Source of the DNA: an uncultured marine group I thaumarchaeote
GTDB taxonomy: Archaea > Thermoproteota > Nitrososphaeria > Nitrososphaerales > Nitrosopumilaceae
Direction: 5' to 3'
DNA: 63,767 bases
NCBI GenBank assembly: GCA_902566725.1
Contig: CACFJZ010000003.1
Coordinates: 1-63,767 of the forward strand
Shown: piece by piece, positions 1-63,767 of the stretch
How the letters are laid out: every line of letters begins with the position of its first letter
Position numbering within the stretch: the first letter of the stretch is position 1
Notes under the pieces: generated by a model
The model's input: the letters and a program-made list of their open reading frames with translations, nothing else
Database searches by the model: none
Told to the model about the DNA's origin: nothing
Position numbers and translations under genes: made by a program

Positions 1-2
1 GA

Positions 3-1679
3 ATTGGTGTCTATCTTAAAGGTGAAATGAATGGTTGGACTGCACCAAAAGACGTTATACTTTACGTTGCTGGAAAATTATCTGTATCTGGTGGTACAAA
101 TTCTATAATTGAATATTTTGGACCAGGTGTTGAATCAATAAGTTGTACAGGTAAAGCAACAATAACCAATATGGGTGCTGAAATTGGAGCCACTTGTTCT
201 ATTTTCCCTTATGACAAAAGAATGGAAACATATCTTAATTCAACAAGTAGAAAAGAAATTGCATCCCTTGCAAACCAAAATGTAAATTTATTGACAGCTG
301 ATCCTGAAGTAGAAAAAAATCCAGATCAATTCTTTGATAAAGTCATTGAAATTGATCTATCCACTCTTGAACCTCATGTTGTCGGTCCTCATACTCCTGA
401 TCTTGCACGACCAATATCTGAATTATCTGGTGAGATAGATTCTAAGGAATACATTGATGATCTATCTGTTGCTTTGATTGGAAGTTGTACGAATTCATCT
501 TATGAAGACATGTCACGTTCTTCTAGTGTTGCAAAACAGGCTGAAACTCATGGAATTAAAGCCAAAATACCTTTGTTAGTAACTCCTGGCTCTGAACAGA
601 TTCGTTCTACTATTGAACGAGATGGTCAGATTGATACTCTAAAATCAATCGGTGCAACTGTTCTTGCTAATGCTTGTGGCCCTTGTATTGGTCAGTGGCA
701 AAGACCTGAATTAAAAGATGGGGAGAAAAACTCTATTGTCACATCATTTAATCGAAATTTTCCTGGACGTAATGATGGAAAAAGAGACACTATGAACTTC
801 ATTGCAAGTCCTGAAATTGTTACCGCATTTGCATTAGGTGGTAGTCTATCATTTAATCCACTAGAAGATTTACTTGAAACAAAAGATGGTAAAAAAATTA
901 AATTATCTCCTCCTGAACCTGCTCCTGAAGTCCCTGCAAATGGTTTTGTTCAGACAGAAGGAGTTTATGTTCCTCCATCTGATGATCCTGAAAGTGTAAC
1001 TGTTTTGATAGATCCTAACAGTGATAGACTACAAAAACTCACACCTTTCTTGCCATGGGATGGAAATGATTTCTCAGAACTTAACTTGATGTTGAAAGCA
1101 AAGGGAAAATGTACAACTGATCATATTTCTCCTGCAGGACCTTGGCTTAGACTTCGTGGTCATTTGGATAAATTAAGTGATAATTTGCTTTTAGGAGCTG
1201 TTAATGCATTCAATGAACAAGTTGGGCAAGCCAAAAATATACTCTCTAACAATATTGAAAATTGTTCAAATATTGCAAGGAACTACAAAGAAAAAAACAT
1301 GCGTTGGATAATCGTAGGTGATAATAATTATGGTGAAGGAAGTAGCCGTGAACATGCTGCTATGACTCCTAGATTTTTAGGATGTGCTGCTGTTATTGCA
1401 AAATCTTTTGCACGAATCCATGAAACAAACCTCAAAAAACAAGGAATTCTTGCATTAACTTTTGAAAATGCTGAAGATTATGAAAAGATCAAAGAAGATG
1501 ATAAAATTAGCATATCTGGCCTAACTAATTTTGCACCTGACAAATCTTTTGAATGTGTACTAAAACATTCTGATGGAAGTACTGAAAAAATCATGCTAAA
1601 ACATTCATACAATTCTTCACAAATTGAGTGGTTCAAAGCAGGTTCTGCTCTTAATGTCTTAAAAAATAAAACAAACTAA
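3..1679 (+). CDS. acn: Aconitate hydratase (aconitase), 5' end truncated by the window
   Basis: Frame is open to the window edge (IGVYLKGEMNGWTAPKDVILYVAGKLSVSGGTNSIIEYFGPG). Aconitase motifs SCTNSSYEDM, NACGPCIGQW and GDNNYGEGSSREHAA are present. Confidence 0.95.
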   Translation: MGVYLKGEMNGWTAPKDVILYVAGKLSVSGGTNSIIEYFGPGVESISCTGKATITNMGAEIGATCSIFPYDKRMETYLNSTSRKEIASLANQNVNLLTADPEVEKNPDQFFDKVIEIDLSTLEPHVVGPHTPDLARPISELSGEIDSKEYIDDLSVALIGSCTNSSYEDMSRSSSVAKQAETHGIKAKIPLLVTPGSEQIRSTIERDGQIDTLKSIGATVLANACGPCIGQWQRPELKDGEKNSIVTSFNRNFPGRNDGKRDTMNFIASPEIVTAFALGGSLSFNPLEDLLETKDGKKIKLSPPEPAPEVPANGFVQTEGVYVPPSDDPESVTVLIDPNSDRLQKLTPFLPWDGNDFSELNLMLKAKGKCTTDHISPAGPWLRLRGHLDKLSDNLLLGAVNAFNEQVGQAKNILSNNIENCSNIARNYKEKNMRWIIVGDNNYGEGSSREHAAMTPRFLGCAAVIAKSFARIHETNLKKQGILALTFENAEDYEKIKEDDKISISGLTNFAPDKSFECVLKHSDGSTEKIMLKHSYNSSQIEWFKAGSALNVLKNKTN

Positions 1680-1680
1680 G

Positions 1681-1754
1681 TGGGCCCGATCGGATTTGAA
1701 CCGACGATCGACGGTTTTGGAGACCGTCGCCCTACCAGGCTAGGCTACGAACCC
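1681..1754 (-). tRNA. tRNA-Trp (anticodon CCA)
   Basis: Cloverleaf read on the minus strand: acceptor GGGTTCG/CGGGCCC, anticodon stem ACGGT-CTCCAAA-ACCGT, T arm GTCGG-TTCAAAT-CCGAT, discriminator A. CCA is not encoded. Confidence 0.95.
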
Positions 1755-1761
1755 ACAAGAA

Positions 1762-2364
1762 TTGAAATATTATGCGGGAATTTTAACTATTACCAAGGTT
1801 TATTTGCAAATTCAGAATATTTGCAGTAAATTGGTCAAACCTATTCTGATTGTTGGTGGTGCAATTCCTATAGCTATTGCAATAATAATTGTAATTCCTT
1901 TAGTTACTGCACCTGAAATTGCAAATACTGCAATAGATCCCCTTGATGAATCTGAAATTGAATTCACAGTTCATCAACTTAGAAACATGTCTCCTGGAAT
2001 AATAGATAGACTTACTGCAGAACAAACTGAAATAATTATAATAAAAAATGATGGAACCGTAAATTATACAATTACAAAAGATGGAACAGTTAGCCCTGAA
2101 AAAACTATCAAAATTGATGAATCAAAAAGAATGAAGCTTGTTGCAATGATAAAAGAAACTGGATTTTTATCAATACCTTTTGAATCATTTTCAATAAAGG
2201 ATGATATGGAATCCTACCAAAAATTTGGTTTAAAAATTACCCTAAATGAAAACTCTAATCAATTATACTGGCCTGAACCTGATGCTACTGATCAAATGAT
2301 TCCTCCTATAATCACTATGGTTCAAGAAGAACTTGAATCAATCATGGAGATCATAAGGGAATAA
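1762..2364 (+). CDS. Hypothetical protein with N-terminal transmembrane segment
   Basis: 200 aa ORF with hydrophobic stretch PILIVGGAIPIAIAIIIVIPLV. Confidence 0.7.
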   Translation: MKYYAGILTITKVYLQIQNICSKLVKPILIVGGAIPIAIAIIIVIPLVTAPEIANTAIDPLDESEIEFTVHQLRNMSPGIIDRLTAEQTEIIIIKNDGTVNYTITKDGTVSPEKTIKIDESKRMKLVAMIKETGFLSIPFESFSIKDDMESYQKFGLKITLNENSNQLYWPEPDATDQMIPPIITMVQEELESIMEIIRE

Positions 2365-2388
2365 ATATCGATAAGGTAAAGATAATCT

Positions 2389-3357
2389 ATGATCCCACTT
2401 TCTGGAGATATTCCAAATTCAAAAGGTGCAATATGTGAAAATGTTGATTCCAATTCTATTGTTCGTGGAACCTCTACTCTAAAACGTGGGTTTGCACATA
2501 TGCTAAAAAATGGTGTTGTAATGGATGTTACAACTGTTGAACAGGCTCAAATTGCAGAAGAGGCTGGAGCAGTATCTGTTATGGTTTTAGACAAACTTCC
2601 TTCTGATGTAAGAAAAGTCGGTGGAGTTGCAAGAACTGCAAGTATTAGAATTATTGAGGAAATTATGGATCATGTAACAATTCCTGTCATGGCAAAATGT
2701 AGAATTGGTCATATGTATGAAGCCAAAGTTCTAGATGAAACTAACGTTGACATGATAGATGAATCTGAAGTTTTAACACCTGCTGATGAATATCGTCATA
2801 TTTGGAAATGGGATTATACTACTCCGTTTGTTAACGGTGCTCGCTCGTTAGCTGAAGCATTAAGAAGAGTCGAAGAAGGTGCTGCAATGATTAGAACTAA
2901 AGGAGAACCTGGAACTGGAAATGTTGCAGAAGCAATTTATCATATTAAAAAAGTGAATGAAGAATTACGTGCAATCAAAAGTATCTATGATTCTGATGAT
3001 AAACAAGATCTTGTTAAAATGGCAAGAGAATTCAAAGTATCTTATGATCTAGTTGAAGAAACTGCAAGAATTGGAAGACTACCTGTTGTGAATTTTGCTG
3101 CAGGTGGAATTGCAACTCCTGCAGATGCTGCATATCTTATGTCTCTTGGCTGTGATGGAATTTTTGTTGGTTCTGGCATATTCAAAGCTGAAGATGCACA
3201 AGAACGTGCTCGTGCAGTAGTTCTTGCAACAACCTTCTGGGAAGAACCAGATAAAGTCAAAGATGCACAAAAAATGATTGATGAAAGACAATCACTTCTT
3301 GGTCTAGACATAAAAAACTTGGAATTAAAAATGCAAGATAGAGGTAGTACCGTTTGA
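2389..3357 (+). CDS. pdxS: Pyridoxal 5'-phosphate synthase lyase subunit PdxS
   Basis: Highly conserved PdxS sequence ([42 protein letters not shown]). Confidence 0.97.
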
Positions 3358-3971
3358 GTAAAATCAAGATTGGTATACTTGCAGTACAAGGAGATGTTAC
3401 CGAAAACTTCCTAGCAACCATGGCTTCTATGAGTGAATTAGGAATAGATGGTGCTGTTGTTCAAGTTAAAACAGTAGAACAAATTTCTTCACTTGACGGA
3501 TTAATCATCCCTGGAGGAGAAAGCACTGTAATTGGCCAAATGTCTCTTGTTAATGGTGCAATAAAAAAAATTAAAGAAAAAATTGAATCAGGAATGCCTG
3601 TATTTGGAATATGTGCTGGAATGGTATTTTTATCAAAAAACTCTCAAGATAGAGTTGTAGGAAATGTTGATCAACCTCTTTTAGACATCCTGGATGTAAA
3701 AATTGAAAGAAATTCTTTTGGAAGACAAAAAGATTCCTTTGAGGCTAAAATCTCGATGGAACCTATTGGAATTTCTTCTTTTAATGGTGTCTTTATTCGT
3801 GCACCTTCTGTTTCTGAAACCGGTTCTGATGTCGAAATCCTAGCCAAATTTAATGAAAAAATAGTTGCAGTAAAACAAGGAAATATACTCGCTACAGCAT
3901 TTCACCCGGAACTTACAAGAGATATCTCTCTTCACAAATCATTTGTAAAGTTAGTTGATAATCAGTCTTAA
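3354..3971 (+). CDS. pdxT: Pyridoxal 5'-phosphate synthase glutaminase subunit PdxT
   Basis: [19 protein letters not shown] and FGICAGM nucleophile motif; overlaps pdxS by 4 bp. Confidence 0.96.
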
Positions 3972-6289
3972 TTTATTTCTAAATTATGCATTGCAATTAG
4001 ATCTTTTTTGAACTGATCAAGTTTTTCTGGGATTTCGATTTTTATAGAATCTTTTAAAGATAGATTATTCTGTTTTTTCTCATTCCATACTCTGGAATTA
4101 AATTCTATTATTGACTGAGTCATGGCAGTCATATCTTCGATATTTTCTATCTCTGGTAATTGTTCCTTGTGTATGCTATCTTCTGAATAAAGTGTTAACC
4201 AAAGATGTTCTGTAATGAACGGAGTAATAGGTGCTAAAAGCTTCAAAATTGTTGAAAGAACTTTATGCAATGTAAAAATTGCACCATCTCTCTCATCATC
4301 GTCAAATCCAATTCCATAAGCTCTTGCTTTTGCCATTTCAATATATTGTGCAGCAAAAATATTCCATGTGAATTCTCTTAATGCTGTAGCAGGAACAAAG
4401 AAATTGTATTTCGAATAACCTTCATTACATACAGAAATTAATTTATCAAGTTCAGATAATATCCATTTATCTGAGTCTGTTAGTTTGCCTGATTCGATTA
4501 TTGGAAAACTAGAAAGAAATCTTGAAACATTCCATAATTTACTCAAGAATTTTTTTGTTGATTCTATTTTTTGTTCCGAACATCTAAAGTCATATCCTTG
4601 ATTGATTTCACTTGCACTCCAAAACCTAAATGTATCTGCACCTGATTTTTGAATTACTGGCAATGGATCAATTGCATTACCTTTACTTTTACTCATTTTC
4701 ATTCCCTTTTCATCTAAACCATAACCCATAATCCATGCTTCAGACCATGGCTTTTGTTCAGTTAATTTTTCACATCGTAGTAATGTGTAATACAACCATG
4801 TTCGAACAATATCTTTTGCCTGTGGTCTTATTCCTGTAGGATATGTCTTTTTGAAAAATTCATCATCTCTGTTGAATTTAGTAACAAATAGTGGTGAAAC
4901 ACTAGAATCCATCCATGTATCAAATGTTCTGTCTTCACCTATGAATTCTGTATTGCCACATTTTTCACATTTTTTTGCAGGACAGGAATCCTTCCATGGT
5001 CGATAATACTTTCCTGGTTCTGGCACAAATGGTTCTGAACACTCTTTACAATACCAAATTGGTATCTCTGTTCCATAGAATCTTCTTCTTGAGATTGGCC
5101 AATCAATTGATATTGATTCTAGCCAATTCATCAAAATTTGTTTATGCATATTAGGATAGAATTCAATTTCTGAACCTAATTTTTTCATTTTATCAATAGA
5201 ATCTTTTTGTTTCAGATAGTACTCCTCCATTGGGACAATTTCAATTGGAGTCTTACTTCGCTCTGACAAGGGTGTTCTATGAGAAATCTCTTCAATTTTT
5301 TCTACCAGATCTGAATTTTCTAAATCTTCGATAATCTTAGTTCTTGCTTGTTTTGGTTTTAGACCTTGATAATCTCCAGCAGCTTCTGTCATTCTACCAT
5401 CCAAACCAATCGCAATTACTTCTTCTAATTGTAATTCTCTAAATAATGCGACGTCATTTTGATCACCATAACTACAAACCATTACTGCCCCAGAACCAAA
5501 TTCAATTTTAGCAGAATGATGTGGTGTAATTGTAACTTCTTTATTCGTTAAAGGAATTACCAATTTTTTCCCAATCAAGTCTGAATATCTCTCGTCTTCT
5601 GGATTAACAATTACCGTCTTACATGCACAAAGTAGCTCTGGTCTTGTACTTGCAATGATTATCTCTTTATTTTGATCTTTAACGATGAATTTCATGTAAA
5701 CAAGTTTTGTTGGAAGATCATCATATACTATTTCTGCATCTGCAATAGTTGTACCTGACACCCAATCGTAATTGTTTGGTCTAGTTGCAAGATAAATGAC
5801 GCCTTTTTTCCAAAGATCAATAAATGTTTCTTGAGTAAACTTTCTGTATTCTTCTGAATCTGTTCTGTAATAATTCTTAAAATCACCGCTCAAACCAAGA
5901 CTTTTCATTATCTCTATCATTTCAGCTTCTAAATCATCTAGTGCATTCTGACATAATTTCAAAAATTCACCTCTTTCAGTTTCACGCATTCGAATGCCGT
6001 GTTTTTTTTCTGTATACAATTCCACTGGTAATCCATTTCGGTCTATGCCTATTGGAAAGTAAACATTCTTTCCATTCATTCTTGCTGTCCTTGCAATCAT
6101 ATCAATTTGTGCGTAATGTGATGCTGCACCAATGTGCCACGGTCTGCCTGATGGATAAGGTGGTGGTGTATCTATTGTGTAATTGTTATCTTCTAGTTTG
6201 AAATCATAAAGTTTCTCATCTTCCCATTTTTTTAAAATTGCTTCTTCAAGTTTTGGTTCCCATGCTTTTTCTGTAATCTTTGGTTCCAT
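3968..6289 (-). CDS. valS: Valyl-tRNA synthetase
   Basis: Class I aaRS: TIDTPPPYPSGRPWHIG (HIGH) and MSKSKGNAIDP (KMSKS); archaeal ValRS-type architecture. Confidence 0.9.
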   Translation of the reverse strand: MEPKITEKAWEPKLEEAILKKWEDEKLYDFKLEDNNYTIDTPPPYPSGRPWHIGAASHYAQIDMIARTARMNGKNVYFPIGIDRNGLPVELYTEKKHGIRMRETERGEFLKLCQNALDDLEAEMIEIMKSLGLSGDFKNYYRTDSEEYRKFTQETFIDLWKKGVIYLATRPNNYDWVSGTTIADAEIVYDDLPTKLVYMKFIVKDQNKEIIIASTRPELLCACKTVIVNPEDERYSDLIGKKLVIPLTNKEVTITPHHSAKIEFGSGAVMVCSYGDQNDVALFRELQLEEVIAIGLDGRMTEAAGDYQGLKPKQARTKIIEDLENSDLVEKIEEISHRTPLSERSKTPIEIVPMEEYYLKQKDSIDKMKKLGSEIEFYPNMHKQILMNWLESISIDWPISRRRFYGTEIPIWYCKECSEPFVPEPGKYYRPWKDSCPAKKCEKCGNTEFIGEDRTFDTWMDSSVSPLFVTKFNRDDEFFKKTYPTGIRPQAKDIVRTWLYYTLLRCEKLTEQKPWSEAWIMGYGLDEKGMKMSKSKGNAIDPLPVIQKSGADTFRFWSASEINQGYDFRCSEQKIESTKKFLSKLWNVSRFLSSFPIIESGKLTDSDKWILSELDKLISVCNEGYSKYNFFVPATALREFTWNIFAAQYIEMAKARAYGIGFDDDERDGAIFTLHKVLSTILKLLAPITPFITEHLWLTLYSEDSIHKEQLPEIENIEDMTAMTQSIIEFNSRVWNEKKQNNLSLKDSIKIEIPEKLDQFKKDLIAMHNLEIN

Positions 6290-6320
6290 ATCTAAAACCT
6301 TGATCTTTGTCTATAAATCT

Positions 6321-6620
6321 CTAGAGTGAGGTATTGCCTTGTAGGTTATCTAGAATTTTTGCCAGATTAATATCATTTTGAGAAATTCCTCCAACGTCAT
6401 GTGTCATAAGATCAATTACAAGTCTATTCCATACGTTAAACCATTCTGGATGATGATTCATTTTTTGAATTTCAGTCACTGCTTGAGTCATATATTCCCA
6501 TGCTGCATCAAAATCAACAAATTCCATTTCTTTGTGTAATTTGCCATTTTGAATGCTCCATCCCTTCAGTTCTTTTAGACTTTCTTGAATTTCATTTTCT
6601 GTTAGTTTTGTCAATCCCAT
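6321..6620 (-). CDS. Pterin-4a-carbinolamine dehydratase
   Basis: LKGWSIQNGKLHKEMEFVDFDAAWEYM...MNHHPEWFNVWNRL..LMTHDVGGISQNDINLA is characteristic of PCD/DCoH. Start taken at the internal MGLTKL. Confidence 0.9.
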   Translation of the reverse strand: MGLTKLTENEIQESLKELKGWSIQNGKLHKEMEFVDFDAAWEYMTQAVTEIQKMNHHPEWFNVWNRLVIDLMTHDVGGISQNDINLAKILDNLQGNTSL

Positions 6621-6675
6621 GATTATTCTAAAAAATATGAACAATAATAAATTATAGAATTGAATTGACAGAATC

Positions 6676-7419
6676 GTGAATCAATTACTAGATGAAATCA
6701 TCACTGCAATCAAAACTACTGTATTTGATAAATCGATAGGCGTTGCATTTTCAGGTGGTGTCGACAGCACATTAATTGCAAAGTTGCTCAATGATCATGG
6801 TTATGATATACATCTTCTAACCATTGGTTTTCAGGATTCACATGATATCAATTTTGCAAAAGAGATTAATGAAATTCTAAAATTCAAACATGATATTTTA
6901 GAAATTGAACCTGAGTCATTTCAAAAGGTTAGTGAAGATGTAAATGATATCATAAAAACTGATAATCTATCTTGGAATGAGAATTCAATTGCATTTTACT
7001 ATGTGTCAAAATTAGCAAAAAAACTGGGAATATCCACCGTTGTTACTGCAAATGGAATTGATGAATTATTTTGTGGGTACAATGCATATCGTGAAGCAAT
7101 TGGAGTAGGTGTTGATGAAGTAATGAATGTCATGAACAAAAAATTAGATAATGAAAAGAAAATGATGATTGCTGTAAACGACGTAACCTCTAGATTTGAT
7201 GTAAAAATATTACAACCCTTACTTAATGATGATTTCATTTCCTATGCTAAAACTATCCCTATATCTGAAAAAATTACTAGCCCTGATGACTTGCAACGAA
7301 AACATGCTATACGTAAACTTGCTTTGTCTTGTGGCGTACCTGAACTCTCTGCTAACAAACAAAAAAAGGCATTACAATATGGTTCAAAAATTCATAAACA
7401 GCTTTTAAAATTTAGATAA
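6676..7419 (+). CDS. Asparagine synthase-like PP-loop ATPase without glutaminase domain
   Basis: GVAFSGGVDSTLIAKLL PP-loop and TANGIDELFCGYNAYRE, as in the AsnB C-terminal domain; no N-terminal Ntn glutaminase. Confidence 0.8.
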   Translation: MNQLLDEIITAIKTTVFDKSIGVAFSGGVDSTLIAKLLNDHGYDIHLLTIGFQDSHDINFAKEINEILKFKHDILEIEPESFQKVSEDVNDIIKTDNLSWNENSIAFYYVSKLAKKLGISTVVTANGIDELFCGYNAYREAIGVGVDEVMNVMNKKLDNEKKMMIAVNDVTSRFDVKILQPLLNDDFISYAKTIPISEKITSPDDLQRKHAIRKLALSCGVPELSANKQKKALQYGSKIHKQLLKFR

Positions 7420-8773
7420 ATTTTTTTGCATTTGCTTTAACATGTTTTTCTACATTGTTAATGATTATCTGTGATGCTCCAAGGTGCTTTTCAGCCACAA
7501 AAATTCCTTTAATCTCTTTTTCTGTTAATGATTTTAGAATATTTTTATCTCCAATCAATGCATCCATGTAATTCATTCCTTTTTCATGTGCTTCAAAAGC
7601 AACTCTTTGTACATCTCTATATGCAATGAATCTTGGAATTCCTTTTTTGATCAAAGCCTCTAAAACAAATTCTGCAAATATCTGACCTTTAGTGATGTAA
7701 AGATTTTCTTGTACTCGTTTTTCATTAACTTTCAAATTACTAATTATTCTAATCATAGTTTCAATCATTTCGTCTAGTAAGATTGATGCCATTGGTATGG
7801 TGAATCTCTCATTTGCAGAATTTGATAAATCTCTTTCATGCCATAATGGAATATTTTCAAATGATGTATTGATTTGACTACGTAACAGTTTTGATAACGA
7901 AGAAATACGTTCACTCTTAATTGGATTTCTTTTTACAGGAACTGCACTGCTGCCCATCTGACCTTTTTTGAAATGTTCAGATACTTCTCCAATTTCAGTT
8001 CTTTGTAGATTTCTAATCTCAATTGAAATTTTTTCTAATGTTGCACCTAAAAGTGATAATTGGAAAATATATTCTGCATATCTCTCACGTGGAATGATTT
8101 GCGTTGTAACTTTTGCAGGATATAACGATAGTTTCTTTGCTACTCGTTCCTGAACTCTAACTGCATTTTTACCCATTAAGGAACCTGTTCCTACAACTCC
8201 TAGTGTTTTACAAATGAGAATTCGTTTTTTTATTTCATCAAGGCGCTCTAGATGTGTTGACATTTCAGCTGCCCAATTAGCAAATTTCAAACCAAAAGAT
8301 ATGATACTTGCATGTTGACCGTGAGTTCTACCTACTGCTGGAAGTACTTTGTATTTTGTAGCATTTTTTGCAAGTACTGTTGCAAGTTTTCCAACTTTTG
8401 GTTGAATGATTCTAAGTGCATCTCTCATTTGCATTGAATTACTTGTATCCACAAGATCATTACTTGTTAATCCATAGTGTATCCATGGTCTTGATTCTTT
8501 TTTGCATCTTTCAGCTAAAGATTCTACTAAAGCTGCTGTATCGTGATCACTTTTTGCTTCTAATTGTTTAATTCGTTTAGCAGTAATCTTTCCTGATCGT
8601 GCTGCTTTTGCAATATCTTTTGCAATTGATTTTGGAATTAGATTTATTTCACTTTGAGATAATGCAGCAGCTGCTTCTATCTCTAATTGATAATCAATTT
8701 TTTTCTGCTCCCCAAATACCTCGAGCATTTCTTTTGTACCATATCTGCCACTATCTATAGGTAAAATTGCCAC
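7412..8773 (-). CDS. purB: Adenylosuccinate lyase
   Basis: Fumarase/ASL signature GSSAVPVKRNPIKSE and GLTSNDLVDT, VGRTHGQHA. Confidence 0.96.
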   Translation of the reverse strand: MAILPIDSGRYGTKEMLEVFGEQKKIDYQLEIEAAAALSQSEINLIPKSIAKDIAKAARSGKITAKRIKQLEAKSDHDTAALVESLAERCKKESRPWIHYGLTSNDLVDTSNSMQMRDALRIIQPKVGKLATVLAKNATKYKVLPAVGRTHGQHASIISFGLKFANWAAEMSTHLERLDEIKKRILICKTLGVVGTGSLMGKNAVRVQERVAKKLSLYPAKVTTQIIPRERYAEYIFQLSLLGATLEKISIEIRNLQRTEIGEVSEHFKKGQMGSSAVPVKRNPIKSERISSLSKLLRSQINTSFENIPLWHERDLSNSANERFTIPMASILLDEMIETMIRIISNLKVNEKRVQENLYITKGQIFAEFVLEALIKKGIPRFIAYRDVQRVAFEAHEKGMNYMDALIGDKNILKSLTEKEIKGIFVAEKHLGASQIIINNVEKHVKANAKKFI

Positions 8774-8813
8774 ATTTAGTATAATTTTTTTACAAAAATA
8801 AACTTATGTTTAT

Positions 8814-9461
8814 TCAGAAAATAAAATTTGAATTTGAACCGTCAAAGTTTATGACTGCTCCAGAAAGATACTTTATTTCATTCTTAACTATTGAACTTAC
8901 AAAATTTCCAATTTCTTCAGGTTTGCCTAATCGTTTCATTGGTAAACTTTTAGCAAATTCATCTACATTGTCTACCAATTCTTTTGTTCTGTCTGTATTG
9001 ATTGGACCTGGTGCAATATTGATCATTGTTATCTCTCTAGATGCAAATTCTTTACTTAAAATCTTAAACACACTTGAAAATGCAGCTCTATATGCACTTG
9101 AGATGATTAATTTTGAATTTGGTTCTTTGATAACATTTGATGTAATTGCAAAAACATACCCTCCATCCTTAATCTTGATCTTCTGTAATAATATACAAAA
9201 TCCTACAAGGAGCTGATTGTGATATTTATCCCAGTCTTCTTTTGTAATTTTCTCAAATTCAATTACTGGTGGCCCCCCTGTGTTTAATACCAATATGTCA
9301 GTTGAATTGTTCTTTTCTGCAAATTCATTAACACTATCTAAATCTGAAGTATCTACATCCCTACTTGATAATGAAATCACATCCAAATCTAGTTTTTTCA
9401 ACGAATCTGAGATGGATTTTCCAATCCCTCTACTTGCACCAAAAACAATTGCTCTTTTCAA
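8814..9461 (-). CDS. Short-chain dehydrogenase/reductase
   Basis: FGASRGIGKSI Rossmann motif, LNTGGPP, SSAYRAAFSS (modified YxxxK region). Confidence 0.85.
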   Translation of the reverse strand: MKRAIVFGASRGIGKSISDSLKKLDLDVISLSSRDVDTSDLDSVNEFAEKNNSTDILVLNTGGPPVIEFEKITKEDWDKYHNQLLVGFCILLQKIKIKDGGYVFAITSNVIKEPNSKLIISSAYRAAFSSVFKILSKEFASREITMINIAPGPINTDRTKELVDNVDEFAKSLPMKRLGKPEEIGNFVSSIVKNEIKYLSGAVINFDGSNSNFIF

Positions 9462-9543
9462 TATGTACTAGAAATTGTTATTTCATTTTAATTTATTTAC
9501 ATTAAATTTCATTTAAATTGAATAAGACATTTTTCATCATATA

Positions 9544-10992
9544 ATGACTGAACTAAGACCAAAAAAAGTGGGTGAAAATCAGTATCAAATTGATGCTGAC
9601 TCCTCTCAAGGAATGAGAGTGCCTGTAACAATCTATGCCAATGAAACATTACTAGAAAAAATGATGACTGATAGAACAATCAAACAAGCTGTTAATGTAG
9701 CAACTTTACCTGGAATTCAAGAACATGCAATAGTATTACCTGATGGACATGAAGGATATGGATTTCCAGTAGGTGGTGTAGCTGCAATGGATGCTGAAGA
9801 AGGAATGATTAGTCCTGGTGGTGTTGGTTATGACATTAATTGTGGTGTACGACTTTTAAGAACAAATCTTTCTGAAGAAAAAGTAAGACCCAAACTTAAT
9901 GACTTGGTAAATGATCTTTTCAAATCAATTCCTTCAGGTGTTGGCTCAAAGGGTGCTGTAAGACTAACACAATCTGAATTAGATGAGGTTTTAGTGAAAG
10001 GTGTATCATGGGCTATTGATAATGGATATGGGACAAGTGATGATGCAAATGTCTGTGAAGAAAATGGACAAATGGCAAATGCAGATCCAAACAAAGTATC
10101 AGATAAAGCACGAAAACGTGGATTACCTCAATTAGGTAGTTTAGGTTCTGGCAATCATTTTCTTGAAGTTCAACGTGTCGAAGAAATTCATGATGAAGAA
10201 GCTGCAAAAAGGATGGGAATTGAAGAAGGAACAATCACTGTACTGATTCATTGTGGCTCACGAGGATTTGGTCATCAAGTTTGTAGTGACTATCTTAGAA
10301 TTTCTGAACAAGTACAAGAAAAATATGATATCAATTTGGCAGATAGAGAACTTGCATGTGTTCCTAATACTTCTGAGGAAGGTGAATCATATCGAAAGGC
10401 AATGTTTGCTGCATTGAATTTTGCATGGAGTAATCGGCAAATGATTACACATTGGACAAGAAAATCCTTTGAAAGAGTATTTTCTCAATCTGAATCTGAT
10501 CTTGATATGAAATTAGTTTATGATGTAGCACATAACATTGCCAAAGTTGAAAAGCACAAAATTGATGGAAAACTAAAGAATGTTGTCGTACACAGAAAAG
10601 GGGCTACAAGGGCTTTTCCTGCAAATATGGATGAAGTTCCTATGAAGTATAGGGATCTTGGACAACCTGTTTTGGTTCCTGGTTCTATGGGAACTGGAAG
10701 TTGGATTCTTTTGGGAAATGAAAATTCAATGTCTGCAAGTTTTGGTTCAACTGCTCATGGAGCTGGTAGAATGATGTCACGTTCTAAAGCAAGACGAAAT
10801 TTCACAGAATCTCAAGTAAAGAAATCTCTTAACGATAAAGGTATTTTTATAAAATCTCTAACAAGAGATGGCGTGGTTGAAGAAACACCTCAGGCATACA
10901 AGGATGTTGATTCAGTAGTAAATGTATCTCATGATCTCGGAATTGCTACCAAAGTTGCAAAATTAGTTCCAATTGGAGTGATTAAGGGTTGA
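9544..10992 (+). CDS. rtcB: RNA-splicing ligase RtcB
   Basis: PDGHEGYGFPVGGVAA, GVGYDINCGVRLL, GSLGSGNHFLEVQ, SASFGSTAHGAGRMMSR. Confidence 0.97.
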   Translation: MTELRPKKVGENQYQIDADSSQGMRVPVTIYANETLLEKMMTDRTIKQAVNVATLPGIQEHAIVLPDGHEGYGFPVGGVAAMDAEEGMISPGGVGYDINCGVRLLRTNLSEEKVRPKLNDLVNDLFKSIPSGVGSKGAVRLTQSELDEVLVKGVSWAIDNGYGTSDDANVCEENGQMANADPNKVSDKARKRGLPQLGSLGSGNHFLEVQRVEEIHDEEAAKRMGIEEGTITVLIHCGSRGFGHQVCSDYLRISEQVQEKYDINLADRELACVPNTSEEGESYRKAMFAALNFAWSNRQMITHWTRKSFERVFSQSESDLDMKLVYDVAHNIAKVEKHKIDGKLKNVVVHRKGATRAFPANMDEVPMKYRDLGQPVLVPGSMGTGSWILLGNENSMSASFGSTAHGAGRMMSRSKARRNFTESQVKKSLNDKGIFIKSLTRDGVVEETPQAYKDVDSVVNVSHDLGIATKVAKLVPIGVIKG

Positions 10993-11399
10993 ATGAAGAA
11001 GATAAAGAATTTGAGATGTTAAAAGCTAAACGATTAGCAGAAATGCAAAAAAATCTATCAATGCAGAATCAATCAGACGAAAAACCAAAAGAAGAAAATG
11101 AAAAACCACAATTATCATTACGTGATCATGTAGTGAATAGCTTGGGATATAGAGGAATGGAGGTTTTACAAAACGCTGAATATCAATTTCCAAATGAATC
11201 TAAAATTGTAATTGAAAAACTAGGAGAATTGATCTCCTCAGGTGATATCAATGAAACATTGGATGGGGGTAAACTATTGGTTCTGTTTAGATCTGTAGGG
11301 TTGAATATTAGAATGGAAAATAAAATTAATGTTGAAAAAGATGGAAAATTCGTTTCCATTGCAGATAAATTTAAAAAATCAAATGATGGCGATGAATAA
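10989..11399 (+). CDS. PDCD5-family DNA-binding protein
   Basis: LKAKRLAEMQKNL...; C-terminal IRMENKINVEKDGKFVSIADKFK resembles archaeal PDCD5/TFAR19-related proteins. Confidence 0.75.
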   Translation: MNEEDKEFEMLKAKRLAEMQKNLSMQNQSDEKPKEENEKPQLSLRDHVVNSLGYRGMEVLQNAEYQFPNESKIVIEKLGELISSGDINETLDGGKLLVLFRSVGLNIRMENKINVEKDGKFVSIADKFKKSNDGDE

Positions 11400-11716
11400 T
11401 GACATATTATATACAAATTAGTACAATTGATTGGCAAAATGATAGGCCGCTTTTTGAAGATACTATGAGTACATTAGAAAAATTATGTGATATTAAAAAT
11501 GGATACATGTTCAATGAACCAGTCTCAAAGTTTGGTTGGACATTCATTGACATGGTAATGAAAGCAGATTTTCACATGTCTTTAGAACAAGAATTTGCTG
11601 ATCAAGTTGCTAAATCTAAAGGTTCTAAACCTGAAGAAAAGTTTATGACATTTCTTACAAATTATTTAGAAAATAATGGTTGTAAAATAAAATTAAAGTT
11701 AATGCAGTCTAACTAA
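11399..11716 (+). CDS. Hypothetical protein
   Basis: Intact 105 aa ORF, start overlaps upstream stop (co-directional). Confidence 0.6.
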
Positions 11717-12213
11717 ACTCTTCTTCCTCTTTTTCCACCTTTCTTTCTTGTTGTATCATGTGGAATTGGAGTAACATCATCAATCTTACCAATTTTGAAT
11801 CCTCCTCTTGCAAGTGCACGAATTGCTGCTTGTGCTCCTGGACCTGGTACTCTAGAACCCACTCCACCTACAGCACGTACTCTAATGTGAAGTCCTGTGA
11901 ATCCTTTTGTCTTTGCAGATTCGGTTACAACATTTGCTGCTTTCATTGCAGCAAAAGGTGATGATTCGTATCTGTCTGCATTAACATGGTGACCACCAGA
12001 ACTAATTGAAACAGTTTCTGCACCTGTCAAATCAGTGATGTGAATGATAGTGTTGTTGTAACTGCTAAAGATATGTGCAATTCCCCACTTGTCTTCTACT
12101 TTTGTCTTTGTAGGTTCTTGTGGTTTTGCTTCTACAACCTCTTCAGTTGCTTCTACAACCTCTTCAGTTGCTTCTACAACCTCTTCAGGTTTTTCTTCAA
12201 CAGCTTCTGACAT
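11713..12213 (-). CDS. rps11: 30S ribosomal protein uS11 with acidic repetitive N-terminal extension
   Basis: [32 protein letters not shown]...[19 protein letters not shown]-terminus contains (EEVVEAT)n. Confidence 0.97.
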
Positions 12214-12257
12214 AGAATTTGCAATTTTTTTTGGCTTTATAAAAGAATGCCCTAAAT

Positions 12258-13202
12258 TTATCTAAAATGTTGCCATCCTTTGTCTTTAATTCTAAAAGAT
12301 TCTTTTTCGTCATCAAAAAATACTCCATTTCCTTTTGTTACATGACCAATTTGAAAAATTTTGATATTTGATTCTCTTGCAACTTTTCGAATTTTTGTTA
12401 AATTTTTAGGTGATGTTGTGAATACTAACTCAAATTCTTCACCACCATCAAAAACTAATTTTTTAAGATCAATTCTATTTCTCTTTGCAAATTCTTTAAC
12501 ATCGTCATTAGTTGGATATTCTGTTATAACAAATTTTTTCTTACTTTGTCTAGACATCTCATTAAGACATGATGATAACCCATCACTAGAATCCATACAT
12601 GATGTGATATAATCTACTGATTTTGTTCCAAATCTCAATCTTGGATTTGGTCTGAAAAAAAGATCTTTTGATTTTTTTGAAAATACTCTTGAAGATTTTT
12701 TCTTTTTGAGTATAATGTCTAATGCCGCCATTGTATATCCAAATGCTCCTGTAGTACAAATTAAATTTCCAATTTCAGAATTTTTTCTTTTTATGTATTT
12801 TTTTAAAGTGCCAAATAATACTACGTGAATTGATATTTCTCTTCCCTGATTTGTATCTCCTCCTAACAACTGTATTTTGAATTCTTTACATGCATCTGAA
12901 AATCCTTTGGATATGTCTTGAACATGTTTTTTTGATATTGTTTTTGGAAGAGTTAATGAAACAATGCAGTATTTTGGTACAATTCCTTTTGCTGCAAAAT
13001 CACTTACACTGGAAACTACACTCTTTCTTGATATATCTGATAATCTTGAACCTTTTGGAATATCTGTACTTTCAACTAATGTATCAACACAAACTGCACA
13101 TTGTTCATTTCCTAATCTAAAAATTTCCACATCTTCAGATATGACTTTTCTCTTTTTATTATTCATTAATTCAATAATCTTTTTCTCATTTAATTTTTTC
13201 AT
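12258..13202 (-). CDS. thiL: Thiamine-monophosphate kinase
   Basis: ThiL-like features: [31 protein letters not shown]. Confidence 0.85.
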
Positions 13203-14475
13203 AACAACTCTTTAGAATTTCTAACATTTCTTTTTGAATTTTTTCTAATACTTGTCTATCATTTGATTCTGTTGAAATTCTAATGATATCTTCTGTATTT
13301 GATTTTCTAATAAGTGACCACGTATTTTCATCAATTTCAATCTTAATTCCATCTAATTGGTTAATCTCATATCTTGTACCAATCACCTTTGCAATTTCTG
13401 AAATTAATCTGTCATGTAAATTAGATTCAACTGAAACTTTATCTCTAATCTGAGAAAAACTCTCAAAGAATTCTATTTCTTTTTGAATATTTTCATCATC
13501 AATCATGGATGCTATCAGTCCGCTAGTAAGTAACCCATCTCTGCACATGTTGAATTCTCTTAGAATGAATCCTCCACTACTACCTTCTCCTCCAGCATCT
13601 GCATTATTTTCAATCATTTTTTGAATCACATTGGCTTCTCCAACTTTACTTCTCCACACTTTTCCTCCATGATTTACAATATATTTTTCAACAGCTATAC
13701 TACTATCCAAACTTAAAACAAATTTTTTAATTCCTAGTTTTATTGCTTTTACAACTCCTAAACCTAGAGTGATATCTGAAGATTTCTTTTCACCATTCAT
13801 CACCAGTATCATTCTATCTGAGTCTAAATCAAAAGCAAAACCTACTTCATTTGTTTTACTAATCAATTCTGTTAACTTGTCTGATGTTGGATCTGGACCT
13901 CTTGTACATTTGTCTAATTCCTCATTTACTATGGTTACTTGGCATCCAATATTTCTTAATAATTCTGGAGCAATGTATCTGGCAGAACCTCCTCCTATAT
14001 CCACTGTTACCTGTTTTTCTTGTCCAAGTTTACCAATAACTTGAGTTGCTTTTGAAACATAATTTGACTCTCCAACAACTTCGGTTCCTAATTTTGCTTT
14101 AGTAGTATTATTTCCATTTTTGACTATCTCTAATTCCTCTTCAGTAATTCCTCTTCCATCAATTATGAATTTCAACCCATTCCACTCTAAAGGATTATGT
14201 GATGATGTGATGACTATTCCTGCACCTAATTCTTTTGCTTTCATAAATACAACTGGTGTTGGCGTAACACCTAACATTTCGACATCAATCCCTTTTTCTA
14301 ATAATGTTGCAGAGACTAATCTTTCAATCATATCTCCTGTTTTTCTAGTATCTCTTCCTATTGCACATTTACCACTTTTGATTAATTTTGAGAAACCATT
14401 GCAGAATTTAATTACGTCTTGTGGAAAAAAATCAACTCCGTAAACCCCTCTTACTCCTGATATTGAAATTTTCAT
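13186..14475 (-). CDS. Phosphoglucomutase/phosphomannomutase (phosphoglucosamine mutase-like)
   Basis: MKISISGVRGVYG, GIVITSSHNPLEWNG active site, DLDSDRM metal loop. Start trimmed from 14553 to MKISISG so it does not overlap the tRNA. Confidence 0.92.
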   Translation of the reverse strand: MKISISGVRGVYGVDFFPQDVIKFCNGFSKLIKSGKCAIGRDTRKTGDMIERLVSATLLEKGIDVEMLGVTPTPVVFMKAKELGAGIVITSSHNPLEWNGLKFIIDGRGITEEELEIVKNGNNTTKAKLGTEVVGESNYVSKATQVIGKLGQEKQVTVDIGGGSARYIAPELLRNIGCQVTIVNEELDKCTRGPDPTSDKLTELISKTNEVGFAFDLDSDRMILVMNGEKKSSDITLGLGVVKAIKLGIKKFVLSLDSSIAVEKYIVNHGGKVWRSKVGEANVIQKMIENNADAGGEGSSGGFILREFNMCRDGLLTSGLIASMIDDENIQKEIEFFESFSQIRDKVSVESNLHDRLISEIAKVIGTRYEINQLDGIKIEIDENTWSLIRKSNTEDIIRISTESNDRQVLEKIQKEMLEILKSCYEKIK

Positions 14476-14525
14476 TTCTTTAAACCAGAAACGCTTTTTA
14501 TAAACTCTGAGAAGAAATCGTTCGT

Positions 14526-14599
14526 GCCTCGATAGCTCAGCCTGGTAGAGCATTCCACTCGTAATGGAAAGGTCATGGGTTCAGATCCCATTCGAGGCT
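14526..14599 (+). tRNA. tRNA-Thr (anticodon CGT)
   Basis: Acceptor GCCTCGA/TCGAGGC, anticodon arm TTCCA-CTCGTAA-TGGAA, T arm ATGGG-TTCAGAT-CCCAT, discriminator T. CCA is not encoded. Confidence 0.95.
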
Positions 14600-14600
14600 T

Positions 14601-16367
14601 TTAATCTCTTAATGAATAATTATCTCTAAATTCAAAATCTGTTTCATATGGTGGTCTATCTGGATTTAACTCAAAATTGATTTTACAAAATATTCTATTA
14701 ATTACATCTTGTTTGAAACAACTATCATTACCACTGTCATTCATAACTACTCCATCTAATTTGGAATTTTTAAAATAAGAATTTTTTATTATCGTATCCT
14801 TCAAAATCGCATTTGTCAAATCTGCTCCTCCAAAATCCACATTTTTTATACTAGCTCCTGTCAAATCTGCATTTTTTAAACTTGCAGAATTCAGATATGC
14901 ATAATCCAAATTCGTATTTACTAATTTGGCACTTTCAAAATCAACTCCTTTCAAAATCGCATTTGTCAAATCTGCTCCTGTCAAATCTTTTCCAACAAAT
15001 TTTTGCCCGTCCAGATTAACTCCACTAAAATTAATTCCTGTCAGTATTGTATCGTCCAAAATCACTTTAATCATATATGCACCACTAAAATCTGCACCTT
15101 CTAAACTAGCTCCTGTCAAATCCGCACCTTCTAAACTAGCTCCTGTCAAATCCGCACCGTATAATTTTGTATTCGCAAGATTGGCCCCAGCAAGATTGGC
15201 ACCCGCAAGATTGGCCCCAGCAAGATTGGCACCCGCAAGATTTGCTTGTGTTAGGTTTACCCCTGAAAGATTAGAACTAATTAGCTCCGAATTGGATAAA
15301 TTTGTTCCAGAAAGATTTGATCCTCTTAAATCAACATGTGCCATTTTATTATTCTCTAAATTTGAGTTTGAAAAATCATTATTTTGTAAAATTGATTCTG
15401 AAATGTCTCTCTGATTAATTTCTAAATTTGAAAAATTTTCATTCTCTATTTTAGAATATTTGGTTAACTTCTCTAAATTCTCCTCACTTTTGCTCTCTTC
15501 ACCAATACTATCTCTGTCTACTTGGTTCATTTTAACTCCTGTCAAATCTGCATTTTCTAAATTGGCATTTGTCAAATCCGCACCTTCTAAACTAGCTCCT
15601 GTCAAATCCGTATTTCTAAAATTTACTGAATACAAATTACTACCTTTAAAATTAACATTTTTCAATGAATTATCTGAAAAATCCGCACCTGCTAGATTTG
15701 CTTCTTCAAAATTAGTTTTTGATAATATTGCATTTCCTAAATACGTATATTGCATTTTGGTATGCGCTAGATTTGCACCACTTAAATTCGTATTATGAAA
15801 AATTTTCTTTGTTAAATCCTGACCACAAAAATTGGAATATGATGCATCAACATTAGTAAAATTTGTCCCTGCAAGAATTGTTTTGTAAATATATGCGTGT
15901 TTTAATGAAGCATTATTCAGATTTACATCTTCCATTATCGTATCTCTCAAATCCGCACCATCTAGAATTGCACCCTCTAAATTTGCTTGATACAAATCTG
16001 CTTGTCTAAAATCAACTCCAAATAATTTTGCATTTGTCAAATCACTTCCTATCATTTTAGCTCCTGTCAAATCCGCACCTGCTAGATTTACATCTCTCAA
16101 ATTCGCATTCTCTAATGAAACATATCTCAGAACTATTCCTGTCAAATCACAACCTGACCAATCAACTTCAAACTGAGATGAAATTGTTAGATATCGCTCA
16201 AATGATTTTTCATCCTTTGTATTCTCACAAAAATTGATTTTTCTTAATGTTTCTTGATGTTCAATCCCTTTCAAACTTGAGTATGATGTATCTGTTGCAC
16301 TCCAGAACGTAAATCCTAAGAGAATTAAACCCAGAAAAATGAATGAAAGATTATTGTAATTCTTCAC
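14601..16367 (-). CDS. Pentapeptide-repeat protein with N-terminal membrane/signal segment
   Basis: Extended A(D/N)LxG/N pentapeptide repeats (LAGANLAGANLAGANLAGANLAN); hydrophobic N-terminus LSFIFLGLILLGFTFW. Confidence 0.93.
   Translation of the reverse strand: MKNYNNLSFIFLGLILLGFTFWSATDTSYSSLKGIEHQETLRKINFCENTKDEKSFERYLTISSQFEVDWSGCDLTGIVLRYVSLENANLRDVNLAGADLTGAKMIGSDLTNAKLFGVDFRQADLYQANLEGAILDGADLRDTIMEDVNLNNASLKHAYIYKTILAGTNFTNVDASYSNFCGQDLTKKIFHNTNLSGANLAHTKMQYTYLGNAILSKTNFEEANLAGADFSDNSLKNVNFKGSNLYSVNFRNTDLTGASLEGADLTNANLENADLTGVKMNQVDRDSIGEESKSEENLEKLTKYSKIENENFSNLEINQRDISESILQNNDFSNSNLENNKMAHVDLRGSNLSGTNLSNSELISSNLSGVNLTQANLAGANLAGANLAGANLAGANLANTKLYGADLTGASLEGADLTGASLEGADFSGAYMIKVILDDTILTGINFSGVNLDGQKFVGKDLTGADLTNAILKGVDFESAKLVNTNLDYAYLNSASLKNADLTGASIKNVDFGGADLTNAILKDTIIKNSYFKNSKLDGVVMNDSGNDSCFKQDVINRIFCKINFELNPDRPPYETDFEFRDNYSLRD
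15098..15157. repeat. 2 x 30-bp perfect tandem repeat inside pentapeptide gene
   Basis: ccttctaaactagctcctgtcaaatccgca is repeated twice in tandem; a further near-identical copy lies near 15585. Confidence 0.85.
15181..15240. repeat. 2 x 30-bp perfect tandem repeat inside pentapeptide gene
   Basis: ttggccccagcaagattggcacccgcaaga twice in tandem, GC-richer than its surroundings. Confidence 0.9.
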
Positions 16368-16404
16368 TTATTATATTTTGATAATTTATTATAAAAATTA
16401 AGAT

Positions 16405-16485
16405 CTATTCTTCATTAATGGAAACTTCAATATCTGTTTGAAGTTCTTCTCCAAGTCCTTTCCACCATTCGATCTTATCTTCCAT
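16405..16485 (-). CDS. Putative 26-aa microprotein MEDKIEWWKGLGEELQTDIEVSINEE
   Basis: Short ORF (below ORF-track cutoff) preceded on the minus strand by CTATAAAGG about 26 nt upstream of ATG, consistent with a leaderless archaeal promoter. Confidence 0.4.
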   Translation of the reverse strand: MEDKIEWWKGLGEELQTDIEVSINEE

Positions 16486-16553
16486 GTTCCCCAAACAATT
16501 CTTTGAATAGTCCTTTATAGATCTGCCGGTGTAGTTTTGATTGAGCTATTGAT

Positions 16554-16745
16554 CTATTTTGATAAATTTTGATCTTGTTTCTTTCTTTGTTGTTTTCTAT
16601 AAATTATAATTGCAAGTGCACCTACTGCGCATCCCCAGAAAACCGGATTAAGACCTCCTTCCATATTTGGTATTAATCCTGGAATAAATGAAACAATTGT
16701 TCCTCCAATTAACGCTAATCCGATTAAATCTAATATTTTGGACAT
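16554..16745 (-). CDS. Small two-TM membrane protein
   Basis: Two hydrophobic segments, basic tail YRKQQRKKQDQNLSK. Confidence 0.65.
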   Translation of the reverse strand: MSKILDLIGLALIGGTIVSFIPGLIPNMEGGLNPVFWGCAVGALAIIIYRKQQRKKQDQNLSK

Positions 16746-16790
16746 CTAAAATGATAAAACAGATAAATGATTTAATGATTTGCTATTATT

Positions 16791-17012
16791 ATGAACAAGT
16801 ACCTCATGGTTGTAATGTGTTGTATGTTAATAGGGATCCCAATTGCATTTGTCAACCCAACTGAAGGTGGTTTACGTGAAGAACCATTCATTGGTTTGTT
16901 TTATGTCTCAATTGGCGGTGCAATAGTAATCATTCTTTACAGTTCATATCAATCACGTAAAGAACAACAAAAACTTAGACGTGAAAGAAGAAAGAAATTC
17001 AAGAAAAAATAA
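16791..17012 (+). CDS. Small two-TM membrane protein, likely paralogue of the divergent neighbour
   Basis: Similar layout: TM, xGGLxxxPF, TM, basic tail SRKEQQKLRRERRKKFKKK. Confidence 0.65.
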   Translation: MNKYLMVVMCCMLIGIPIAFVNPTEGGLREEPFIGLFYVSIGGAIVIILYSSYQSRKEQQKLRRERRKKFKKK

Positions 17013-17014
17013 AA

Positions 17015-17293
17015 TTACAAATCTAAACCAAAGGATCCAGCAAGATCTGAAAACTTTTGATATGACTCTAGGTATTGTCTACCTTTTTCGGTTATGACAA
17101 AAGTGTGTTTTCCGTCAAATTCGATTCTGTTTATCAATCCTGCACCTGTTAGATTCTTTACAAATTTCTCTAATCTGGAATGTGATAGATTAGCCTTTGT
17201 TAGAAGTGATGTAGTTTTGATGCCTTCTTGACCAGTCTGTTCAGTAACTGTCAATACATCTGCTACAATTTGCATACTAGTCCTATAGGTCAT
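17015..17293 (-). CDS. Winged-helix transcriptional regulator
   Basis: TSLLTKANLSHSRLEKFVKNLTGAGLINR...FVITEKGRQYLESYQKFSDLAGSFGL; resembles archaeal HTH_45-type regulators; paralogue at 24454. Confidence 0.85.
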   Translation of the reverse strand: MTYRTSMQIVADVLTVTEQTGQEGIKTTSLLTKANLSHSRLEKFVKNLTGAGLINRIEFDGKHTFVITEKGRQYLESYQKFSDLAGSFGLDL

Positions 17294-17306
17294 ATAACTA
17301 CGAATT

Positions 17307-17325
17307 CTCTTATGAGATATAAGAG
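17307..17325. promoter_or_regulatory. Palindrome overlapping the promoter of the wHTH gene
   Basis: CTCTTAT-gagat-ATAAGAG; includes a TATA-like TTATAT about 25 bp upstream of the minus-strand ATG at 17293. A second palindrome CTCAG-tct-CTGAG lies at 17331-17343. Confidence 0.5.
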
Positions 17326-17374
17326 TATTACTCAGTCTCTGAGAAGATAAATAGGCAAATTTTATCTGGTAATC

Positions 17375-17950
17375 GTGTCTGAAAACGCATCGATCTCTTG
17401 GTATGATGACTTTCTAGGAGTTGCATATCGCTATTTTGACATTAGAATGAACGTCGTTTTAATGTTTGATCAGAGAAAACCTGCAAGTGATCTCTGGTAT
17501 GAGACAATGCATTGGTGGAACGATCATACAATAAAGATCCGTTTTGTCGAAATTGGTGATGATTACTGGTTCATAATGGGTGCTGATTCGAGGCGTCCTG
17601 ATACTAACAAGTATTTTTACAAAATTGTACCACAATCGGCTAACTATGAGCGTTTCAAAAAGGGTCATCAAGGAAGTGCATACATGCGCTTTGGAATCTA
17701 TACTAGAGATATAAAAAAAGTAAAAGATGATGCAATATGTGATTGTGGACACAGAAAAGATGATCATGATGAGAATAATGCATGTCTGTACGAAGCTTGC
17801 GACTGTACAAAATTTGATACATTTCAGCTAAATGTTCTAAAAAAGAAAAAAGTTGTAACAAATATCAAATTTTTGAAAGAATCTGATGTAAAAGATGATG
17901 CATTAGCATGGAATTGTCTTAATCGTCACAAATACAATAAAACTGATTAA
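17375..17950 (+). CDS. Hypothetical protein with Cys/His cluster
   Basis: 191 aa, GTG start; contains CDCGHRKDDHDENNACLYEACDCTKF, a candidate zinc-binding motif. Confidence 0.75.
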   Translation: MSENASISWYDDFLGVAYRYFDIRMNVVLMFDQRKPASDLWYETMHWWNDHTIKIRFVEIGDDYWFIMGADSRRPDTNKYFYKIVPQSANYERFKKGHQGSAYMRFGIYTRDIKKVKDDAICDCGHRKDDHDENNACLYEACDCTKFDTFQLNVLKKKKVVTNIKFLKESDVKDDALAWNCLNRHKYNKTD

Positions 17951-18114
17951 TCTTCTTCGTTTAGACGATTGACTCTGATATGATCACCTGGATAATGTTC
18001 TTCAAGTTTACTTGAATAACATTTTCCGCATAATGGTCCTTTAACTTTCCATTCTGGCATTGGATTGTAAGGAGTATTTCCAACATCTTCGTCACATAAT
18101 GCACACTTTGTCAT
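17947..18114 (-). CDS. Small zinc-ribbon protein (55 aa)
   Basis: Read directly: MTKCALCDEDVGNTPYNPMPEWKVKGPLCGKCYSSKLEEHYPGDHIRVNRLNEED; CxxC...CxxC; TATA-like TTTTATAA upstream (leaderless). Below ORF-track cutoff. Confidence 0.8.
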   Translation of the reverse strand: MTKCALCDEDVGNTPYNPMPEWKVKGPLCGKCYSSKLEEHYPGDHIRVNRLNEED

Positions 18115-18190
18115 ACAACTTCACCGAATCGATTTGGTTATAAAACCATTTGCCGAAAAAAATGCCGTTAAATACTACTATGTCATACGA

Positions 18191-18258
18191 GGATCGGTAA
18201 TAGTCTGGTCAATGTAACCTCCTGCAAGATTTTACACTGGCCGGATTGTTACCTTCTT
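18191..18258 (+). ncRNA. Candidate structured RNA: long hairpin with CCUCCU-containing loop
   Basis: GGTAATAGTCTGGTCAATGTAA / TTACACTGGCCGGATTGTTACC pair over 22 positions with one mismatch (A:C) and several G:U; loop CCTCCTGCAAGATT. TATA-like TTAAATACT lies about 20 bp upstream on the plus strand. Strand uncertain. Confidence 0.4.
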
Positions 18259-20085
18259 CTAAATACCAAAAATTGTTTTCTTGATAAATCCAATCTCTTC
18301 TTCTTCCTGACCAATTTTTCTATCGATGATTTTTAGCATATCGTTACCATACACTTGGTTTGAAAAGAAGTTGTGAGCAGTGTTTGATTCTTCAATCTTC
18401 GTTTCAACTGCTGAATCTTCCAAGAACTTTGTAACTACTTTGTCTGCAACACGTAAAATCTTTTCACATAATCCAAAATTTTGCATTATTTTTTCTAATT
18501 CTGAGATATCACTTTTGAAATCATCATGTTTTGAGAGAATATTTTTGTGAATGATTCTTGCTGTAACTGCAACAAACAGACTTTGTGCATATCTCTTATT
18601 CTTATTTTGAGTATTTTTTCTATCATAACCTAGTTGATTCTTGGCAAATTCTCGAATCAAATGTGGAAATAGGAAGTATCTGTAATCACATTCTAATTCA
18701 TCATTGAATACATTCTCATACTTTGCTCCATTTGGAAGATATTTTGCAATTCCTCCATAGACCTCATTTGGTTTTTGAACAAAATATGAAACAAATGATG
18801 CAATAGCTGAATCATCTTTTATTCTACATCTATCCTTTGAATCTGGCAAATACTTGTTATACATTTCATCTCCTTGAAATTTTGTCTTTTCTGCTGCAGA
18901 AAGATTTAGCCATAATCCTTGTTGATGCTCAAAACAATAATCAAGTCTAGTTGCTAGCATATGATGAATTGATACAAAGTAATCCTGTAATGATACGTAA
19001 TCTTTACCTTTAACGGCATTTTGAGAGTTACGATACTTTGTAATTTTTCTTTGATGTTCTTCATCTTTTGTTTTAATCACTGTGACTAGAACTTCGGCAT
19101 CAACGTTGTTTGCTTTCTTTTTCTTATCTAGAATACTTTTTGATGTTTGTGCTCCATTAACAATTTGAGCACCTTTTAGGTATAATTCATTGTTCTTTAT
19201 TGAGACATCGTCTACTGTTATAGTAATTCCATTATTCCATTCAAAGAAATTATGCGGATCATCTTCAAGTGTAGTTGAGATTTTTTTATTTATAGAGCCT
19301 TTTCCGCCTAAATGTTTTCTAATATTTGATTCAAAAATATAATGTTCATTTTTCTCTACTAACTCTGCTAAATCAAAAGCAGATACTACACAAACCTTAC
19401 AATTTTTGTGCTCAAGTGGTAGTTTGAGAATTCTTAAACTTGCATTCTGACCTTTTGCAGGCTTTTTGATTCGTTCCCATAATGTTTGATATACCTGTTG
19501 TCTTCCCATAACCCTGACTTTATCATTTTGATAATCATCTACACATTGGTCAGTAATGTAGACTAAATCCACCTTCATTTTCTTATCGTTAAGAATTTTC
19601 CAGAGATATTGTAATTCGTCTCTTTTTAGTTTGGATTGCTCTTTTTCTTTTAATCGTGCTACATCTTGAACGAATTGATCAATTGCTCCTATAGAATGAG
19701 CAGAACCATACTTTGATTGAAATAACCTAATTCTTTTTTCATCAGAATCTACAAGAAATGCATCAATTCCTTCATCATAACCTCCATCAATTATTGCATT
19801 TTCTGCAATGTCTTGTAAAACCTCTTCAACGTTAATCAAATGCCACAAAAGATAATCACGACCTTTCTCGACTGTGGTGTTGGAATCTTTCATGAATTCA
19901 CTAATACTTACATCAACTGAGTGTGTAGCAAATCCTTCTAGCGGTGCACTGGAAAATTTTGAAAGAATATCGCGTCCTTGTTCACTATATTCTAAGAGAT
20001 TTGCTCCTTTAGGTGGCATTTTTATTATTTGGTTTTGTTTATCCTTAAGAAGGGTAGGGTGATTACGAGATAACCTTAGTGCCAT
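18259..20085 (-). CDS. AIPR-family (abortive infection/phage resistance-like) protein with candidate PD-(D/E)xK nuclease N-terminus
   Basis: IFESNIRKHLGGKGSINKKISTTLEDDPHNFFEWNNGITITVDDV...KGAQIVNGAQTSKSI matches the AIPR core; N-terminal GGYDEGIDAFLVDSDEKRIRLFQSKYG is Mrr-like (D...QxK). Confidence 0.85.
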   Translation of the reverse strand: MALRLSRNHPTLLKDKQNQIIKMPPKGANLLEYSEQGRDILSKFSSAPLEGFATHSVDVSISEFMKDSNTTVEKGRDYLLWHLINVEEVLQDIAENAIIDGGYDEGIDAFLVDSDEKRIRLFQSKYGSAHSIGAIDQFVQDVARLKEKEQSKLKRDELQYLWKILNDKKMKVDLVYITDQCVDDYQNDKVRVMGRQQVYQTLWERIKKPAKGQNASLRILKLPLEHKNCKVCVVSAFDLAELVEKNEHYIFESNIRKHLGGKGSINKKISTTLEDDPHNFFEWNNGITITVDDVSIKNNELYLKGAQIVNGAQTSKSILDKKKKANNVDAEVLVTVIKTKDEEHQRKITKYRNSQNAVKGKDYVSLQDYFVSIHHMLATRLDYCFEHQQGLWLNLSAAEKTKFQGDEMYNKYLPDSKDRCRIKDDSAIASFVSYFVQKPNEVYGGIAKYLPNGAKYENVFNDELECDYRYFLFPHLIREFAKNQLGYDRKNTQNKNKRYAQSLFVAVTARIIHKNILSKHDDFKSDISELEKIMQNFGLCEKILRVADKVVTKFLEDSAVETKIEESNTAHNFFSNQVYGNDMLKIIDRKIGQEEEEIGFIKKTIFGI

Positions 20086-20134
20086 GATATGTATAATGTT
20101 AAAAAATTAATATCTAAATTGGCAAACTAATTTT

Positions 20135-20524
20135 ATGGCAAAATCCAAGTCATTAGCAGGTAAATTCAACTCTGATGAAATGAAAATTATCAAAAAATTT
20201 CAAGAAACTCACTACCAATATGGAGATACGATGACTACAGAAGATGGTCTGGATTTTATCAATGAAAAATATGGGAAGCCAAAAAAATTAACTGATAATC
20301 AGTTAGTTAGGCAGGCGGTAATTGAGTTCATCGAAGCCGCAATGGGAGTTGAAATCCCATTATCTGGAATTAAAAGGGATCCTCATGTTGGACCTGATGT
20401 CCGATTAACAAACCAAACTGTAGAAGCAATAAAAGAATATGAGCGTGCTTCTAAGACATTAAGGAAAAAGAAGAGGGTGGGAAGACCAAGAATTAAAAAG
20501 AAACGCGGACGACCTAAAGCGTGA
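20135..20524 (+). CDS. DNA-binding protein with C-terminal AT-hook motifs
   Basis: C-terminus KKKRVGRPRIKKKRGRPKA contains two AT-hook-like GRPR/RGRPK cores. Confidence 0.65.
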   Translation: MAKSKSLAGKFNSDEMKIIKKFQETHYQYGDTMTTEDGLDFINEKYGKPKKLTDNQLVRQAVIEFIEAAMGVEIPLSGIKRDPHVGPDVRLTNQTVEAIKEYERASKTLRKKKRVGRPRIKKKRGRPKA

Positions 20525-20940
20525 ATAAGAAAATCGCTATCATTCCAATTATCGTAATTATTGGCATTATTGCTGCTGTTTCTCAAATGGGTGGTGAAAC
20601 CACTCAAACAGAAACTGTTGAGATTGAGACTGTTGAAGAAATTGATGCCACAATTACAATTCCTGTAAAAGCTGCAAGACCTGCATGTGGACCTCATCCT
20701 GAATGTTACATCCCATCATATTATGTTACAAAAGTTGATGAACCTGTAATTTGGTTAAATGAAGATTCAGCATTTCACAGTGTAACTAGTGGAAGTTATG
20801 AAGAACCTACTGACTTGTTTGACAGTGGTCATATGGATCCATATGGAATATTTACCTACACATTTGAAGAGCCTGGAATGTATCCTTACTTTTGTACCTT
20901 ACATCCTTGGATGGCAGGAAACGTAAAAGCAGAAAGGTGA
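20521..20940 (+). CDS. Plastocyanin-like blue copper (cupredoxin) protein, membrane-anchored
   Basis: N-terminal TM; type-1 Cu ligands FHSVTSG...FCTLHPWM. Confidence 0.92.
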   Translation: MNKKIAIIPIIVIIGIIAAVSQMGGETTQTETVEIETVEEIDATITIPVKAARPACGPHPECYIPSYYVTKVDEPVIWLNEDSAFHSVTSGSYEEPTDLFDSGHMDPYGIFTYTFEEPGMYPYFCTLHPWMAGNVKAER

Positions 20941-21006
20941 CGAGGGGAGTCGAACCCCTTTAGATAAGCTTTGCAGGCTCACGCATAACCGCTCTGCCAC
21001 GTCACC
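20935..21006 (-). tRNA. tRNA-Cys (anticodon GCA)
   Basis: Acceptor GGTGACG/CGTCACC, anticodon arm TGAGC-CTGCAAA-GCTTA, T arm AGGGG-TTCGACT-CCCCT, discriminator T (U73). Overlaps the end of the cupredoxin CDS. Confidence 0.95.
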
Positions 21007-21044
21007 AATGAAAAAAATGAATATTTGCAATTAAACTCTTTACT

Positions 21045-21266
21045 TCAAATCTTTCCAGATGTTTTAGAAGCCAATTTAACGTCTTCAGCTTTGACTGTTT
21101 TCCTACCTGCATGTTTACTCATGTCTACGGCATTTTTTGCAATATCTGTTGCAATATCCTCTATGACTCTTCTCAACTCATTAGCTGACTCATCACTGAC
21201 TCTATCAGCTCCAGCTTTTTTCAAAATTCTATACATTGCTGAAACTCCCAAATCAGATGTTTTCAT
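21045..21266 (-). CDS. Archaeal histone
   Basis: Histone fold: VSAMYRILKKAGADRVSDESANELRRVIEDIATDIAKNAVDMSKHAGRKTVKAEDVKLA. Confidence 0.96.
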   Translation of the reverse strand: MKTSDLGVSAMYRILKKAGADRVSDESANELRRVIEDIATDIAKNAVDMSKHAGRKTVKAEDVKLASKTSGKI

Positions 21267-21324
21267 ACAATTATGAGGAAAATTGGCGATAAAATACTTT
21301 TAGTGAAAAAATCTAACACATGTC

Positions 21325-22080
21325 ATGAGCTGGATTTACGATGCCCATATTCATCTCTCAGATCCTGAATACAAATCTGATATGGATATGATTCTCAATT
21401 ACATGGATTTGTTGAAAATCAAAGCATGCTGTGTTTCCATGGATCTTGAAACTTCTAATGAAACAATGAATCTTTATGAAAAATCCAAAAATGTCTTACC
21501 ATTCATTGGAATTCATCCAGAAATGGCACAAAAAGAATCTGAACCTGTTTATGATTTGATTGAAGAAAATAATGAAATCATTTCAGGAATTGGTGAAATT
21601 GGACTTGATAGAACATACATTGATACTGATGATGAATGGAATGTACAAAAAGAGGTTTTCTCAAAGCAATTGTCTTTAGCAGAAAAATTCAACAAACCTG
21701 TATCTATACACTCTAGAAAGACATTATCTGATATCTTTGAAATATTACCTTCCTACAAAATACCTGGAATCTTACTACATTGGTTTGATGGAAATAAATC
21801 TCAATTGAGAACTGCAATGGATAATGGCTATTTTGTTTCATATGGACCTCTACTGGTATATGCAAACGACAAGCAAACCTTACTGACAAAAACAGATCCT
21901 AGTCAACTCTTAGTTGAAACTGATGGCCCTGTCAGATTTTCTCGTTGTTTTGAATACAAGACTACTGAAATCATGTTCTTATCCAGTGTAATTTTTTGTG
22001 CCTCGAAACTTCTTCATATATCATATGAAAAATTACTTGAACAAATAGAAGATAACTCGAAGAGATTCCTAGGAATTTGA
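21325..22080 (+). CDS. TatD-family metal-dependent hydrolase
   Basis: DAHIHLSDPEY, FIGIHPEMA, GIGEIGLDRTY, VSIHSRKT, LLHWFDG, LLVETDGPVR. Confidence 0.92.
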   Translation: MSWIYDAHIHLSDPEYKSDMDMILNYMDLLKIKACCVSMDLETSNETMNLYEKSKNVLPFIGIHPEMAQKESEPVYDLIEENNEIISGIGEIGLDRTYIDTDDEWNVQKEVFSKQLSLAEKFNKPVSIHSRKTLSDIFEILPSYKIPGILLHWFDGNKSQLRTAMDNGYFVSYGPLLVYANDKQTLLTKTDPSQLLVETDGPVRFSRCFEYKTTEIMFLSSVIFCASKLLHISYEKLLEQIEDNSKRFLGI

Positions 22081-22117
22081 TGGTACATATATAAAAAACC
22101 AAAAAATCAAACTGCTA

Positions 22118-22495
22118 GTGGATAGAATAAAACGACTCTCAAATGAAGTTCTGAATGAATATTCTGAACGTTTCGGAACTGATTTCTCATCAAACAAACA
22201 AACACTGAATGAAATTACAGTAATCCGTTCTAAAGGTCTAAAGAATCAAGTTGCTGGATATATTACCAAAATGCTTCAAAGACAAGCAAAATTTGAAGAA
22301 CGAAAACAAATGATTATCGAAAATGAAAAGAAATCTCAAGAACGAAAAAAATCTAGATCTAAAAAACAAGAAACTGAAGTAACCGAAGAAGTAGAATCTA
22401 CCGAAGAAGTCCAAGTAGATTCAGAACCAGAACCTGTTGTTTCTGAAGAAAAAACTACTGCTGAAGAAATAGTTGATGAATCAAAGTCTGAATAA
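22118..22495 (+). CDS. Hypothetical protein with acidic C-terminal tail
   Basis: 125 aa, charged helical body, EEVESTEEVQVDSEPEPVVSEE tail; GTG start. Confidence 0.7.
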   Translation: MDRIKRLSNEVLNEYSERFGTDFSSNKQTLNEITVIRSKGLKNQVAGYITKMLQRQAKFEERKQMIIENEKKSQERKKSRSKKQETEVTEEVESTEEVQVDSEPEPVVSEEKTTAEEIVDESKSE

Positions 22496-22531
22496 CAAAA
22501 TCAATTAATTTAACAATAATTATCAATCATC

Positions 22532-23302
22532 ATGACTACCGTTAATTTCACTGGTGGGGCACGAAAATCCTTTCAGACTGATTCATTAAACATATCTGAA
22601 AACCTCAATACTATATCTGAATTAATTAAATATCTTATTGAACATAAACCCGAAAACACACCCGACTTCGATGGAAAAAATCTCTTGATAGCAGTAAATG
22701 GTGTTGATTCTTCAGCTCTTGATGGAATTAATACCAAATTAAATTCTAATGATATTGTAAACATCATCCCGATTATTCATGGTGGTTCAAAAACAAATGT
22801 AAGTTTCATCATAAATAATCATCAAATTGGTTTGTTTGAAGTCAATAAATCAAACTCAAACAAAGATTATTTGATATCATTAAGAGAAAAATTTCCTAAA
22901 TTACAATTACAAGCAATTTCTTCTAGATTCATTCTTGATAAAGAACATGCAAAAAAAGTCATCTCCATATCTGTAAATAAAAAACTCAAAAATCAGTTAT
23001 TATCTGAAAAACTTGAAACTGATCTATTACTACGATTTGCAAATACTACTCAAATCAGTGATGCGATAAAAAATGTTGGTTTGTCCTCAAATCAAAATTT
23101 TATCTTAATTGCAATAGGAAACAAATCATCACAAAAAAAATTATCTGAATCACTTCGTGATGATTTGGATATAATTTTCAAAAACGACAATCAAAATTTC
23201 ATAAAAAAACACTTCAATATATCAAGTCAAACCTTAAACTCAATTGAATCAAAAACTCCACTTATTGATCTTCTAGTTGAAAAAGCATCAATACTAATCT
23301 AA
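22532..23302 (+). CDS. Fusion of MoaD/Urm1-like beta-grasp domain with Cgi121 (KEOPS)-like domain
   Basis: N-terminal LIAVNGVDSSALDGINTKLNSNDIVNIIPIIHGG (ubiquitin-like ending in GG) followed by a Cgi121-like domain (EKLETDLLLRFANTTQISDAIKNVGLSSNQNFILIAIGN). Confidence 0.7.
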   Translation: MTTVNFTGGARKSFQTDSLNISENLNTISELIKYLIEHKPENTPDFDGKNLLIAVNGVDSSALDGINTKLNSNDIVNIIPIIHGGSKTNVSFIINNHQIGLFEVNKSNSNKDYLISLREKFPKLQLQAISSRFILDKEHAKKVISISVNKKLKNQLLSEKLETDLLLRFANTTQISDAIKNVGLSSNQNFILIAIGNKSSQKKLSESLRDDLDIIFKNDNQNFIKKHFNISSQTLNSIESKTPLIDLLVEKASILI

Positions 23303-23815
23303 TTCCACTCGTTTTTGCTTATCCACACTTAGAATTGTATCTTGAGGTATAACACTAATTCCTGTTTTGTTTCTTAAAACTTGAACAACAATTTCCCAAT
23401 CTGAATTTTCTAATGATACTTTGTTTGATATGGAATCTGCAATACTGGAAATAATCTCTTTTGTATGTAATGATGAATGTCTTTTTTCTATAGTAATTCT
23501 ATAAGTTTCATCATCTTTCATTATCATTGATAACTCAATTGCTACTTTAGTTATCTCCTCTAATTTTGATTCACATTCTTTTTGTATTGGAATAATTCTA
23601 GAACAATATTTGATTAGCCATGGCTCATCATCAATAATTTCTCTAAAATTATCTATTACTTTGATATTATCAAGCGATGTCTGAACCTGAATGATTCCTG
23701 AAAATACAGTTTTTTCAATTATTGCTTCAGTATCTCCAAACCGTTCTAACATATTTTGAATCTCCAAAATAGTTGGATCTTCAAGATTTCTCTGACAGGT
23801 AATGATCAAATTCAT
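23294..23815 (-). CDS. THUMP-domain protein (Tan1-like)
   Basis: FSGIIQVQTSLD...YCSRIIPIQKECESKLEEI...YRITIEKRHSSLHTKEIISSIADSI...WEIVVQVLRNKTGISVIP is THUMP-like. Confidence 0.75.
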   Translation of the reverse strand: MNLIITCQRNLEDPTILEIQNMLERFGDTEAIIEKTVFSGIIQVQTSLDNIKVIDNFREIIDDEPWLIKYCSRIIPIQKECESKLEEITKVAIELSMIMKDDETYRITIEKRHSSLHTKEIISSIADSISNKVSLENSDWEIVVQVLRNKTGISVIPQDTILSVDKQKRVELD

Positions 23816-24411
23816 AATATTTTCTCTATATTCTCTTTTGATACAGATCCTTCTCTAATCATTTTTAATTCTCCATCGACAAAATCAATAATTGTTGATT
23901 CTCCTGAACTAACAATTTTCCCACCATCTACTAAAACATCCACGTTAGTTAATTTGATCTTTAGTTCTGTTGAATCTAAAATTGATTTTTCTCCTGAAAT
24001 ATTTGCACTTGTTCCTACAATTAATCTACAATGTTTTAAAATTGATAAAATACATTCATTTCCTGGTACTCTTACAGCCAACTTTCCATTATTTTCAATC
24101 TTACTTGCAATCTCTTTTCTAATTGGAAGCAGCAATGTGACCTGTCCAGGCCAAAAATTTTCCGCAATTTTCTCTGCGTTTGAATTAAACTCCACGATTT
24201 TTTCTAATTCATTCTTTGATATGCCCAAAATTGGAAATTTTTTCCCACCATCTCTGTTTTTTAATTCAAAAATTCTAGATGTACTATTACTATTGAATGG
24301 ATTACATCCTAAACCATAAACTGTATCCGTAGGAAATGCAATAACTCCTCCATTTTCATAGACCTCTAAAATTTTTTCAATTCCCTTCTCATCACATGAA
24401 ACTATTTCCAT
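23812..24411 (-). CDS. tsaC: L-threonylcarbamoyladenylate synthase (YrdC/Sua5 family)
   Basis: GGVIAFPTDTVYGLGCNP, KNRDGGKKFPILG, VGTSANISGE. Confidence 0.94.
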   Translation of the reverse strand: MEIVSCDEKGIEKILEVYENGGVIAFPTDTVYGLGCNPFNSNSTSRIFELKNRDGGKKFPILGISKNELEKIVEFNSNAEKIAENFWPGQVTLLLPIRKEIASKIENNGKLAVRVPGNECILSILKHCRLIVGTSANISGEKSILDSTELKIKLTNVDVLVDGGKIVSSGESTIIDFVDGELKMIREGSVSKENIEKIL

Positions 24412-24453
24412 GGATAACTCACTCTATACGAATAATTATGTTATTTGATTCTC

Positions 24454-24741
24454 TTAGATTGTTAAACCAAAGTTATCTGTAAATTCAGAAAATCTTTTGT
24501 ATTCTTTTAAGAAATCTCTACCACTCATACTAATTTTATAACGGCATGCTCGTTCTGAATCTACTTGTTCTAACAACCCTTGTGAAACTAAATTTGTTAA
24601 AATTTTTGAAATTCTGGAATGAGAAATATTTGCTTTTTGAATTAATTTTGTAATTGATGCACCATTATTATCAATTGTGAGCTCATCTGCAGCATCTAGA
24701 ATATCTCCTACGATCTCTATTTGTTTTCGATATGCGCCCAT
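24454..24741 (-). CDS. Winged-helix transcriptional regulator (paralogue of 17015-17293)
   Basis: ASITKLIQKANISHSRISKILTNLVSQGLLEQ...YKISMSGRDFLKEYKRFSEFTDNFGL aligns along its length with the 17015 protein. Confidence 0.85.
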   Translation of the reverse strand: MGAYRKQIEIVGDILDAADELTIDNNGASITKLIQKANISHSRISKILTNLVSQGLLEQVDSERACRYKISMSGRDFLKEYKRFSEFTDNFGLTI

Positions 24742-24758
24742 TTAACAAATCTTCAATC

Positions 24759-24773
24759 GATCATCCTATGATC
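24759..24773. promoter_or_regulatory. Palindrome GATCAT-CCT-ATGATC just downstream of a TATA-like element
   Basis: Lies between the minus-strand TATA-like TGTATAAG (24774-24781) and the wHTH start codon at 24741. Confidence 0.5.
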
Positions 24774-24833
24774 TTATACAATCTATTGAATCAACAAACA
24801 GAGTAAACTTTTTTGACTTTAACTTATTCGTGC

Positions 24834-25493
24834 CTATCTTCCATCATCTAAATCATCATCTAAATCATCGAATTTTATTTTTCTTAATGGTAATCTTGAG
24901 ATTGGAAGAAATAATGAAACTAATCCTGATATTTTCATCAATATAGAAGCTGAATAAAGTATTGATTCTGGAAAAACTAATGAGTACCATGCAACGAATT
25001 CACCAAATGCTAAAAGTGCTAGTCCTGTTCCAACAGCTAATGCACCTTTTTGCTTTCCTTCTAGAAATGAAACAAATGTTTCAATTGCACCATACACAAG
25101 TAAAATAAATGAAAATGATCTTATGATGTGCTCTATATTCATAGCTGATAATGCAAACAATGGTAAAATTCCCACTGATCTAAAGTATCTTGATTTTGGA
25201 AAAAATGATTTTATGGTATGAGAAAATGCAATAAAAAAATATCCTATTGTTTGAATTCCTAAACCTAATGCTTGTAAACCTCGATTAATTTTTCCTTCAT
25301 TTAGATAAACATCATCTATCACATATCCAATCCAAATTATTCCAAATCCAATTCCAATTGCAAAAAACGCAATTGTTAATCTAAACAAAACAGGACTTCC
25401 AGTATTTTTGTAACCTATGTATGCAAAAACGCCAATAATTATTCCAACAATAAATCCTATAAGATTTAAAATATTTTCTAGTAAGAATTCCAT
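24834..25493 (-). CDS. Polytopic membrane protein
   Basis: 219 aa with about seven hydrophobic segments and acidic tail DDLDDDLDDGR. Confidence 0.75.
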   Translation of the reverse strand: MEFLLENILNLIGFIVGIIIGVFAYIGYKNTGSPVLFRLTIAFFAIGIGFGIIWIGYVIDDVYLNEGKINRGLQALGLGIQTIGYFFIAFSHTIKSFFPKSRYFRSVGILPLFALSAMNIEHIIRSFSFILLVYGAIETFVSFLEGKQKGALAVGTGLALLAFGEFVAWYSLVFPESILYSASILMKISGLVSLFLPISRLPLRKIKFDDLDDDLDDGR

Positions 25494-25563
25494 TTAATTA
25501 TCTGCCGATTCCTAAATTAATTAAGTCTTGTAGAAAATTGATTCATAAAATGATTAATTTCAT

Positions 25564-25776
25564 TCAGTCTTCCCAATCATCCAATGTACCAGATGTTTCG
25601 CCTTCTGTACTTCCAGTATAATCGCTTAAAATATCTGAATATGTAGCTTCATTATGTGCAATGAATCTTACATATTCTCCATAACTCATATCCAAACCAC
25701 ATTCCTTACATTCCACAAATGAATAGTCAGGAGCTAATTCTGCATCCTTTTTACATTTCGCACATTTGATTTTCAT
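25564..25776 (-). CDS. Small zinc-ribbon protein
   Basis: MKIKCAKCKKDAELAPDYSFVECKECGL. Confidence 0.75.
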   Translation of the reverse strand: MKIKCAKCKKDAELAPDYSFVECKECGLDMSYGEYVRFIAHNEATYSDILSDYTGSTEGETSGTLDDWED

Positions 25777-25850
25777 ATAATAATTTCATTAATTGAGTAT
25801 TATTGCTTTTATCAATAAGAGATAAATTGAAATGAAATTTTACTTGATTA

Positions 25851-26129
25851 TTGAGTAAAATCTGTACTAAATGTAAAGAACCAATTCCCGATAATGAGGA
25901 ATTAGAACCTCAAGCAGAAAAATATCCTCTTTGCCAAAAATGCTGGGGCGAATGGAAGGAAATGAAAATAATGGTACTAAATGAAATGCATCTTGATTTG
26001 TCATTAGCTGATCATCGTAAGGTACTTCGAAAACATGAGAAAATATTTGCAGGTGTAATGACTCCTGAAGGAGATTATGTTGATTTCACAAATGAGGATA
26101 ATCGTAATCCTGAAGAAAGACCTGCCTAG
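25851..26129 (+). CDS. Small protein with zinc ribbon followed by Fe(2+)-trafficking (YggX)-like helical region
   Basis: CTKCKEP...CQKCWGEWKEMKIMVLNEMHLDLSLADHRKVLRKHEKIF; W-x-E-W / NE..L.L...R..L...E..F pattern. Confidence 0.6.
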   Translation: MSKICTKCKEPIPDNEELEPQAEKYPLCQKCWGEWKEMKIMVLNEMHLDLSLADHRKVLRKHEKIFAGVMTPEGDYVDFTNEDNRNPEERPA

Positions 26130-26587
26130 AATCCAAATAACATTTTAGCTGAATCAGGCGTTAGTAAATTCAACTTTCTTTTTGATTCGTCATCCAATCT
26201 ATCAAATACATTTTTGATTGATGATATCAAAATCTGCTGTTTTTCTCTGTCTACTTGTGAAAATATCTCAAAAATTGCATCTAAATTAAAGAGAATTATT
26301 TTCTCAGGTGATTTCAAAATATGCCTAAAATAATTTGAAAACATATCCTCTCTATTTTCTACATTAATCTCTGCTAGTACCTCTAACCATGTCTTGAATA
26401 ATTTTGAAAAATTAGGAAATGGTATGGTTGGTCCTGCATTTAATGCATTGACTATGATCTCTGCTTTGTCGTCTTCACTTTTTGAAAAAAATTCCGTCAT
26501 TCTTTTTTTTAGAATTGGTGTTCTAAGAAAATCTGGCAAACTGGCAAGGTTAACTATGATATTTCCTGCAAAGTTTGGTTCTGACAT
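26126..26587 (-). CDS. Hypothetical protein
   Basis: 153 aa intact ORF, helical; converges with the upstream + gene with overlapping stops. Confidence 0.65.
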   Translation of the reverse strand: MSEPNFAGNIIVNLASLPDFLRTPILKKRMTEFFSKSEDDKAEIIVNALNAGPTIPFPNFSKLFKTWLEVLAEINVENREDMFSNYFRHILKSPEKIILFNLDAIFEIFSQVDREKQQILISSIKNVFDRLDDESKRKLNLLTPDSAKMLFGF

Positions 26588-26660
26588 ATTGAGATCTTTA
26601 TTGACTCGATATTAACCGTAATGCACTTTAGCTTAAATACATGATTTGAAAATTTGTTTT

Positions 26661-27662
26661 ATGGGTGCTACTATAGTTATTGGAGGTTTTTTTGGTGATG
26701 AAGGTAAAGGAAAAATTATCTCCTATCTTGCACAAAAAGATAATCCCTCAATAGTTGTTAGAGGTGGTGCTGGTCCAAATGCTGGTCATACTATCAAAGA
26801 TGGTGAAAAAACATTCAAGGTTAGAATGCTTCCAAGTGGGTTCTTGAATAAAAATTCTAGAGTAATGATTGGTCCAGGTGTAGTTGTTAACCCTGATGTG
26901 TTTCTTAAAGAAATTAGTGATTTTGGAACTGATGGAAGATCATTTCTTGATAATAATTGTGGAATAATTGAACAACATCACCTTGATGCAGATTCAAAAG
27001 GTAGACTAAAAGAAAAAATTGGAAGCACTGGTTCTGGCACAGGACCTGCTAATGCTGAACGTGCAATGAGAACTCTAAAAATGGCAAAAGAAATTGAATC
27101 ATTACAAAATTATCTTCTTGATGTACCTCAAGAACTTAATTCTGCATTAGATAGAAATGAAAATATTCTGATAGAAGGTACTCAGGGAACTCATCTTTCT
27201 TTATGGCATGGTACATATCCTTTTGTAACCACAAAAGATGTTACTGCTTCTGGAATTTGTGCTGATGTAGGTGTCGGTCCTAAGAGAATTGATGACGTTA
27301 TTGTTGTTTTCAAGTCATATTTGACTAGAGTTGGTACAGGTCCGATGGCTGGTGAATTGAGTGCTGAAGAAACATCTGAAAAAGGTTGGGAAGAATTTGG
27401 TACTGTGACTGGAAGACTTAGACGTGCTGCTGAATTTGATTTTGAGTTAGCACATCGTGCAATAATGCTTAGTAGTGCAAATCAAATATCTATTACAAAA
27501 CTAGATGTTAGATTCCCTGCATGTGCTGGTGCACAGTCTATTGATGAATTAGATTCTGAATCAAAATCATTCATAAAAAACATTGAAGAAAAATTAGGCG
27601 TGCCTGTTACACTAATTGGTACTGGTGCAGGCGTGAATGATGTTATTGATTTACGCACGTAA
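26661..27662 (+). CDS. purA: Adenylosuccinate synthetase
   Basis: GGFFGDEGKGKIISYLA, GPNAGHTI, GTQGTHLSLWHGTYPFVTTKDVTASG. Start taken at MGATIVIGG. Confidence 0.96.
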   Translation: MGATIVIGGFFGDEGKGKIISYLAQKDNPSIVVRGGAGPNAGHTIKDGEKTFKVRMLPSGFLNKNSRVMIGPGVVVNPDVFLKEISDFGTDGRSFLDNNCGIIEQHHLDADSKGRLKEKIGSTGSGTGPANAERAMRTLKMAKEIESLQNYLLDVPQELNSALDRNENILIEGTQGTHLSLWHGTYPFVTTKDVTASGICADVGVGPKRIDDVIVVFKSYLTRVGTGPMAGELSAEETSEKGWEEFGTVTGRLRRAAEFDFELAHRAIMLSSANQISITKLDVRFPACAGAQSIDELDSESKSFIKNIEEKLGVPVTLIGTGAGVNDVIDLRT

Positions 27663-27710
27663 TCTTTTTCAGTAAGCTTTAATTTAGAAATTTTTTTTAA
27701 TTACATTACT

Positions 27711-28373
27711 ATGGCAACTCTACCAAACTATGTACAATTAGATTCACCTTTAGAATTTACTCGACTAGTATGTGCTCTAGAACGTTCACCACGTGTATCA
27801 TTTCTTCATGAACACAATGGAAAAAAAGTATTATCTGTACAAATGGATTTACTAAAAGAAAAACCTGTCATCTATTTCACCCCTATTGAAAATATTGGCC
27901 ACTATCTCTGCTATGGATTTAATTCTGGTCAAGAAAAACTGGAACTTGTAGATACCACTCTTGATAACTCAAAACTTTACTCTCCAATCATTAAAATCAA
28001 ATCATTACCTGCTTCCCTAAAACCAGATATTGAAGCATCAAAAGAAAAATACAATCCAATTGAATTAGAAGATCTTTCTAGTCTGGCTAAACTAAGTTTT
28101 GGCTATGAAGAAGCACCATTTCCATTATTTGCTTTCAAACAGAAGGATAAATGGTTCTTAGGAGTTTTTCTAAATTTTAACGAAGATGGACCATCATATT
28201 TCTGTCATGTTAGTTTGGATGAAGAACCAACAAAACCATTCTTGAAATACACAACATCAAAAAATTCAGAACCTGAATTTGTGACTCACACAGGTGATCA
28301 TGGTTATTCATACATCAAAATAATAAAGTTAAAAGACTCACATCCATTGGTCGATTATGACCAAATTCAGTGA
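27711..28373 (+). CDS. Hypothetical protein
   Basis: 220 aa intact ORF between purA and pyrF. Confidence 0.65.
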   Translation: MATLPNYVQLDSPLEFTRLVCALERSPRVSFLHEHNGKKVLSVQMDLLKEKPVIYFTPIENIGHYLCYGFNSGQEKLELVDTTLDNSKLYSPIIKIKSLPASLKPDIEASKEKYNPIELEDLSSLAKLSFGYEEAPFPLFAFKQKDKWFLGVFLNFNEDGPSYFCHVSLDEEPTKPFLKYTTSKNSEPEFVTHTGDHGYSYIKIIKLKDSHPLVDYDQIQ

Positions 28374-29094
28374 TAGAATAAAAAAATCTGCAAAGACATC
28401 CCCGATCATTTTAGCAAATGACTATGATCCGAAAACACCAAACATTGAATCAAAGACATTAAAAAATATTAAAACTCTTGGTGATCATCTATGCGGAATA
28501 AAAATTAATTTTCATCTTTTACTCCAATTAGATAAAAAACAAATTTCTAAAATTAACAAAACTGCACATGACTCTGGATTACAATGTATTGCAGATATCA
28601 AACTAAATGATATAGGAAATACAAATTTCATAACCACTGAAAACCTTTGGAATATGGGATTTGATGCAGTTATTGTTAATCCTATTATGGGCAAAAAGAG
28701 TTTGAAAAATCTAGTAGAACTTTCACATAAAAAAAACAAAGGCATAATCTCATTATGTCATATGAGTGCACCAGAAGCAAAATTATCATACGAACTTGAA
28801 ATCAAAAATCGTTCAAAGAATCAACAACTATACCAATTATTTTTAGACTGGGCATTATCTACTCATGTTGATGGAATAATTGTTGGCGCCACTTATCCAA
28901 AAATAATTTCATACTGTAAAAAATCAGTGCGTGGAAAATTGGCACTTTTCTCACCTGGTGTGGGAACTCAGGGTGGAAGTCCATCGAAAGCCAAGAAACT
29001 TGGTTCAGATTATCTGATTGTTGGTAGAACAATTTTAAATTCTAAAAACCCTATTCAAACTACTAAAAATTTAGTTAGTGATTCTCTTATCTAA
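28357..29094 (+). CDS. pyrF: Orotidine 5'-phosphate decarboxylase
   Basis: GIKINFHLL, CIADIKLNDIGNT, LFSPGVGTQGG, YLIVGRTI. Confidence 0.92.
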   Translation: MTKFSDRIKKSAKTSPIILANDYDPKTPNIESKTLKNIKTLGDHLCGIKINFHLLLQLDKKQISKINKTAHDSGLQCIADIKLNDIGNTNFITTENLWNMGFDAVIVNPIMGKKSLKNLVELSHKKNKGIISLCHMSAPEAKLSYELEIKNRSKNQQLYQLFLDWALSTHVDGIIVGATYPKIISYCKKSVRGKLALFSPGVGTQGGSPSKAKKLGSDYLIVGRTILNSKNPIQTTKNLVSDSLI

Positions 29095-29493
29095 AAACAC
29101 CTTCGATTTTTTTAAAAGATTTTTTGCATTTTCATAAGTTGTTTTGTTTAACGCATTATCAAATTCTAACCAAATAAAATCTAAATGTTCATGTGATAAT
29201 GTAATTTCCGTAGTATCAGTTTTTCCAATAAAAAATATCACCTTTTTATGAATTTCTTGATTATCTGCATAAAAATAATATTCGATTTCTTCTTCAAATC
29301 CATCAATAAATTCTACGTCTGAAATTCCTGTCTCTTCTTTTGTTTCTCTTATTGCAGTTTCATGTGGTGTTTCATTTTTTTCCATTTTGCCTTTTACAAA
29401 ATCCCAATGTTTGGATGGATAATTCAATAAAAGAAATTTTCTTTTATCGATATCATTAAACAAGATTATTCCTGCTGAAACTTCTTCTTTCAT
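29071..29493 (-). CDS. NUDIX hydrolase
   Basis: Nudix box GKMEKNETPHETAIRETKEETGI. Confidence 0.94.
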   Translation of the reverse strand: MKEEVSAGIILFNDIDKRKFLLLNYPSKHWDFVKGKMEKNETPHETAIRETKEETGISDVEFIDGFEEEIEYYFYADNQEIHKKVIFFIGKTDTTEITLSHEHLDFIWLEFDNALNKTTYENAKNLLKKSKVFLDKRITN

Positions 29494-30191
29494 TTTCCCA
29501 CTCGTCGTTTCCGCTTTTGGAATGTTCTAATTGCCCTCATTAGATCAATTTTTCTAAATTCTGGCCAGAAAATATCTAAAAATACTAATTCACTGTATGC
29601 ACTTTGCCAAAGTAAAAATCCACTCATTCTTTTTTCTCCTGATGTTCTTAAAATCATGTCTGGTGATGATTGTGGCAAATGTGATGTATACAAATTTGAT
29701 TCGATAACTTCTTTGTTAATCTCTTCAGTATCTAATTCGCCAGTCTTAATTTTGGTTCCAATTTTTTTTACTGCATCTACTAATTCATTTTGTCCTCCAT
29801 ATGCTATGGCGATGTTTAGAAAGTGATTCTCGTAATCTTTTGTTACCTCATCTAATCTTCTGAGAACATCCTTGATTGATTCTGGTAACAAATCAATTGT
29901 ACCAAGTGCTTTAACTCTCATTTTATTTTTATGTAGTCTAGGATCATTGTACAGCTTTTCTAATCTTTTGTGAATTAACTCATAAAGATAATCTAATTCC
30001 TCATTTTTCCTTTGTAAATTCTCAGCAGACAATACGTACAGTGTGATTATTTTGATATCGAACTCTTCACACCAATCCAGTAAGTTTTCTACTGCATCTG
30101 CCCCTTTGAAATGTCCTTTTTCTTGAATGGTTAGATTCCTTTTTGCCCATCTTCTATTTCCATCTAGGATTATTGCTATGTGATTAGGCAT
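29490..30191 (-). CDS. uppS: cis-Prenyltransferase (undecaprenyl diphosphate synthase family)
   Basis: HIAIILDGNRRWAKR, TLYVLSAENLQR, DMILRTSGEKRMSGFLLWQSAYSELVF. Confidence 0.94.
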   Translation of the reverse strand: MPNHIAIILDGNRRWAKRNLTIQEKGHFKGADAVENLLDWCEEFDIKIITLYVLSAENLQRKNEELDYLYELIHKRLEKLYNDPRLHKNKMRVKALGTIDLLPESIKDVLRRLDEVTKDYENHFLNIAIAYGGQNELVDAVKKIGTKIKTGELDTEEINKEVIESNLYTSHLPQSSPDMILRTSGEKRMSGFLLWQSAYSELVFLDIFWPEFRKIDLMRAIRTFQKRKRRVGK

Positions 30192-30268
30192 ATCACCTTC
30201 TAGAATTTCATTTTCTAGTCTTTTTGAATAAATTGAATAAAATCCTGAAAGATAAAGTGCTGCGTCTT

Positions 30269-31408
30269 TTATTCCGTTAATAATTTGCCACCTCGTTTCC
30301 TGTATCTACGGAAAAGTAGTGTGGCTGATATCAGTGTTATTGCTGCTCCTGCTAACAATGGTGGTATTAATGTGAATGAACTCTCATTAGTGGTTAGGAT
30401 ATTTGCAAATTGTGCAACAGTTGGATAAATCGCAGCTAATACAATTATTCTTAAAACATCACTGATGTGTTTTAATTTTCTATTCAACCAATTACTGATC
30501 AAAATTCCAGCTGAGATTGTTCCAAGTCCCATCCATAAGAAAGGGAACAAACCTTGAAGGAATTGTCCTAATACTATCTGGTTTGATATTAATTGTCCCA
30601 AGTCCATTTCTGTTTCAAATAATTGAGGATCAACATTTGTAACACCTGCAGGAATTGATGCAAGAATAAGTACTATCCCTGTAATTAGTGCAAAAATTCT
30701 AATAAATCCTGTCGGCGTTGCTTTTGTCCAACTAGACCATGATTTGTCAATATCAAAAGCACGTATAAGAAATGCACCTCCTAAGATACTAACTAAAACT
30801 GCAAAAATTTCTGCAGTATATCCTACAACTGTTCCTATACCTCCAATTAATAATAAAATTCCTGGAACTCCCAAAAAGAATTTTGAATAAGTTTTATCAT
30901 ATACAACCATCTTCAAAAATTTACCGAATACTGCATAGGAATGTTCTATCGTTCTACTTACTTGCATGACGACTCTTTGAACAGATACAACTGGAATGAC
31001 ATTTTGAATAACTGGAATTACCATCTCATCGTCTTCACCATCAGAAACTATGACTGCCCCATTTGCTGAAAATTTATGTAATATTGATTTTATTTCATTA
31101 ACAATTTTTTCATCTGCCTGTACTCCTCTTTTTTCAACTCCTGTAACTACGGCAACCTCTACATTGTATCCCTTACTTACTAAATCCTCATAGGTCTTTA
31201 CAGCAAAAAATATGGCATTTGAATCTGCATCTTCAGGATCCTCTAATGCAAGTCTTTGTGCTGCATTAATACATGAATCTCTACCTACTACTGGAGTGGT
31301 AATTCCTGTTTTTCTACCCACATCATCATCTCTATCTACACATATTACCAGTAATTTTGAAACTGTAGTTGACTCTATATCTCTCTCAAGTTTCTTATTC
31401 TCGGACAT
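30269..31408 (-). CDS. DUF373-family membrane protein
   Basis: LLVICVDRDDDVGRKTGITTPVVGRD and downstream TM segments fit DUF373 proteins. Confidence 0.85.
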   Translation of the reverse strand: MSENKKLERDIESTTVSKLLVICVDRDDDVGRKTGITTPVVGRDSCINAAQRLALEDPEDADSNAIFFAVKTYEDLVSKGYNVEVAVVTGVEKRGVQADEKIVNEIKSILHKFSANGAVIVSDGEDDEMVIPVIQNVIPVVSVQRVVMQVSRTIEHSYAVFGKFLKMVVYDKTYSKFFLGVPGILLLIGGIGTVVGYTAEIFAVLVSILGGAFLIRAFDIDKSWSSWTKATPTGFIRIFALITGIVLILASIPAGVTNVDPQLFETEMDLGQLISNQIVLGQFLQGLFPFLWMGLGTISAGILISNWLNRKLKHISDVLRIIVLAAIYPTVAQFANILTTNESSFTLIPPLLAGAAITLISATLLFRRYRKRGGKLLTE

Positions 31409-31478
31409 TATGAGTAATAATTACAAAATTACCTTTTAATGATTTCCAACTATTTAGCATAGTATTACTTGTATTTAC

Positions 31479-31982
31479 TCATGGTTTTGCAGATTCAGCT
31501 AATTGTTTAAACTGAATGTATTCATTTTTGTATTTTTCCATATTTTCTAAAATCTCATTTTTTTTCTGCAATTCTTCTACTTCTTCTGTAATGTATGTTG
31601 AAAATACCATTGACTCTCTGATGTATGCTCCAAATGATTTGAGTGATGCAATTCGATTAACATATGCTTCCTGCCATTCTTCTGGTGCATCACTATATGC
31701 TAATTCCATTAACAATGCATTATTTTGTGATGAACCTGTCTCTGCAATTCTCTCATATTCCTCAACAGTAATTTCATTATTCAGAAATTTCTCAAATGAA
31801 TTTTCAATTGAGTTGTATACTATTTTGTGTCTTTCAACGATTCCTGCATCATGATTTTCAAAATCGGTTACTACAATTGTCATTTCATTATTAGTTGGGT
31901 TTCCAAACCACACCATAAAACTTCCAATAGTTATGGCTACCAAAATTACAACTGTGATTACAACGCCCTTCTTCGAACCCAT
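31479..31982 (-). CDS. Hypothetical membrane-anchored protein
   Basis: N-terminal TM GVVITVVILVAITIGSFMVWF then soluble helical region. Confidence 0.65.
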   Translation of the reverse strand: MGSKKGVVITVVILVAITIGSFMVWFGNPTNNEMTIVVTDFENHDAGIVERHKIVYNSIENSFEKFLNNEITVEEYERIAETGSSQNNALLMELAYSDAPEEWQEAYVNRIASLKSFGAYIRESMVFSTYITEEVEELQKKNEILENMEKYKNEYIQFKQLAESAKP

Positions 31983-32042
31983 GATTTTATGAGAATCTTG
32001 ATCATTATAATACTGATCTATAATGTCAAAAATCTAATCATT

Positions 32043-32072
32043 TTTAATCAAAAACTTACATTTTTGATTAAA
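32043..32072. repeat. Perfect 12-bp inverted repeat
   Basis: TTTAATCAAAAA-cttaca-TTTTTGATTAAA. Confidence 0.8.
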
Positions 32073-32182
32073 TTATGGTTCAACTTTGATTTACTTTATA
32101 AAAAAACCCCTCACACGTTAGCGTAAAGTGAAATAATATTCACATTCTCTTTTCAAATAGAAGATTGTTTTGAATTTGGTAT

Positions 32183-32326
32183 ATGACTGAAGCATATTGT
32201 GTAAAATGCAGAAAGAAAGTAGAAATTAAAGACCCAGAAGAGACTACATTGAAAAATGGACGTCCAGCTGTAAAAGGCGTCTGTGGCGAATGTGGAACTA
32301 AAGTTTTCCGAATAGGCAAACCTTAG
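32183..32326 (+). CDS. DUF5679-like zinc-ribbon microprotein (47 aa)
   Basis: MTEAYCVKCRKKVEIKDPEETTLKNGRPAVKGVCGECGTKVFRIGKP; below ORF-track cutoff; opposite to spurious ORF 32153-32356. Confidence 0.88.
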   Translation: MTEAYCVKCRKKVEIKDPEETTLKNGRPAVKGVCGECGTKVFRIGKP

Positions 32327-32382
32327 ACGCCCTTTCCTTTTTCTAACTAAACCCATATAGGGGAATTGAACAACTGTTAGTT

Positions 32383-32802
32383 ATGACAAAAGCTGATTAT
32401 GAGAAATTATTAAAAAGAATAGAAAAAAACATCTCTAACACTTCTTCTACTGGAAAACGTTTTGAGTTACCTCCTATCGATATCACTTGGGAAGGAAAAA
32501 AAACAATCCTTAGAAATTTTGCAGATTTCCCAAAAGCACTTCGAAGAGATCCAAATCTAATTTTACAATATTTGTCAAAAGAATTTGCAGTTCCTGCTGA
32601 TCGTGTTGGTGATAAAGCCGTATTTGTCGGAAAACGTGATCCTGATGATTTTTCTAGATTATTTGGAATATATCTAAAAGACTATGTTGAATGTCCAACA
32701 TGCCAGAGTCCCGACACAAAAGTAGAAAAGCAAAATAGAATATCATTTCTAATTTGTGAAGCATGTGGTGCAAAATCCACAATTAAGGGTAAATATGCAT
32801 AA
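32383..32802 (+). CDS. Translation initiation factor aIF2 subunit beta
   Basis: ILQYLSKEFAVPADRVGD...YVECPTCQSPDTKVEKQNRISFLICEACGAKS zinc ribbon. Confidence 0.94.
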   Translation: MTKADYEKLLKRIEKNISNTSSTGKRFELPPIDITWEGKKTILRNFADFPKALRRDPNLILQYLSKEFAVPADRVGDKAVFVGKRDPDDFSRLFGIYLKDYVECPTCQSPDTKVEKQNRISFLICEACGAKSTIKGKYA

Positions 32803-33098
32803 TGCTCTATTCTACAAAAGTTATTAGTGCCAGTGGAAACTTGATGCTAAACATATGTGATCCTGAACTTATTAACAAAACAGTTCATGATGGAAATACG
32901 AAAATCAAAATAAATCCAAATTATTATGCTGAACGAGATGTTGATGAACATGAAGCAAAAAATTTGTTAGAAAAATGTACTTCGATAAATATGGTTGGCG
33001 AAAAAACAATTTCTTTAGCAACAAGTTTGGGTATTGGTTCAGAAAAAAGTATTAGACGAATAGAAGGGATACCTTTTCTAATTGTCTTTAAAATGTAG
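32802..33098 (+). CDS. DUF424-like protein
   Basis: LMLNICDPELINKTVHDGNTKIKINPNYYAER...LEKCTSINMVGEKTISLA resembles archaeal DUF424 next to aIF2 beta. Confidence 0.75.
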   Translation: MLYSTKVISASGNLMLNICDPELINKTVHDGNTKIKINPNYYAERDVDEHEAKNLLEKCTSINMVGEKTISLATSLGIGSEKSIRRIEGIPFLIVFKM

Positions 33099-33134
33099 CA
33101 TCACAACTATATACGACACTCACACATAATTTTC

Positions 33135-33446
33135 ATGGGAAAACGTAAAGTACTCAATGAGAGCGCATTAAAAGAAATACGTTTAGCTGAAGAAGGCGAA
33201 ATGTATGGTCGAGTAATCAAACTATTAGGAAGTGATCAGGTACTTGTCAAATGTACTGATGACATTACTCGAAGAGGAAGAATTCGTGGAAAATTAAAAC
33301 GAAGAATTTGGATTAGAGATAACGATGTAGTTGTCATTGCACCTTGGGATTTTAAAGAAACTGAACGTGGAGATATTGTCTGGAGATTTACCCTACCTCA
33401 AGTTGATTGGCTAAAAGATAACGATCATATTCCGAAAGACTTTTGA
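33135..33446 (+). CDS. Translation initiation factor aIF1A
   Basis: S1-like OB fold: MYGRVIKLLGSDQVLVKCTDDITRRGRIRGKLKRRIWIRDNDVVVIAPWDF. Confidence 0.95.
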   Translation: MGKRKVLNESALKEIRLAEEGEMYGRVIKLLGSDQVLVKCTDDITRRGRIRGKLKRRIWIRDNDVVVIAPWDFKETERGDIVWRFTLPQVDWLKDNDHIPKDF

Positions 33447-33485
33447 TCTGAGAAATGATTTTCTATTTGTAGACTGATATAAGAT

Positions 33486-34265
33486 ATGTCTGATAATTCT
33501 GAAAAAAAAATTGAATTAAAAATAAAATCTAAACTTGAACAAAAGAAAAGAAAGAAAACTCTTGATGATGGATTTAAAAAAAATAAAGTAATTAATGAAG
33601 TATTAGATAAGATTACAATTCTACAACTACATGATCTGATAAATTCAAAAATAATTTCATATGTGAATGGAGTTGTTAAGGCAGGAAAAGAATCGGTTGT
33701 TTTTTGGGCAAAAGATTTTGATGATAATGACTTGGCATTGAAAATTTATCTTGTAACAACATCTAATTTTAAACGACGTAGCCAATATGTTATGGGTGAT
33801 CCTAGATTCACTAGTGTAAAAAAAGGTACCAAAAACATAGTATATCTTTGGGCAAGAAAAGAATTCCAAAATATCTCAAAGTGTTATGATTGTGGAATAT
33901 CTGTGGTGAAACCAAGACATGTATCAAAAAATATTTTGATAATGGATTTTGAGGGAATTGATGGAAAACCTGAACAGACATTATTAGAATCTGAAATCGA
34001 CGAAAGCGATTATAACCAATCCATATCATTAATCACGGATTTGTACCAAAAGGCAAAATTAGTTCATGGTGATTTCTCTGAATATAATATTTTTAAAACT
34101 AAAAATGGGTTGAAAGTGTTTGATTTGGGATCTGCAGTTGATACAACCCATCCCAATACAATGGATTTTTTGAAAAGAGACATTAATAACATAACCAACT
34201 TCTTTGTAAAACGAGGACTAACAGTAGAAAATCCTGCTGATATCCTTGAAAGGATAATAAAATGA
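33486..34265 (+). CDS. RIO1-family serine protein kinase
   Basis: VVKAGKESVVFWA, ALKIYLVTTSNFKRR, LVHGDFSEYNIF, VFDLGSAVDTTHPN. Confidence 0.94.
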   Translation: MSDNSEKKIELKIKSKLEQKKRKKTLDDGFKKNKVINEVLDKITILQLHDLINSKIISYVNGVVKAGKESVVFWAKDFDDNDLALKIYLVTTSNFKRRSQYVMGDPRFTSVKKGTKNIVYLWARKEFQNISKCYDCGISVVKPRHVSKNILIMDFEGIDGKPEQTLLESEIDESDYNQSISLITDLYQKAKLVHGDFSEYNIFKTKNGLKVFDLGSAVDTTHPNTMDFLKRDINNITNFFVKRGLTVENPADILERIIK

Positions 34266-34831
34266 GCTTTGAAAAACTAGTTAGAATTCCAGTAGACCGA
34301 ATTGGTGTTATAATAGGTAAATCTGGAAAAACCAAACATCAAATTGAAAAAAAATGTAATGTTAATTTGAATATTGATAGTGAAACTGGTGAAGTAATAA
34401 TTACTAGTGACAAAATTGATGGAAATATCAGTCCATTCAAGGCAGTTGAAATTGTTTCTGCAATGGGACGTGGATTTTCTCCTGAAAACTCATTACGATT
34501 ATTACGTGGCGAAAATAGTTTACACATTATTGACCTACGTGAGTTTGGTGGAAAATCTCCTGATCAAATTGAACGAATTAAAGGAAGAATTATTGGTGAA
34601 AATGGAGCTGCACGACAGAACATGGAAAGTTTAACGGGAGCAACAATTTCTGTTTATGGTAGAACTGTTGGGATTATTGGTGAACCAAATCAATTACGTT
34701 TAGCAGTTGATGCAATCTCCTCATTATGTAGTGGCAGCATGCATGGTCCTGTTTATAATAAATTAGAAGCTGCACGAAGAAAAGAAAAGGCTGAAAAAGC
34801 TTTGTTATGGGAAAATCAAGATGTCTTCTAA
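34262..34831 (+). CDS. KH-domain pre-rRNA processing protein (Dim2/Pno1-like)
   Basis: RIPVDRIGVIIGKSGKTKHQIEKKCNV...KGRIIGENGAARQNMESLTGATISVYG. Confidence 0.93.
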   Translation: MSFEKLVRIPVDRIGVIIGKSGKTKHQIEKKCNVNLNIDSETGEVIITSDKIDGNISPFKAVEIVSAMGRGFSPENSLRLLRGENSLHIIDLREFGGKSPDQIERIKGRIIGENGAARQNMESLTGATISVYGRTVGIIGEPNQLRLAVDAISSLCSGSMHGPVYNKLEAARRKEKAEKALLWENQDVF

Positions 34832-36689
34832 AGAAAATTTTAATCAAATCTCTCCTAGTGAGTTTTTCTATCGTAATCGTGATCTTGCTGGTTTTAGTAA
34901 TCCAACTCGCTCATTATACACTGCTGTTCGTGAATTTGTTGAAAACTCTTTAGATGCATGTGACCACAGTGGAATCTTACCAAACATTCACATGACAATC
35001 AAGGCAGTAGATCCTGAAAAACCTGACCCAAAACCCTACATCTTAACTGTAAAGGATAATGGACCTGGAATACCTGCAAAACATGTTCCTTTGGCATTTG
35101 GAACTGTGTTATATGGTTCGAAATTTGGCTTAAAACAAGCACGTGGAATGTTTGGTTTAGGTGCAACTATGGCTATTCTTTATGGACAAATTACCACAAA
35201 CAAACCTGTTAAAGTAAAAAGTAATGCAGATGGAAAAACTCGTTTTGATTTTGAAATGAAACTTGATATTCAAAAAAACAAACCCGTCATAATGAAAAAA
35301 CAAGAAACTTCTAGCTCTGAACAGGGACTGAGTGTCAGCATAGTTTTAGAGGGTGATTATGCAAAAGCTGGAACTAAAATACGTGATTATGTTTATCAAA
35401 CCTCTCTGATTACTCCATATGCAACAATATCTTTTGATGATCCAAAAGGTGAAAAATTCCATCATAAAGCAATCATTCGTTCGATGCCTCCTGCTCCTAC
35501 TGTTATTGCACCTCATCCATATGGAATTGATGTTGAAACAATTCGTCGAATGCTTGTTGATACACACTATCAAATTCCAAACGTTGATGATAAAATGATT
35601 GAAAAAGTTAGAAAGGAATTAGGAATGTCAAAAAGTAAATTTAGTTATAAAGATATAATGAAAAAAACTGAGAAAAAATGGAAGTCATTAACTAGACCTG
35701 TTCGTGTTGTAATAGCTTTAATGTCATTTCTTGAAGCAGATTTTGAACAACTACAAAGAATTAGAATTGAAGATGTAGATTTAAGAAATAATAAATTAGT
35801 CTATTGGGATTATAGTACATCTCAAACTCTTGCAGTAGACATGGATACTGAAAGTCCTTATTATAAACAATTAGCAAATACTGTTCAAGGCGAATCACTT
35901 ACTCACTTTTTAACAAAAAGATTTCAGAGAGTGGGTCCGACTGCTGCACTAGAATTTTGTAAATTTGCAAAGTTCAAACCTGAAACTAGAGTCGGAAATA
36001 TGACTGATCAAGAATTAGTAAAATTAAGTGATGCATTACAAACATACGAAGGATTTAGATCTCCTGATCCTACCTGTTTAGCACCGCTAGGTGATGGTCC
36101 ACTTGAAAAAGGAATAGAAAGAAGATTTGAACCTGATTTCATGGCTGTAGTTCAAAGGACTGCGTCAGCTTATTCTGGATTTCCATTTGTCATTGAAATG
36201 GGAATCGCATATGGAGGTAAAATTGAATCACGTGGCACTACTGTGTATCGATTTGCAAATAGAATTCCATTGTTATATGACGAAGGAAGTGACGTTGTAC
36301 TAAAAGTTGTTAAAGATACAGATTGGAATCGTTATAAAGTGAAAAATGATTCTGCACCATTTATCATAGTATCACATATTTGCTCAACGAGAGTGCCATA
36401 CAAAACTGTAGGAAAAGAAAATGTAGCAGACAGACCAGAAATTGAAAAAGAACTTAGATTGGCACTTCAATTCCTTTCAAGAAAACTTTCTGGATACATG
36501 TCTAAAAAAGGTCAAGCAGAAGCTGCAAAAAAACGTGCTAATTTATATTCAAAATATTTGCCACTTGTAGCACAATTTTGTACTGAGTTATCTGGAAAAA
36601 AGAAAGAACCAAACTATAAAAAATTGATTAAAGAAGAAACTGCAATGGACAATACTAGTGAAGATAAGGAGGTAGAGAAGAATGGCTAA
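34821..36689 (+). CDS. top6B: DNA topoisomerase VI subunit B
   Basis: GHKL ATPase: EFVENSLDACD, VKDNGPGIP, GMFGLGA; Top6B-like length and C-terminus. Confidence 0.96.
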   Translation: MSSKENFNQISPSEFFYRNRDLAGFSNPTRSLYTAVREFVENSLDACDHSGILPNIHMTIKAVDPEKPDPKPYILTVKDNGPGIPAKHVPLAFGTVLYGSKFGLKQARGMFGLGATMAILYGQITTNKPVKVKSNADGKTRFDFEMKLDIQKNKPVIMKKQETSSSEQGLSVSIVLEGDYAKAGTKIRDYVYQTSLITPYATISFDDPKGEKFHHKAIIRSMPPAPTVIAPHPYGIDVETIRRMLVDTHYQIPNVDDKMIEKVRKELGMSKSKFSYKDIMKKTEKKWKSLTRPVRVVIALMSFLEADFEQLQRIRIEDVDLRNNKLVYWDYSTSQTLAVDMDTESPYYKQLANTVQGESLTHFLTKRFQRVGPTAALEFCKFAKFKPETRVGNMTDQELVKLSDALQTYEGFRSPDPTCLAPLGDGPLEKGIERRFEPDFMAVVQRTASAYSGFPFVIEMGIAYGGKIESRGTTVYRFANRIPLLYDEGSDVVLKVVKDTDWNRYKVKNDSAPFIIVSHICSTRVPYKTVGKENVADRPEIEKELRLALQFLSRKLSGYMSKKGQAEAAKKRANLYSKYLPLVAQFCTELSGKKKEPNYKKLIKEETAMDNTSEDKEVEKNG

Positions 36690-37803
36690 AAAAGTAACAA
36701 AAAAGCAAACAAAAAAGGAAACAAAAAAGGAAAAAATTGATAAATCGAAAAAACTCATTCAGGCTCTTAAAAACCATGGTGCTCAAATCTATGAAGATCT
36801 TGAAAATGGTGAATTCCCAAAATTTTCAATACCAAATCGTTCTATTAGTAACATCATTTATGATAAAAAACTAAGACAGTATGTACTTGGAACTAATGCA
36901 TCTCTGAGAAGTGCAAGAAATAGTTCTCAATTACGTTCATTCACACAATTACTATGGCTTGCATTTTTTGCAAATAAATTAACTCATGAAAAAAAATCAT
37001 CCACACTCCGAGATGTCTATTATTCATCTCAAGCATTTGCCGTAGATTTTGAAGACCAACAAGAATCGGATAATATTATAGTAGACTTGGAAGCCGTATT
37101 GTCTCAACCTAGAGAAGATTTTTTTGTATTTCCTGAAGAACGAAGTAGCATTTTTGGTGATTTAACTATTGAATATACAATTCCTGGGTATGAAGGAAAA
37201 ACACAAAATCTCTCCAGTCATCCTGATGGATATGCAATTGGACCAAGTATGACTTCTGCACAGTTGACTGACACTAGTGCTGAACTTGTGATTGCTATAG
37301 AGAAAGGTGGTTTGTTTACAAGATTTGTTGAAGAACAAGTTGATAAAAAATTCAAATCTATTATAATCAATACTGGAGGACAAGCTCCTCGTTCAACAAG
37401 AACATTATTGAAACGTTTGCATGATGAACTGGGATTACCTGTTGTAATTCTTACTGATGGTGATGTGTATGGAGAACATATTGCAATGGTAATTAAATCT
37501 GGTTCTGCAAATGCTGCTCACTTAAGAGAATTGACTGTACCTGATGCAAAATGGATGGGTGTATGGGCAACAGATATTGACAAATTCAAACTTCCTACAA
37601 TTCCAATGACTGAATCTGACATCAAAAGATGTTATGATTTACTTAAAGATCCTAGATATGAAGAAGGATTGTGGAAACGAGAATTAGAAGTCTTCATAAA
37701 AATTAAAAGGAAAGCAGAACTAGAAGCATTTTCAAAGTATGGTCTTACAAACATCACTGAAAAATATTTGCCTAAAAAATTAGAAGAATCAAAAAGCTTC
37801 TGA
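36682..37803 (+). CDS. top6A: DNA topoisomerase VI subunit A (Spo11-like)
   Basis: LRDVYYSS catalytic Tyr motif, Toprim VILTDGDVYGEHI; overlaps top6B. Confidence 0.96.
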   Translation: MAKKVTKKQTKKETKKEKIDKSKKLIQALKNHGAQIYEDLENGEFPKFSIPNRSISNIIYDKKLRQYVLGTNASLRSARNSSQLRSFTQLLWLAFFANKLTHEKKSSTLRDVYYSSQAFAVDFEDQQESDNIIVDLEAVLSQPREDFFVFPEERSSIFGDLTIEYTIPGYEGKTQNLSSHPDGYAIGPSMTSAQLTDTSAELVIAIEKGGLFTRFVEEQVDKKFKSIIINTGGQAPRSTRTLLKRLHDELGLPVVILTDGDVYGEHIAMVIKSGSANAAHLRELTVPDAKWMGVWATDIDKFKLPTIPMTESDIKRCYDLLKDPRYEEGLWKRELEVFIKIKRKAELEAFSKYGLTNITEKYLPKKLEESKSF

Positions 37804-38262
37804 TGTTCTAATTCTTAATGTTAGAACGCCATTTCTGTATTTGAAATCTGCAATCTCCATTGAATTTGGCCCTTCAATTTGTACTTCTTTTGAAAATCCT
37901 TGTGAGCCTCTTATGTACAAAACACTGTCGATTAGTCTAACTGCAATTTTATCTTCTGGACCTGGAACTTCTGCAACAAAAACTGTTTCATTGTCTCCCT
38001 TAATCAAATCATACACCCAATTCTTTGATTCTTGTTCTCTTGCTTGGAATTTTGGCTTCTGTGTTAGAACCATTTTCTTAATTGCTCTAGTCCAGTAAAC
38101 TATTGTAACTAATGCAATTCCAATTAATATGAAACTTACAAATCCATTGTCTGCACGTAATGACATTGCATAGACTAAACCAAAGAAAATTAACAAAATT
38201 ATAGGTATTACATAATTTAGAGATTTTTCAGTTGGTTGGGTAGCATTTGCATATTTACTCAA
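37789..38262 (-). CDS. Membrane protein with C-terminal Hsp20/CS-like beta domain
   Basis: Two TMs then VFVAEVPGPEDKIAVRLIDSVLYIRGSQGFSKEVQIEG...FKYRNGVLTLRIR (Hsp20-like strand pattern). Confidence 0.6.
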   Translation of the reverse strand: MSKYANATQPTEKSLNYVIPIILLIFFGLVYAMSLRADNGFVSFILIGIALVTIVYWTRAIKKMVLTQKPKFQAREQESKNWVYDLIKGDNETVFVAEVPGPEDKIAVRLIDSVLYIRGSQGFSKEVQIEGPNSMEIADFKYRNGVLTLRIRTSEAF

Positions 38263-38330
38263 TACACAAAAATCTGTTTTACCAAATATAAAGCATCTTT
38301 GGTTTTTATAGGTAGAATTCCTATCTGAAA

Positions 38331-38573
38331 ATGTTGGCTGAACATCCTGTAAAAAAACTAACCATGACAGACATTGCTGCTAAAGGTTCCTTGATTGCTA
38401 TACTCATATCCGTTCCAACATTAGTTGTATTTTTTGCGATTTGGACAATATCTGATGATCTCATTTATGGTGCAGTGGGAGGTTTGATAACTAATTTCAT
38501 CACACTTGGAATATCCTTCAAAATAGTTAGTAAGAAATTTACCAAAAAACCAAAAGATGACTTTGAATTATAG
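38331..38573 (+). CDS. Small membrane protein
   Basis: 80 aa, two hydrophobic segments. Confidence 0.6.
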   Translation: MLAEHPVKKLTMTDIAAKGSLIAILISVPTLVVFFAIWTISDDLIYGAVGGLITNFITLGISFKIVSKKFTKKPKDDFEL

Positions 38574-38581
38574 TAAATACA

Positions 38582-38950
38582 ATGAAACTCTCAGAAATCA
38601 CTCAAACTCTTGTATCAGAAATAAAATTAACTGAAATTCAGGCAAAGATCTTCTTACATGTAGTTCTTCATGGTCAAATGAAATCCTCCGAAATTTCAGA
38701 TAAGCTAAATATTTCTCTTGATGATGCTATAGTAAACTGCAAAAAACTTGTAGAATTAGGAGGTTTTATCGACATGCCAAATGATGAATTTGAAGCTATG
38801 CATCCTAGATTTACAGCTGTGAATATGTATAGAAAAATGTGTGAAAGAGAACAAAAAGAATTCAAGAAAAATCTTGAAATTGATAATATTGGAGTTGCAC
38901 TAGAGGTATCCTATGATGATGCAAGGACTAAATATAACAAAAAAATTTGA
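38582..38950 (+). CDS. HTH (TrmB/MarR-like) regulator
   Basis: LTEIQAKIFLHVVLHGQMKSSEISDKLNISLDDAIVNCKKLVELGGFID. Confidence 0.65.
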   Translation: MKLSEITQTLVSEIKLTEIQAKIFLHVVLHGQMKSSEISDKLNISLDDAIVNCKKLVELGGFIDMPNDEFEAMHPRFTAVNMYRKMCEREQKEFKKNLEIDNIGVALEVSYDDARTKYNKKI

Positions 38951-39387
38951 ATGATATGAGCGAAACACCATCTGAGACGCCAAAAACACCTGAAATTTAC
39001 AAGTGCTGTGATAACCCTCAGATTACTTACCTTGCACCTGTTAACATAAACATTGATGAAAGAACAATTGGTTCTGTTGATGTCTGGCGATGTGCTGTAT
39101 GCATGAAAAATTTCTGTGAAGAAAAAACATTGGGAATTGATTCTATTACTGATATTGTTGGAATGCCAAGAATTGATGATGATGAAAAATGGGCAGTAAT
39201 TGTTAGTAAGTTACAAAAAGGTAAGGACAAATGGAAATTAGTTAGACTCAAAGAAAGTGGAATGATAAAATTTGAAACGGCAGATGAAAAACTAATTGAT
39301 CTAAAAATTGAAGACTACAAAATTGTAGATGACTTTCATTCAAGTTTTCTTGTATTAGATCACATACATAGAGCAGTTGAAATTTAA
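38947..39387 (+). CDS. Hypothetical protein
   Basis: 146 aa, CCDNP...CAVCMKNFC cysteine pairs; translationally coupled to the upstream gene. Confidence 0.65.
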   Translation: MNDMSETPSETPKTPEIYKCCDNPQITYLAPVNINIDERTIGSVDVWRCAVCMKNFCEEKTLGIDSITDIVGMPRIDDDEKWAVIVSKLQKGKDKWKLVRLKESGMIKFETADEKLIDLKIEDYKIVDDFHSSFLVLDHIHRAVEI

Positions 39388-39389
39388 TC

Positions 39390-39674
39390 TTGAAACTTTC
39401 TGTACACATCGAAGAAATTACTGGAACACAAATGGCTGCAAAAATTATAGGTAATTTCTCTATTGAACAAAATTCATTTCCTTTTACTGGTATTGCATTT
39501 GGACGAATAGGAGGTCAAAATGTAGGTGTGAAACTAACTGAAGATGTTGAAAAAAAGATAGTTGAATTAGGCTATAATCTTGATGAGGTCATTGAAACCC
39601 TACAAAAAAATCTAATTCATGGTGATCTTACCTTGCCTGAAGGTCTAAAACGAGAATCTTTTGCTGATGACTAA
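39390..39674 (+). CDS. Hypothetical protein
   Basis: 94 aa intact ORF, co-directional. Confidence 0.55.
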
Positions 39675-40483
39675 AATTCTGCTTCTTCTAATGCTTTCGC
39701 ACAAGAACATGACATTGAAGCTGGAATTTTATCAATAAGTTCTGTAAGGAGTTTCTTAGTAAATTCGACATTTTTTGATAATGTTTCGATAACTTCTTTT
39801 GCTGTAACTGGTTTTTCTGCCCAAACATCATAATCAGTTACAGTCGAAATTGAAGCATAACAAATTTGAGCTTCTCTTGCTAATTGACATTCTGGTACCA
39901 ATGTCATGCCAATAATGTCTGCTCCTGTACTCTTGTAAAATTTTGATTCTGCTTTGGTTGAAAATCTAGGTCCTTCAATACAGACGTATGTTGCTTCTTT
40001 GTGAATTTTCAACTCTTGTTTTTCTGCCACATCTAGAATTACTTTTTGTAAATCTGGACAAAATGGATCTGCAACTGAAATGTGAATCACTCTTCCGTCT
40101 TCAGAAAATGAACCTTTTCGTGATTTTGTAAAATCTAAAAATTGGGTTGGTAATGCAAAGTGTCTAGGCGCAAACTCTTCTTTGAGACTTCCAACAGCTG
40201 ATGGAGCAATAATTCTCTTAACCCCTAACTCTTTGAACGCCCAGATGTTTGCCCTGTAATTTATCATGTGAGGTGGAATAGTATGCTTTTTTCCATGTCT
40301 TGGTAAGAAAGCAATCTTTCTTCCATGAAATTCACCAATTGTAATTGCATCTGATGGTTTTCCGTATGGTGTATCTATCTCAATTTCTTTTGATTCTTTT
40401 AACAATCCTGAATCATAAATTCCTGTACCGCCAAAAATTCCAATTTCTGCAGTTTCTTTATCTTTACCGTTTAATTTTAACAA
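39671..40483 (-). CDS. mtnP: S-methyl-5'-thioadenosine phosphorylase family
   Basis: [64 protein letters not shown]. Confidence 0.95.
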
Positions 40484-40485
40484 TT

Positions 40486-40998
40486 CTAATATTCCACCAA
40501 TGATTCTGATCTATAATCTTTAATTTTATCTCTACCGTTTAATTCAAGTAATTCTATTATGAATGCAAATCCAGTGATCTCTCCTTTAATTTTCTCAATT
40601 AATTTTGCTGCTGCTTTTGCTGTACCACCTGTTGCGAGTAAATCATCACAAATGACAACTCGCTGTCCTTCTTTGATAACATCTTTTTGAACTTCTAATG
40701 TTGCCTTACCATATTCTAGCGTATATGATGTCTTTGCAACTTTTCCAGGTAATTTTCCTGCCTTTCGAAGAAGAATCATTCCTTTATTGTATTTTAATGC
40801 CAATGCACATGCAATTATGAATCCTCTTGATTCAATTCCTGCAAAAACATCCACATCATTTGGATGAAATTTCTTTGAAAATTCTTCTACCATGAATGAT
40901 AATGCAGCTGGATCTCCTAATATTGGTGAAAAATCTCTGAACAAAATTCCTTTTTTAGGAAAATCTGGATAATCTCCTATTTTGTCTCTTAGATTCAT
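40486..40998 (-). CDS. apt: Adenine phosphoribosyltransferase
   Basis: [45 protein letters not shown]. Confidence 0.95.
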
Positions 40999-41039
40999 GA
41001 AATTACACGAAAAACCCAGAAATAAAAACCGTTAGTTAA

Positions 41040-43160
41040 TCAATTAATCAAAAATACTGTGGATGCTTCTTTAGAACCATCATCAGCTTTTATAGTATAC
41101 TCTCCTGGATTTAGATCTCTTTCAATTTTCCATATTGTTATGAATTCTCCATTACTTTTTGCAGTTATGTTTAATTCATTTAATATATTGTTATCAGAAT
41201 TAAATATCACTATTGACACGGTAGCTGACATTCTTGCACCACTTCCTGAAATATTTACCATGTCTCCTATTTGATAATTACTCTTATCTGTCATTATTGA
41301 TAAAATGTCTTCGTTACCGAGAACCATGAATTCTGTATCTTTGAAATTTCCTCCACTCTTGGCATTGATTGTCCATATGCCTTGAACTGCATCATTTGGA
41401 ATTCTGAAATTATCTATTTTGAATACTCCTGATTTATCTGAAAACGTCTCCACTTTTTTAATTATTTTCCCATTAGAATCAGTGATTGTAACATCTAACA
41501 ACACGTTGAATGCACCTGTACTACCTAGAATTAACATTTGTTCACCGGGTTTGTACTCGTCTCTTGTTGACTGAACTTCTATTGCACCTGAGCCTGTGCT
41601 TAGTCCTATGGTAAATATTTCTGAACTTGAACTCTCTCCTCTTTTAACATTAAACGTAAATGATCCTGTTGGTAAATCCTCTGTAGATATTACATAAACT
41701 TCTTTACCATCTGGTCCTAAATTCACTGTATCGGAAATCTTTTCTCTATCTGCAGAATCAATAACAATTATTGATACTTGTGAATTTGTAGGACCTTGCA
41801 TTAAGATCTCCACATTCTCTCCAACTGAAAAATTCAATTTAGATGTTCTAAGAACTATAATTTCTTCGGGTTCTTGACCTATGCCAAAAATACTAACTCC
41901 TTCTTCATCACCTTGAAAACTTGTTAACACGTACGTTCCTTCAATTGCACCTCTAGGAATATCGACTTCGAAGTTAACTTCTCCTGTTTCTCCAATAGTA
42001 ATTGACTTTGAGTAGATCTCCGTTCCAATTGAATCCTCGACTATGATTGACATTTCTCTATTTGGAACTGCAGTTCCTTCGAACGAAATTGTTTCTCCAG
42101 ATTCATACATTGAAAATTCTGATTCAATGTTAATTATTTTAGCACTAATAACATCGATATTTCTTAATGCTTTGTTTAATCCATCTGTTATTTCAATCGA
42201 AACTGGACCCAACTTCATATCTGGCATAAATAAATTATCATAACTCCATTTTCCATTAAATCCTACTAGAATTGTATCTATATTTAGAATATTTCCATCT
42301 GGATGTTTAGATGTAATTGTTAATGTTGTATTTGGCGTTGCTGTTCCCACAAGTGTGATTATTTCTCCACGTTTAACTTCTTTAGGTGTATTTCCAAGTG
42401 ATAATTTTATTAAATCTGGTATTACTCTTTTATCTTCATTAGGTATTCTAATACTAATTATTTCTTCATTTCCCCCAGAGTCTCGTAAAATAAATTCTGT
42501 TCTGTCATCATTAATCACATTTGGTGTTTTTGCTGTGAATAAAACTCTTCCATCCTCATCAACGTTGACAGTAGTAAACAAATCATTACCAATATAGAAA
42601 TCCAGCTTCTCATTAGGTACAAAATTCTTACCTATCACTCTAAACTCTGAATTTGAACTTGGGTTTTCAGGAATAAATCTAAAACTAGATTCTTCTTTAA
42701 TTCCTACTACTTTTGGTTTATTTAGTTCGGTTTGATTATCTGTTGTTTCTGTAATTGTAACTTGTGTGCTTGCTGAGCTAATGACTTCGCCGTTAGAGTC
42801 TAAAGCTTTCCAATTGATAATTGGGTTGTTTCCTATTGTTTTTATTCCAATCTTCACGCTCTCCCCTGGATTTACTTCATTTTGAGTAGTGAATTCAATC
42901 ACTCCATTAAGCTGTTTTTTACCCATCCACCCTTGTTCTGTTTTAAAAGACTTGAATTCATTATCTCCGCTTATCCAAATTCTAATACTATCGATTTGTG
43001 CAGTATTACCTCTACTATTCTTTAATTCAAGTATAGTTGAATCTTCAAATCCGATGCTTGTAGCAATTACCTCATCTGCAAAACTGCTCTGAGATGATGA
43101 AACTACTAAAACCGATGAAATCAGAAATATTGAAAGAATCACTGGTATCACTGTTCTCAT
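41040..43160 (-). CDS. Secreted protein with repeated Ig/CARDB-like domains
   Basis: N-terminal signal VILSIFLISSVLVVSSSQSSFA; recurring (Y/F)xxGExxxxxG...xxVxIxD segments. Confidence 0.8.
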   Translation of the reverse strand: MRTVIPVILSIFLISSVLVVSSSQSSFADEVIATSIGFEDSTILELKNSRGNTAQIDSIRIWISGDNEFKSFKTEQGWMGKKQLNGVIEFTTQNEVNPGESVKIGIKTIGNNPIINWKALDSNGEVISSASTQVTITETTDNQTELNKPKVVGIKEESSFRFIPENPSSNSEFRVIGKNFVPNEKLDFYIGNDLFTTVNVDEDGRVLFTAKTPNVINDDRTEFILRDSGGNEEIISIRIPNEDKRVIPDLIKLSLGNTPKEVKRGEIITLVGTATPNTTLTITSKHPDGNILNIDTILVGFNGKWSYDNLFMPDMKLGPVSIEITDGLNKALRNIDVISAKIINIESEFSMYESGETISFEGTAVPNREMSIIVEDSIGTEIYSKSITIGETGEVNFEVDIPRGAIEGTYVLTSFQGDEEGVSIFGIGQEPEEIIVLRTSKLNFSVGENVEILMQGPTNSQVSIIVIDSADREKISDTVNLGPDGKEVYVISTEDLPTGSFTFNVKRGESSSSEIFTIGLSTGSGAIEVQSTRDEYKPGEQMLILGSTGAFNVLLDVTITDSNGKIIKKVETFSDKSGVFKIDNFRIPNDAVQGIWTINAKSGGNFKDTEFMVLGNEDILSIMTDKSNYQIGDMVNISGSGARMSATVSIVIFNSDNNILNELNITAKSNGEFITIWKIERDLNPGEYTIKADDGSKEASTVFLIN

Positions 43161-43224
43161 TATAATAAACCCTCCAACGTCTACAATTAAATCTTAATGA
43201 GAATTGGTTCGTAAAGTTTTGAGT

Positions 43225-44229
43225 TTATGCTACTTGTGTTGCTTTTAATTCGTATGGATTCTCTGTCCACCATTTTGTGTATAATTCATCAATTTCTTTC
43301 ATATCTGAACTACTAATGTAATTTCCATTTGACATATCTGAAAATGATTGAATTTCTTCCTCACTAATAACAGTTGGAAATACTGATGAAATTCCTTGTT
43401 TTGACAAGATGAATTTTATTGCTAATTCTGTTATTGTTAATCCATTTCTATCTGCAATTGGTCTTAACTCTTCGACTTTTTTTAACGATGCTTTAATCCA
43501 TTCTCCTTTTCTTACCGAACGATGATCCTTCTCATCAATTTTTGTATCTGCATTTACTTTACCAGTTAAAATTCCTGATGCATCTGGAACTCTTACTAGA
43601 ATTCCCACATCATTTTTAATCCCTGCATCTAATAATTCATTTCCTGGTGTTTGTTCCAAAATGTTAAAAACAGTTTGAACTGCAGTAACGTTCTTTCTTT
43701 TCATAGATTCTAATCCTTCAGTGGTCCATCCTATTGCAGGCCCTAATGCAATTTGATATGTCTTAATTTTTTCTTCCTCAACTAATTTATCTAATGTATT
43801 AAAAATTGAATCATCCTTGATATGGTGCATCTTAGGATTATGTAATCCATACATGTCGACATAGTCTGTTTTCAATCTGTCTAAACTATTATTCAGTGCT
43901 TTCCGTGTAAATTCCTCATCAAATTGTTGCGGTAGTTCTGTGTGACCCACTTGTTTTACTTGTTCAAAATCATATCCGTATTTTGTTGAAATAATGACTT
44001 CATTTCTCATATCCTTGAAAGTCTCGCCAATCAAACGTTCACTTTTTCCTTTTCCATACATGTCTCCTGTCTCAAAAAAGTTTATTCCACAGTCATATGC
44101 TTTTTTTAGCATTCTTTTTGCTTCATCTTCGTCAATTTCTTTGCCCCACCAGTTTAATGCAATTGTCCATGCGCCAAAACCAATCTCTGAAACTTCAATT
44201 CCACTTTTACCTAATTTTTTATACTTCAT
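43225..44229 (-). CDS. Aldo/keto reductase
   Basis: KLGKSGIEVSEIGFGAW, FFETGDMYGKGKSERLIGE, DYVDMYGLHNP. Confidence 0.93.
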   Translation of the reverse strand: MKYKKLGKSGIEVSEIGFGAWTIALNWWGKEIDEDEAKRMLKKAYDCGINFFETGDMYGKGKSERLIGETFKDMRNEVIISTKYGYDFEQVKQVGHTELPQQFDEEFTRKALNNSLDRLKTDYVDMYGLHNPKMHHIKDDSIFNTLDKLVEEEKIKTYQIALGPAIGWTTEGLESMKRKNVTAVQTVFNILEQTPGNELLDAGIKNDVGILVRVPDASGILTGKVNADTKIDEKDHRSVRKGEWIKASLKKVEELRPIADRNGLTITELAIKFILSKQGISSVFPTVISEEEIQSFSDMSNGNYISSSDMKEIDELYTKWWTENPYELKATQVA

Positions 44230-44774
44230 GCAACTATCTCCTTGAATTCCTGTAATTTTTTATCAATCTCATTATCACTTAATGCTGATTCACCTGATTC
44301 GAAATTAGAATTTAATTCTATCCAAGATTTACATCCCGAAAACTCAGGTTTTAAAGATAAATCAAATTCTGAAATTTTTACAGTTTTAAGAAATACAGCC
44401 CTCATTGGTTTTTCTGGCATCCAGTTCCTTCTTTCTTGTATGTAAGAATCACTCCAAACATGAAATTCTGATAAATTATTGATTATTGCTTCATCTTCTA
44501 CATCTTTCTCATACATCACTTCTGCATATGAAGAAATTTTATTAAATCCTTCATTTGGTTTGTTGTCTAATACATTATTTAAAAAATCATGAAATTTTGG
44601 TTTCACATGTTTTGTTTCTTGATGTTCCCATGTTGGAAATAAAAAAAATTTTTTTGATTCAATATTGAATCCTGATGCAGTTTCTAAAATCCCACCTTTT
44701 CTTAAAATTACAGTTTGTTTTCCTTGTTCTAGTGCCTTGACGACAGTTGCCCATTCTTTTAATGCATTCATCAT
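44226..44774 (-). CDS. DUF1802-like protein
   Basis: MNALKEWATVVKALEQGKQTVILRKGGILE...FFLFPTWEHQ; start trimmed to the internal MM. Confidence 0.8.
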   Translation of the reverse strand: MMNALKEWATVVKALEQGKQTVILRKGGILETASGFNIESKKFFLFPTWEHQETKHVKPKFHDFLNNVLDNKPNEGFNKISSYAEVMYEKDVEDEAIINNLSEFHVWSDSYIQERRNWMPEKPMRAVFLKTVKISEFDLSLKPEFSGCKSWIELNSNFESGESALSDNEIDKKLQEFKEIVA

Positions 44775-45457
44775 CCTAAGCTCGTAATGATAGGGACTAT
44801 GTCTTTTTTGACACACACAATCATTGGTGTATCTACCTGAACAAATGCTGAAACCTTTGTGCCTCTAAGTTCCATAATTAAATCCTGAAATACATTCAAA
44901 TCATCTGATTCAAATGCTAGCATAAAGTCTTCATCGTGTATTCCAAATGAATATGTCGTGTTTAATTCCACTTGAGGAAATTTTTGACTTACTTTAATGT
45001 GCTCATCCATCATTTGTCGTCGTTGTTCTAATGGTAAGAGATACCACTCTCTTGTTTTAATGAATGGATAGACTACTGTGTATCTCTTTGCCTCTAGTCC
45101 ACCTACAAATGAGTGGGTTCGATTTGTTTGAGCATAAATTGATGGTCTTGTTGATGATAGATAAACTCTTGATGGTGTGATGTATTTTCCTACAACTGTT
45201 AAATATACTTTTGAAATTGCATCTTGAATCTCTTCAACTGATTCAGACATGAACCAAATTAAGAAATCAGCATCATCTCTTAGTCCTAATGTTGAATATG
45301 TTCTTGTTTTTATTGGTAAATTTGCTAAAACATTTTCTAATTCTCTTGCAGATTCCTCTTTTGCTAAATCTGCCATCCATCTCCATTTTGGATCTACCTT
45401 AAAAAATGAAAAATTAAAAAAATATCTTTTATTCTCTGCTTCAGACATGTTCATCAA
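44771..45457 (-). CDS. Chlorite dismutase-family heme protein (HemQ-like)
   Basis: YFFNFSFFKVDPKWRW...KRYTVVYPFIKTREWYLLPLEQRRQMMDEHIKVSQKFPQVELNTTYSFGIHDEDFMLAFESD. Confidence 0.92.
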   Translation of the reverse strand: MMNMSEAENKRYFFNFSFFKVDPKWRWMADLAKEESARELENVLANLPIKTRTYSTLGLRDDADFLIWFMSESVEEIQDAISKVYLTVVGKYITPSRVYLSSTRPSIYAQTNRTHSFVGGLEAKRYTVVYPFIKTREWYLLPLEQRRQMMDEHIKVSQKFPQVELNTTYSFGIHDEDFMLAFESDDLNVFQDLIMELRGTKVSAFVQVDTPMIVCVKKDIVPIITSLG

Positions 45458-45493
45458 TCATCTGTCTATTATTTAAAATAATTTTTATTTTTT

Positions 45494-46264
45494 TTATTTG
45501 GCTTCTTCTAAAACCCAATCATAACCACGTTTTTCTAATTCTTGTGCAAGTGATGCATCGCCACTTTTCAAGACTTTACCTTCTGCAAAGACATGAACAT
45601 GGTCTAATTTCTCAAGGAAATTTAGAATTCTTGCATAGTGTGTAATCACAATTGTTGTAGAATCTCTATCTGAAACTTCACTAATTGCTTTTGCAACTGA
45701 TTGAACTGCGTCAATATCTAATCCAGAATCCGGTTCATCTAAAATTGAAATTTTTGGTTTCAATACTGCCATTTGTAAAACCTCGGCACGTTTTTTCTCA
45801 CCACCTGAGAATCCTTCGTTAAGATATCTTGAAAGAAAGTCTTCCCTCAATCCTACTGCATTAATATTTTCTTTGAGATAATTTTGGAATTCTCGTACTG
45901 TAATGAAAACTTCTCTGTCTTCACCTTTCAATGCTTTACTTAATGAATTGTAAGATGTTCTAAGAAAGTGTGAAAATCCTACTCCTGATACTTCTGTTGG
46001 ATATTGAAAACCTAAGAATAATCCCTTCTTTGCTCTTTCATCTGCTGTTAATTCTAAAATACTCTCGCCATCAAGAAGTATGTCTCCGCTTGTAACTTCA
46101 TACTTTGGATGAGCCAAAAGTGTGTATGATAATGTACTTTTACCTGAACCATTAGGTCCCATGATTGCATGTACCTCTCCTGGACCTGTTTTCAAATTCA
46201 CACCTTTGAGAATTTCTTTACCTTCTCTTTGAACGTGTAAGTCTTTGATTTCTAACACTGCCAT
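45494..46264 (-). CDS. sufC: Fe-S cluster assembly ATPase SufC
   Basis: GPNGSGKSTLSYTLLAHPKYEVTSGDILLDGE, EGFSGGEKKRAEVLQM, SILDEPDSGLDIDA. Confidence 0.97.
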   Translation of the reverse strand: MAVLEIKDLHVQREGKEILKGVNLKTGPGEVHAIMGPNGSGKSTLSYTLLAHPKYEVTSGDILLDGESILELTADERAKKGLFLGFQYPTEVSGVGFSHFLRTSYNSLSKALKGEDREVFITVREFQNYLKENINAVGLREDFLSRYLNEGFSGGEKKRAEVLQMAVLKPKISILDEPDSGLDIDAVQSVAKAISEVSDRDSTTIVITHYARILNFLEKLDHVHVFAEGKVLKSGDASLAQELEKRGYDWVLEEAK

Positions 46265-46337
46265 TAAATTTCACTTCTATCTTTCGTATATAATCTCGAC
46301 TAATTTTAGCTAATCCTAATGTAAAATAAAGAAGAAA

Positions 46338-46348
46338 GGGGGGGGGGG
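46338..46348. repeat. Homopolymer G11 tract
   Basis: gaagaaaGGGGGGGGGGGta, two bases beyond the TFB stop codon, in an AT-rich context. Confidence 0.85.
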
Positions 46349-46350
46349 TA

Positions 46351-47313
46351 TTATTTTTTGGCTAAACTAGGTCTTAATGTCAAAATCATCTTATGTGTAG
46401 AAAGAATCTCTTTGACTCTATTTCTGATTGTTACTTCTGTGATTCCAGAAACTGATGACACATCTCTTTGTAGAACATTTTGTCCTAACAAAACTGATGA
46501 AACATACAGATATGCTGAAGCTATTCCGTTTGGTGCTTTTCCATCTGTAATGCTCTTGGTTTCTGTTTTTGCAGCAATTTCCAATGCTAGCCTTTCTACT
46601 CTAGCATCTGTTTTGGTTAGATTTGCGATCTTTGAAATGTACTTGTCCATAGTAACCACTGGGGTAACTACATTTCCAATCTCCAAAACAAGATTTCTAT
46701 AGTATTTTGCAGCTAACTTTGTCTTTGCTTTCACATCTTTTGGTGCACAAACATTTTTGCAAATCTCTTCTAATGATCTTACTATTTCACATTGTTTGCA
46801 TGCCATATACACTACTGCAATAGTAATGCTTACGACTGATTTGCCTTTCACCTCGATGTTTTTCCCATCTAGGCTTCGATAAATCATTGATGCCGTCTCG
46901 ACCACATTTTTTGGAAGGCTACAATTATCGCATGTTTCAGAAATTTTTCCTAGGACATTTGTTAGTCTTCTTTCACGTGGAGATGTTACTCGAACTCTTT
47001 GTTGCCATTTTCTCAGATTTTGCATCTGATTGGAAACTGTACTTGAAATTTTCTTTCCACTAAAGTCCGTGGATGAAATTGAGATGTCTGTTGCAATTCC
47101 CATGTCATGCTGTGCTAGTGTTGTTTGTCCAGTAGCTCTTGCCAATCTCATTTTGTCTTCGAGATTTGATGTTTTAGTTTCTGGACCCATGTCCGCCATT
47201 TGTTCGTCAACGACAATGCCGCATCCGGAACAAATTCTCTCGCCATTATGAATGTCATCCACTACCGGTGAATTACATTCAGTGCAGCAAGATTGTACTT
47301 CTAGTGTATTCAT
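46351..47313 (-). CDS. tfb: Transcription initiation factor B (TFB)
   Basis: Zinc ribbon CTECNSPVVDDIHNGERICSGCGIVVDE and two cyclin-like repeats. Confidence 0.96.
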   Translation of the reverse strand: MNTLEVQSCCTECNSPVVDDIHNGERICSGCGIVVDEQMADMGPETKTSNLEDKMRLARATGQTTLAQHDMGIATDISISSTDFSGKKISSTVSNQMQNLRKWQQRVRVTSPRERRLTNVLGKISETCDNCSLPKNVVETASMIYRSLDGKNIEVKGKSVVSITIAVVYMACKQCEIVRSLEEICKNVCAPKDVKAKTKLAAKYYRNLVLEIGNVVTPVVTMDKYISKIANLTKTDARVERLALEIAAKTETKSITDGKAPNGIASAYLYVSSVLLGQNVLQRDVSSVSGITEVTIRNRVKEILSTHKMILTLRPSLAKK

Positions 47314-47573
47314 CTATGTCTTCTCCTGCTTTTTTTCTTTGCAGGAGTTTGATCAAGCGCAAAAACTTTCTTTCCACTAATTTTTCTCAAGTTATTTGTT
47401 AGTGGTATGGCAGACGCAAAGGGACTTGATACTGGCCCAATCAATTCTGTGACTTTTGCAATTTTTTGACTATTGTTGTCGCAGAGAATTTGACCTTCAG
47501 GTACCTCTGAGTTGAGTCGTACAATGACTCTGCCACTATTGGCTAAGTGCATAACTTCACCTACCTCCTGCAA
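47310..47573 (-). CDS. H/ACA RNP protein Gar1
   Basis: EVMHLANSGRVIVRLNSEVPEGQILCDNNSQKIAKVTELIGPVSSPFASAI; basic tail; adjacent to TFB. Confidence 0.88.
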   Translation of the reverse strand: MQEVGEVMHLANSGRVIVRLNSEVPEGQILCDNNSQKIAKVTELIGPVSSPFASAIPLTNNLRKISGKKVFALDQTPAKKKSRRRHR

Positions 47574-47643
47574 TTACAATTCAAAAGTTCTAATAGTTTT
47601 CATAAAGTTCTGTCAACAAAACTTTAGTTTGTAGCTATTTTCA

Positions 47644-47946
47644 TTACTGTTTTGATTGTTTTGCTCGCTTGGAAACTAATTTTTGGGAAATTTTTTCTAA
47701 TATTGCTGATTTTTTTTCTGTTTTTGGCAGAACGATATATCCTGACCTTACATATGGTCTCTTTGGAAATCTAACTTGTTCCTCAGTTTCGTTAGGTTGT
47801 AAACCTGCAGCGTTTGATGCATCAATTAATTCTTTTAATGATGGGTCAAAAACACATTTCTCTTTTGATAATCTTCTTCCTTTGTTACGTGGTAATGTCT
47901 TGTTAAAATAATCAAGCCAGATTACGACGTGTTCGTAATCTTTCAT
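47644..47946 (-). CDS. srp19: Signal recognition particle protein SRP19
   Basis: HVVIWLDYFNKTLPRNKGRRLSKEKCVFDPSLKEL...PYVRSGYIVL. Confidence 0.93.
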   Translation of the reverse strand: MKDYEHVVIWLDYFNKTLPRNKGRRLSKEKCVFDPSLKELIDASNAAGLQPNETEEQVRFPKRPYVRSGYIVLPKTEKKSAILEKISQKLVSKRAKQSKQ

Positions 47947-47950
47947 GTCT

Positions 47951-48334
47951 CTATTTAATTAAAATTCCACTTACTGTTCCGCTTTGACCAGGTCTTGACA
48001 CAATTCTACATTTACCATCTTCTGTTTCAACTATTGCACCTTTTGTAATAATTCCTCGTCTCTGATAATCATTGTTTGTTTGATTTTCTAAAACTTTGAC
48101 AATCTTTGATTTTTTAACTTTGGAATCTGCCATAACTAAATTCACAAAACTTGCAATCTTTAAACCAGTTTTTCTGTTATTACCTCTAGTCTTTCTTGTA
48201 ATAGTTTGTTGTTCTTCTCCCATTTCTGCTTCATTTGGGTATCTGTCTGTTTCAAATTTTTGTCTAGTTTTTAGTGGATGTCTAAGACCTCCTGTAATTT
48301 TACTAGTCTTTAAATTCTCTACAGATTTCTTCAT
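47951..48334 (-). CDS. rps8e: 30S ribosomal protein eS8
   Basis: KITGGLRHPLKTRQKFETDRYPNE...RRGIITKGAIVETEDGKCRIVSRPGQSGTVSGILI. Confidence 0.95.
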   Translation of the reverse strand: MKKSVENLKTSKITGGLRHPLKTRQKFETDRYPNEAEMGEEQQTITRKTRGNNRKTGLKIASFVNLVMADSKVKKSKIVKVLENQTNNDYQRRGIITKGAIVETEDGKCRIVSRPGQSGTVSGILIK

Positions 48335-48395
48335 AGATTCTTTTTGAATTACTCTAATTTATACAAAACGCACGATTAGGGAATTTTTAGGAATA

Positions 48396-48956
48396 TTAAT
48401 TATAATTGACAGTATTTGGTGTGGTATTTCTAGTTCTGACTTTCTTGAATAATTTTTGTCTTAGTGTGTCATCATCTCCCTGAATTCCAAAATATTTCTT
48501 GAATTTCTCAGTTGTTGTAAATATCTTGTATCTCCCTACCGTTTGATGTTCTATGAAATCCAATTGTGTTAATTCTTTCAAATGTGAATATACCCCAGTT
48601 CCACGAACTTCTACCAATTGTTTACTAGAGATAGGTTGTTCATATGCGATGTAAGACAAAGTCTTTTGTGTAGCTCTTGGCAACATTGGTCTTGATGCAT
48701 ATTTTCTGCCAATAGTTGCACTGTATTCTGGTTTTAACTGAAAAACGTATGAACCATCAGGCAAATTAGTAATTTCAATTGCTTTGAATGATGATTTTGT
48801 TTTCTGAATTAACTTTGTCAGTAAATTCAGTGTTTTTGTTCTTGATTCTGTGCCTGATGCTCGGATCAAATCTTCAATACTTAATGGCCTTCCTGCTGAA
48901 TATAGCGCCGCCTCTATTCTTGCGGTTGCTTCATTTTCGTTATCAACTTTCACCAT
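48396..48956 (-). CDS. scpB: Segregation and condensation protein ScpB-like
   Basis: ARIEAALYSAGRPLSIEDLIRASG...LPRATQKTLSYIAYEQPISSKQLVEVRGTGVYSHLKEL. Confidence 0.88.
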   Translation of the reverse strand: MVKVDNENEATARIEAALYSAGRPLSIEDLIRASGTESRTKTLNLLTKLIQKTKSSFKAIEITNLPDGSYVFQLKPEYSATIGRKYASRPMLPRATQKTLSYIAYEQPISSKQLVEVRGTGVYSHLKELTQLDFIEHQTVGRYKIFTTTEKFKKYFGIQGDDDTLRQKLFKKVRTRNTTPNTVNYN

Positions 48957-49023
48957 AGTCTTTTTTGCTCTTCAAATCGACTTAAAATCATCTTTTTCAT
49001 ATCGTTGATCAAATTGTAAATAA

Positions 49024-49755
49024 TTATTTGATTAAGGTCACCGTTATGTCGTCACTTTCTTCTTCTTGCATAATGTCGACTTTCTCATCTCTTGCCAGAA
49101 ATAAGATTGCAAAAAAGCATCTGATCGAGTCTGTTGTGTTTAGATCAGCTACGATCTTCTCAAGTAATAATGATCCATTTGCTTGTAGTTTTCTTAATAT
49201 AAGATCCTGATATTCGCCTATAATATTCTCAAGATTATTGAAAATTTTCTTGAAATCTGGAGGTTCAATTGGTTCAAATTTTAATTTGTTACTCTTTCTC
49301 TCTCTAGGATTTGCAATTGTTCCAATAAGGTTTTCAAGTAAATCAAGTAATTCATCTAAACTTACAGGATATGTTGATTCATGTCTATATGGGAACTCAA
49401 GAATATCTATATCAACATCTGTTCTCTGTCGTAGTGGCTTTTTTTCCATGGCTGCTTTTTGTAAAGCAAAGATACTTTCTACTTTTAATCTGTAAATCAG
49501 TGAAGATGATAATGCGGCCATGCCTGCAACTCTAAGATCTTTTTTATCTGCTTTTTCAAGAATTTTTAAGAGCATTGACAAAATCTGAATAAGATCTATT
49601 TCCCAGACATCTCTTTTCTGAATTCCTTCTGGGTTAAATAATACATTAATAGGAACTTTAGAAATTAGTGTTTTAGTCTCTTCCTCACTCACAAATATCT
49701 CATTATCTAATTGAATAATATCTATCGGCTCTATTTTCTTTTCATTATCAGTCAA
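49024..49755 (-). CDS. scpA: Segregation and condensation protein ScpA-like
   Basis: ScpA-type helical protein with WEIDLIQILSMLLKI; C-terminal LNTTDSIRCFFAILFLARDEKVDIMQEE (kleisin C-terminus); adjacent to scpB. Confidence 0.82.
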   Translation of the reverse strand: MTDNEKKIEPIDIIQLDNEIFVSEEETKTLISKVPINVLFNPEGIQKRDVWEIDLIQILSMLLKILEKADKKDLRVAGMAALSSSLIYRLKVESIFALQKAAMEKKPLRQRTDVDIDILEFPYRHESTYPVSLDELLDLLENLIGTIANPRERKSNKLKFEPIEPPDFKKIFNNLENIIGEYQDLILRKLQANGSLLLEKIVADLNTTDSIRCFFAILFLARDEKVDIMQEEESDDITVTLIK

Positions 49756-49786
49756 CTCTTATATTATAAAATGAAAAATTTCTTTT

Positions 49787-50842
49787 GTGAAAGCAGCACA
49801 AATTACCGAACCTGATAAACCACTAGTATTAAATCAAGTTGATATTTCTGATCCTACTGGAACTCAAGTTCTAATCAAGGTATTATCTACTGGTGTATGT
49901 CATAGTGATCTTCACCTTTGGGAAGGTGGATATGATACTGGTGATGGCTTTATGAAAGTCACAGACAGAGGTGTAAAATTTCCTGTAATACCTGGTCATG
50001 AAGTTGTAGGTAAAGTTGAAAAAATTGGTAATTCTGTAAAGGATGTTCAAATTGGTGATACTGTCTTAGTTTACCCTTGGATTGGACCAAGTAATTGTGA
50101 ATGTATTGCTTGTAAAAAAGGTGATACAAATTTGTGTGAAACACCAAAATCATTAGGTGTTTTTCAAGATGGAGGATATGCTGAACGCGTTATTGTTCCA
50201 GATTATAAATTTCTGGCAAATATTGGTGACTTGAATCCTGATTCCGCATCATCGTTAGCATGTTCTGGATTAACAGCATACACTGCAATCAAAAAAGCAC
50301 TAGTGAATAATCCTGAATCAATTCTAATTGTTGGTGCAGGTGGTCTTGGTTTAATGGGCGTACAATTGGCAAGTCATCTTGCAAAATGTAATATTATCTG
50401 TGCTGATATTGATGATGAAAAATTAAACACTGCTAAAGAATTAGGTGCTACACATGTTGTTAATACAAAAGAAAGTGATGCATCACAAAAAATAATGTCT
50501 ATCTGTAATGAAAAAGGAGTTGATAGCATAGTTGATTTTGTTAACGCACCACCTACTGTAAAATTAGATTTATCTGTTATAAGAAAACGTGGAAATATCA
50601 TTTTAGTTGGTTTGTTTGGTGGTTCAGTTGAACTACCATTAGTTTCTGTTCCACTAAAAGCAATAACAATCCAAGGTGCATACACTGGAAATTATAATGA
50701 CATGGTAGAATTAATTGAACTTGCAAAGAAAGGAGTCATCAATCCAATTGTCTCCAAACACTACACTTTAGATGAAGCAACTCATGCTTTAGACGATCTA
50801 AAAAATAGAAAAATTTTAGGAAGAGCAGTAATTAATCCTTAA
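49787..50842 (+). CDS. Zinc-dependent alcohol dehydrogenase
   Basis: GVCHSDLHLWEGG, VIPGHEVVGKVEKIG, CECIACKKGDTNLCE, GAGGLGLMGVQLA. Confidence 0.94.
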   Translation: MKAAQITEPDKPLVLNQVDISDPTGTQVLIKVLSTGVCHSDLHLWEGGYDTGDGFMKVTDRGVKFPVIPGHEVVGKVEKIGNSVKDVQIGDTVLVYPWIGPSNCECIACKKGDTNLCETPKSLGVFQDGGYAERVIVPDYKFLANIGDLNPDSASSLACSGLTAYTAIKKALVNNPESILIVGAGGLGLMGVQLASHLAKCNIICADIDDEKLNTAKELGATHVVNTKESDASQKIMSICNEKGVDSIVDFVNAPPTVKLDLSVIRKRGNIILVGLFGGSVELPLVSVPLKAITIQGAYTGNYNDMVELIELAKKGVINPIVSKHYTLDEATHALDDLKNRKILGRAVINP

Positions 50843-50850
50843 ACAAAAAG

Positions 50851-50973
50851 TGGTCCCCACTGAAGGATTTGAGCCTTCGACAACCCGGTTTCTGTATGCC
50901 TAGTAGACCACTGTTATTCAGCCCTAAGCCGACAACTACAGCCGGAAGCTCTACCAGGCTGAGCTAAGTGGGG
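50851..50973 (-). tRNA. tRNA-Tyr (anticodon GTA) with canonical-position intron; CCA encoded
   Basis: Minus strand: CCCCACT TA GCTC AGCCTGGTA GAGC T TCCGG CTGTAG | ~46-nt intron | A CCGGG TTGTC GAAGG CTCAAAT CCTTC AGTGGGG A CCA. Intron about 50890-50935, between positions 37 and 38. Confidence 0.92.
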
Positions 50974-51044
50974 ACTTATTTTTCGATATTTTTTTTGTTT
51001 ATTAATTATTAGCTTTGTACATTTTTGAACAAATTTAATTACTT

Positions 51045-51674
51045 TTGAGAATTTCCAGATTCATGAGTGAGAAATCGCAGAACTTAGGTGGTTACGTATG
51101 TGCTCCCTATCTGCATGATCATGATTCTATTGAACTCAAAGATAGTTGGGTTTCATCAAAAAATATCGAATCGCTATACTTTGTTACTGCAACATTTTCT
51201 GAGGACAGTAAACCCTACTTTACAACCTCCTCTAATCACTACATTCTAGCAAAATACAAAGACCCCGAAAAGATCTCAAAAGAAATAATCTCTATAGATT
51301 CAGACAAACCATCATTTCTGTTTAACATTGATGATTCAATATTTGATAGACCGTTCACTGAGAAAACAAATTTCATCTCAATATATTATCTTGAATATGG
51401 TGATTCCAAATCTGACCTACGTGATGTCTCTGCACATATTGCACGACGAGAAAAAGTGTACCGGGCTGGATTTGGCAATCTAACATTATTGTCTAAAGAA
51501 TCTCCAAAGTTTGCATTTCCGTATAGCGATCATATTGTAATGCTTGAAATTTCAAGTGACAAAAGTCATCAAAGTGATAACAAATACTGCGAACAAACTC
51601 GTCGTGACATATGTAGAAAAGGAATTGTTATGAATAACCTTGTAAGTCTTTCAATTCTTGAAACAATGAAATAA
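51045..51674 (+). CDS. Hypothetical protein
   Basis: 209 aa intact ORF; start probably at the internal MSEKSQN. Confidence 0.65.
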   Translation: MRISRFMSEKSQNLGGYVCAPYLHDHDSIELKDSWVSSKNIESLYFVTATFSEDSKPYFTTSSNHYILAKYKDPEKISKEIISIDSDKPSFLFNIDDSIFDRPFTEKTNFISIYYLEYGDSKSDLRDVSAHIARREKVYRAGFGNLTLLSKESPKFAFPYSDHIVMLEISSDKSHQSDNKYCEQTRRDICRKGIVMNNLVSLSILETMK

Positions 51675-51709
51675 AAAAAGGTAAATACCCCTCGAAAAAT
51701 TATTTTTGT

Positions 51710-52123
51710 ATGAGTAAGCCTTCTGATTTGGGTTCATTAAAAATTGGTTCCTACATACTCTTACCTGTAGGTGATCAACCAACGGGAGAACCTTGTAGAA
51801 TATCTGAATATGATACAAGTAAACCAGGAAAACATGGTGCAGCAAAAGCACGTATTGTTGGAGTTGGTGTATTTGATGGAGCAAAACGTCCACATGTTGG
51901 TCCTGTCAGTATGCAAGTTCATGTACCATTAATTGATAAAAGAACTGGCCAAATCATTTCAATGACCGGCTCTGAAATCCAAGTTATGGATGGCGAAACA
52001 TTTGAAACTGTTGATATTCAAATGGTTGATGAAGAAGTAGATGGAAAATTAGAGCAAGGACAAGATGTTGAATATTGGAATGTTATGGGAAGAACTAAAA
52101 TCATGCGAATTAAAACATCCTAA
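51710..52123 (+). CDS. Translation initiation factor aIF5A
   Basis: GSYILLPVGDQPTGEPCRISEYDTSKPGKHGAAKARIVGVGVFDG with hypusination-site region. Confidence 0.95.
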   Translation: MSKPSDLGSLKIGSYILLPVGDQPTGEPCRISEYDTSKPGKHGAAKARIVGVGVFDGAKRPHVGPVSMQVHVPLIDKRTGQIISMTGSEIQVMDGETFETVDIQMVDEEVDGKLEQGQDVEYWNVMGRTKIMRIKTS

Positions 52124-52126
52124 ATT

Positions 52127-52191
52127 GGATGCTAATGATGATTGGAAAAGCCAACTGATTTTTGATGAAGATTATGAGTTTTGAGGCATCC
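52127..52191 (+). ncRNA. C/D-box sRNA, predicted guide for tRNA-Met(CAU) C34 2'-O-methylation
   Basis: GGATGC-ta-ATGATGA(C)-TTGGAAAAGCCAA-CTGA(D')-TTTT-TGATGA(C')-AGATTATGAGTT-TTGA(D-like)-g-GCATCC. Terminal stem GGATGC/GCATCC. The D guide is complementary to the CUCAUAA anticodon loop. Confidence 0.85.
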
Positions 52192-52208
52192 TATTCTTTT
52201 GTTTTACA

Positions 52209-52898
52209 ATGAAATTAGCTGCATTATTCTCAGGTGGAAAAGATAGTACCTATGCAATACATCTTGCAAAAAAGTCTGGTTACAGCGTAGATGTTTTATT
52301 AACAATTTTTCCACATAGTGATGAAAGCCATTTACTACATTATCCAAACATTAGATTTACTTCTTTACAATCTGAATCGATGAAGATTCCACAACTAACT
52401 GAACAATTAACATCTACTTATACAAAAAATGAATCTGACGCATTGGATAGACTAATTATTTCTGCAAAAGAAAATTACTCTATTGATGGAATTGTTCATG
52501 GTGGAATTCTTAGTGAATATCAAAAAGATAATTTTTCAACAATATGTGAAAAAAATAATCTAAAAATAGTCTCTCCAATATGGAATATGGAACCTGAATC
52601 TTACATGAAAGAACTATTGTCTGAAAACTTTGAATATGTTATCTCTACTGTAAGTTCTGATGGCCTAAATGATTCTTGGCTTGGACGCACAATTCAGAAA
52701 AATGACTTGATTGAACTTAAAAAATTACAACAAAAATTTGATTTTAATCTAAATTTTGAAGGTGGGGAAGCTGAAACATTTGTAACAAACTGTCCCTTAT
52801 TTGAAAAACCTATCATAATACAAGATTCAAACACTGAATGGGATGGTTATAGGGGAAGATTTGAAATATTGGAGGCAAAATTAAAAGATAATGCTTGA
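52209..52898 (+). CDS. Diphthine-ammonia ligase (Dph6-like) PP-loop protein
   Basis: LAALFSGGKDSTYAIHLAKKSGYSVDVLLTIFP...DGIVHGGILSEYQK...FNLNFEGGEAETFVTNCPLF. Confidence 0.9.
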   Translation: MKLAALFSGGKDSTYAIHLAKKSGYSVDVLLTIFPHSDESHLLHYPNIRFTSLQSESMKIPQLTEQLTSTYTKNESDALDRLIISAKENYSIDGIVHGGILSEYQKDNFSTICEKNNLKIVSPIWNMEPESYMKELLSENFEYVISTVSSDGLNDSWLGRTIQKNDLIELKKLQQKFDFNLNFEGGEAETFVTNCPLFEKPIIIQDSNTEWDGYRGRFEILEAKLKDNA

Positions 52899-54216
52899 CA
52901 ATCTGAAAGACGGACTAAGATCTGCAATTAAAAAAATTGTTAGCTCTTCTGGCATAGATGAAGAATTAATCAAAGAATTAGCAAAAGATGTTCAGCGTTC
53001 ATTATTACAATCTGATGTAAATGTAAAATTGGTTCTTGAAATTACAAAAAATCTTCAAGAACGTTGCATCAATGAAACTCCTCCCCCTGGATTATCAAGA
53101 AAAGATCATATTGTTAAAATTCTTTATGACGAATTATCAAAATTATTAGGAAATGATACTGAATTTCATTTCAAATCTGGAAAAATTAACAAAGTTTTGA
53201 TGTTGGGAATTCAAGGAAGTGGAAAAACTACTGTATCTTCAAAATTAGCAAAATTTCTTACAAAACAAGGTTATCGTGTTGGAGTAATTGGTGCAGATAC
53301 CTATAGGCCAGGTGCACTTGTACAACTAAAGACTAATTGCGAAAAATCTAATGTTGAGGTTTATGGTGAAGAAAATAATAAGGATGCACCAGAAATTGTC
53401 AAAAATGGTCTAAAACATTTTGAAAATTCAAATATTGATGTAGTGTTAATTGATACTGCTGGACGACATAAAGAAGAACAAGATCTATTGAATGAAATGA
53501 CTGAAATTTCTAAAGTATCAAATCCTGATTTGGCATTATTAGTGATTGATGGTACTATCGGTCAACAGTGTTTCTCACAAGCAGAAGCCTTCAACAACAC
53601 TGTTCCTGTTGGTGGTATAGTAATTACAAAACTAGATAGTTCTGCAAAAGGTGGTGGTGCTTTAGCTGCATCTGCTGCTACTGGTGCACAAGTAATGTAT
53701 GTTGGTACAGGTGAAAGAATAGATGACCTTGAACAATTTTCTCCAACTAGATTTGTTGGTAGACTTTTAGGAATGGGTGATGTGCAAGCAGTTCTTGATC
53801 TTGCAAAACGTCTTGGAGATGAAGCCGATGAAGTACGAATGAAAAGAATCTCTAGCGGTAAAATGAATATGGAAGATTTCTTTTATCAATTAGAAGAAGT
53901 CACCAAAGTTGGTTCTCTACAAAGTTTGATGGAAACCATGCCCGGATTATCTGGCATGGTAAAAGAAGATCAGCTTGAACAAATGGAAGAACGAATGGAC
54001 AAATGGCGATACATTATTCAAAGTATGAACACTGCTGAAAAAGCAGATCCTGATTTACTTAATTCCTCTCGCATAAAGCGAATTGCACGAGGTTCTGGCT
54101 GGCCAGAACATGAGGTTAAAGAACTCTTGAAAAATTATAAAAATTCAAAAAATATGATGAAAGCTTCTAAAGGTAGACAGATGCAAGGCATGCTTCGAAA
54201 ACTTGGAATGGGTTAA
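52891..54216 (+). CDS. srp54: Signal recognition particle protein SRP54
   Basis: GIQGSGKTTVSSKLAKFL, GADTYRPGALVQL, DTAGRH, TKLDSSAKGGGAL, Met-rich C-terminus. Confidence 0.97.
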   Translation: MLDNLKDGLRSAIKKIVSSSGIDEELIKELAKDVQRSLLQSDVNVKLVLEITKNLQERCINETPPPGLSRKDHIVKILYDELSKLLGNDTEFHFKSGKINKVLMLGIQGSGKTTVSSKLAKFLTKQGYRVGVIGADTYRPGALVQLKTNCEKSNVEVYGEENNKDAPEIVKNGLKHFENSNIDVVLIDTAGRHKEEQDLLNEMTEISKVSNPDLALLVIDGTIGQQCFSQAEAFNNTVPVGGIVITKLDSSAKGGGALAASAATGAQVMYVGTGERIDDLEQFSPTRFVGRLLGMGDVQAVLDLAKRLGDEADEVRMKRISSGKMNMEDFFYQLEEVTKVGSLQSLMETMPGLSGMVKEDQLEQMEERMDKWRYIIQSMNTAEKADPDLLNSSRIKRIARGSGWPEHEVKELLKNYKNSKNMMKASKGRQMQGMLRKLGMG

Positions 54217-54280
54217 TCCACAAATCCTCATTAAATCACGAACATATCTAAAAATGTGAAATTTGAATCATTACGCATTC

Positions 54281-54766
54281 TTAAATTGATTTTTTAATTA
54301 ATTTTCTATTTAATTTATTACCACAAATTGGACATTCTCTTTCTTTTTGAAATTCTTTTCCACAAGCTGAACAATAACTGATCCATTTGCCTACTTTGCT
54401 AATCCCATCTGTCATTAATGAGGATGTTTTAATTTCTAACTGTCTTGCAATATTTGTAACTGCAAAATCATCTGTAATCAATTCAGCATTATTTTCCAAT
54501 GCTAATGCTATGATTGATGCATCTTGTTCAGATATTGTTATCTTATCTCCTGTTTTTTCTGCTGTCTCATTAACTATTTTGATAGTTTCTTCTCTTGGAT
54601 CTCTAACTTGAAGTCTATTTGTTTGTTGTAACATTTCTAATGCACCCTGTTTTGATTTGATGTGTTCTATTTCACCATATACTACACTTGTTGTCATAAA
54701 AGAATCATTAGAAGAAAATGGTATTCCTGCATAAAATGCAGTAGCATCTAAAACTCTAAAAACCAA
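54281..54766 (-). CDS. Nob1-like PIN-domain endonuclease with zinc ribbon
   Basis: VLDATAFYAGIPF PIN start; ISEQDASIIALALENNAELITDDFAV; zinc ribbon YCSACGKEF...CPICGNKL. Confidence 0.92.
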   Translation of the reverse strand: MVFRVLDATAFYAGIPFSSNDSFMTTSVVYGEIEHIKSKQGALEMLQQTNRLQVRDPREETIKIVNETAEKTGDKITISEQDASIIALALENNAELITDDFAVTNIARQLEIKTSSLMTDGISKVGKWISYCSACGKEFQKERECPICGNKLNRKLIKKSI

Positions 54767-55571
54767 GTTTATTCATTTGTCTTAGACCCTTCTTCTTTAA
54801 TCTTACAAAAACTGCTTGCTTCTTGAATTTCTTTATAGTAATTTTCTGATCAAATTCAGATGATTTTATCATCTGTGCATCCATTACTATGTTACAATCA
54901 TGTGAACAATTTATCTCAATTTTTTCATCAGGTACAACAATCGATGGTAATCTATGCACTGGTGCAACAGGTGTGATAATTAACACATCCAAACTCTCAT
55001 GTAATAATGGTCCTCCTATTGAAAAAGAATGACCTGTTGAGCCACTAGGTGTTGAAATTATCACTCCATCCATTTTTTGTTTTACGGTATCACTTTGAAA
55101 TCTAATTTCAAATTCGGCAGTTTTTGTTAAATTTTTACGGTTTACATAAATCTCATTTAACGCTGGTGAAAATTCTTCACCATTACATGATGCAACAACT
55201 CTTGTTCTTTTATCTAACCAAATTTCATTTTTTGTGATTGCGGTTATTGCATCGTCAAAATCATCTAGTGTTATTTCTGACAATATGCCACGATTTCCCC
55301 CAACATTGATTGTCAAAATTGGAGTCTCATTCCGTAAATTCCTAAATGCCCTTAATGTAGTACCGTCTCCTCCTAATGTAACTACCAAATCTAATTTTAT
55401 CTTTGTAAAATCATCCAACGATTCAACTTTCTCTGCTCCTTGTACGCTAACAGGAGCAATTGTATAGACTTTGATCTTTTTTGCAATCATTTTCTTTGCA
55501 ATCATTTCTGCAGCATCTTCAGAAATTTTTGATCCAAATTTACTCACTATGGCTACTTTGTTTAGTTTCAA
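54756..55571 (-). CDS. nadK: NAD kinase
   Basis: LVVTLGGDGTTLRAFR, GNRGILSE, STPSGSTGHSFSIGGPLL. Confidence 0.95.
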   Translation of the reverse strand: MKLNKVAIVSKFGSKISEDAAEMIAKKMIAKKIKVYTIAPVSVQGAEKVESLDDFTKIKLDLVVTLGGDGTTLRAFRNLRNETPILTINVGGNRGILSEITLDDFDDAITAITKNEIWLDKRTRVVASCNGEEFSPALNEIYVNRKNLTKTAEFEIRFQSDTVKQKMDGVIISTPSGSTGHSFSIGGPLLHESLDVLIITPVAPVHRLPSIVVPDEKIEINCSHDCNIVMDAQMIKSSEFDQKITIKKFKKQAVFVRLKKKGLRQMNKLGF

Positions 55572-55701
55572 GCAGTCTCTTCACACTATACCGCATTTAA
55601 AAATGATAGTGCAATTTTCACGCTTAATTCTCACCAAGTGATCATTTTTTTCAATATTTACTCGATAACGTTTTTAAATAATTGAAAACGCTTCAAAGTA
55701 A

Positions 55702-56655
55702 ATGTCACTCTTACTCAAAGATCGAGTATACACAATGGAATCCCCTACTGCAAAAAGAGGAGTTTATCCATTACATGGTTTTAAGCTTGGTTTGTATCGT
55801 TTACCATTTCGATTAGATGATCCTTTAGAAATCAAATCCATTCATGACGGTCTCAAAAAAGCATTTGAAATGGAAGTTTATGCTGATAGAATTTTTGCTA
55901 CATATCATTGGTCTGAAGAAAACATGTCTGATCAATTTGCCAAAGGTTACGAAAAAGTCGACTTGGAAGTTACAGTAGAGATTGTAACTGGTGAAGTAGT
56001 TGACATCATTTACCAAATTTGGCCAATTGATAAATTTGGTGACCCACATTGGTTGAAAGATTATAGAAAAAAGGCTGATCATTTTGCAAAAATGGTTACT
56101 GATACAATTTTACGTAATACTATACTTGAAGAAAAATTCCGTGCAGCATTAATGAAACTTGAAAAAATTTCTGAAAAAGAATCAATCAAACGTTTAGAAG
56201 AATTAACACCACTTGCAATGATTGTACTAAACGCAAAACCAAAAGTGAAAGTTGCAGAAGAAGAGGAAATTGAAGAACTTGATGAATCTGCTGCTGAAGC
56301 ATTTGATGGTGCAAAACCTGGTCCAATTGATGTTGATTACAAATCTAAAATGAAACAATCTCCATCATTTGAAGCTGAGACTGGCCATGAGATTAAAACT
56401 TGGGGTAGAGTTGGAACCGAGAATGCAATAATGGGTGTATGGGGAGAATTTGTATCCGTTGACTTTGATATTTGTGTTGCAGATGGTGCATGTATTGATG
56501 CATGTCCTGTTGGAGTATACGAATTTGCAGAATTCCCTGGAAACGCTGCATCTGATAAGAAACCATTAATGTCAAAAGAACCAGATTGTATATTCTGTCT
56601 TGCATGTGAGGGTGTTTGTCCTCCAAAAGCCATTAAGATCTTTGAACAAAAGTAA
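55702..56655 (+). CDS. 4Fe-4S ferredoxin-domain protein with long uncharacterised N-terminal region
   Basis: C-terminal CVADGACIDACPVGVYEF...CIFCLACEGVCPPKAIKIF. Confidence 0.88.
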   Translation: MSLLLKDRVYTMESPTAKRGVYPLHGFKLGLYRLPFRLDDPLEIKSIHDGLKKAFEMEVYADRIFATYHWSEENMSDQFAKGYEKVDLEVTVEIVTGEVVDIIYQIWPIDKFGDPHWLKDYRKKADHFAKMVTDTILRNTILEEKFRAALMKLEKISEKESIKRLEELTPLAMIVLNAKPKVKVAEEEEIEELDESAAEAFDGAKPGPIDVDYKSKMKQSPSFEAETGHEIKTWGRVGTENAIMGVWGEFVSVDFDICVADGACIDACPVGVYEFAEFPGNAASDKKPLMSKEPDCIFCLACEGVCPPKAIKIFEQK

Positions 56656-56706
56656 TATCTCTGATTTCAGATATATACCACCGTACAAATTCTAAAGTGA
56701 TAGATA

Positions 56707-58725
56707 TTGGAAGGTAATCCGTTCACTCAATTTGTATTTCAAATCTTCATATTTTGTGCAATCCTGATTATTGGTTATACCTGTAATTTCTATTATTTGG
56801 CATTTCTATCCAGTCACAGAAAAGACAAGAACTCTATTGTTGAGGTAGGCGAACCAACTATCACAATCCAACTTCCAATTTACAATGAAAAATACGTTGC
56901 AACAAGATTAGTTGATGCTGTATGTCAACAGGATTATCCAAAAGATAAGATGCGAATTATGGTTTTAGATGATTCCGATGATGATACCGTTACAACAATG
57001 TCAAACACTGTAAAAAAATACCAAAATTTAGGATTTGATATTCAACATGTTAGAAGAGGAACAAGAAATGGATACAAAGCTGGTGCTCTAAAACATGCTA
57101 TGAAATCTACTGATAGTGAATTTGTTGCAATTTTTGATGCTGATTTCATTCCTCCAAATTGGTACTTGAAAAAAGCAATGCCACATTTTGCAAAATCAAA
57201 CATTGGTCTTGTTCAATGTAGATGGGGACATATCAATGAAAACTACTCTGCATTAACACAAGCTCAGGCTTTGAATCTTGATTTTCACTTTTTGGTAGAA
57301 CAAAAGGCAAAAAGCAATTCTAAACTCTTTATGAATTTTAATGGCACTGCTGGTATCTGGAGAAAAGAGTGTATTGATGATGCAGGTGGTTGGCATACTG
57401 CTACACTTGTTGAAGATTTGGATCTTAGTTATAGGGCTCAAATGAAAGGTTGGAAATGTCTTTTCCTACCTGATATTGTTGTTGATGCTGAACTTCCTGT
57501 TCAAATGAATGGTGCAAAAAGACAACAATTCCGTTGGGCTAAAGGATCTATACAATGTGCGGTAAAACTCCTTGGAGATATTCTAGTTAAAAGAAAAATA
57601 GCTTTTGATACCAAACTACAAGCATTTATTCAACTTACTAGACACATAGTTTTCCCATTAATGCTCATACAGTTCATTACACTTCCAATACTTCTTGCGT
57701 CTGAAGTTAATCTTTACATTGTTAGTTTTCTGCCTGCGTTAACATTGGCAACATATCTCGCTATGGGACCTGGTGCATACCTTCTTGTTATTCATAAAAT
57801 GTACAAAAATGATTGGAAAGCAAAAGCGAAAGCGTTGCCATACCTTCTTGTTTATTCCATTGGAATGTCTGTAAATAATACAGTAGCAGTTTTTGATGGT
57901 GTATTTGGAAAAAAGAATGAATTTCTTAGAACTCCAAAATATGGAATCGTTAAAAATGATGATGATTGGAGAGATAAAGCATACAATCTACCATTCTCAA
58001 AGACTACCTTACTTGAAATGTTCTTTGCTGTATATGGAATACTAGGAATTTTCATTGCAATATTTTCCAATAATCCAATATTTGTGCCTATAATTGCTTT
58101 ACAAGCAGTTGGATTCTTTTACATTGCGTGGCTAAGCTTCTCTCATACAAGATATAAAAGACCACAATCTACAAAGCATAAAATAACAAAGGAAGAAAAA
58201 ATGGCTAATAATTTCTATAAACTTGCACTTGGAGGAATCTTTGCAATTATTGTAATTGGTGCATATATGGCATTCACTGGCTATGCAAATGATGTGTATC
58301 CTCTTGATCAATCTGTAGGTTTCTTAGATAGAATTGTTGCAACATCCGATCCTCAATCAATCATTGCTGACATTAATTCCATCAAAGCAAATCTTCCTGA
58401 AACTGGTAACCCTGTATGGATTTTTCCAACTGACTCTACTAATTTTGCAAGAATACAAGCTGATCTTGATACGATGTTGATTAGTGCAGAAAAAATTGCT
58501 GCGGTGCCAACTGATAGTGCTGCATATCATACTGGTATGTTAGATATTAACAGTCGTTCTGTACTCATTCAAGAAAATATTGCTGATGCTATTCCTTACA
58601 TGTATGTCAGTTTCTCAAATATAATTTTCAGTTCTATTTGGATTGCAGCAATTCTAGGAATATTTGCTGTTCTTAATAAAAAGAAACAAAAAATGCAAGA
58701 ATATGATGTCTCACAAGATGTCTAA
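56707..58725 (+). CDS. Family 2 glycosyltransferase, cellulose synthase-like membrane protein
   Basis: TIQLPIYNEKYVATRLVDAVCQQDYP, VAIFDADFIPP, GTAGIWRKECID, TLVEDLDLSYRAQ, QQFRWAKGS; multiple TMs; apparent TTG start. Confidence 0.92.
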   Translation: MEGNPFTQFVFQIFIFCAILIIGYTCNFYYLAFLSSHRKDKNSIVEVGEPTITIQLPIYNEKYVATRLVDAVCQQDYPKDKMRIMVLDDSDDDTVTTMSNTVKKYQNLGFDIQHVRRGTRNGYKAGALKHAMKSTDSEFVAIFDADFIPPNWYLKKAMPHFAKSNIGLVQCRWGHINENYSALTQAQALNLDFHFLVEQKAKSNSKLFMNFNGTAGIWRKECIDDAGGWHTATLVEDLDLSYRAQMKGWKCLFLPDIVVDAELPVQMNGAKRQQFRWAKGSIQCAVKLLGDILVKRKIAFDTKLQAFIQLTRHIVFPLMLIQFITLPILLASEVNLYIVSFLPALTLATYLAMGPGAYLLVIHKMYKNDWKAKAKALPYLLVYSIGMSVNNTVAVFDGVFGKKNEFLRTPKYGIVKNDDDWRDKAYNLPFSKTTLLEMFFAVYGILGIFIAIFSNNPIFVPIIALQAVGFFYIAWLSFSHTRYKRPQSTKHKITKEEKMANNFYKLALGGIFAIIVIGAYMAFTGYANDVYPLDQSVGFLDRIVATSDPQSIIADINSIKANLPETGNPVWIFPTDSTNFARIQADLDTMLISAEKIAAVPTDSAAYHTGMLDINSRSVLIQENIADAIPYMYVSFSNIIFSSIWIAAILGIFAVLNKKKQKMQEYDVSQDV

Positions 58726-59933
58726 GAAATATTTAATTCATTTCTGATTTCATCAACTGCACGAATTCCAAAAATGTCTCTAACTTGTGGAATTCTGATT
58801 GCTTCTTTTAACAATTCCTTTCCTAAATTATCTGCCAATATTCCAAACACTTCTGAAAATCTTAATTCCCATCTATCTGCACAGTCAAAAATTTTGCCTA
58901 CTGCCCATTGTCTCACTTCATGTGGTAACGGAATCTTATCTTCAGTTTCAATTGAAAGTCTATCAAACAAATTGATCAATTCTGTTGTCTGAATGGCCAT
59001 CTTTTCGACATCTTTTATATCTCCATATTTTGATTCTGCCTGCATTCTTATACTTGATTGATATTCATTGAGTTTCAAAATTGCCATTACCTCTTTTGAA
59101 GAATCATCTGCTGCCTTGTTTGTTACTCCTTTCACTCCTTGTAATTCATGAATAACTTTGTCTGTTTTTTGATGAAATTCTGAGGCTAATTGATCTGAAC
59201 GATTAATCATATTTGAAATATTTGATATTTTCTCTTCAATTTCTGATTTGAATGTCTTCATTCCATCTCCTATAACCGATGAAATTTTTGGGCTTGACAC
59301 TAAACTACCAATCTCATTTTTGAGATTTGACATGTCTTTTCCTATATCCCCTGTTCGACTACTTATTGATTTTATATTTTCTCTGAGCTCTTCTATCTGT
59401 TTTGTAATATCATTTTGTCCTTTACCTGACTTCTCATTCATTTTGTCCTTTACCTCATCAACTCTATTTGCAATCTTCATTATCATCTCTGAATTATTTT
59501 TAATCGATTCTTTACTCTCTGAAATTGTCTTCATAATGTCGCTAGTTTTTGGCATTGTTTCTTGTTTTTCGCCAATTTTTGCAATTTTCTTATCTAATTG
59601 TTCTGTTTGATTGTTTAATTTTGTTATAAACTTCTCGTGGACCTTTACCTGACCTAATCCTGTAAATAATCTCTGTGTATCTTCTTCGATTATGTCTATT
59701 TGTTTTGCCTGTTTTTGCATCTGAGCCATTGCTAAATTTAATGACTCCATCATACTACTCATTGATACCAAAATCTTTTGATTCTCTTTGAAGATCCTTG
59801 CCATTCCTTTGATCTCTTTTGATAATGCTTTTGTTGATTCTGAAACAGAATTTACTTTATTGAATAACTGTGTTGGATTTGGGTCTCTCTTTGTTTTGTT
59901 TGGTTGTTTTTTTACCCGTTTTTTCTCAACCAT
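58722..59933 (-). CDS. Long coiled-coil protein
   Basis: 403 aa with extended heptad-like region and basic N-terminus KKRVKKQPNKTKRD. Confidence 0.8.
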   Translation of the reverse strand: MVEKKRVKKQPNKTKRDPNPTQLFNKVNSVSESTKALSKEIKGMARIFKENQKILVSMSSMMESLNLAMAQMQKQAKQIDIIEEDTQRLFTGLGQVKVHEKFITKLNNQTEQLDKKIAKIGEKQETMPKTSDIMKTISESKESIKNNSEMIMKIANRVDEVKDKMNEKSGKGQNDITKQIEELRENIKSISSRTGDIGKDMSNLKNEIGSLVSSPKISSVIGDGMKTFKSEIEEKISNISNMINRSDQLASEFHQKTDKVIHELQGVKGVTNKAADDSSKEVMAILKLNEYQSSIRMQAESKYGDIKDVEKMAIQTTELINLFDRLSIETEDKIPLPHEVRQWAVGKIFDCADRWELRFSEVFGILADNLGKELLKEAIRIPQVRDIFGIRAVDEIRNELNIS

Positions 59934-59996
59934 GACAATCTGAAATTACATTGCTGGTTTAAAAAGTGGAGTATAAAAAAAGAAAAACGTGCGGGA

Positions 59997-60104
59997 TTAC
60001 TTGTTGATAATCTCCGGGTCATGCAATAACTGATGAAATGTCTTCTCAGCTAATCCATTTTTGCTTTCGATAAAGCTTTTGTCACAATATTCACATTGTA
60101 TCAT
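59997..60104 (-). CDS. C2HH-type zinc-finger-like microprotein (35 aa)
   Basis: MIQCEYCDKSFIESKNGLAEKTFHQLLHDPEIINK (CxxC...HxxxH); TATA-like TTATATATGG about 25 bp upstream; below ORF-track cutoff. Confidence 0.75.
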   Translation of the reverse strand: MIQCEYCDKSFIESKNGLAEKTFHQLLHDPEIINK

Positions 60105-60108
60105 GTAT

Positions 60109-60125
60109 TACCGTATAGTACCGTA
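60109..60125. promoter_or_regulatory. Direct repeat TACCGTA x2 with 10-bp phasing between TATA and start codon
   Basis: TACCGTAtagTACCGTA, positioned between the minus-strand TATA-like element and the ATG at 60104. Confidence 0.45.
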
Positions 60126-60161
60126 CCATATATAACAAAGGTTCTACTAAAATAACCATTT

Positions 60162-60221
60162 CTGGTCAGATACCCCAGAGCTTATTTCTTCATGAATCCG
60201 ACACTCTGATCATCATCCCAG
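60162..60221 (-). ncRNA. Candidate C/D-box sRNA
   Basis: CTGG-g-ATGATGA(C)-TCAGAGTGT-CGGA(D'-like)-TTC-ATGAAGA(C'-like)-AATAAGCTCTGGGGTAT-CTGA(D)-CCAG, with terminal stem CTGG/CCAG. Confidence 0.7.
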
Positions 60222-60298
60222 ATATTATAGTGAAAATTTTGTTAAAATAAAGCCGTATCCAGAAAATTGTTTTAAGTAAACTAGTACATAGTGTATAG

Positions 60299-61636
60299 AT
60301 GCAGAATTTTTTCCTTCAGTTGGGTACTGGAGAAAGTGAAAGTGCCATAGAAGGCGGTATCTGGACTTTACTTGATAAAATTAATCCATTACAGATGCCT
60401 CATGACAACTTTGTTACTGATTTGGCAGTCATAATGATTCTTGCAGGAATAGTTACTCTGGCATTCTTTAAGATTCGACAACCGCTAATCATCGGATATC
60501 TCTTTGCAGGAATGTTGATTGGACCGTTATCTCCAATTTGGACATCATTTCTTCCCGAAAGTGGATCTGGTGATCATGGTGGTACTTCGATAGGCATACT
60601 CTCTGATATTGCTGCACTAAACGTCTTTGCAGAAATTGGAGTAATTCTACTACTGTTTGTCATAGGAATAGAATTTCCATTTGCAAAAATTCGGTCTATT
60701 GGAAAAGTAGCTATCGGCGTAGGAAGTTTGGGTCTCTTCCTGACATTAATTGCTGTATTCTATGTTTGTGGAATGCTTGGAATTGGATTCATGGATTCCC
60801 TGTTCCTAGCTGCTGCATTATCAATTAGCAGTACTGCAATTATTGTCAAAGTTTTAGAGGAAGCGGGAAAAATCAAAAAAGAATCTTCCATTCTTGTATT
60901 AGGAATTTTGATTGTTGAGGATGTTATAGCTGTAATTCTCATTGCATCATTAGAATCAATTGCATTGGCAGGAACTGTCTCTATTGAGGGTGCAGTTACC
61001 GTAGTAGTAGTTGCCACTATTTTGATTGTAGGTACATTTACGGTTGGTATACGTACGGTGCCAAAACTAATAGATAAAGTTGCAAGTGCTGAGAATCGAG
61101 AAATTTTACTACTTAGTGTTCTAGGTGTATGCTTTGGTTACGCTTTGCTGGCTAATGTTGTAGGCCTCTCTGTGGCAATTGGAGCATTTCTTGCAGGTGT
61201 ACTTGTTGCTGAATCAAAATCTGCCGAAGTTTCAAAAATATTATCAAGCCCAATTAAAGACATGTTTGTTGCAATCTTCTTTGTATCTGTTGGTGCGCTG
61301 ATGGATGTAAGTCAATTAGAAAATTATATCTTCATTGCTATTGCTTTGATTGCAATTGCGATGGGAATGAAGTTTGGAGGAAATATGTTGGGAAATATAC
61401 TAATGCGTCAACCGCGAGGAAAATCACTCCGTTCTGCATTCACTCTTGCGGCCCCAAGAGGTGAATTCTCTATTGTTATAATCAAAGTTGGCGTGGATGC
61501 TGGAGTAGTTAGTGCATTTTTGTTCCCTTTGATAGGTATAATTTCGATCATCACTGCATTTATCACGCCATTTTTGGTAAAAGCAAGTGATTACGTTGTG
61601 CCAAAATTAGCGAGGAAAGACGTTGGCAAGCAATGA
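60299..61636 (+). CDS. Kef/CPA2-type cation:proton antiporter membrane protein
   Basis: QPLIIGYLFAGMLIGP, FAEIGVILLLFVIGIEF, SLFLAAALSISSTAIIVKVL, LVVEDV-like LIVEDVIAV. Confidence 0.93.
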   Translation: MQNFFLQLGTGESESAIEGGIWTLLDKINPLQMPHDNFVTDLAVIMILAGIVTLAFFKIRQPLIIGYLFAGMLIGPLSPIWTSFLPESGSGDHGGTSIGILSDIAALNVFAEIGVILLLFVIGIEFPFAKIRSIGKVAIGVGSLGLFLTLIAVFYVCGMLGIGFMDSLFLAAALSISSTAIIVKVLEEAGKIKKESSILVLGILIVEDVIAVILIASLESIALAGTVSIEGAVTVVVVATILIVGTFTVGIRTVPKLIDKVASAENREILLLSVLGVCFGYALLANVVGLSVAIGAFLAGVLVAESKSAEVSKILSSPIKDMFVAIFFVSVGALMDVSQLENYIFIAIALIAIAMGMKFGGNMLGNILMRQPRGKSLRSAFTLAAPRGEFSIVIIKVGVDAGVVSAFLFPLIGIISIITAFITPFLVKASDYVVPKLARKDVGKQ

Positions 61637-62135
61637 GCTAGATGAATTCTTAAACAAATCTCATAAGGATTTGTCTGTAGAAGATTTTGAAGGAAAAAAA
61701 ACTCCTTGTATTGGGTTTGAGGGTAGAAAATTTGAAAAACTACTATCATATTGTGGACCTAATGGATTCATTGGAGATACTAATCTGAACATTTTGTATA
61801 ACCCCCACGCCCACGCCGCTGGAGGATCAAATCATGTTTTTGTTCAATTCAAAATTAATTTTAAAAGTAGATATAATATTTTCAAGGGTAACTTTATTGA
61901 AAAAATTTTAATACACGCAAATGAAAATATGGATTTTTTCACTGCATTAGCATCCTCGCGAATGTATGCTATTTCTTCAATCTATGATCGTGAAAAGCTT
62001 ATCATGATCCAGCTTCCAAAACCTGAAAAAATTATATCTGCTCTCGAAATAATCCATGAAAAAATAGGTTATGACTATCGAACAGAAGAAAAATTATTTA
62101 AAGATGTTAATGAAGAGAGTGAAAAATATCGTTAA
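61623..62135 (+). CDS. Hypothetical protein
   Basis: 170 aa ORF overlapping the antiporter end. Confidence 0.65.
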   Translation: MASNELDEFLNKSHKDLSVEDFEGKKTPCIGFEGRKFEKLLSYCGPNGFIGDTNLNILYNPHAHAAGGSNHVFVQFKINFKSRYNIFKGNFIEKILIHANENMDFFTALASSRMYAISSIYDREKLIMIQLPKPEKIISALEIIHEKIGYDYRTEEKLFKDVNEESEKYR

Positions 62136-62175
62136 TTTGAAAAAATCTTAAATCAACTACTACAAATATTATCTT

Positions 62176-62922
62176 ATGAAGATCGTTCAATTATCTGATA
62201 TTCATTTTGGTGCACAATTCCGTAGTGAGATCTTTCAACAAGTAATTGATGAGGTTAATGAATTGTCTCCATATGCAGTAATAATTACGGGAGATCTGAC
62301 AAATGAAGGTCTTAAAGAAGAATATGAAGGATGTAAAGAACTAATCTCAAAACTCAATGCAAAAAAAATCATTGCAATGCCTGGAAATCATGATTATCGA
62401 AATACTGGGTATCTTCATTTTAAGAAATATTTTCCATTTCAAACAATTAATGAATTAGGTAATGGTGTAGTGGTAGTTACACTAGGAACCGCAAGACCCG
62501 ATCGCGATGAAGGTGAAGTTGGATATAGGCAAACATTATGGCTTGAACGAACTATGAAAAAATATGAAAAAAAGGTTACAATATTAGCAATGCACCATCA
62601 TTTAATAGGAATTCCTGATACCGGTTCTGATAGACTTACAATAATTGATGCTGGTGATGTCTTACGAGCAACTTTGAATGCAAAAGTCAATTTAGTGTTA
62701 TGTGGTCATAAACATAGACCTTGGATCTGGGATTTTAGTAATTTACTAATTGCCAACGCTGGAACAACATCTTCTAAACGTGTGCGAGGTTTTTTTGAAA
62801 ATAGTTACAATATAATCACTGTTGAGAACGGAAAAATTCAAGTTGATCTTAAGGTCGTAGGTGGAAAAAGAACTACTTTACAAGACATCACAAAAAACTA
62901 TGCTAGATTTGAAGAAGAATAA
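62176..62922 (+). CDS. Calcineurin-like metallophosphoesterase (cyclic phosphodiesterase-like)
   Basis: IVQLSDIHFG, ITGDLTNEG, MPGNHDYR, AMHHHLIG, LCGHKHRP. Confidence 0.95.
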   Translation: MKIVQLSDIHFGAQFRSEIFQQVIDEVNELSPYAVIITGDLTNEGLKEEYEGCKELISKLNAKKIIAMPGNHDYRNTGYLHFKKYFPFQTINELGNGVVVVTLGTARPDRDEGEVGYRQTLWLERTMKKYEKKVTILAMHHHLIGIPDTGSDRLTIIDAGDVLRATLNAKVNLVLCGHKHRPWIWDFSNLLIANAGTTSSKRVRGFFENSYNIITVENGKIQVDLKVVGGKRTTLQDITKNYARFEEE

Positions 62923-62988
62923 ACTCTATCAAATTTTCCTGATATTCTCAAGTTATACTAATTAAACAACAAAACTCACTCAGTTTGA

Positions 62989-63075
62989 GCGGGGATCGCC
63001 TAGCCTGGTATGGCGTGGGATTGCTAATCCCATGTTCGCAAGAACTCGGGGGTTCAAGTCCCTCTCCCCGCGCCA
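62989..63075 (+). tRNA. tRNA-Ser (anticodon GCT), CCA encoded
   Basis: Acceptor GCGGGGA/TCCCCGC, anticodon arm TGGGA-TTGCTAA-TCCCA, long variable arm, T loop TTCAAGT, discriminator G then CCA. Confidence 0.94.
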
Positions 63076-63116
63076 GCTTTAATATTGACTAAATTTTTCT
63101 ATGATTTAGAAATCAA

Positions 63117-63278
63117 ATGGGACGTCGTAAAAGTCAAAAAATAATCAAAACAGGTCCAAAAAATGTCACCACTGGAATGTGTCCTATATGTAAAACAATT
63201 GGTCGAATATTCATTATTGGTTCTGTTGGAGAAGAAAGAGCAAAATGTCCGGCATGTAATCAAGAATTTGATTTATAG
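63117..63278 (+). CDS. Small zinc-ribbon protein (53 aa)
   Basis: MGRRKSQKIIKTGPKNVTTGMCPICKTIGRIFIIGSVGEERAKCPACNQEFDL; below ORF-track cutoff. Confidence 0.82.
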   Translation: MGRRKSQKIIKTGPKNVTTGMCPICKTIGRIFIIGSVGEERAKCPACNQEFDL

Positions 63279-63331
63279 CTAGGCTACAAATTCACCCATA
63301 CCTTTTTAAAGATTTTTTTCAATATTAGATT

Positions 63332-63502
63332 ATGAGCTCTGAAGAAGGAACCGTTTATGACCGAATTGAAAAACTCGAAGATGAGATTGCAACTCTACGA
63401 AATGAAATTGATGTAATCAAACATGCTTTTAGAAATGAACTAGCGCGTCATGAAGTAAAAATGATCAAAAAAGGTCACGACGTATCATCGATTATTGATT
63501 AA
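63332..63502 (+). CDS. Small coiled-coil protein (56 aa)
   Basis: MSSEEGTVYDRIEKLEDEIATLRNEIDVIKHAFRNELARHEVKMIKKGHDVSSIID; heptad pattern; below ORF-track cutoff. Confidence 0.75.
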   Translation: MSSEEGTVYDRIEKLEDEIATLRNEIDVIKHAFRNELARHEVKMIKKGHDVSSIID

Positions 63503-63767
63503 TTTTATTTCTTATCTCTCTAATTAATTCTAAAACAAAATCTACGTCTTCGGCGTTAGGATCTTTTTCTAAATATGTATTGAGAAATTTTACTGCGTTC
63601 TCATAATTGCCTAATTTATCTTCCAAAATTCCCATATCTCTTATTTCATCAACAGAATTAGGTACAATACCTAAAATCATTTTATTACATAATATGGCCA
63701 TATCATAAGCGAAAGAATCAGTATACGAATTTTTTAAATTTCTCAACATACGAACTAATATTTTCTC
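63492..63767 (-). CDS. C-terminal part of SirB1/transglutaminase-like TPR protein (5' end outside the window)
   Basis: Frame stays open to the window edge (EKILVRMLRNLKNSYTD...MGILEDKLGNYENAVKFLNTYLEKDPNAEDVDFVLELI). Confidence 0.65.
   Translation of the reverse strand, partial: EKILVRMLRNLKNSYTDSFAYDMAILCNKMILGIVPNSVDEIRDMGILEDKLGNYENAVKFLNTYLEKDPNAEDVDFVLELIREIRNKINQ

Follow-up and report, generated by a model that had tools for sequence, protein, structure and literature searches.

A 65-nt element between the genes for aIF5A and a dph6-type diphthamide synthase of an uncultured marine group I thaumarchaeote (Nitrosopumilaceae) is very probably a standard double-k-turn archaeal C/D box sRNA, predicted to guide Cm34 of elongator tRNA-Met through its D guide and Cm2510 of 23S rRNA through its D' guide. 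We analyzed it within a 63,767-nt stretch of DNA (contig CACFJZ010000003.1), whose full length is called the window below.

Locus and box layout

The element (52127-52191, + strand), defined by its box layout, covariance model R1, and synteny, lies within an 85-nt gap (52124-52208). It starts 3 nt past the aIF5A stop and on the same strand as both neighbors, aIF5A upstream (51710-52123, +; Pfam PF21485 and PF01287) and the dph6-type gene downstream (52209-52898, +; PF01902). The boxes C, D', C', and D occurred in that order with guides between them (GGATGCT-A-ATGATGA(C)-TTGGAAAAGCCAA-CTGA(D')-TTTT-TGATGA(C')-AGATTATGAGTT-TTGA(D)-GGCATCC), and we confirmed both the sequence and the boxes of the C-D'-C'-D layout that the initial annotation had placed in this gap. 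The C box ATGATGA (52135-52141, +) has the consensus RUGAUGA and is followed by the D' guide TTGGAAAAGCCAA (52142-52154, +), the D' box CTGA (52155-52158, +), the C' box TGATGA (52163-52168, +), and the D guide AGATTATGAGTT (52169-52180, +). The D box TTGA (52181-52184, +) is a relaxed form, UUGA and not CUGA, and relatives carried TTGA, ATGA, GTGA, CTGA, or GCGA at this place.

In the terminal (C) helix, the 5' strand GGATGCT (52127-52133, +) pairs with the 3' strand GGCATCC (52185-52191, +), which the D box directly adjoins as in a k-turn. The perfect 6-bp stem described initially was present, but the helix really comprises 7 bp when the U52133-G52185 wobble is included. The sixth C-box base and the first D-box base are G-U in the window sRNA; among relatives this combination was GU in 12, AU in 8, CG in 2, and other in 27, and was thus standard in only 45%. 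The sixth C-box base varied with the first D-box base in some lineages, and the latter was unconstrained in family f1. No Rfam family reached its gathering score for the element, and the best sub-threshold matches spanning the site were C/D box families, e.g. sR41 (23.8 vs 54 bits).

The D guide and elongator tRNA-Met

The host genome is a 64% complete assembly in which 27 tRNA genes were found. Two of these are CAU tRNAs, an intron-containing elongator tRNA-Met (L023; G000:C25:3072-3103) and a tRNA of the Ile2 type by resemblance (L011). Once spliced, the anticodon arm of the elongator reads CCAGA-CUCAUAA-UCUGG. The D guide paired with ACUCAUAAUCU of the elongator through 11 Watson-Crick pairs and one G-U pair, the latter between N+1 and G30 of the spliced tRNA. 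The proposed pairing with the CUCAUAA arm was therefore borne out, except that G, not A, faces N+1, giving 11 Watson-Crick pairs and one G-U rather than 12. In this register the C of CAU fell at guide position N+5 (G52176) as had been proposed, and this C is C34 of the host's own elongator tRNA-Met. Only 3/5000 shuffles of the D guide reached an 11-nt match in the host's own tRNA and rRNA.

Aligning the guide to the CAU tRNAs, a check suggested in the initial annotation, gave 11-12 bp with the elongator (-14.9 kcal/mol) and a much weaker duplex with Ile2 (-8.8 kcal/mol). For specificity we set the elongator against the Ile2 tRNA from the host genome and an initiator from a related genome (G203), both of which the guide paired with far less well; the host's own initiator was not found among the tRNAs of its 64% complete assembly. 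Discrimination of the elongator comes from U39 and C40, which are paired by N+10 and N+11, and N+10 mismatches C39 of both Ile2 and the G203 initiator. The target arm ACTCATAATCTGG was invariant among the elongator tRNAs found in the family, so a covariation test of the D guide is impossible within it. We are confident in elongator tRNA-Met as the target, for which the guide register predicts Cm34.

The tRNA-Met intron

We examined 19 distinct tRNA-Met sequences, and all 19 have their intron at the 30/31 junction. Each of the distinct introns allows a 4-bp helix (UGCC/GGYA) with a 3-nt bulge on either side, giving a bulge-helix-bulge, the form recognized by the archaeal splicing endonuclease. 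We rejected the intron placement given by ARAGORN in favor of 30/31, since all 19 introns allow this helix with its 3-nt bulges. With the intron at 30/31, the 11-bp guide target lies wholly in exon 2, and the guide can pair without the intron. The haloarchaeal guide, in contrast, pairs partly with the tRNA intron, and methylation must therefore precede splicing there (PMC2584109). In G203, tRNA-Met apparently has its intron at the usual site following position 37, and here too the guide pairs across the region.

The Nitrosopumilaceae elongator tRNA-Met genes examined (L023:1501-1616, L119-L148) always contained an intron, in two length classes of 15-19 and 40-41 nt. In the precursor, pairing is possible between GAG of the D stem and the CUC that later becomes part of the anticodon loop. 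The window also encodes a tRNA-Tyr(GTA) with a ~46-nt intron (50854-50973, -), which a default tRNA scan missed; Rfam detected it, as did ARAGORN when introns were permitted.

The D' guide and 23S rRNA

The initial annotation had left the D' guide without a target. A probable one is 23S CGGCUUUUCC, near the peptidyl transferase center. In the host genome the D' guide formed 9 uninterrupted pairs with 23S UCGGCUUUUCC, placing N+5 (G52150) on the C at 23S position 2616. The A-loop counterpart of E. coli U2552 is 42 nt downstream of this C, which makes the C the equivalent of E. coli C2510 and homologous to human Cm4456 and Arabidopsis Cm2880. Published tabulated data place Cm at the corresponding site of Arabidopsis (25S 2880), human (28S 4456), and an alga, and have no entry for it in P. 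abyssi or E. coli (PMC11542601). Matches of the D' guide at tRNA loci L019 and L013 were rejected as they needed several G-U pairs or lay in the flank or on the wrong strand.

Match length alone was not significant, with 264/5000 shuffles as good as the 9-nt D' match, so we judged the target by its site and by joint change of guide and rRNA. Joint change was counted with search patterns that left both bases free. Guide N+7 (A52148 in the window) and its rRNA partner were A-U in 40 genomes (f1) and G-C in 8 (seven from f8 and G011 from f4), with none mismatched. This joint change was probably one evolutionary event, and we therefore regard it as good rather than overwhelming evidence. The alternative in which the element is a real C/D sRNA for tRNA-Met Cm34, but its D' guide has no rRNA target and is kept for RNP structure or for another target, draws on the non-significant match length, on an A at N+2 opposite C2507 in the host genome, and on the Pyrobaculum tRNA-directed sRNAs with one orphan guide, known from published work as summarized in PMC7994747. 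It leaves unaccounted for the joint change between families, the placement of N+5 on a C that is methylated in eukaryotes, and the invariance of the D' guide core in 49 sequences, and we consider it quite unlikely. A D' guide that targets the C2510 equivalent, predicting Cm2510, is the probable reading.

Conservation in Nitrosopumilaceae

Using the window's aIF5A we found 80 relatives, of which the nearest are Candidatus Nitrosopelagicus and nearly all carry a Nitrosopumilaceae or marine group I label. One record, labeled as a Binatia bacterium (L082), encodes a Nitrosopumilaceae-like aIF5A and is probably mislabeled or a mixed assembly. The element was recognizable in 62/80 relatives, mostly directly past the aIF5A stop and sometimes displaced, and R1, built from relatives, found the sRNA in 145/151 genomes and 22/22 genera of the family. 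Conservation at the aIF5A-dph6 junction, which had been put forward as a check, thus extended to the box motifs and the guide in most Nitrosopumilaceae. An alignment of 49 sequences showed no change in the D' and C' boxes or in the D' guide core GGAAAAGCC, and nearly all of GATTATGAG was constant too; the variable parts were the helix and the D'-C' spacer. In the terminal helix 98.5% of cells were paired and 24 cells had changed on both sides, compared with 1-7 such changes for control versions made by sliding the structure, and 5/7 helix pairs had changed on both sides.

The layout TGATGA-N8-16-CTGA-N2-10-TGATGA occurred once in the window vs 0.03 expected from shuffles, and the D guide core in reverse complement (ACTCATAATCT) was likewise seen once vs 0.06 expected. 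We rejected a chance origin of the box layout, mainly because of the conservation across the family and the helix covariation.

A role in regulating the aIF5A-dph6 transcript instead of guiding, for example as a 3' UTR k-turn bound by L7Ae, would suit a position between two same-strand genes just past the aIF5A stop, and archaeal L7Ae has been reported to bind mRNA k-turns (PMC5539422). A k-turn, however, does not need two invariant guides with target registers, and in several relatives the element lies away from the aIF5A stop, at offsets of up to 2385 nt, with both guides kept, which makes this explanation very improbable.

Secondary model matches at L268-L270 (E ~1e-8) were rejected as copies of the element because they belong to a different C/D sRNA. 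This second conserved sRNA occurs in one genus of the family and has a D guide of about GTTTGCCGAATT and a D' guide of about AGAAAAGCTATAT.

Guide divergence in Nitrosopelagicus-type relatives

Some Nitrosopelagicus-type sequences have altered D guides. Guide N+6 is a C opposite A35 in one sub-lineage (L044, L047, L057, and G007), with the tRNA of G007 unchanged; N+2 is a mismatched A in L045, L046, L048, and L051; and a deletion has removed guide bases in L049. The covariance model had no match in four genomes of the Nitrosopelagicus genus (G048, G112, G127, and G144), most of which are incomplete. Such decay in same-genus relatives would agree with a relic that no longer works in the host genome, but there each guide still fits its target and neither helix nor boxes are damaged, so we give this idea almost no credence. 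Nitrosopelagicus-type lineages in which the tRNA-Met guide has decayed or is apparently missing offer a natural test of it.

Families f8 and f4

Both guides were present in 12 genomes of family f8, probably Nitrososphaeraceae, with mostly canonical D boxes (mostly CTGA or CCGA). The elongator tRNA-Met of f8 reads GACTCATAA, then TC, and the D guide is kept. The sRNA has aIF5A directly upstream in G203 and dph6 directly downstream in G301, and with this neighborhood kept, the locus is probably ancestral to Nitrosopumilaceae and f8.

Family f4 (L149-L152) kept the D' guide. Its D guide is a different one, which fits 23S in the vicinity of C2501, with 9 bp including one G-U in genome G011. We tentatively suggest that the f4 D guide was retargeted between tRNA and rRNA.

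Comparison with known guides

C/D guides for Cm34 of tRNA-Met are known or have been predicted in Haloferax and Pyrococcus (PMC2584109). Pyrococcus sR49, as cited in that paper, resembles the window sRNA as a C/D sRNA predicted for tRNA-Met Cm34; it comes from another phylum, and the likeness is drawn from the boxes and the predicted target. The human box C/D RNAs SNORD97 and SCARNA97 also serve Cm34 of elongator tRNA-Met (PMC6601510) and are much longer than the window sRNA. The Rfam SNORD97 model gave a weak sub-threshold match at the window site (18.6 vs 45 bits), which reflects common boxes and target rather than demonstrated homology. For the D' guide, the comparison with eukaryotic 28S Cm4456 and Arabidopsis 25S Cm2880 is one of site, the predicted target being the same rRNA nucleotide (PMC11542601). 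According to a review, archaeal guides evolve fast and Pyrobaculum tRNA-directed sRNAs have one target-less guide (PMC7994747). The window sRNA differs on both points in having unusually stable guides and, besides its tRNA target, a probable rRNA target.

We found no report of Nitrososphaerota C/D sRNAs in the open-access literature, which leaves out most subscription journals. The Haloferax volcanii guide for tRNA-Met Cm34, reportedly described by Joardar and colleagues in 2011, is like the window sRNA a stand-alone, non-intronic C/D sRNA for Cm34 on an intron-containing elongator tRNA-Met. Guides for tRNA-Met Cm34 are as such already known, and the present sRNA is a newly described case. One sRNA serving both a tRNA and an rRNA is unusual.

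Proposed function and implications

As a C/D box sRNA with two targets, the element would be transcribed either from a promoter of its own or along with aIF5A, trimmed to ~65 nt, and, judging from its boxes, bound by L7Ae, Nop5, and fibrillarin. In elongator tRNA-Met, the D guide would pair with anticodon-arm positions 30/31 to 41, placing C34 at N+5 for conversion to Cm34, while the D' guide would pair with its 23S site, placing the C2510 equivalent at N+5 for conversion to Cm2510. Methylation would probably make AUG decoding stricter or protect the tRNA, and may bear on the structure of the peptidyl transferase center.

The predicted 23S target raises the possibility that archaea too carry an rRNA methylation so far recorded for plants, human, and an alga. 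A broader proposal, which we think rather unlikely, is that one sRNP couples two modifications, one of the AUG-reading wobble base and the other of the ribosome's catalytic center, the D guide of f4 having apparently been retargeted to 23S C2501. If true, f4 would represent a traceable guide switch between rRNA and tRNA in which the partner guide stayed fixed. The wobble modification of tRNA-Met is common to haloarchaea and humans, and with this sRNA the ammonia-oxidizing archaea, among the ocean's most abundant microbes, gain a testable candidate guide for it.
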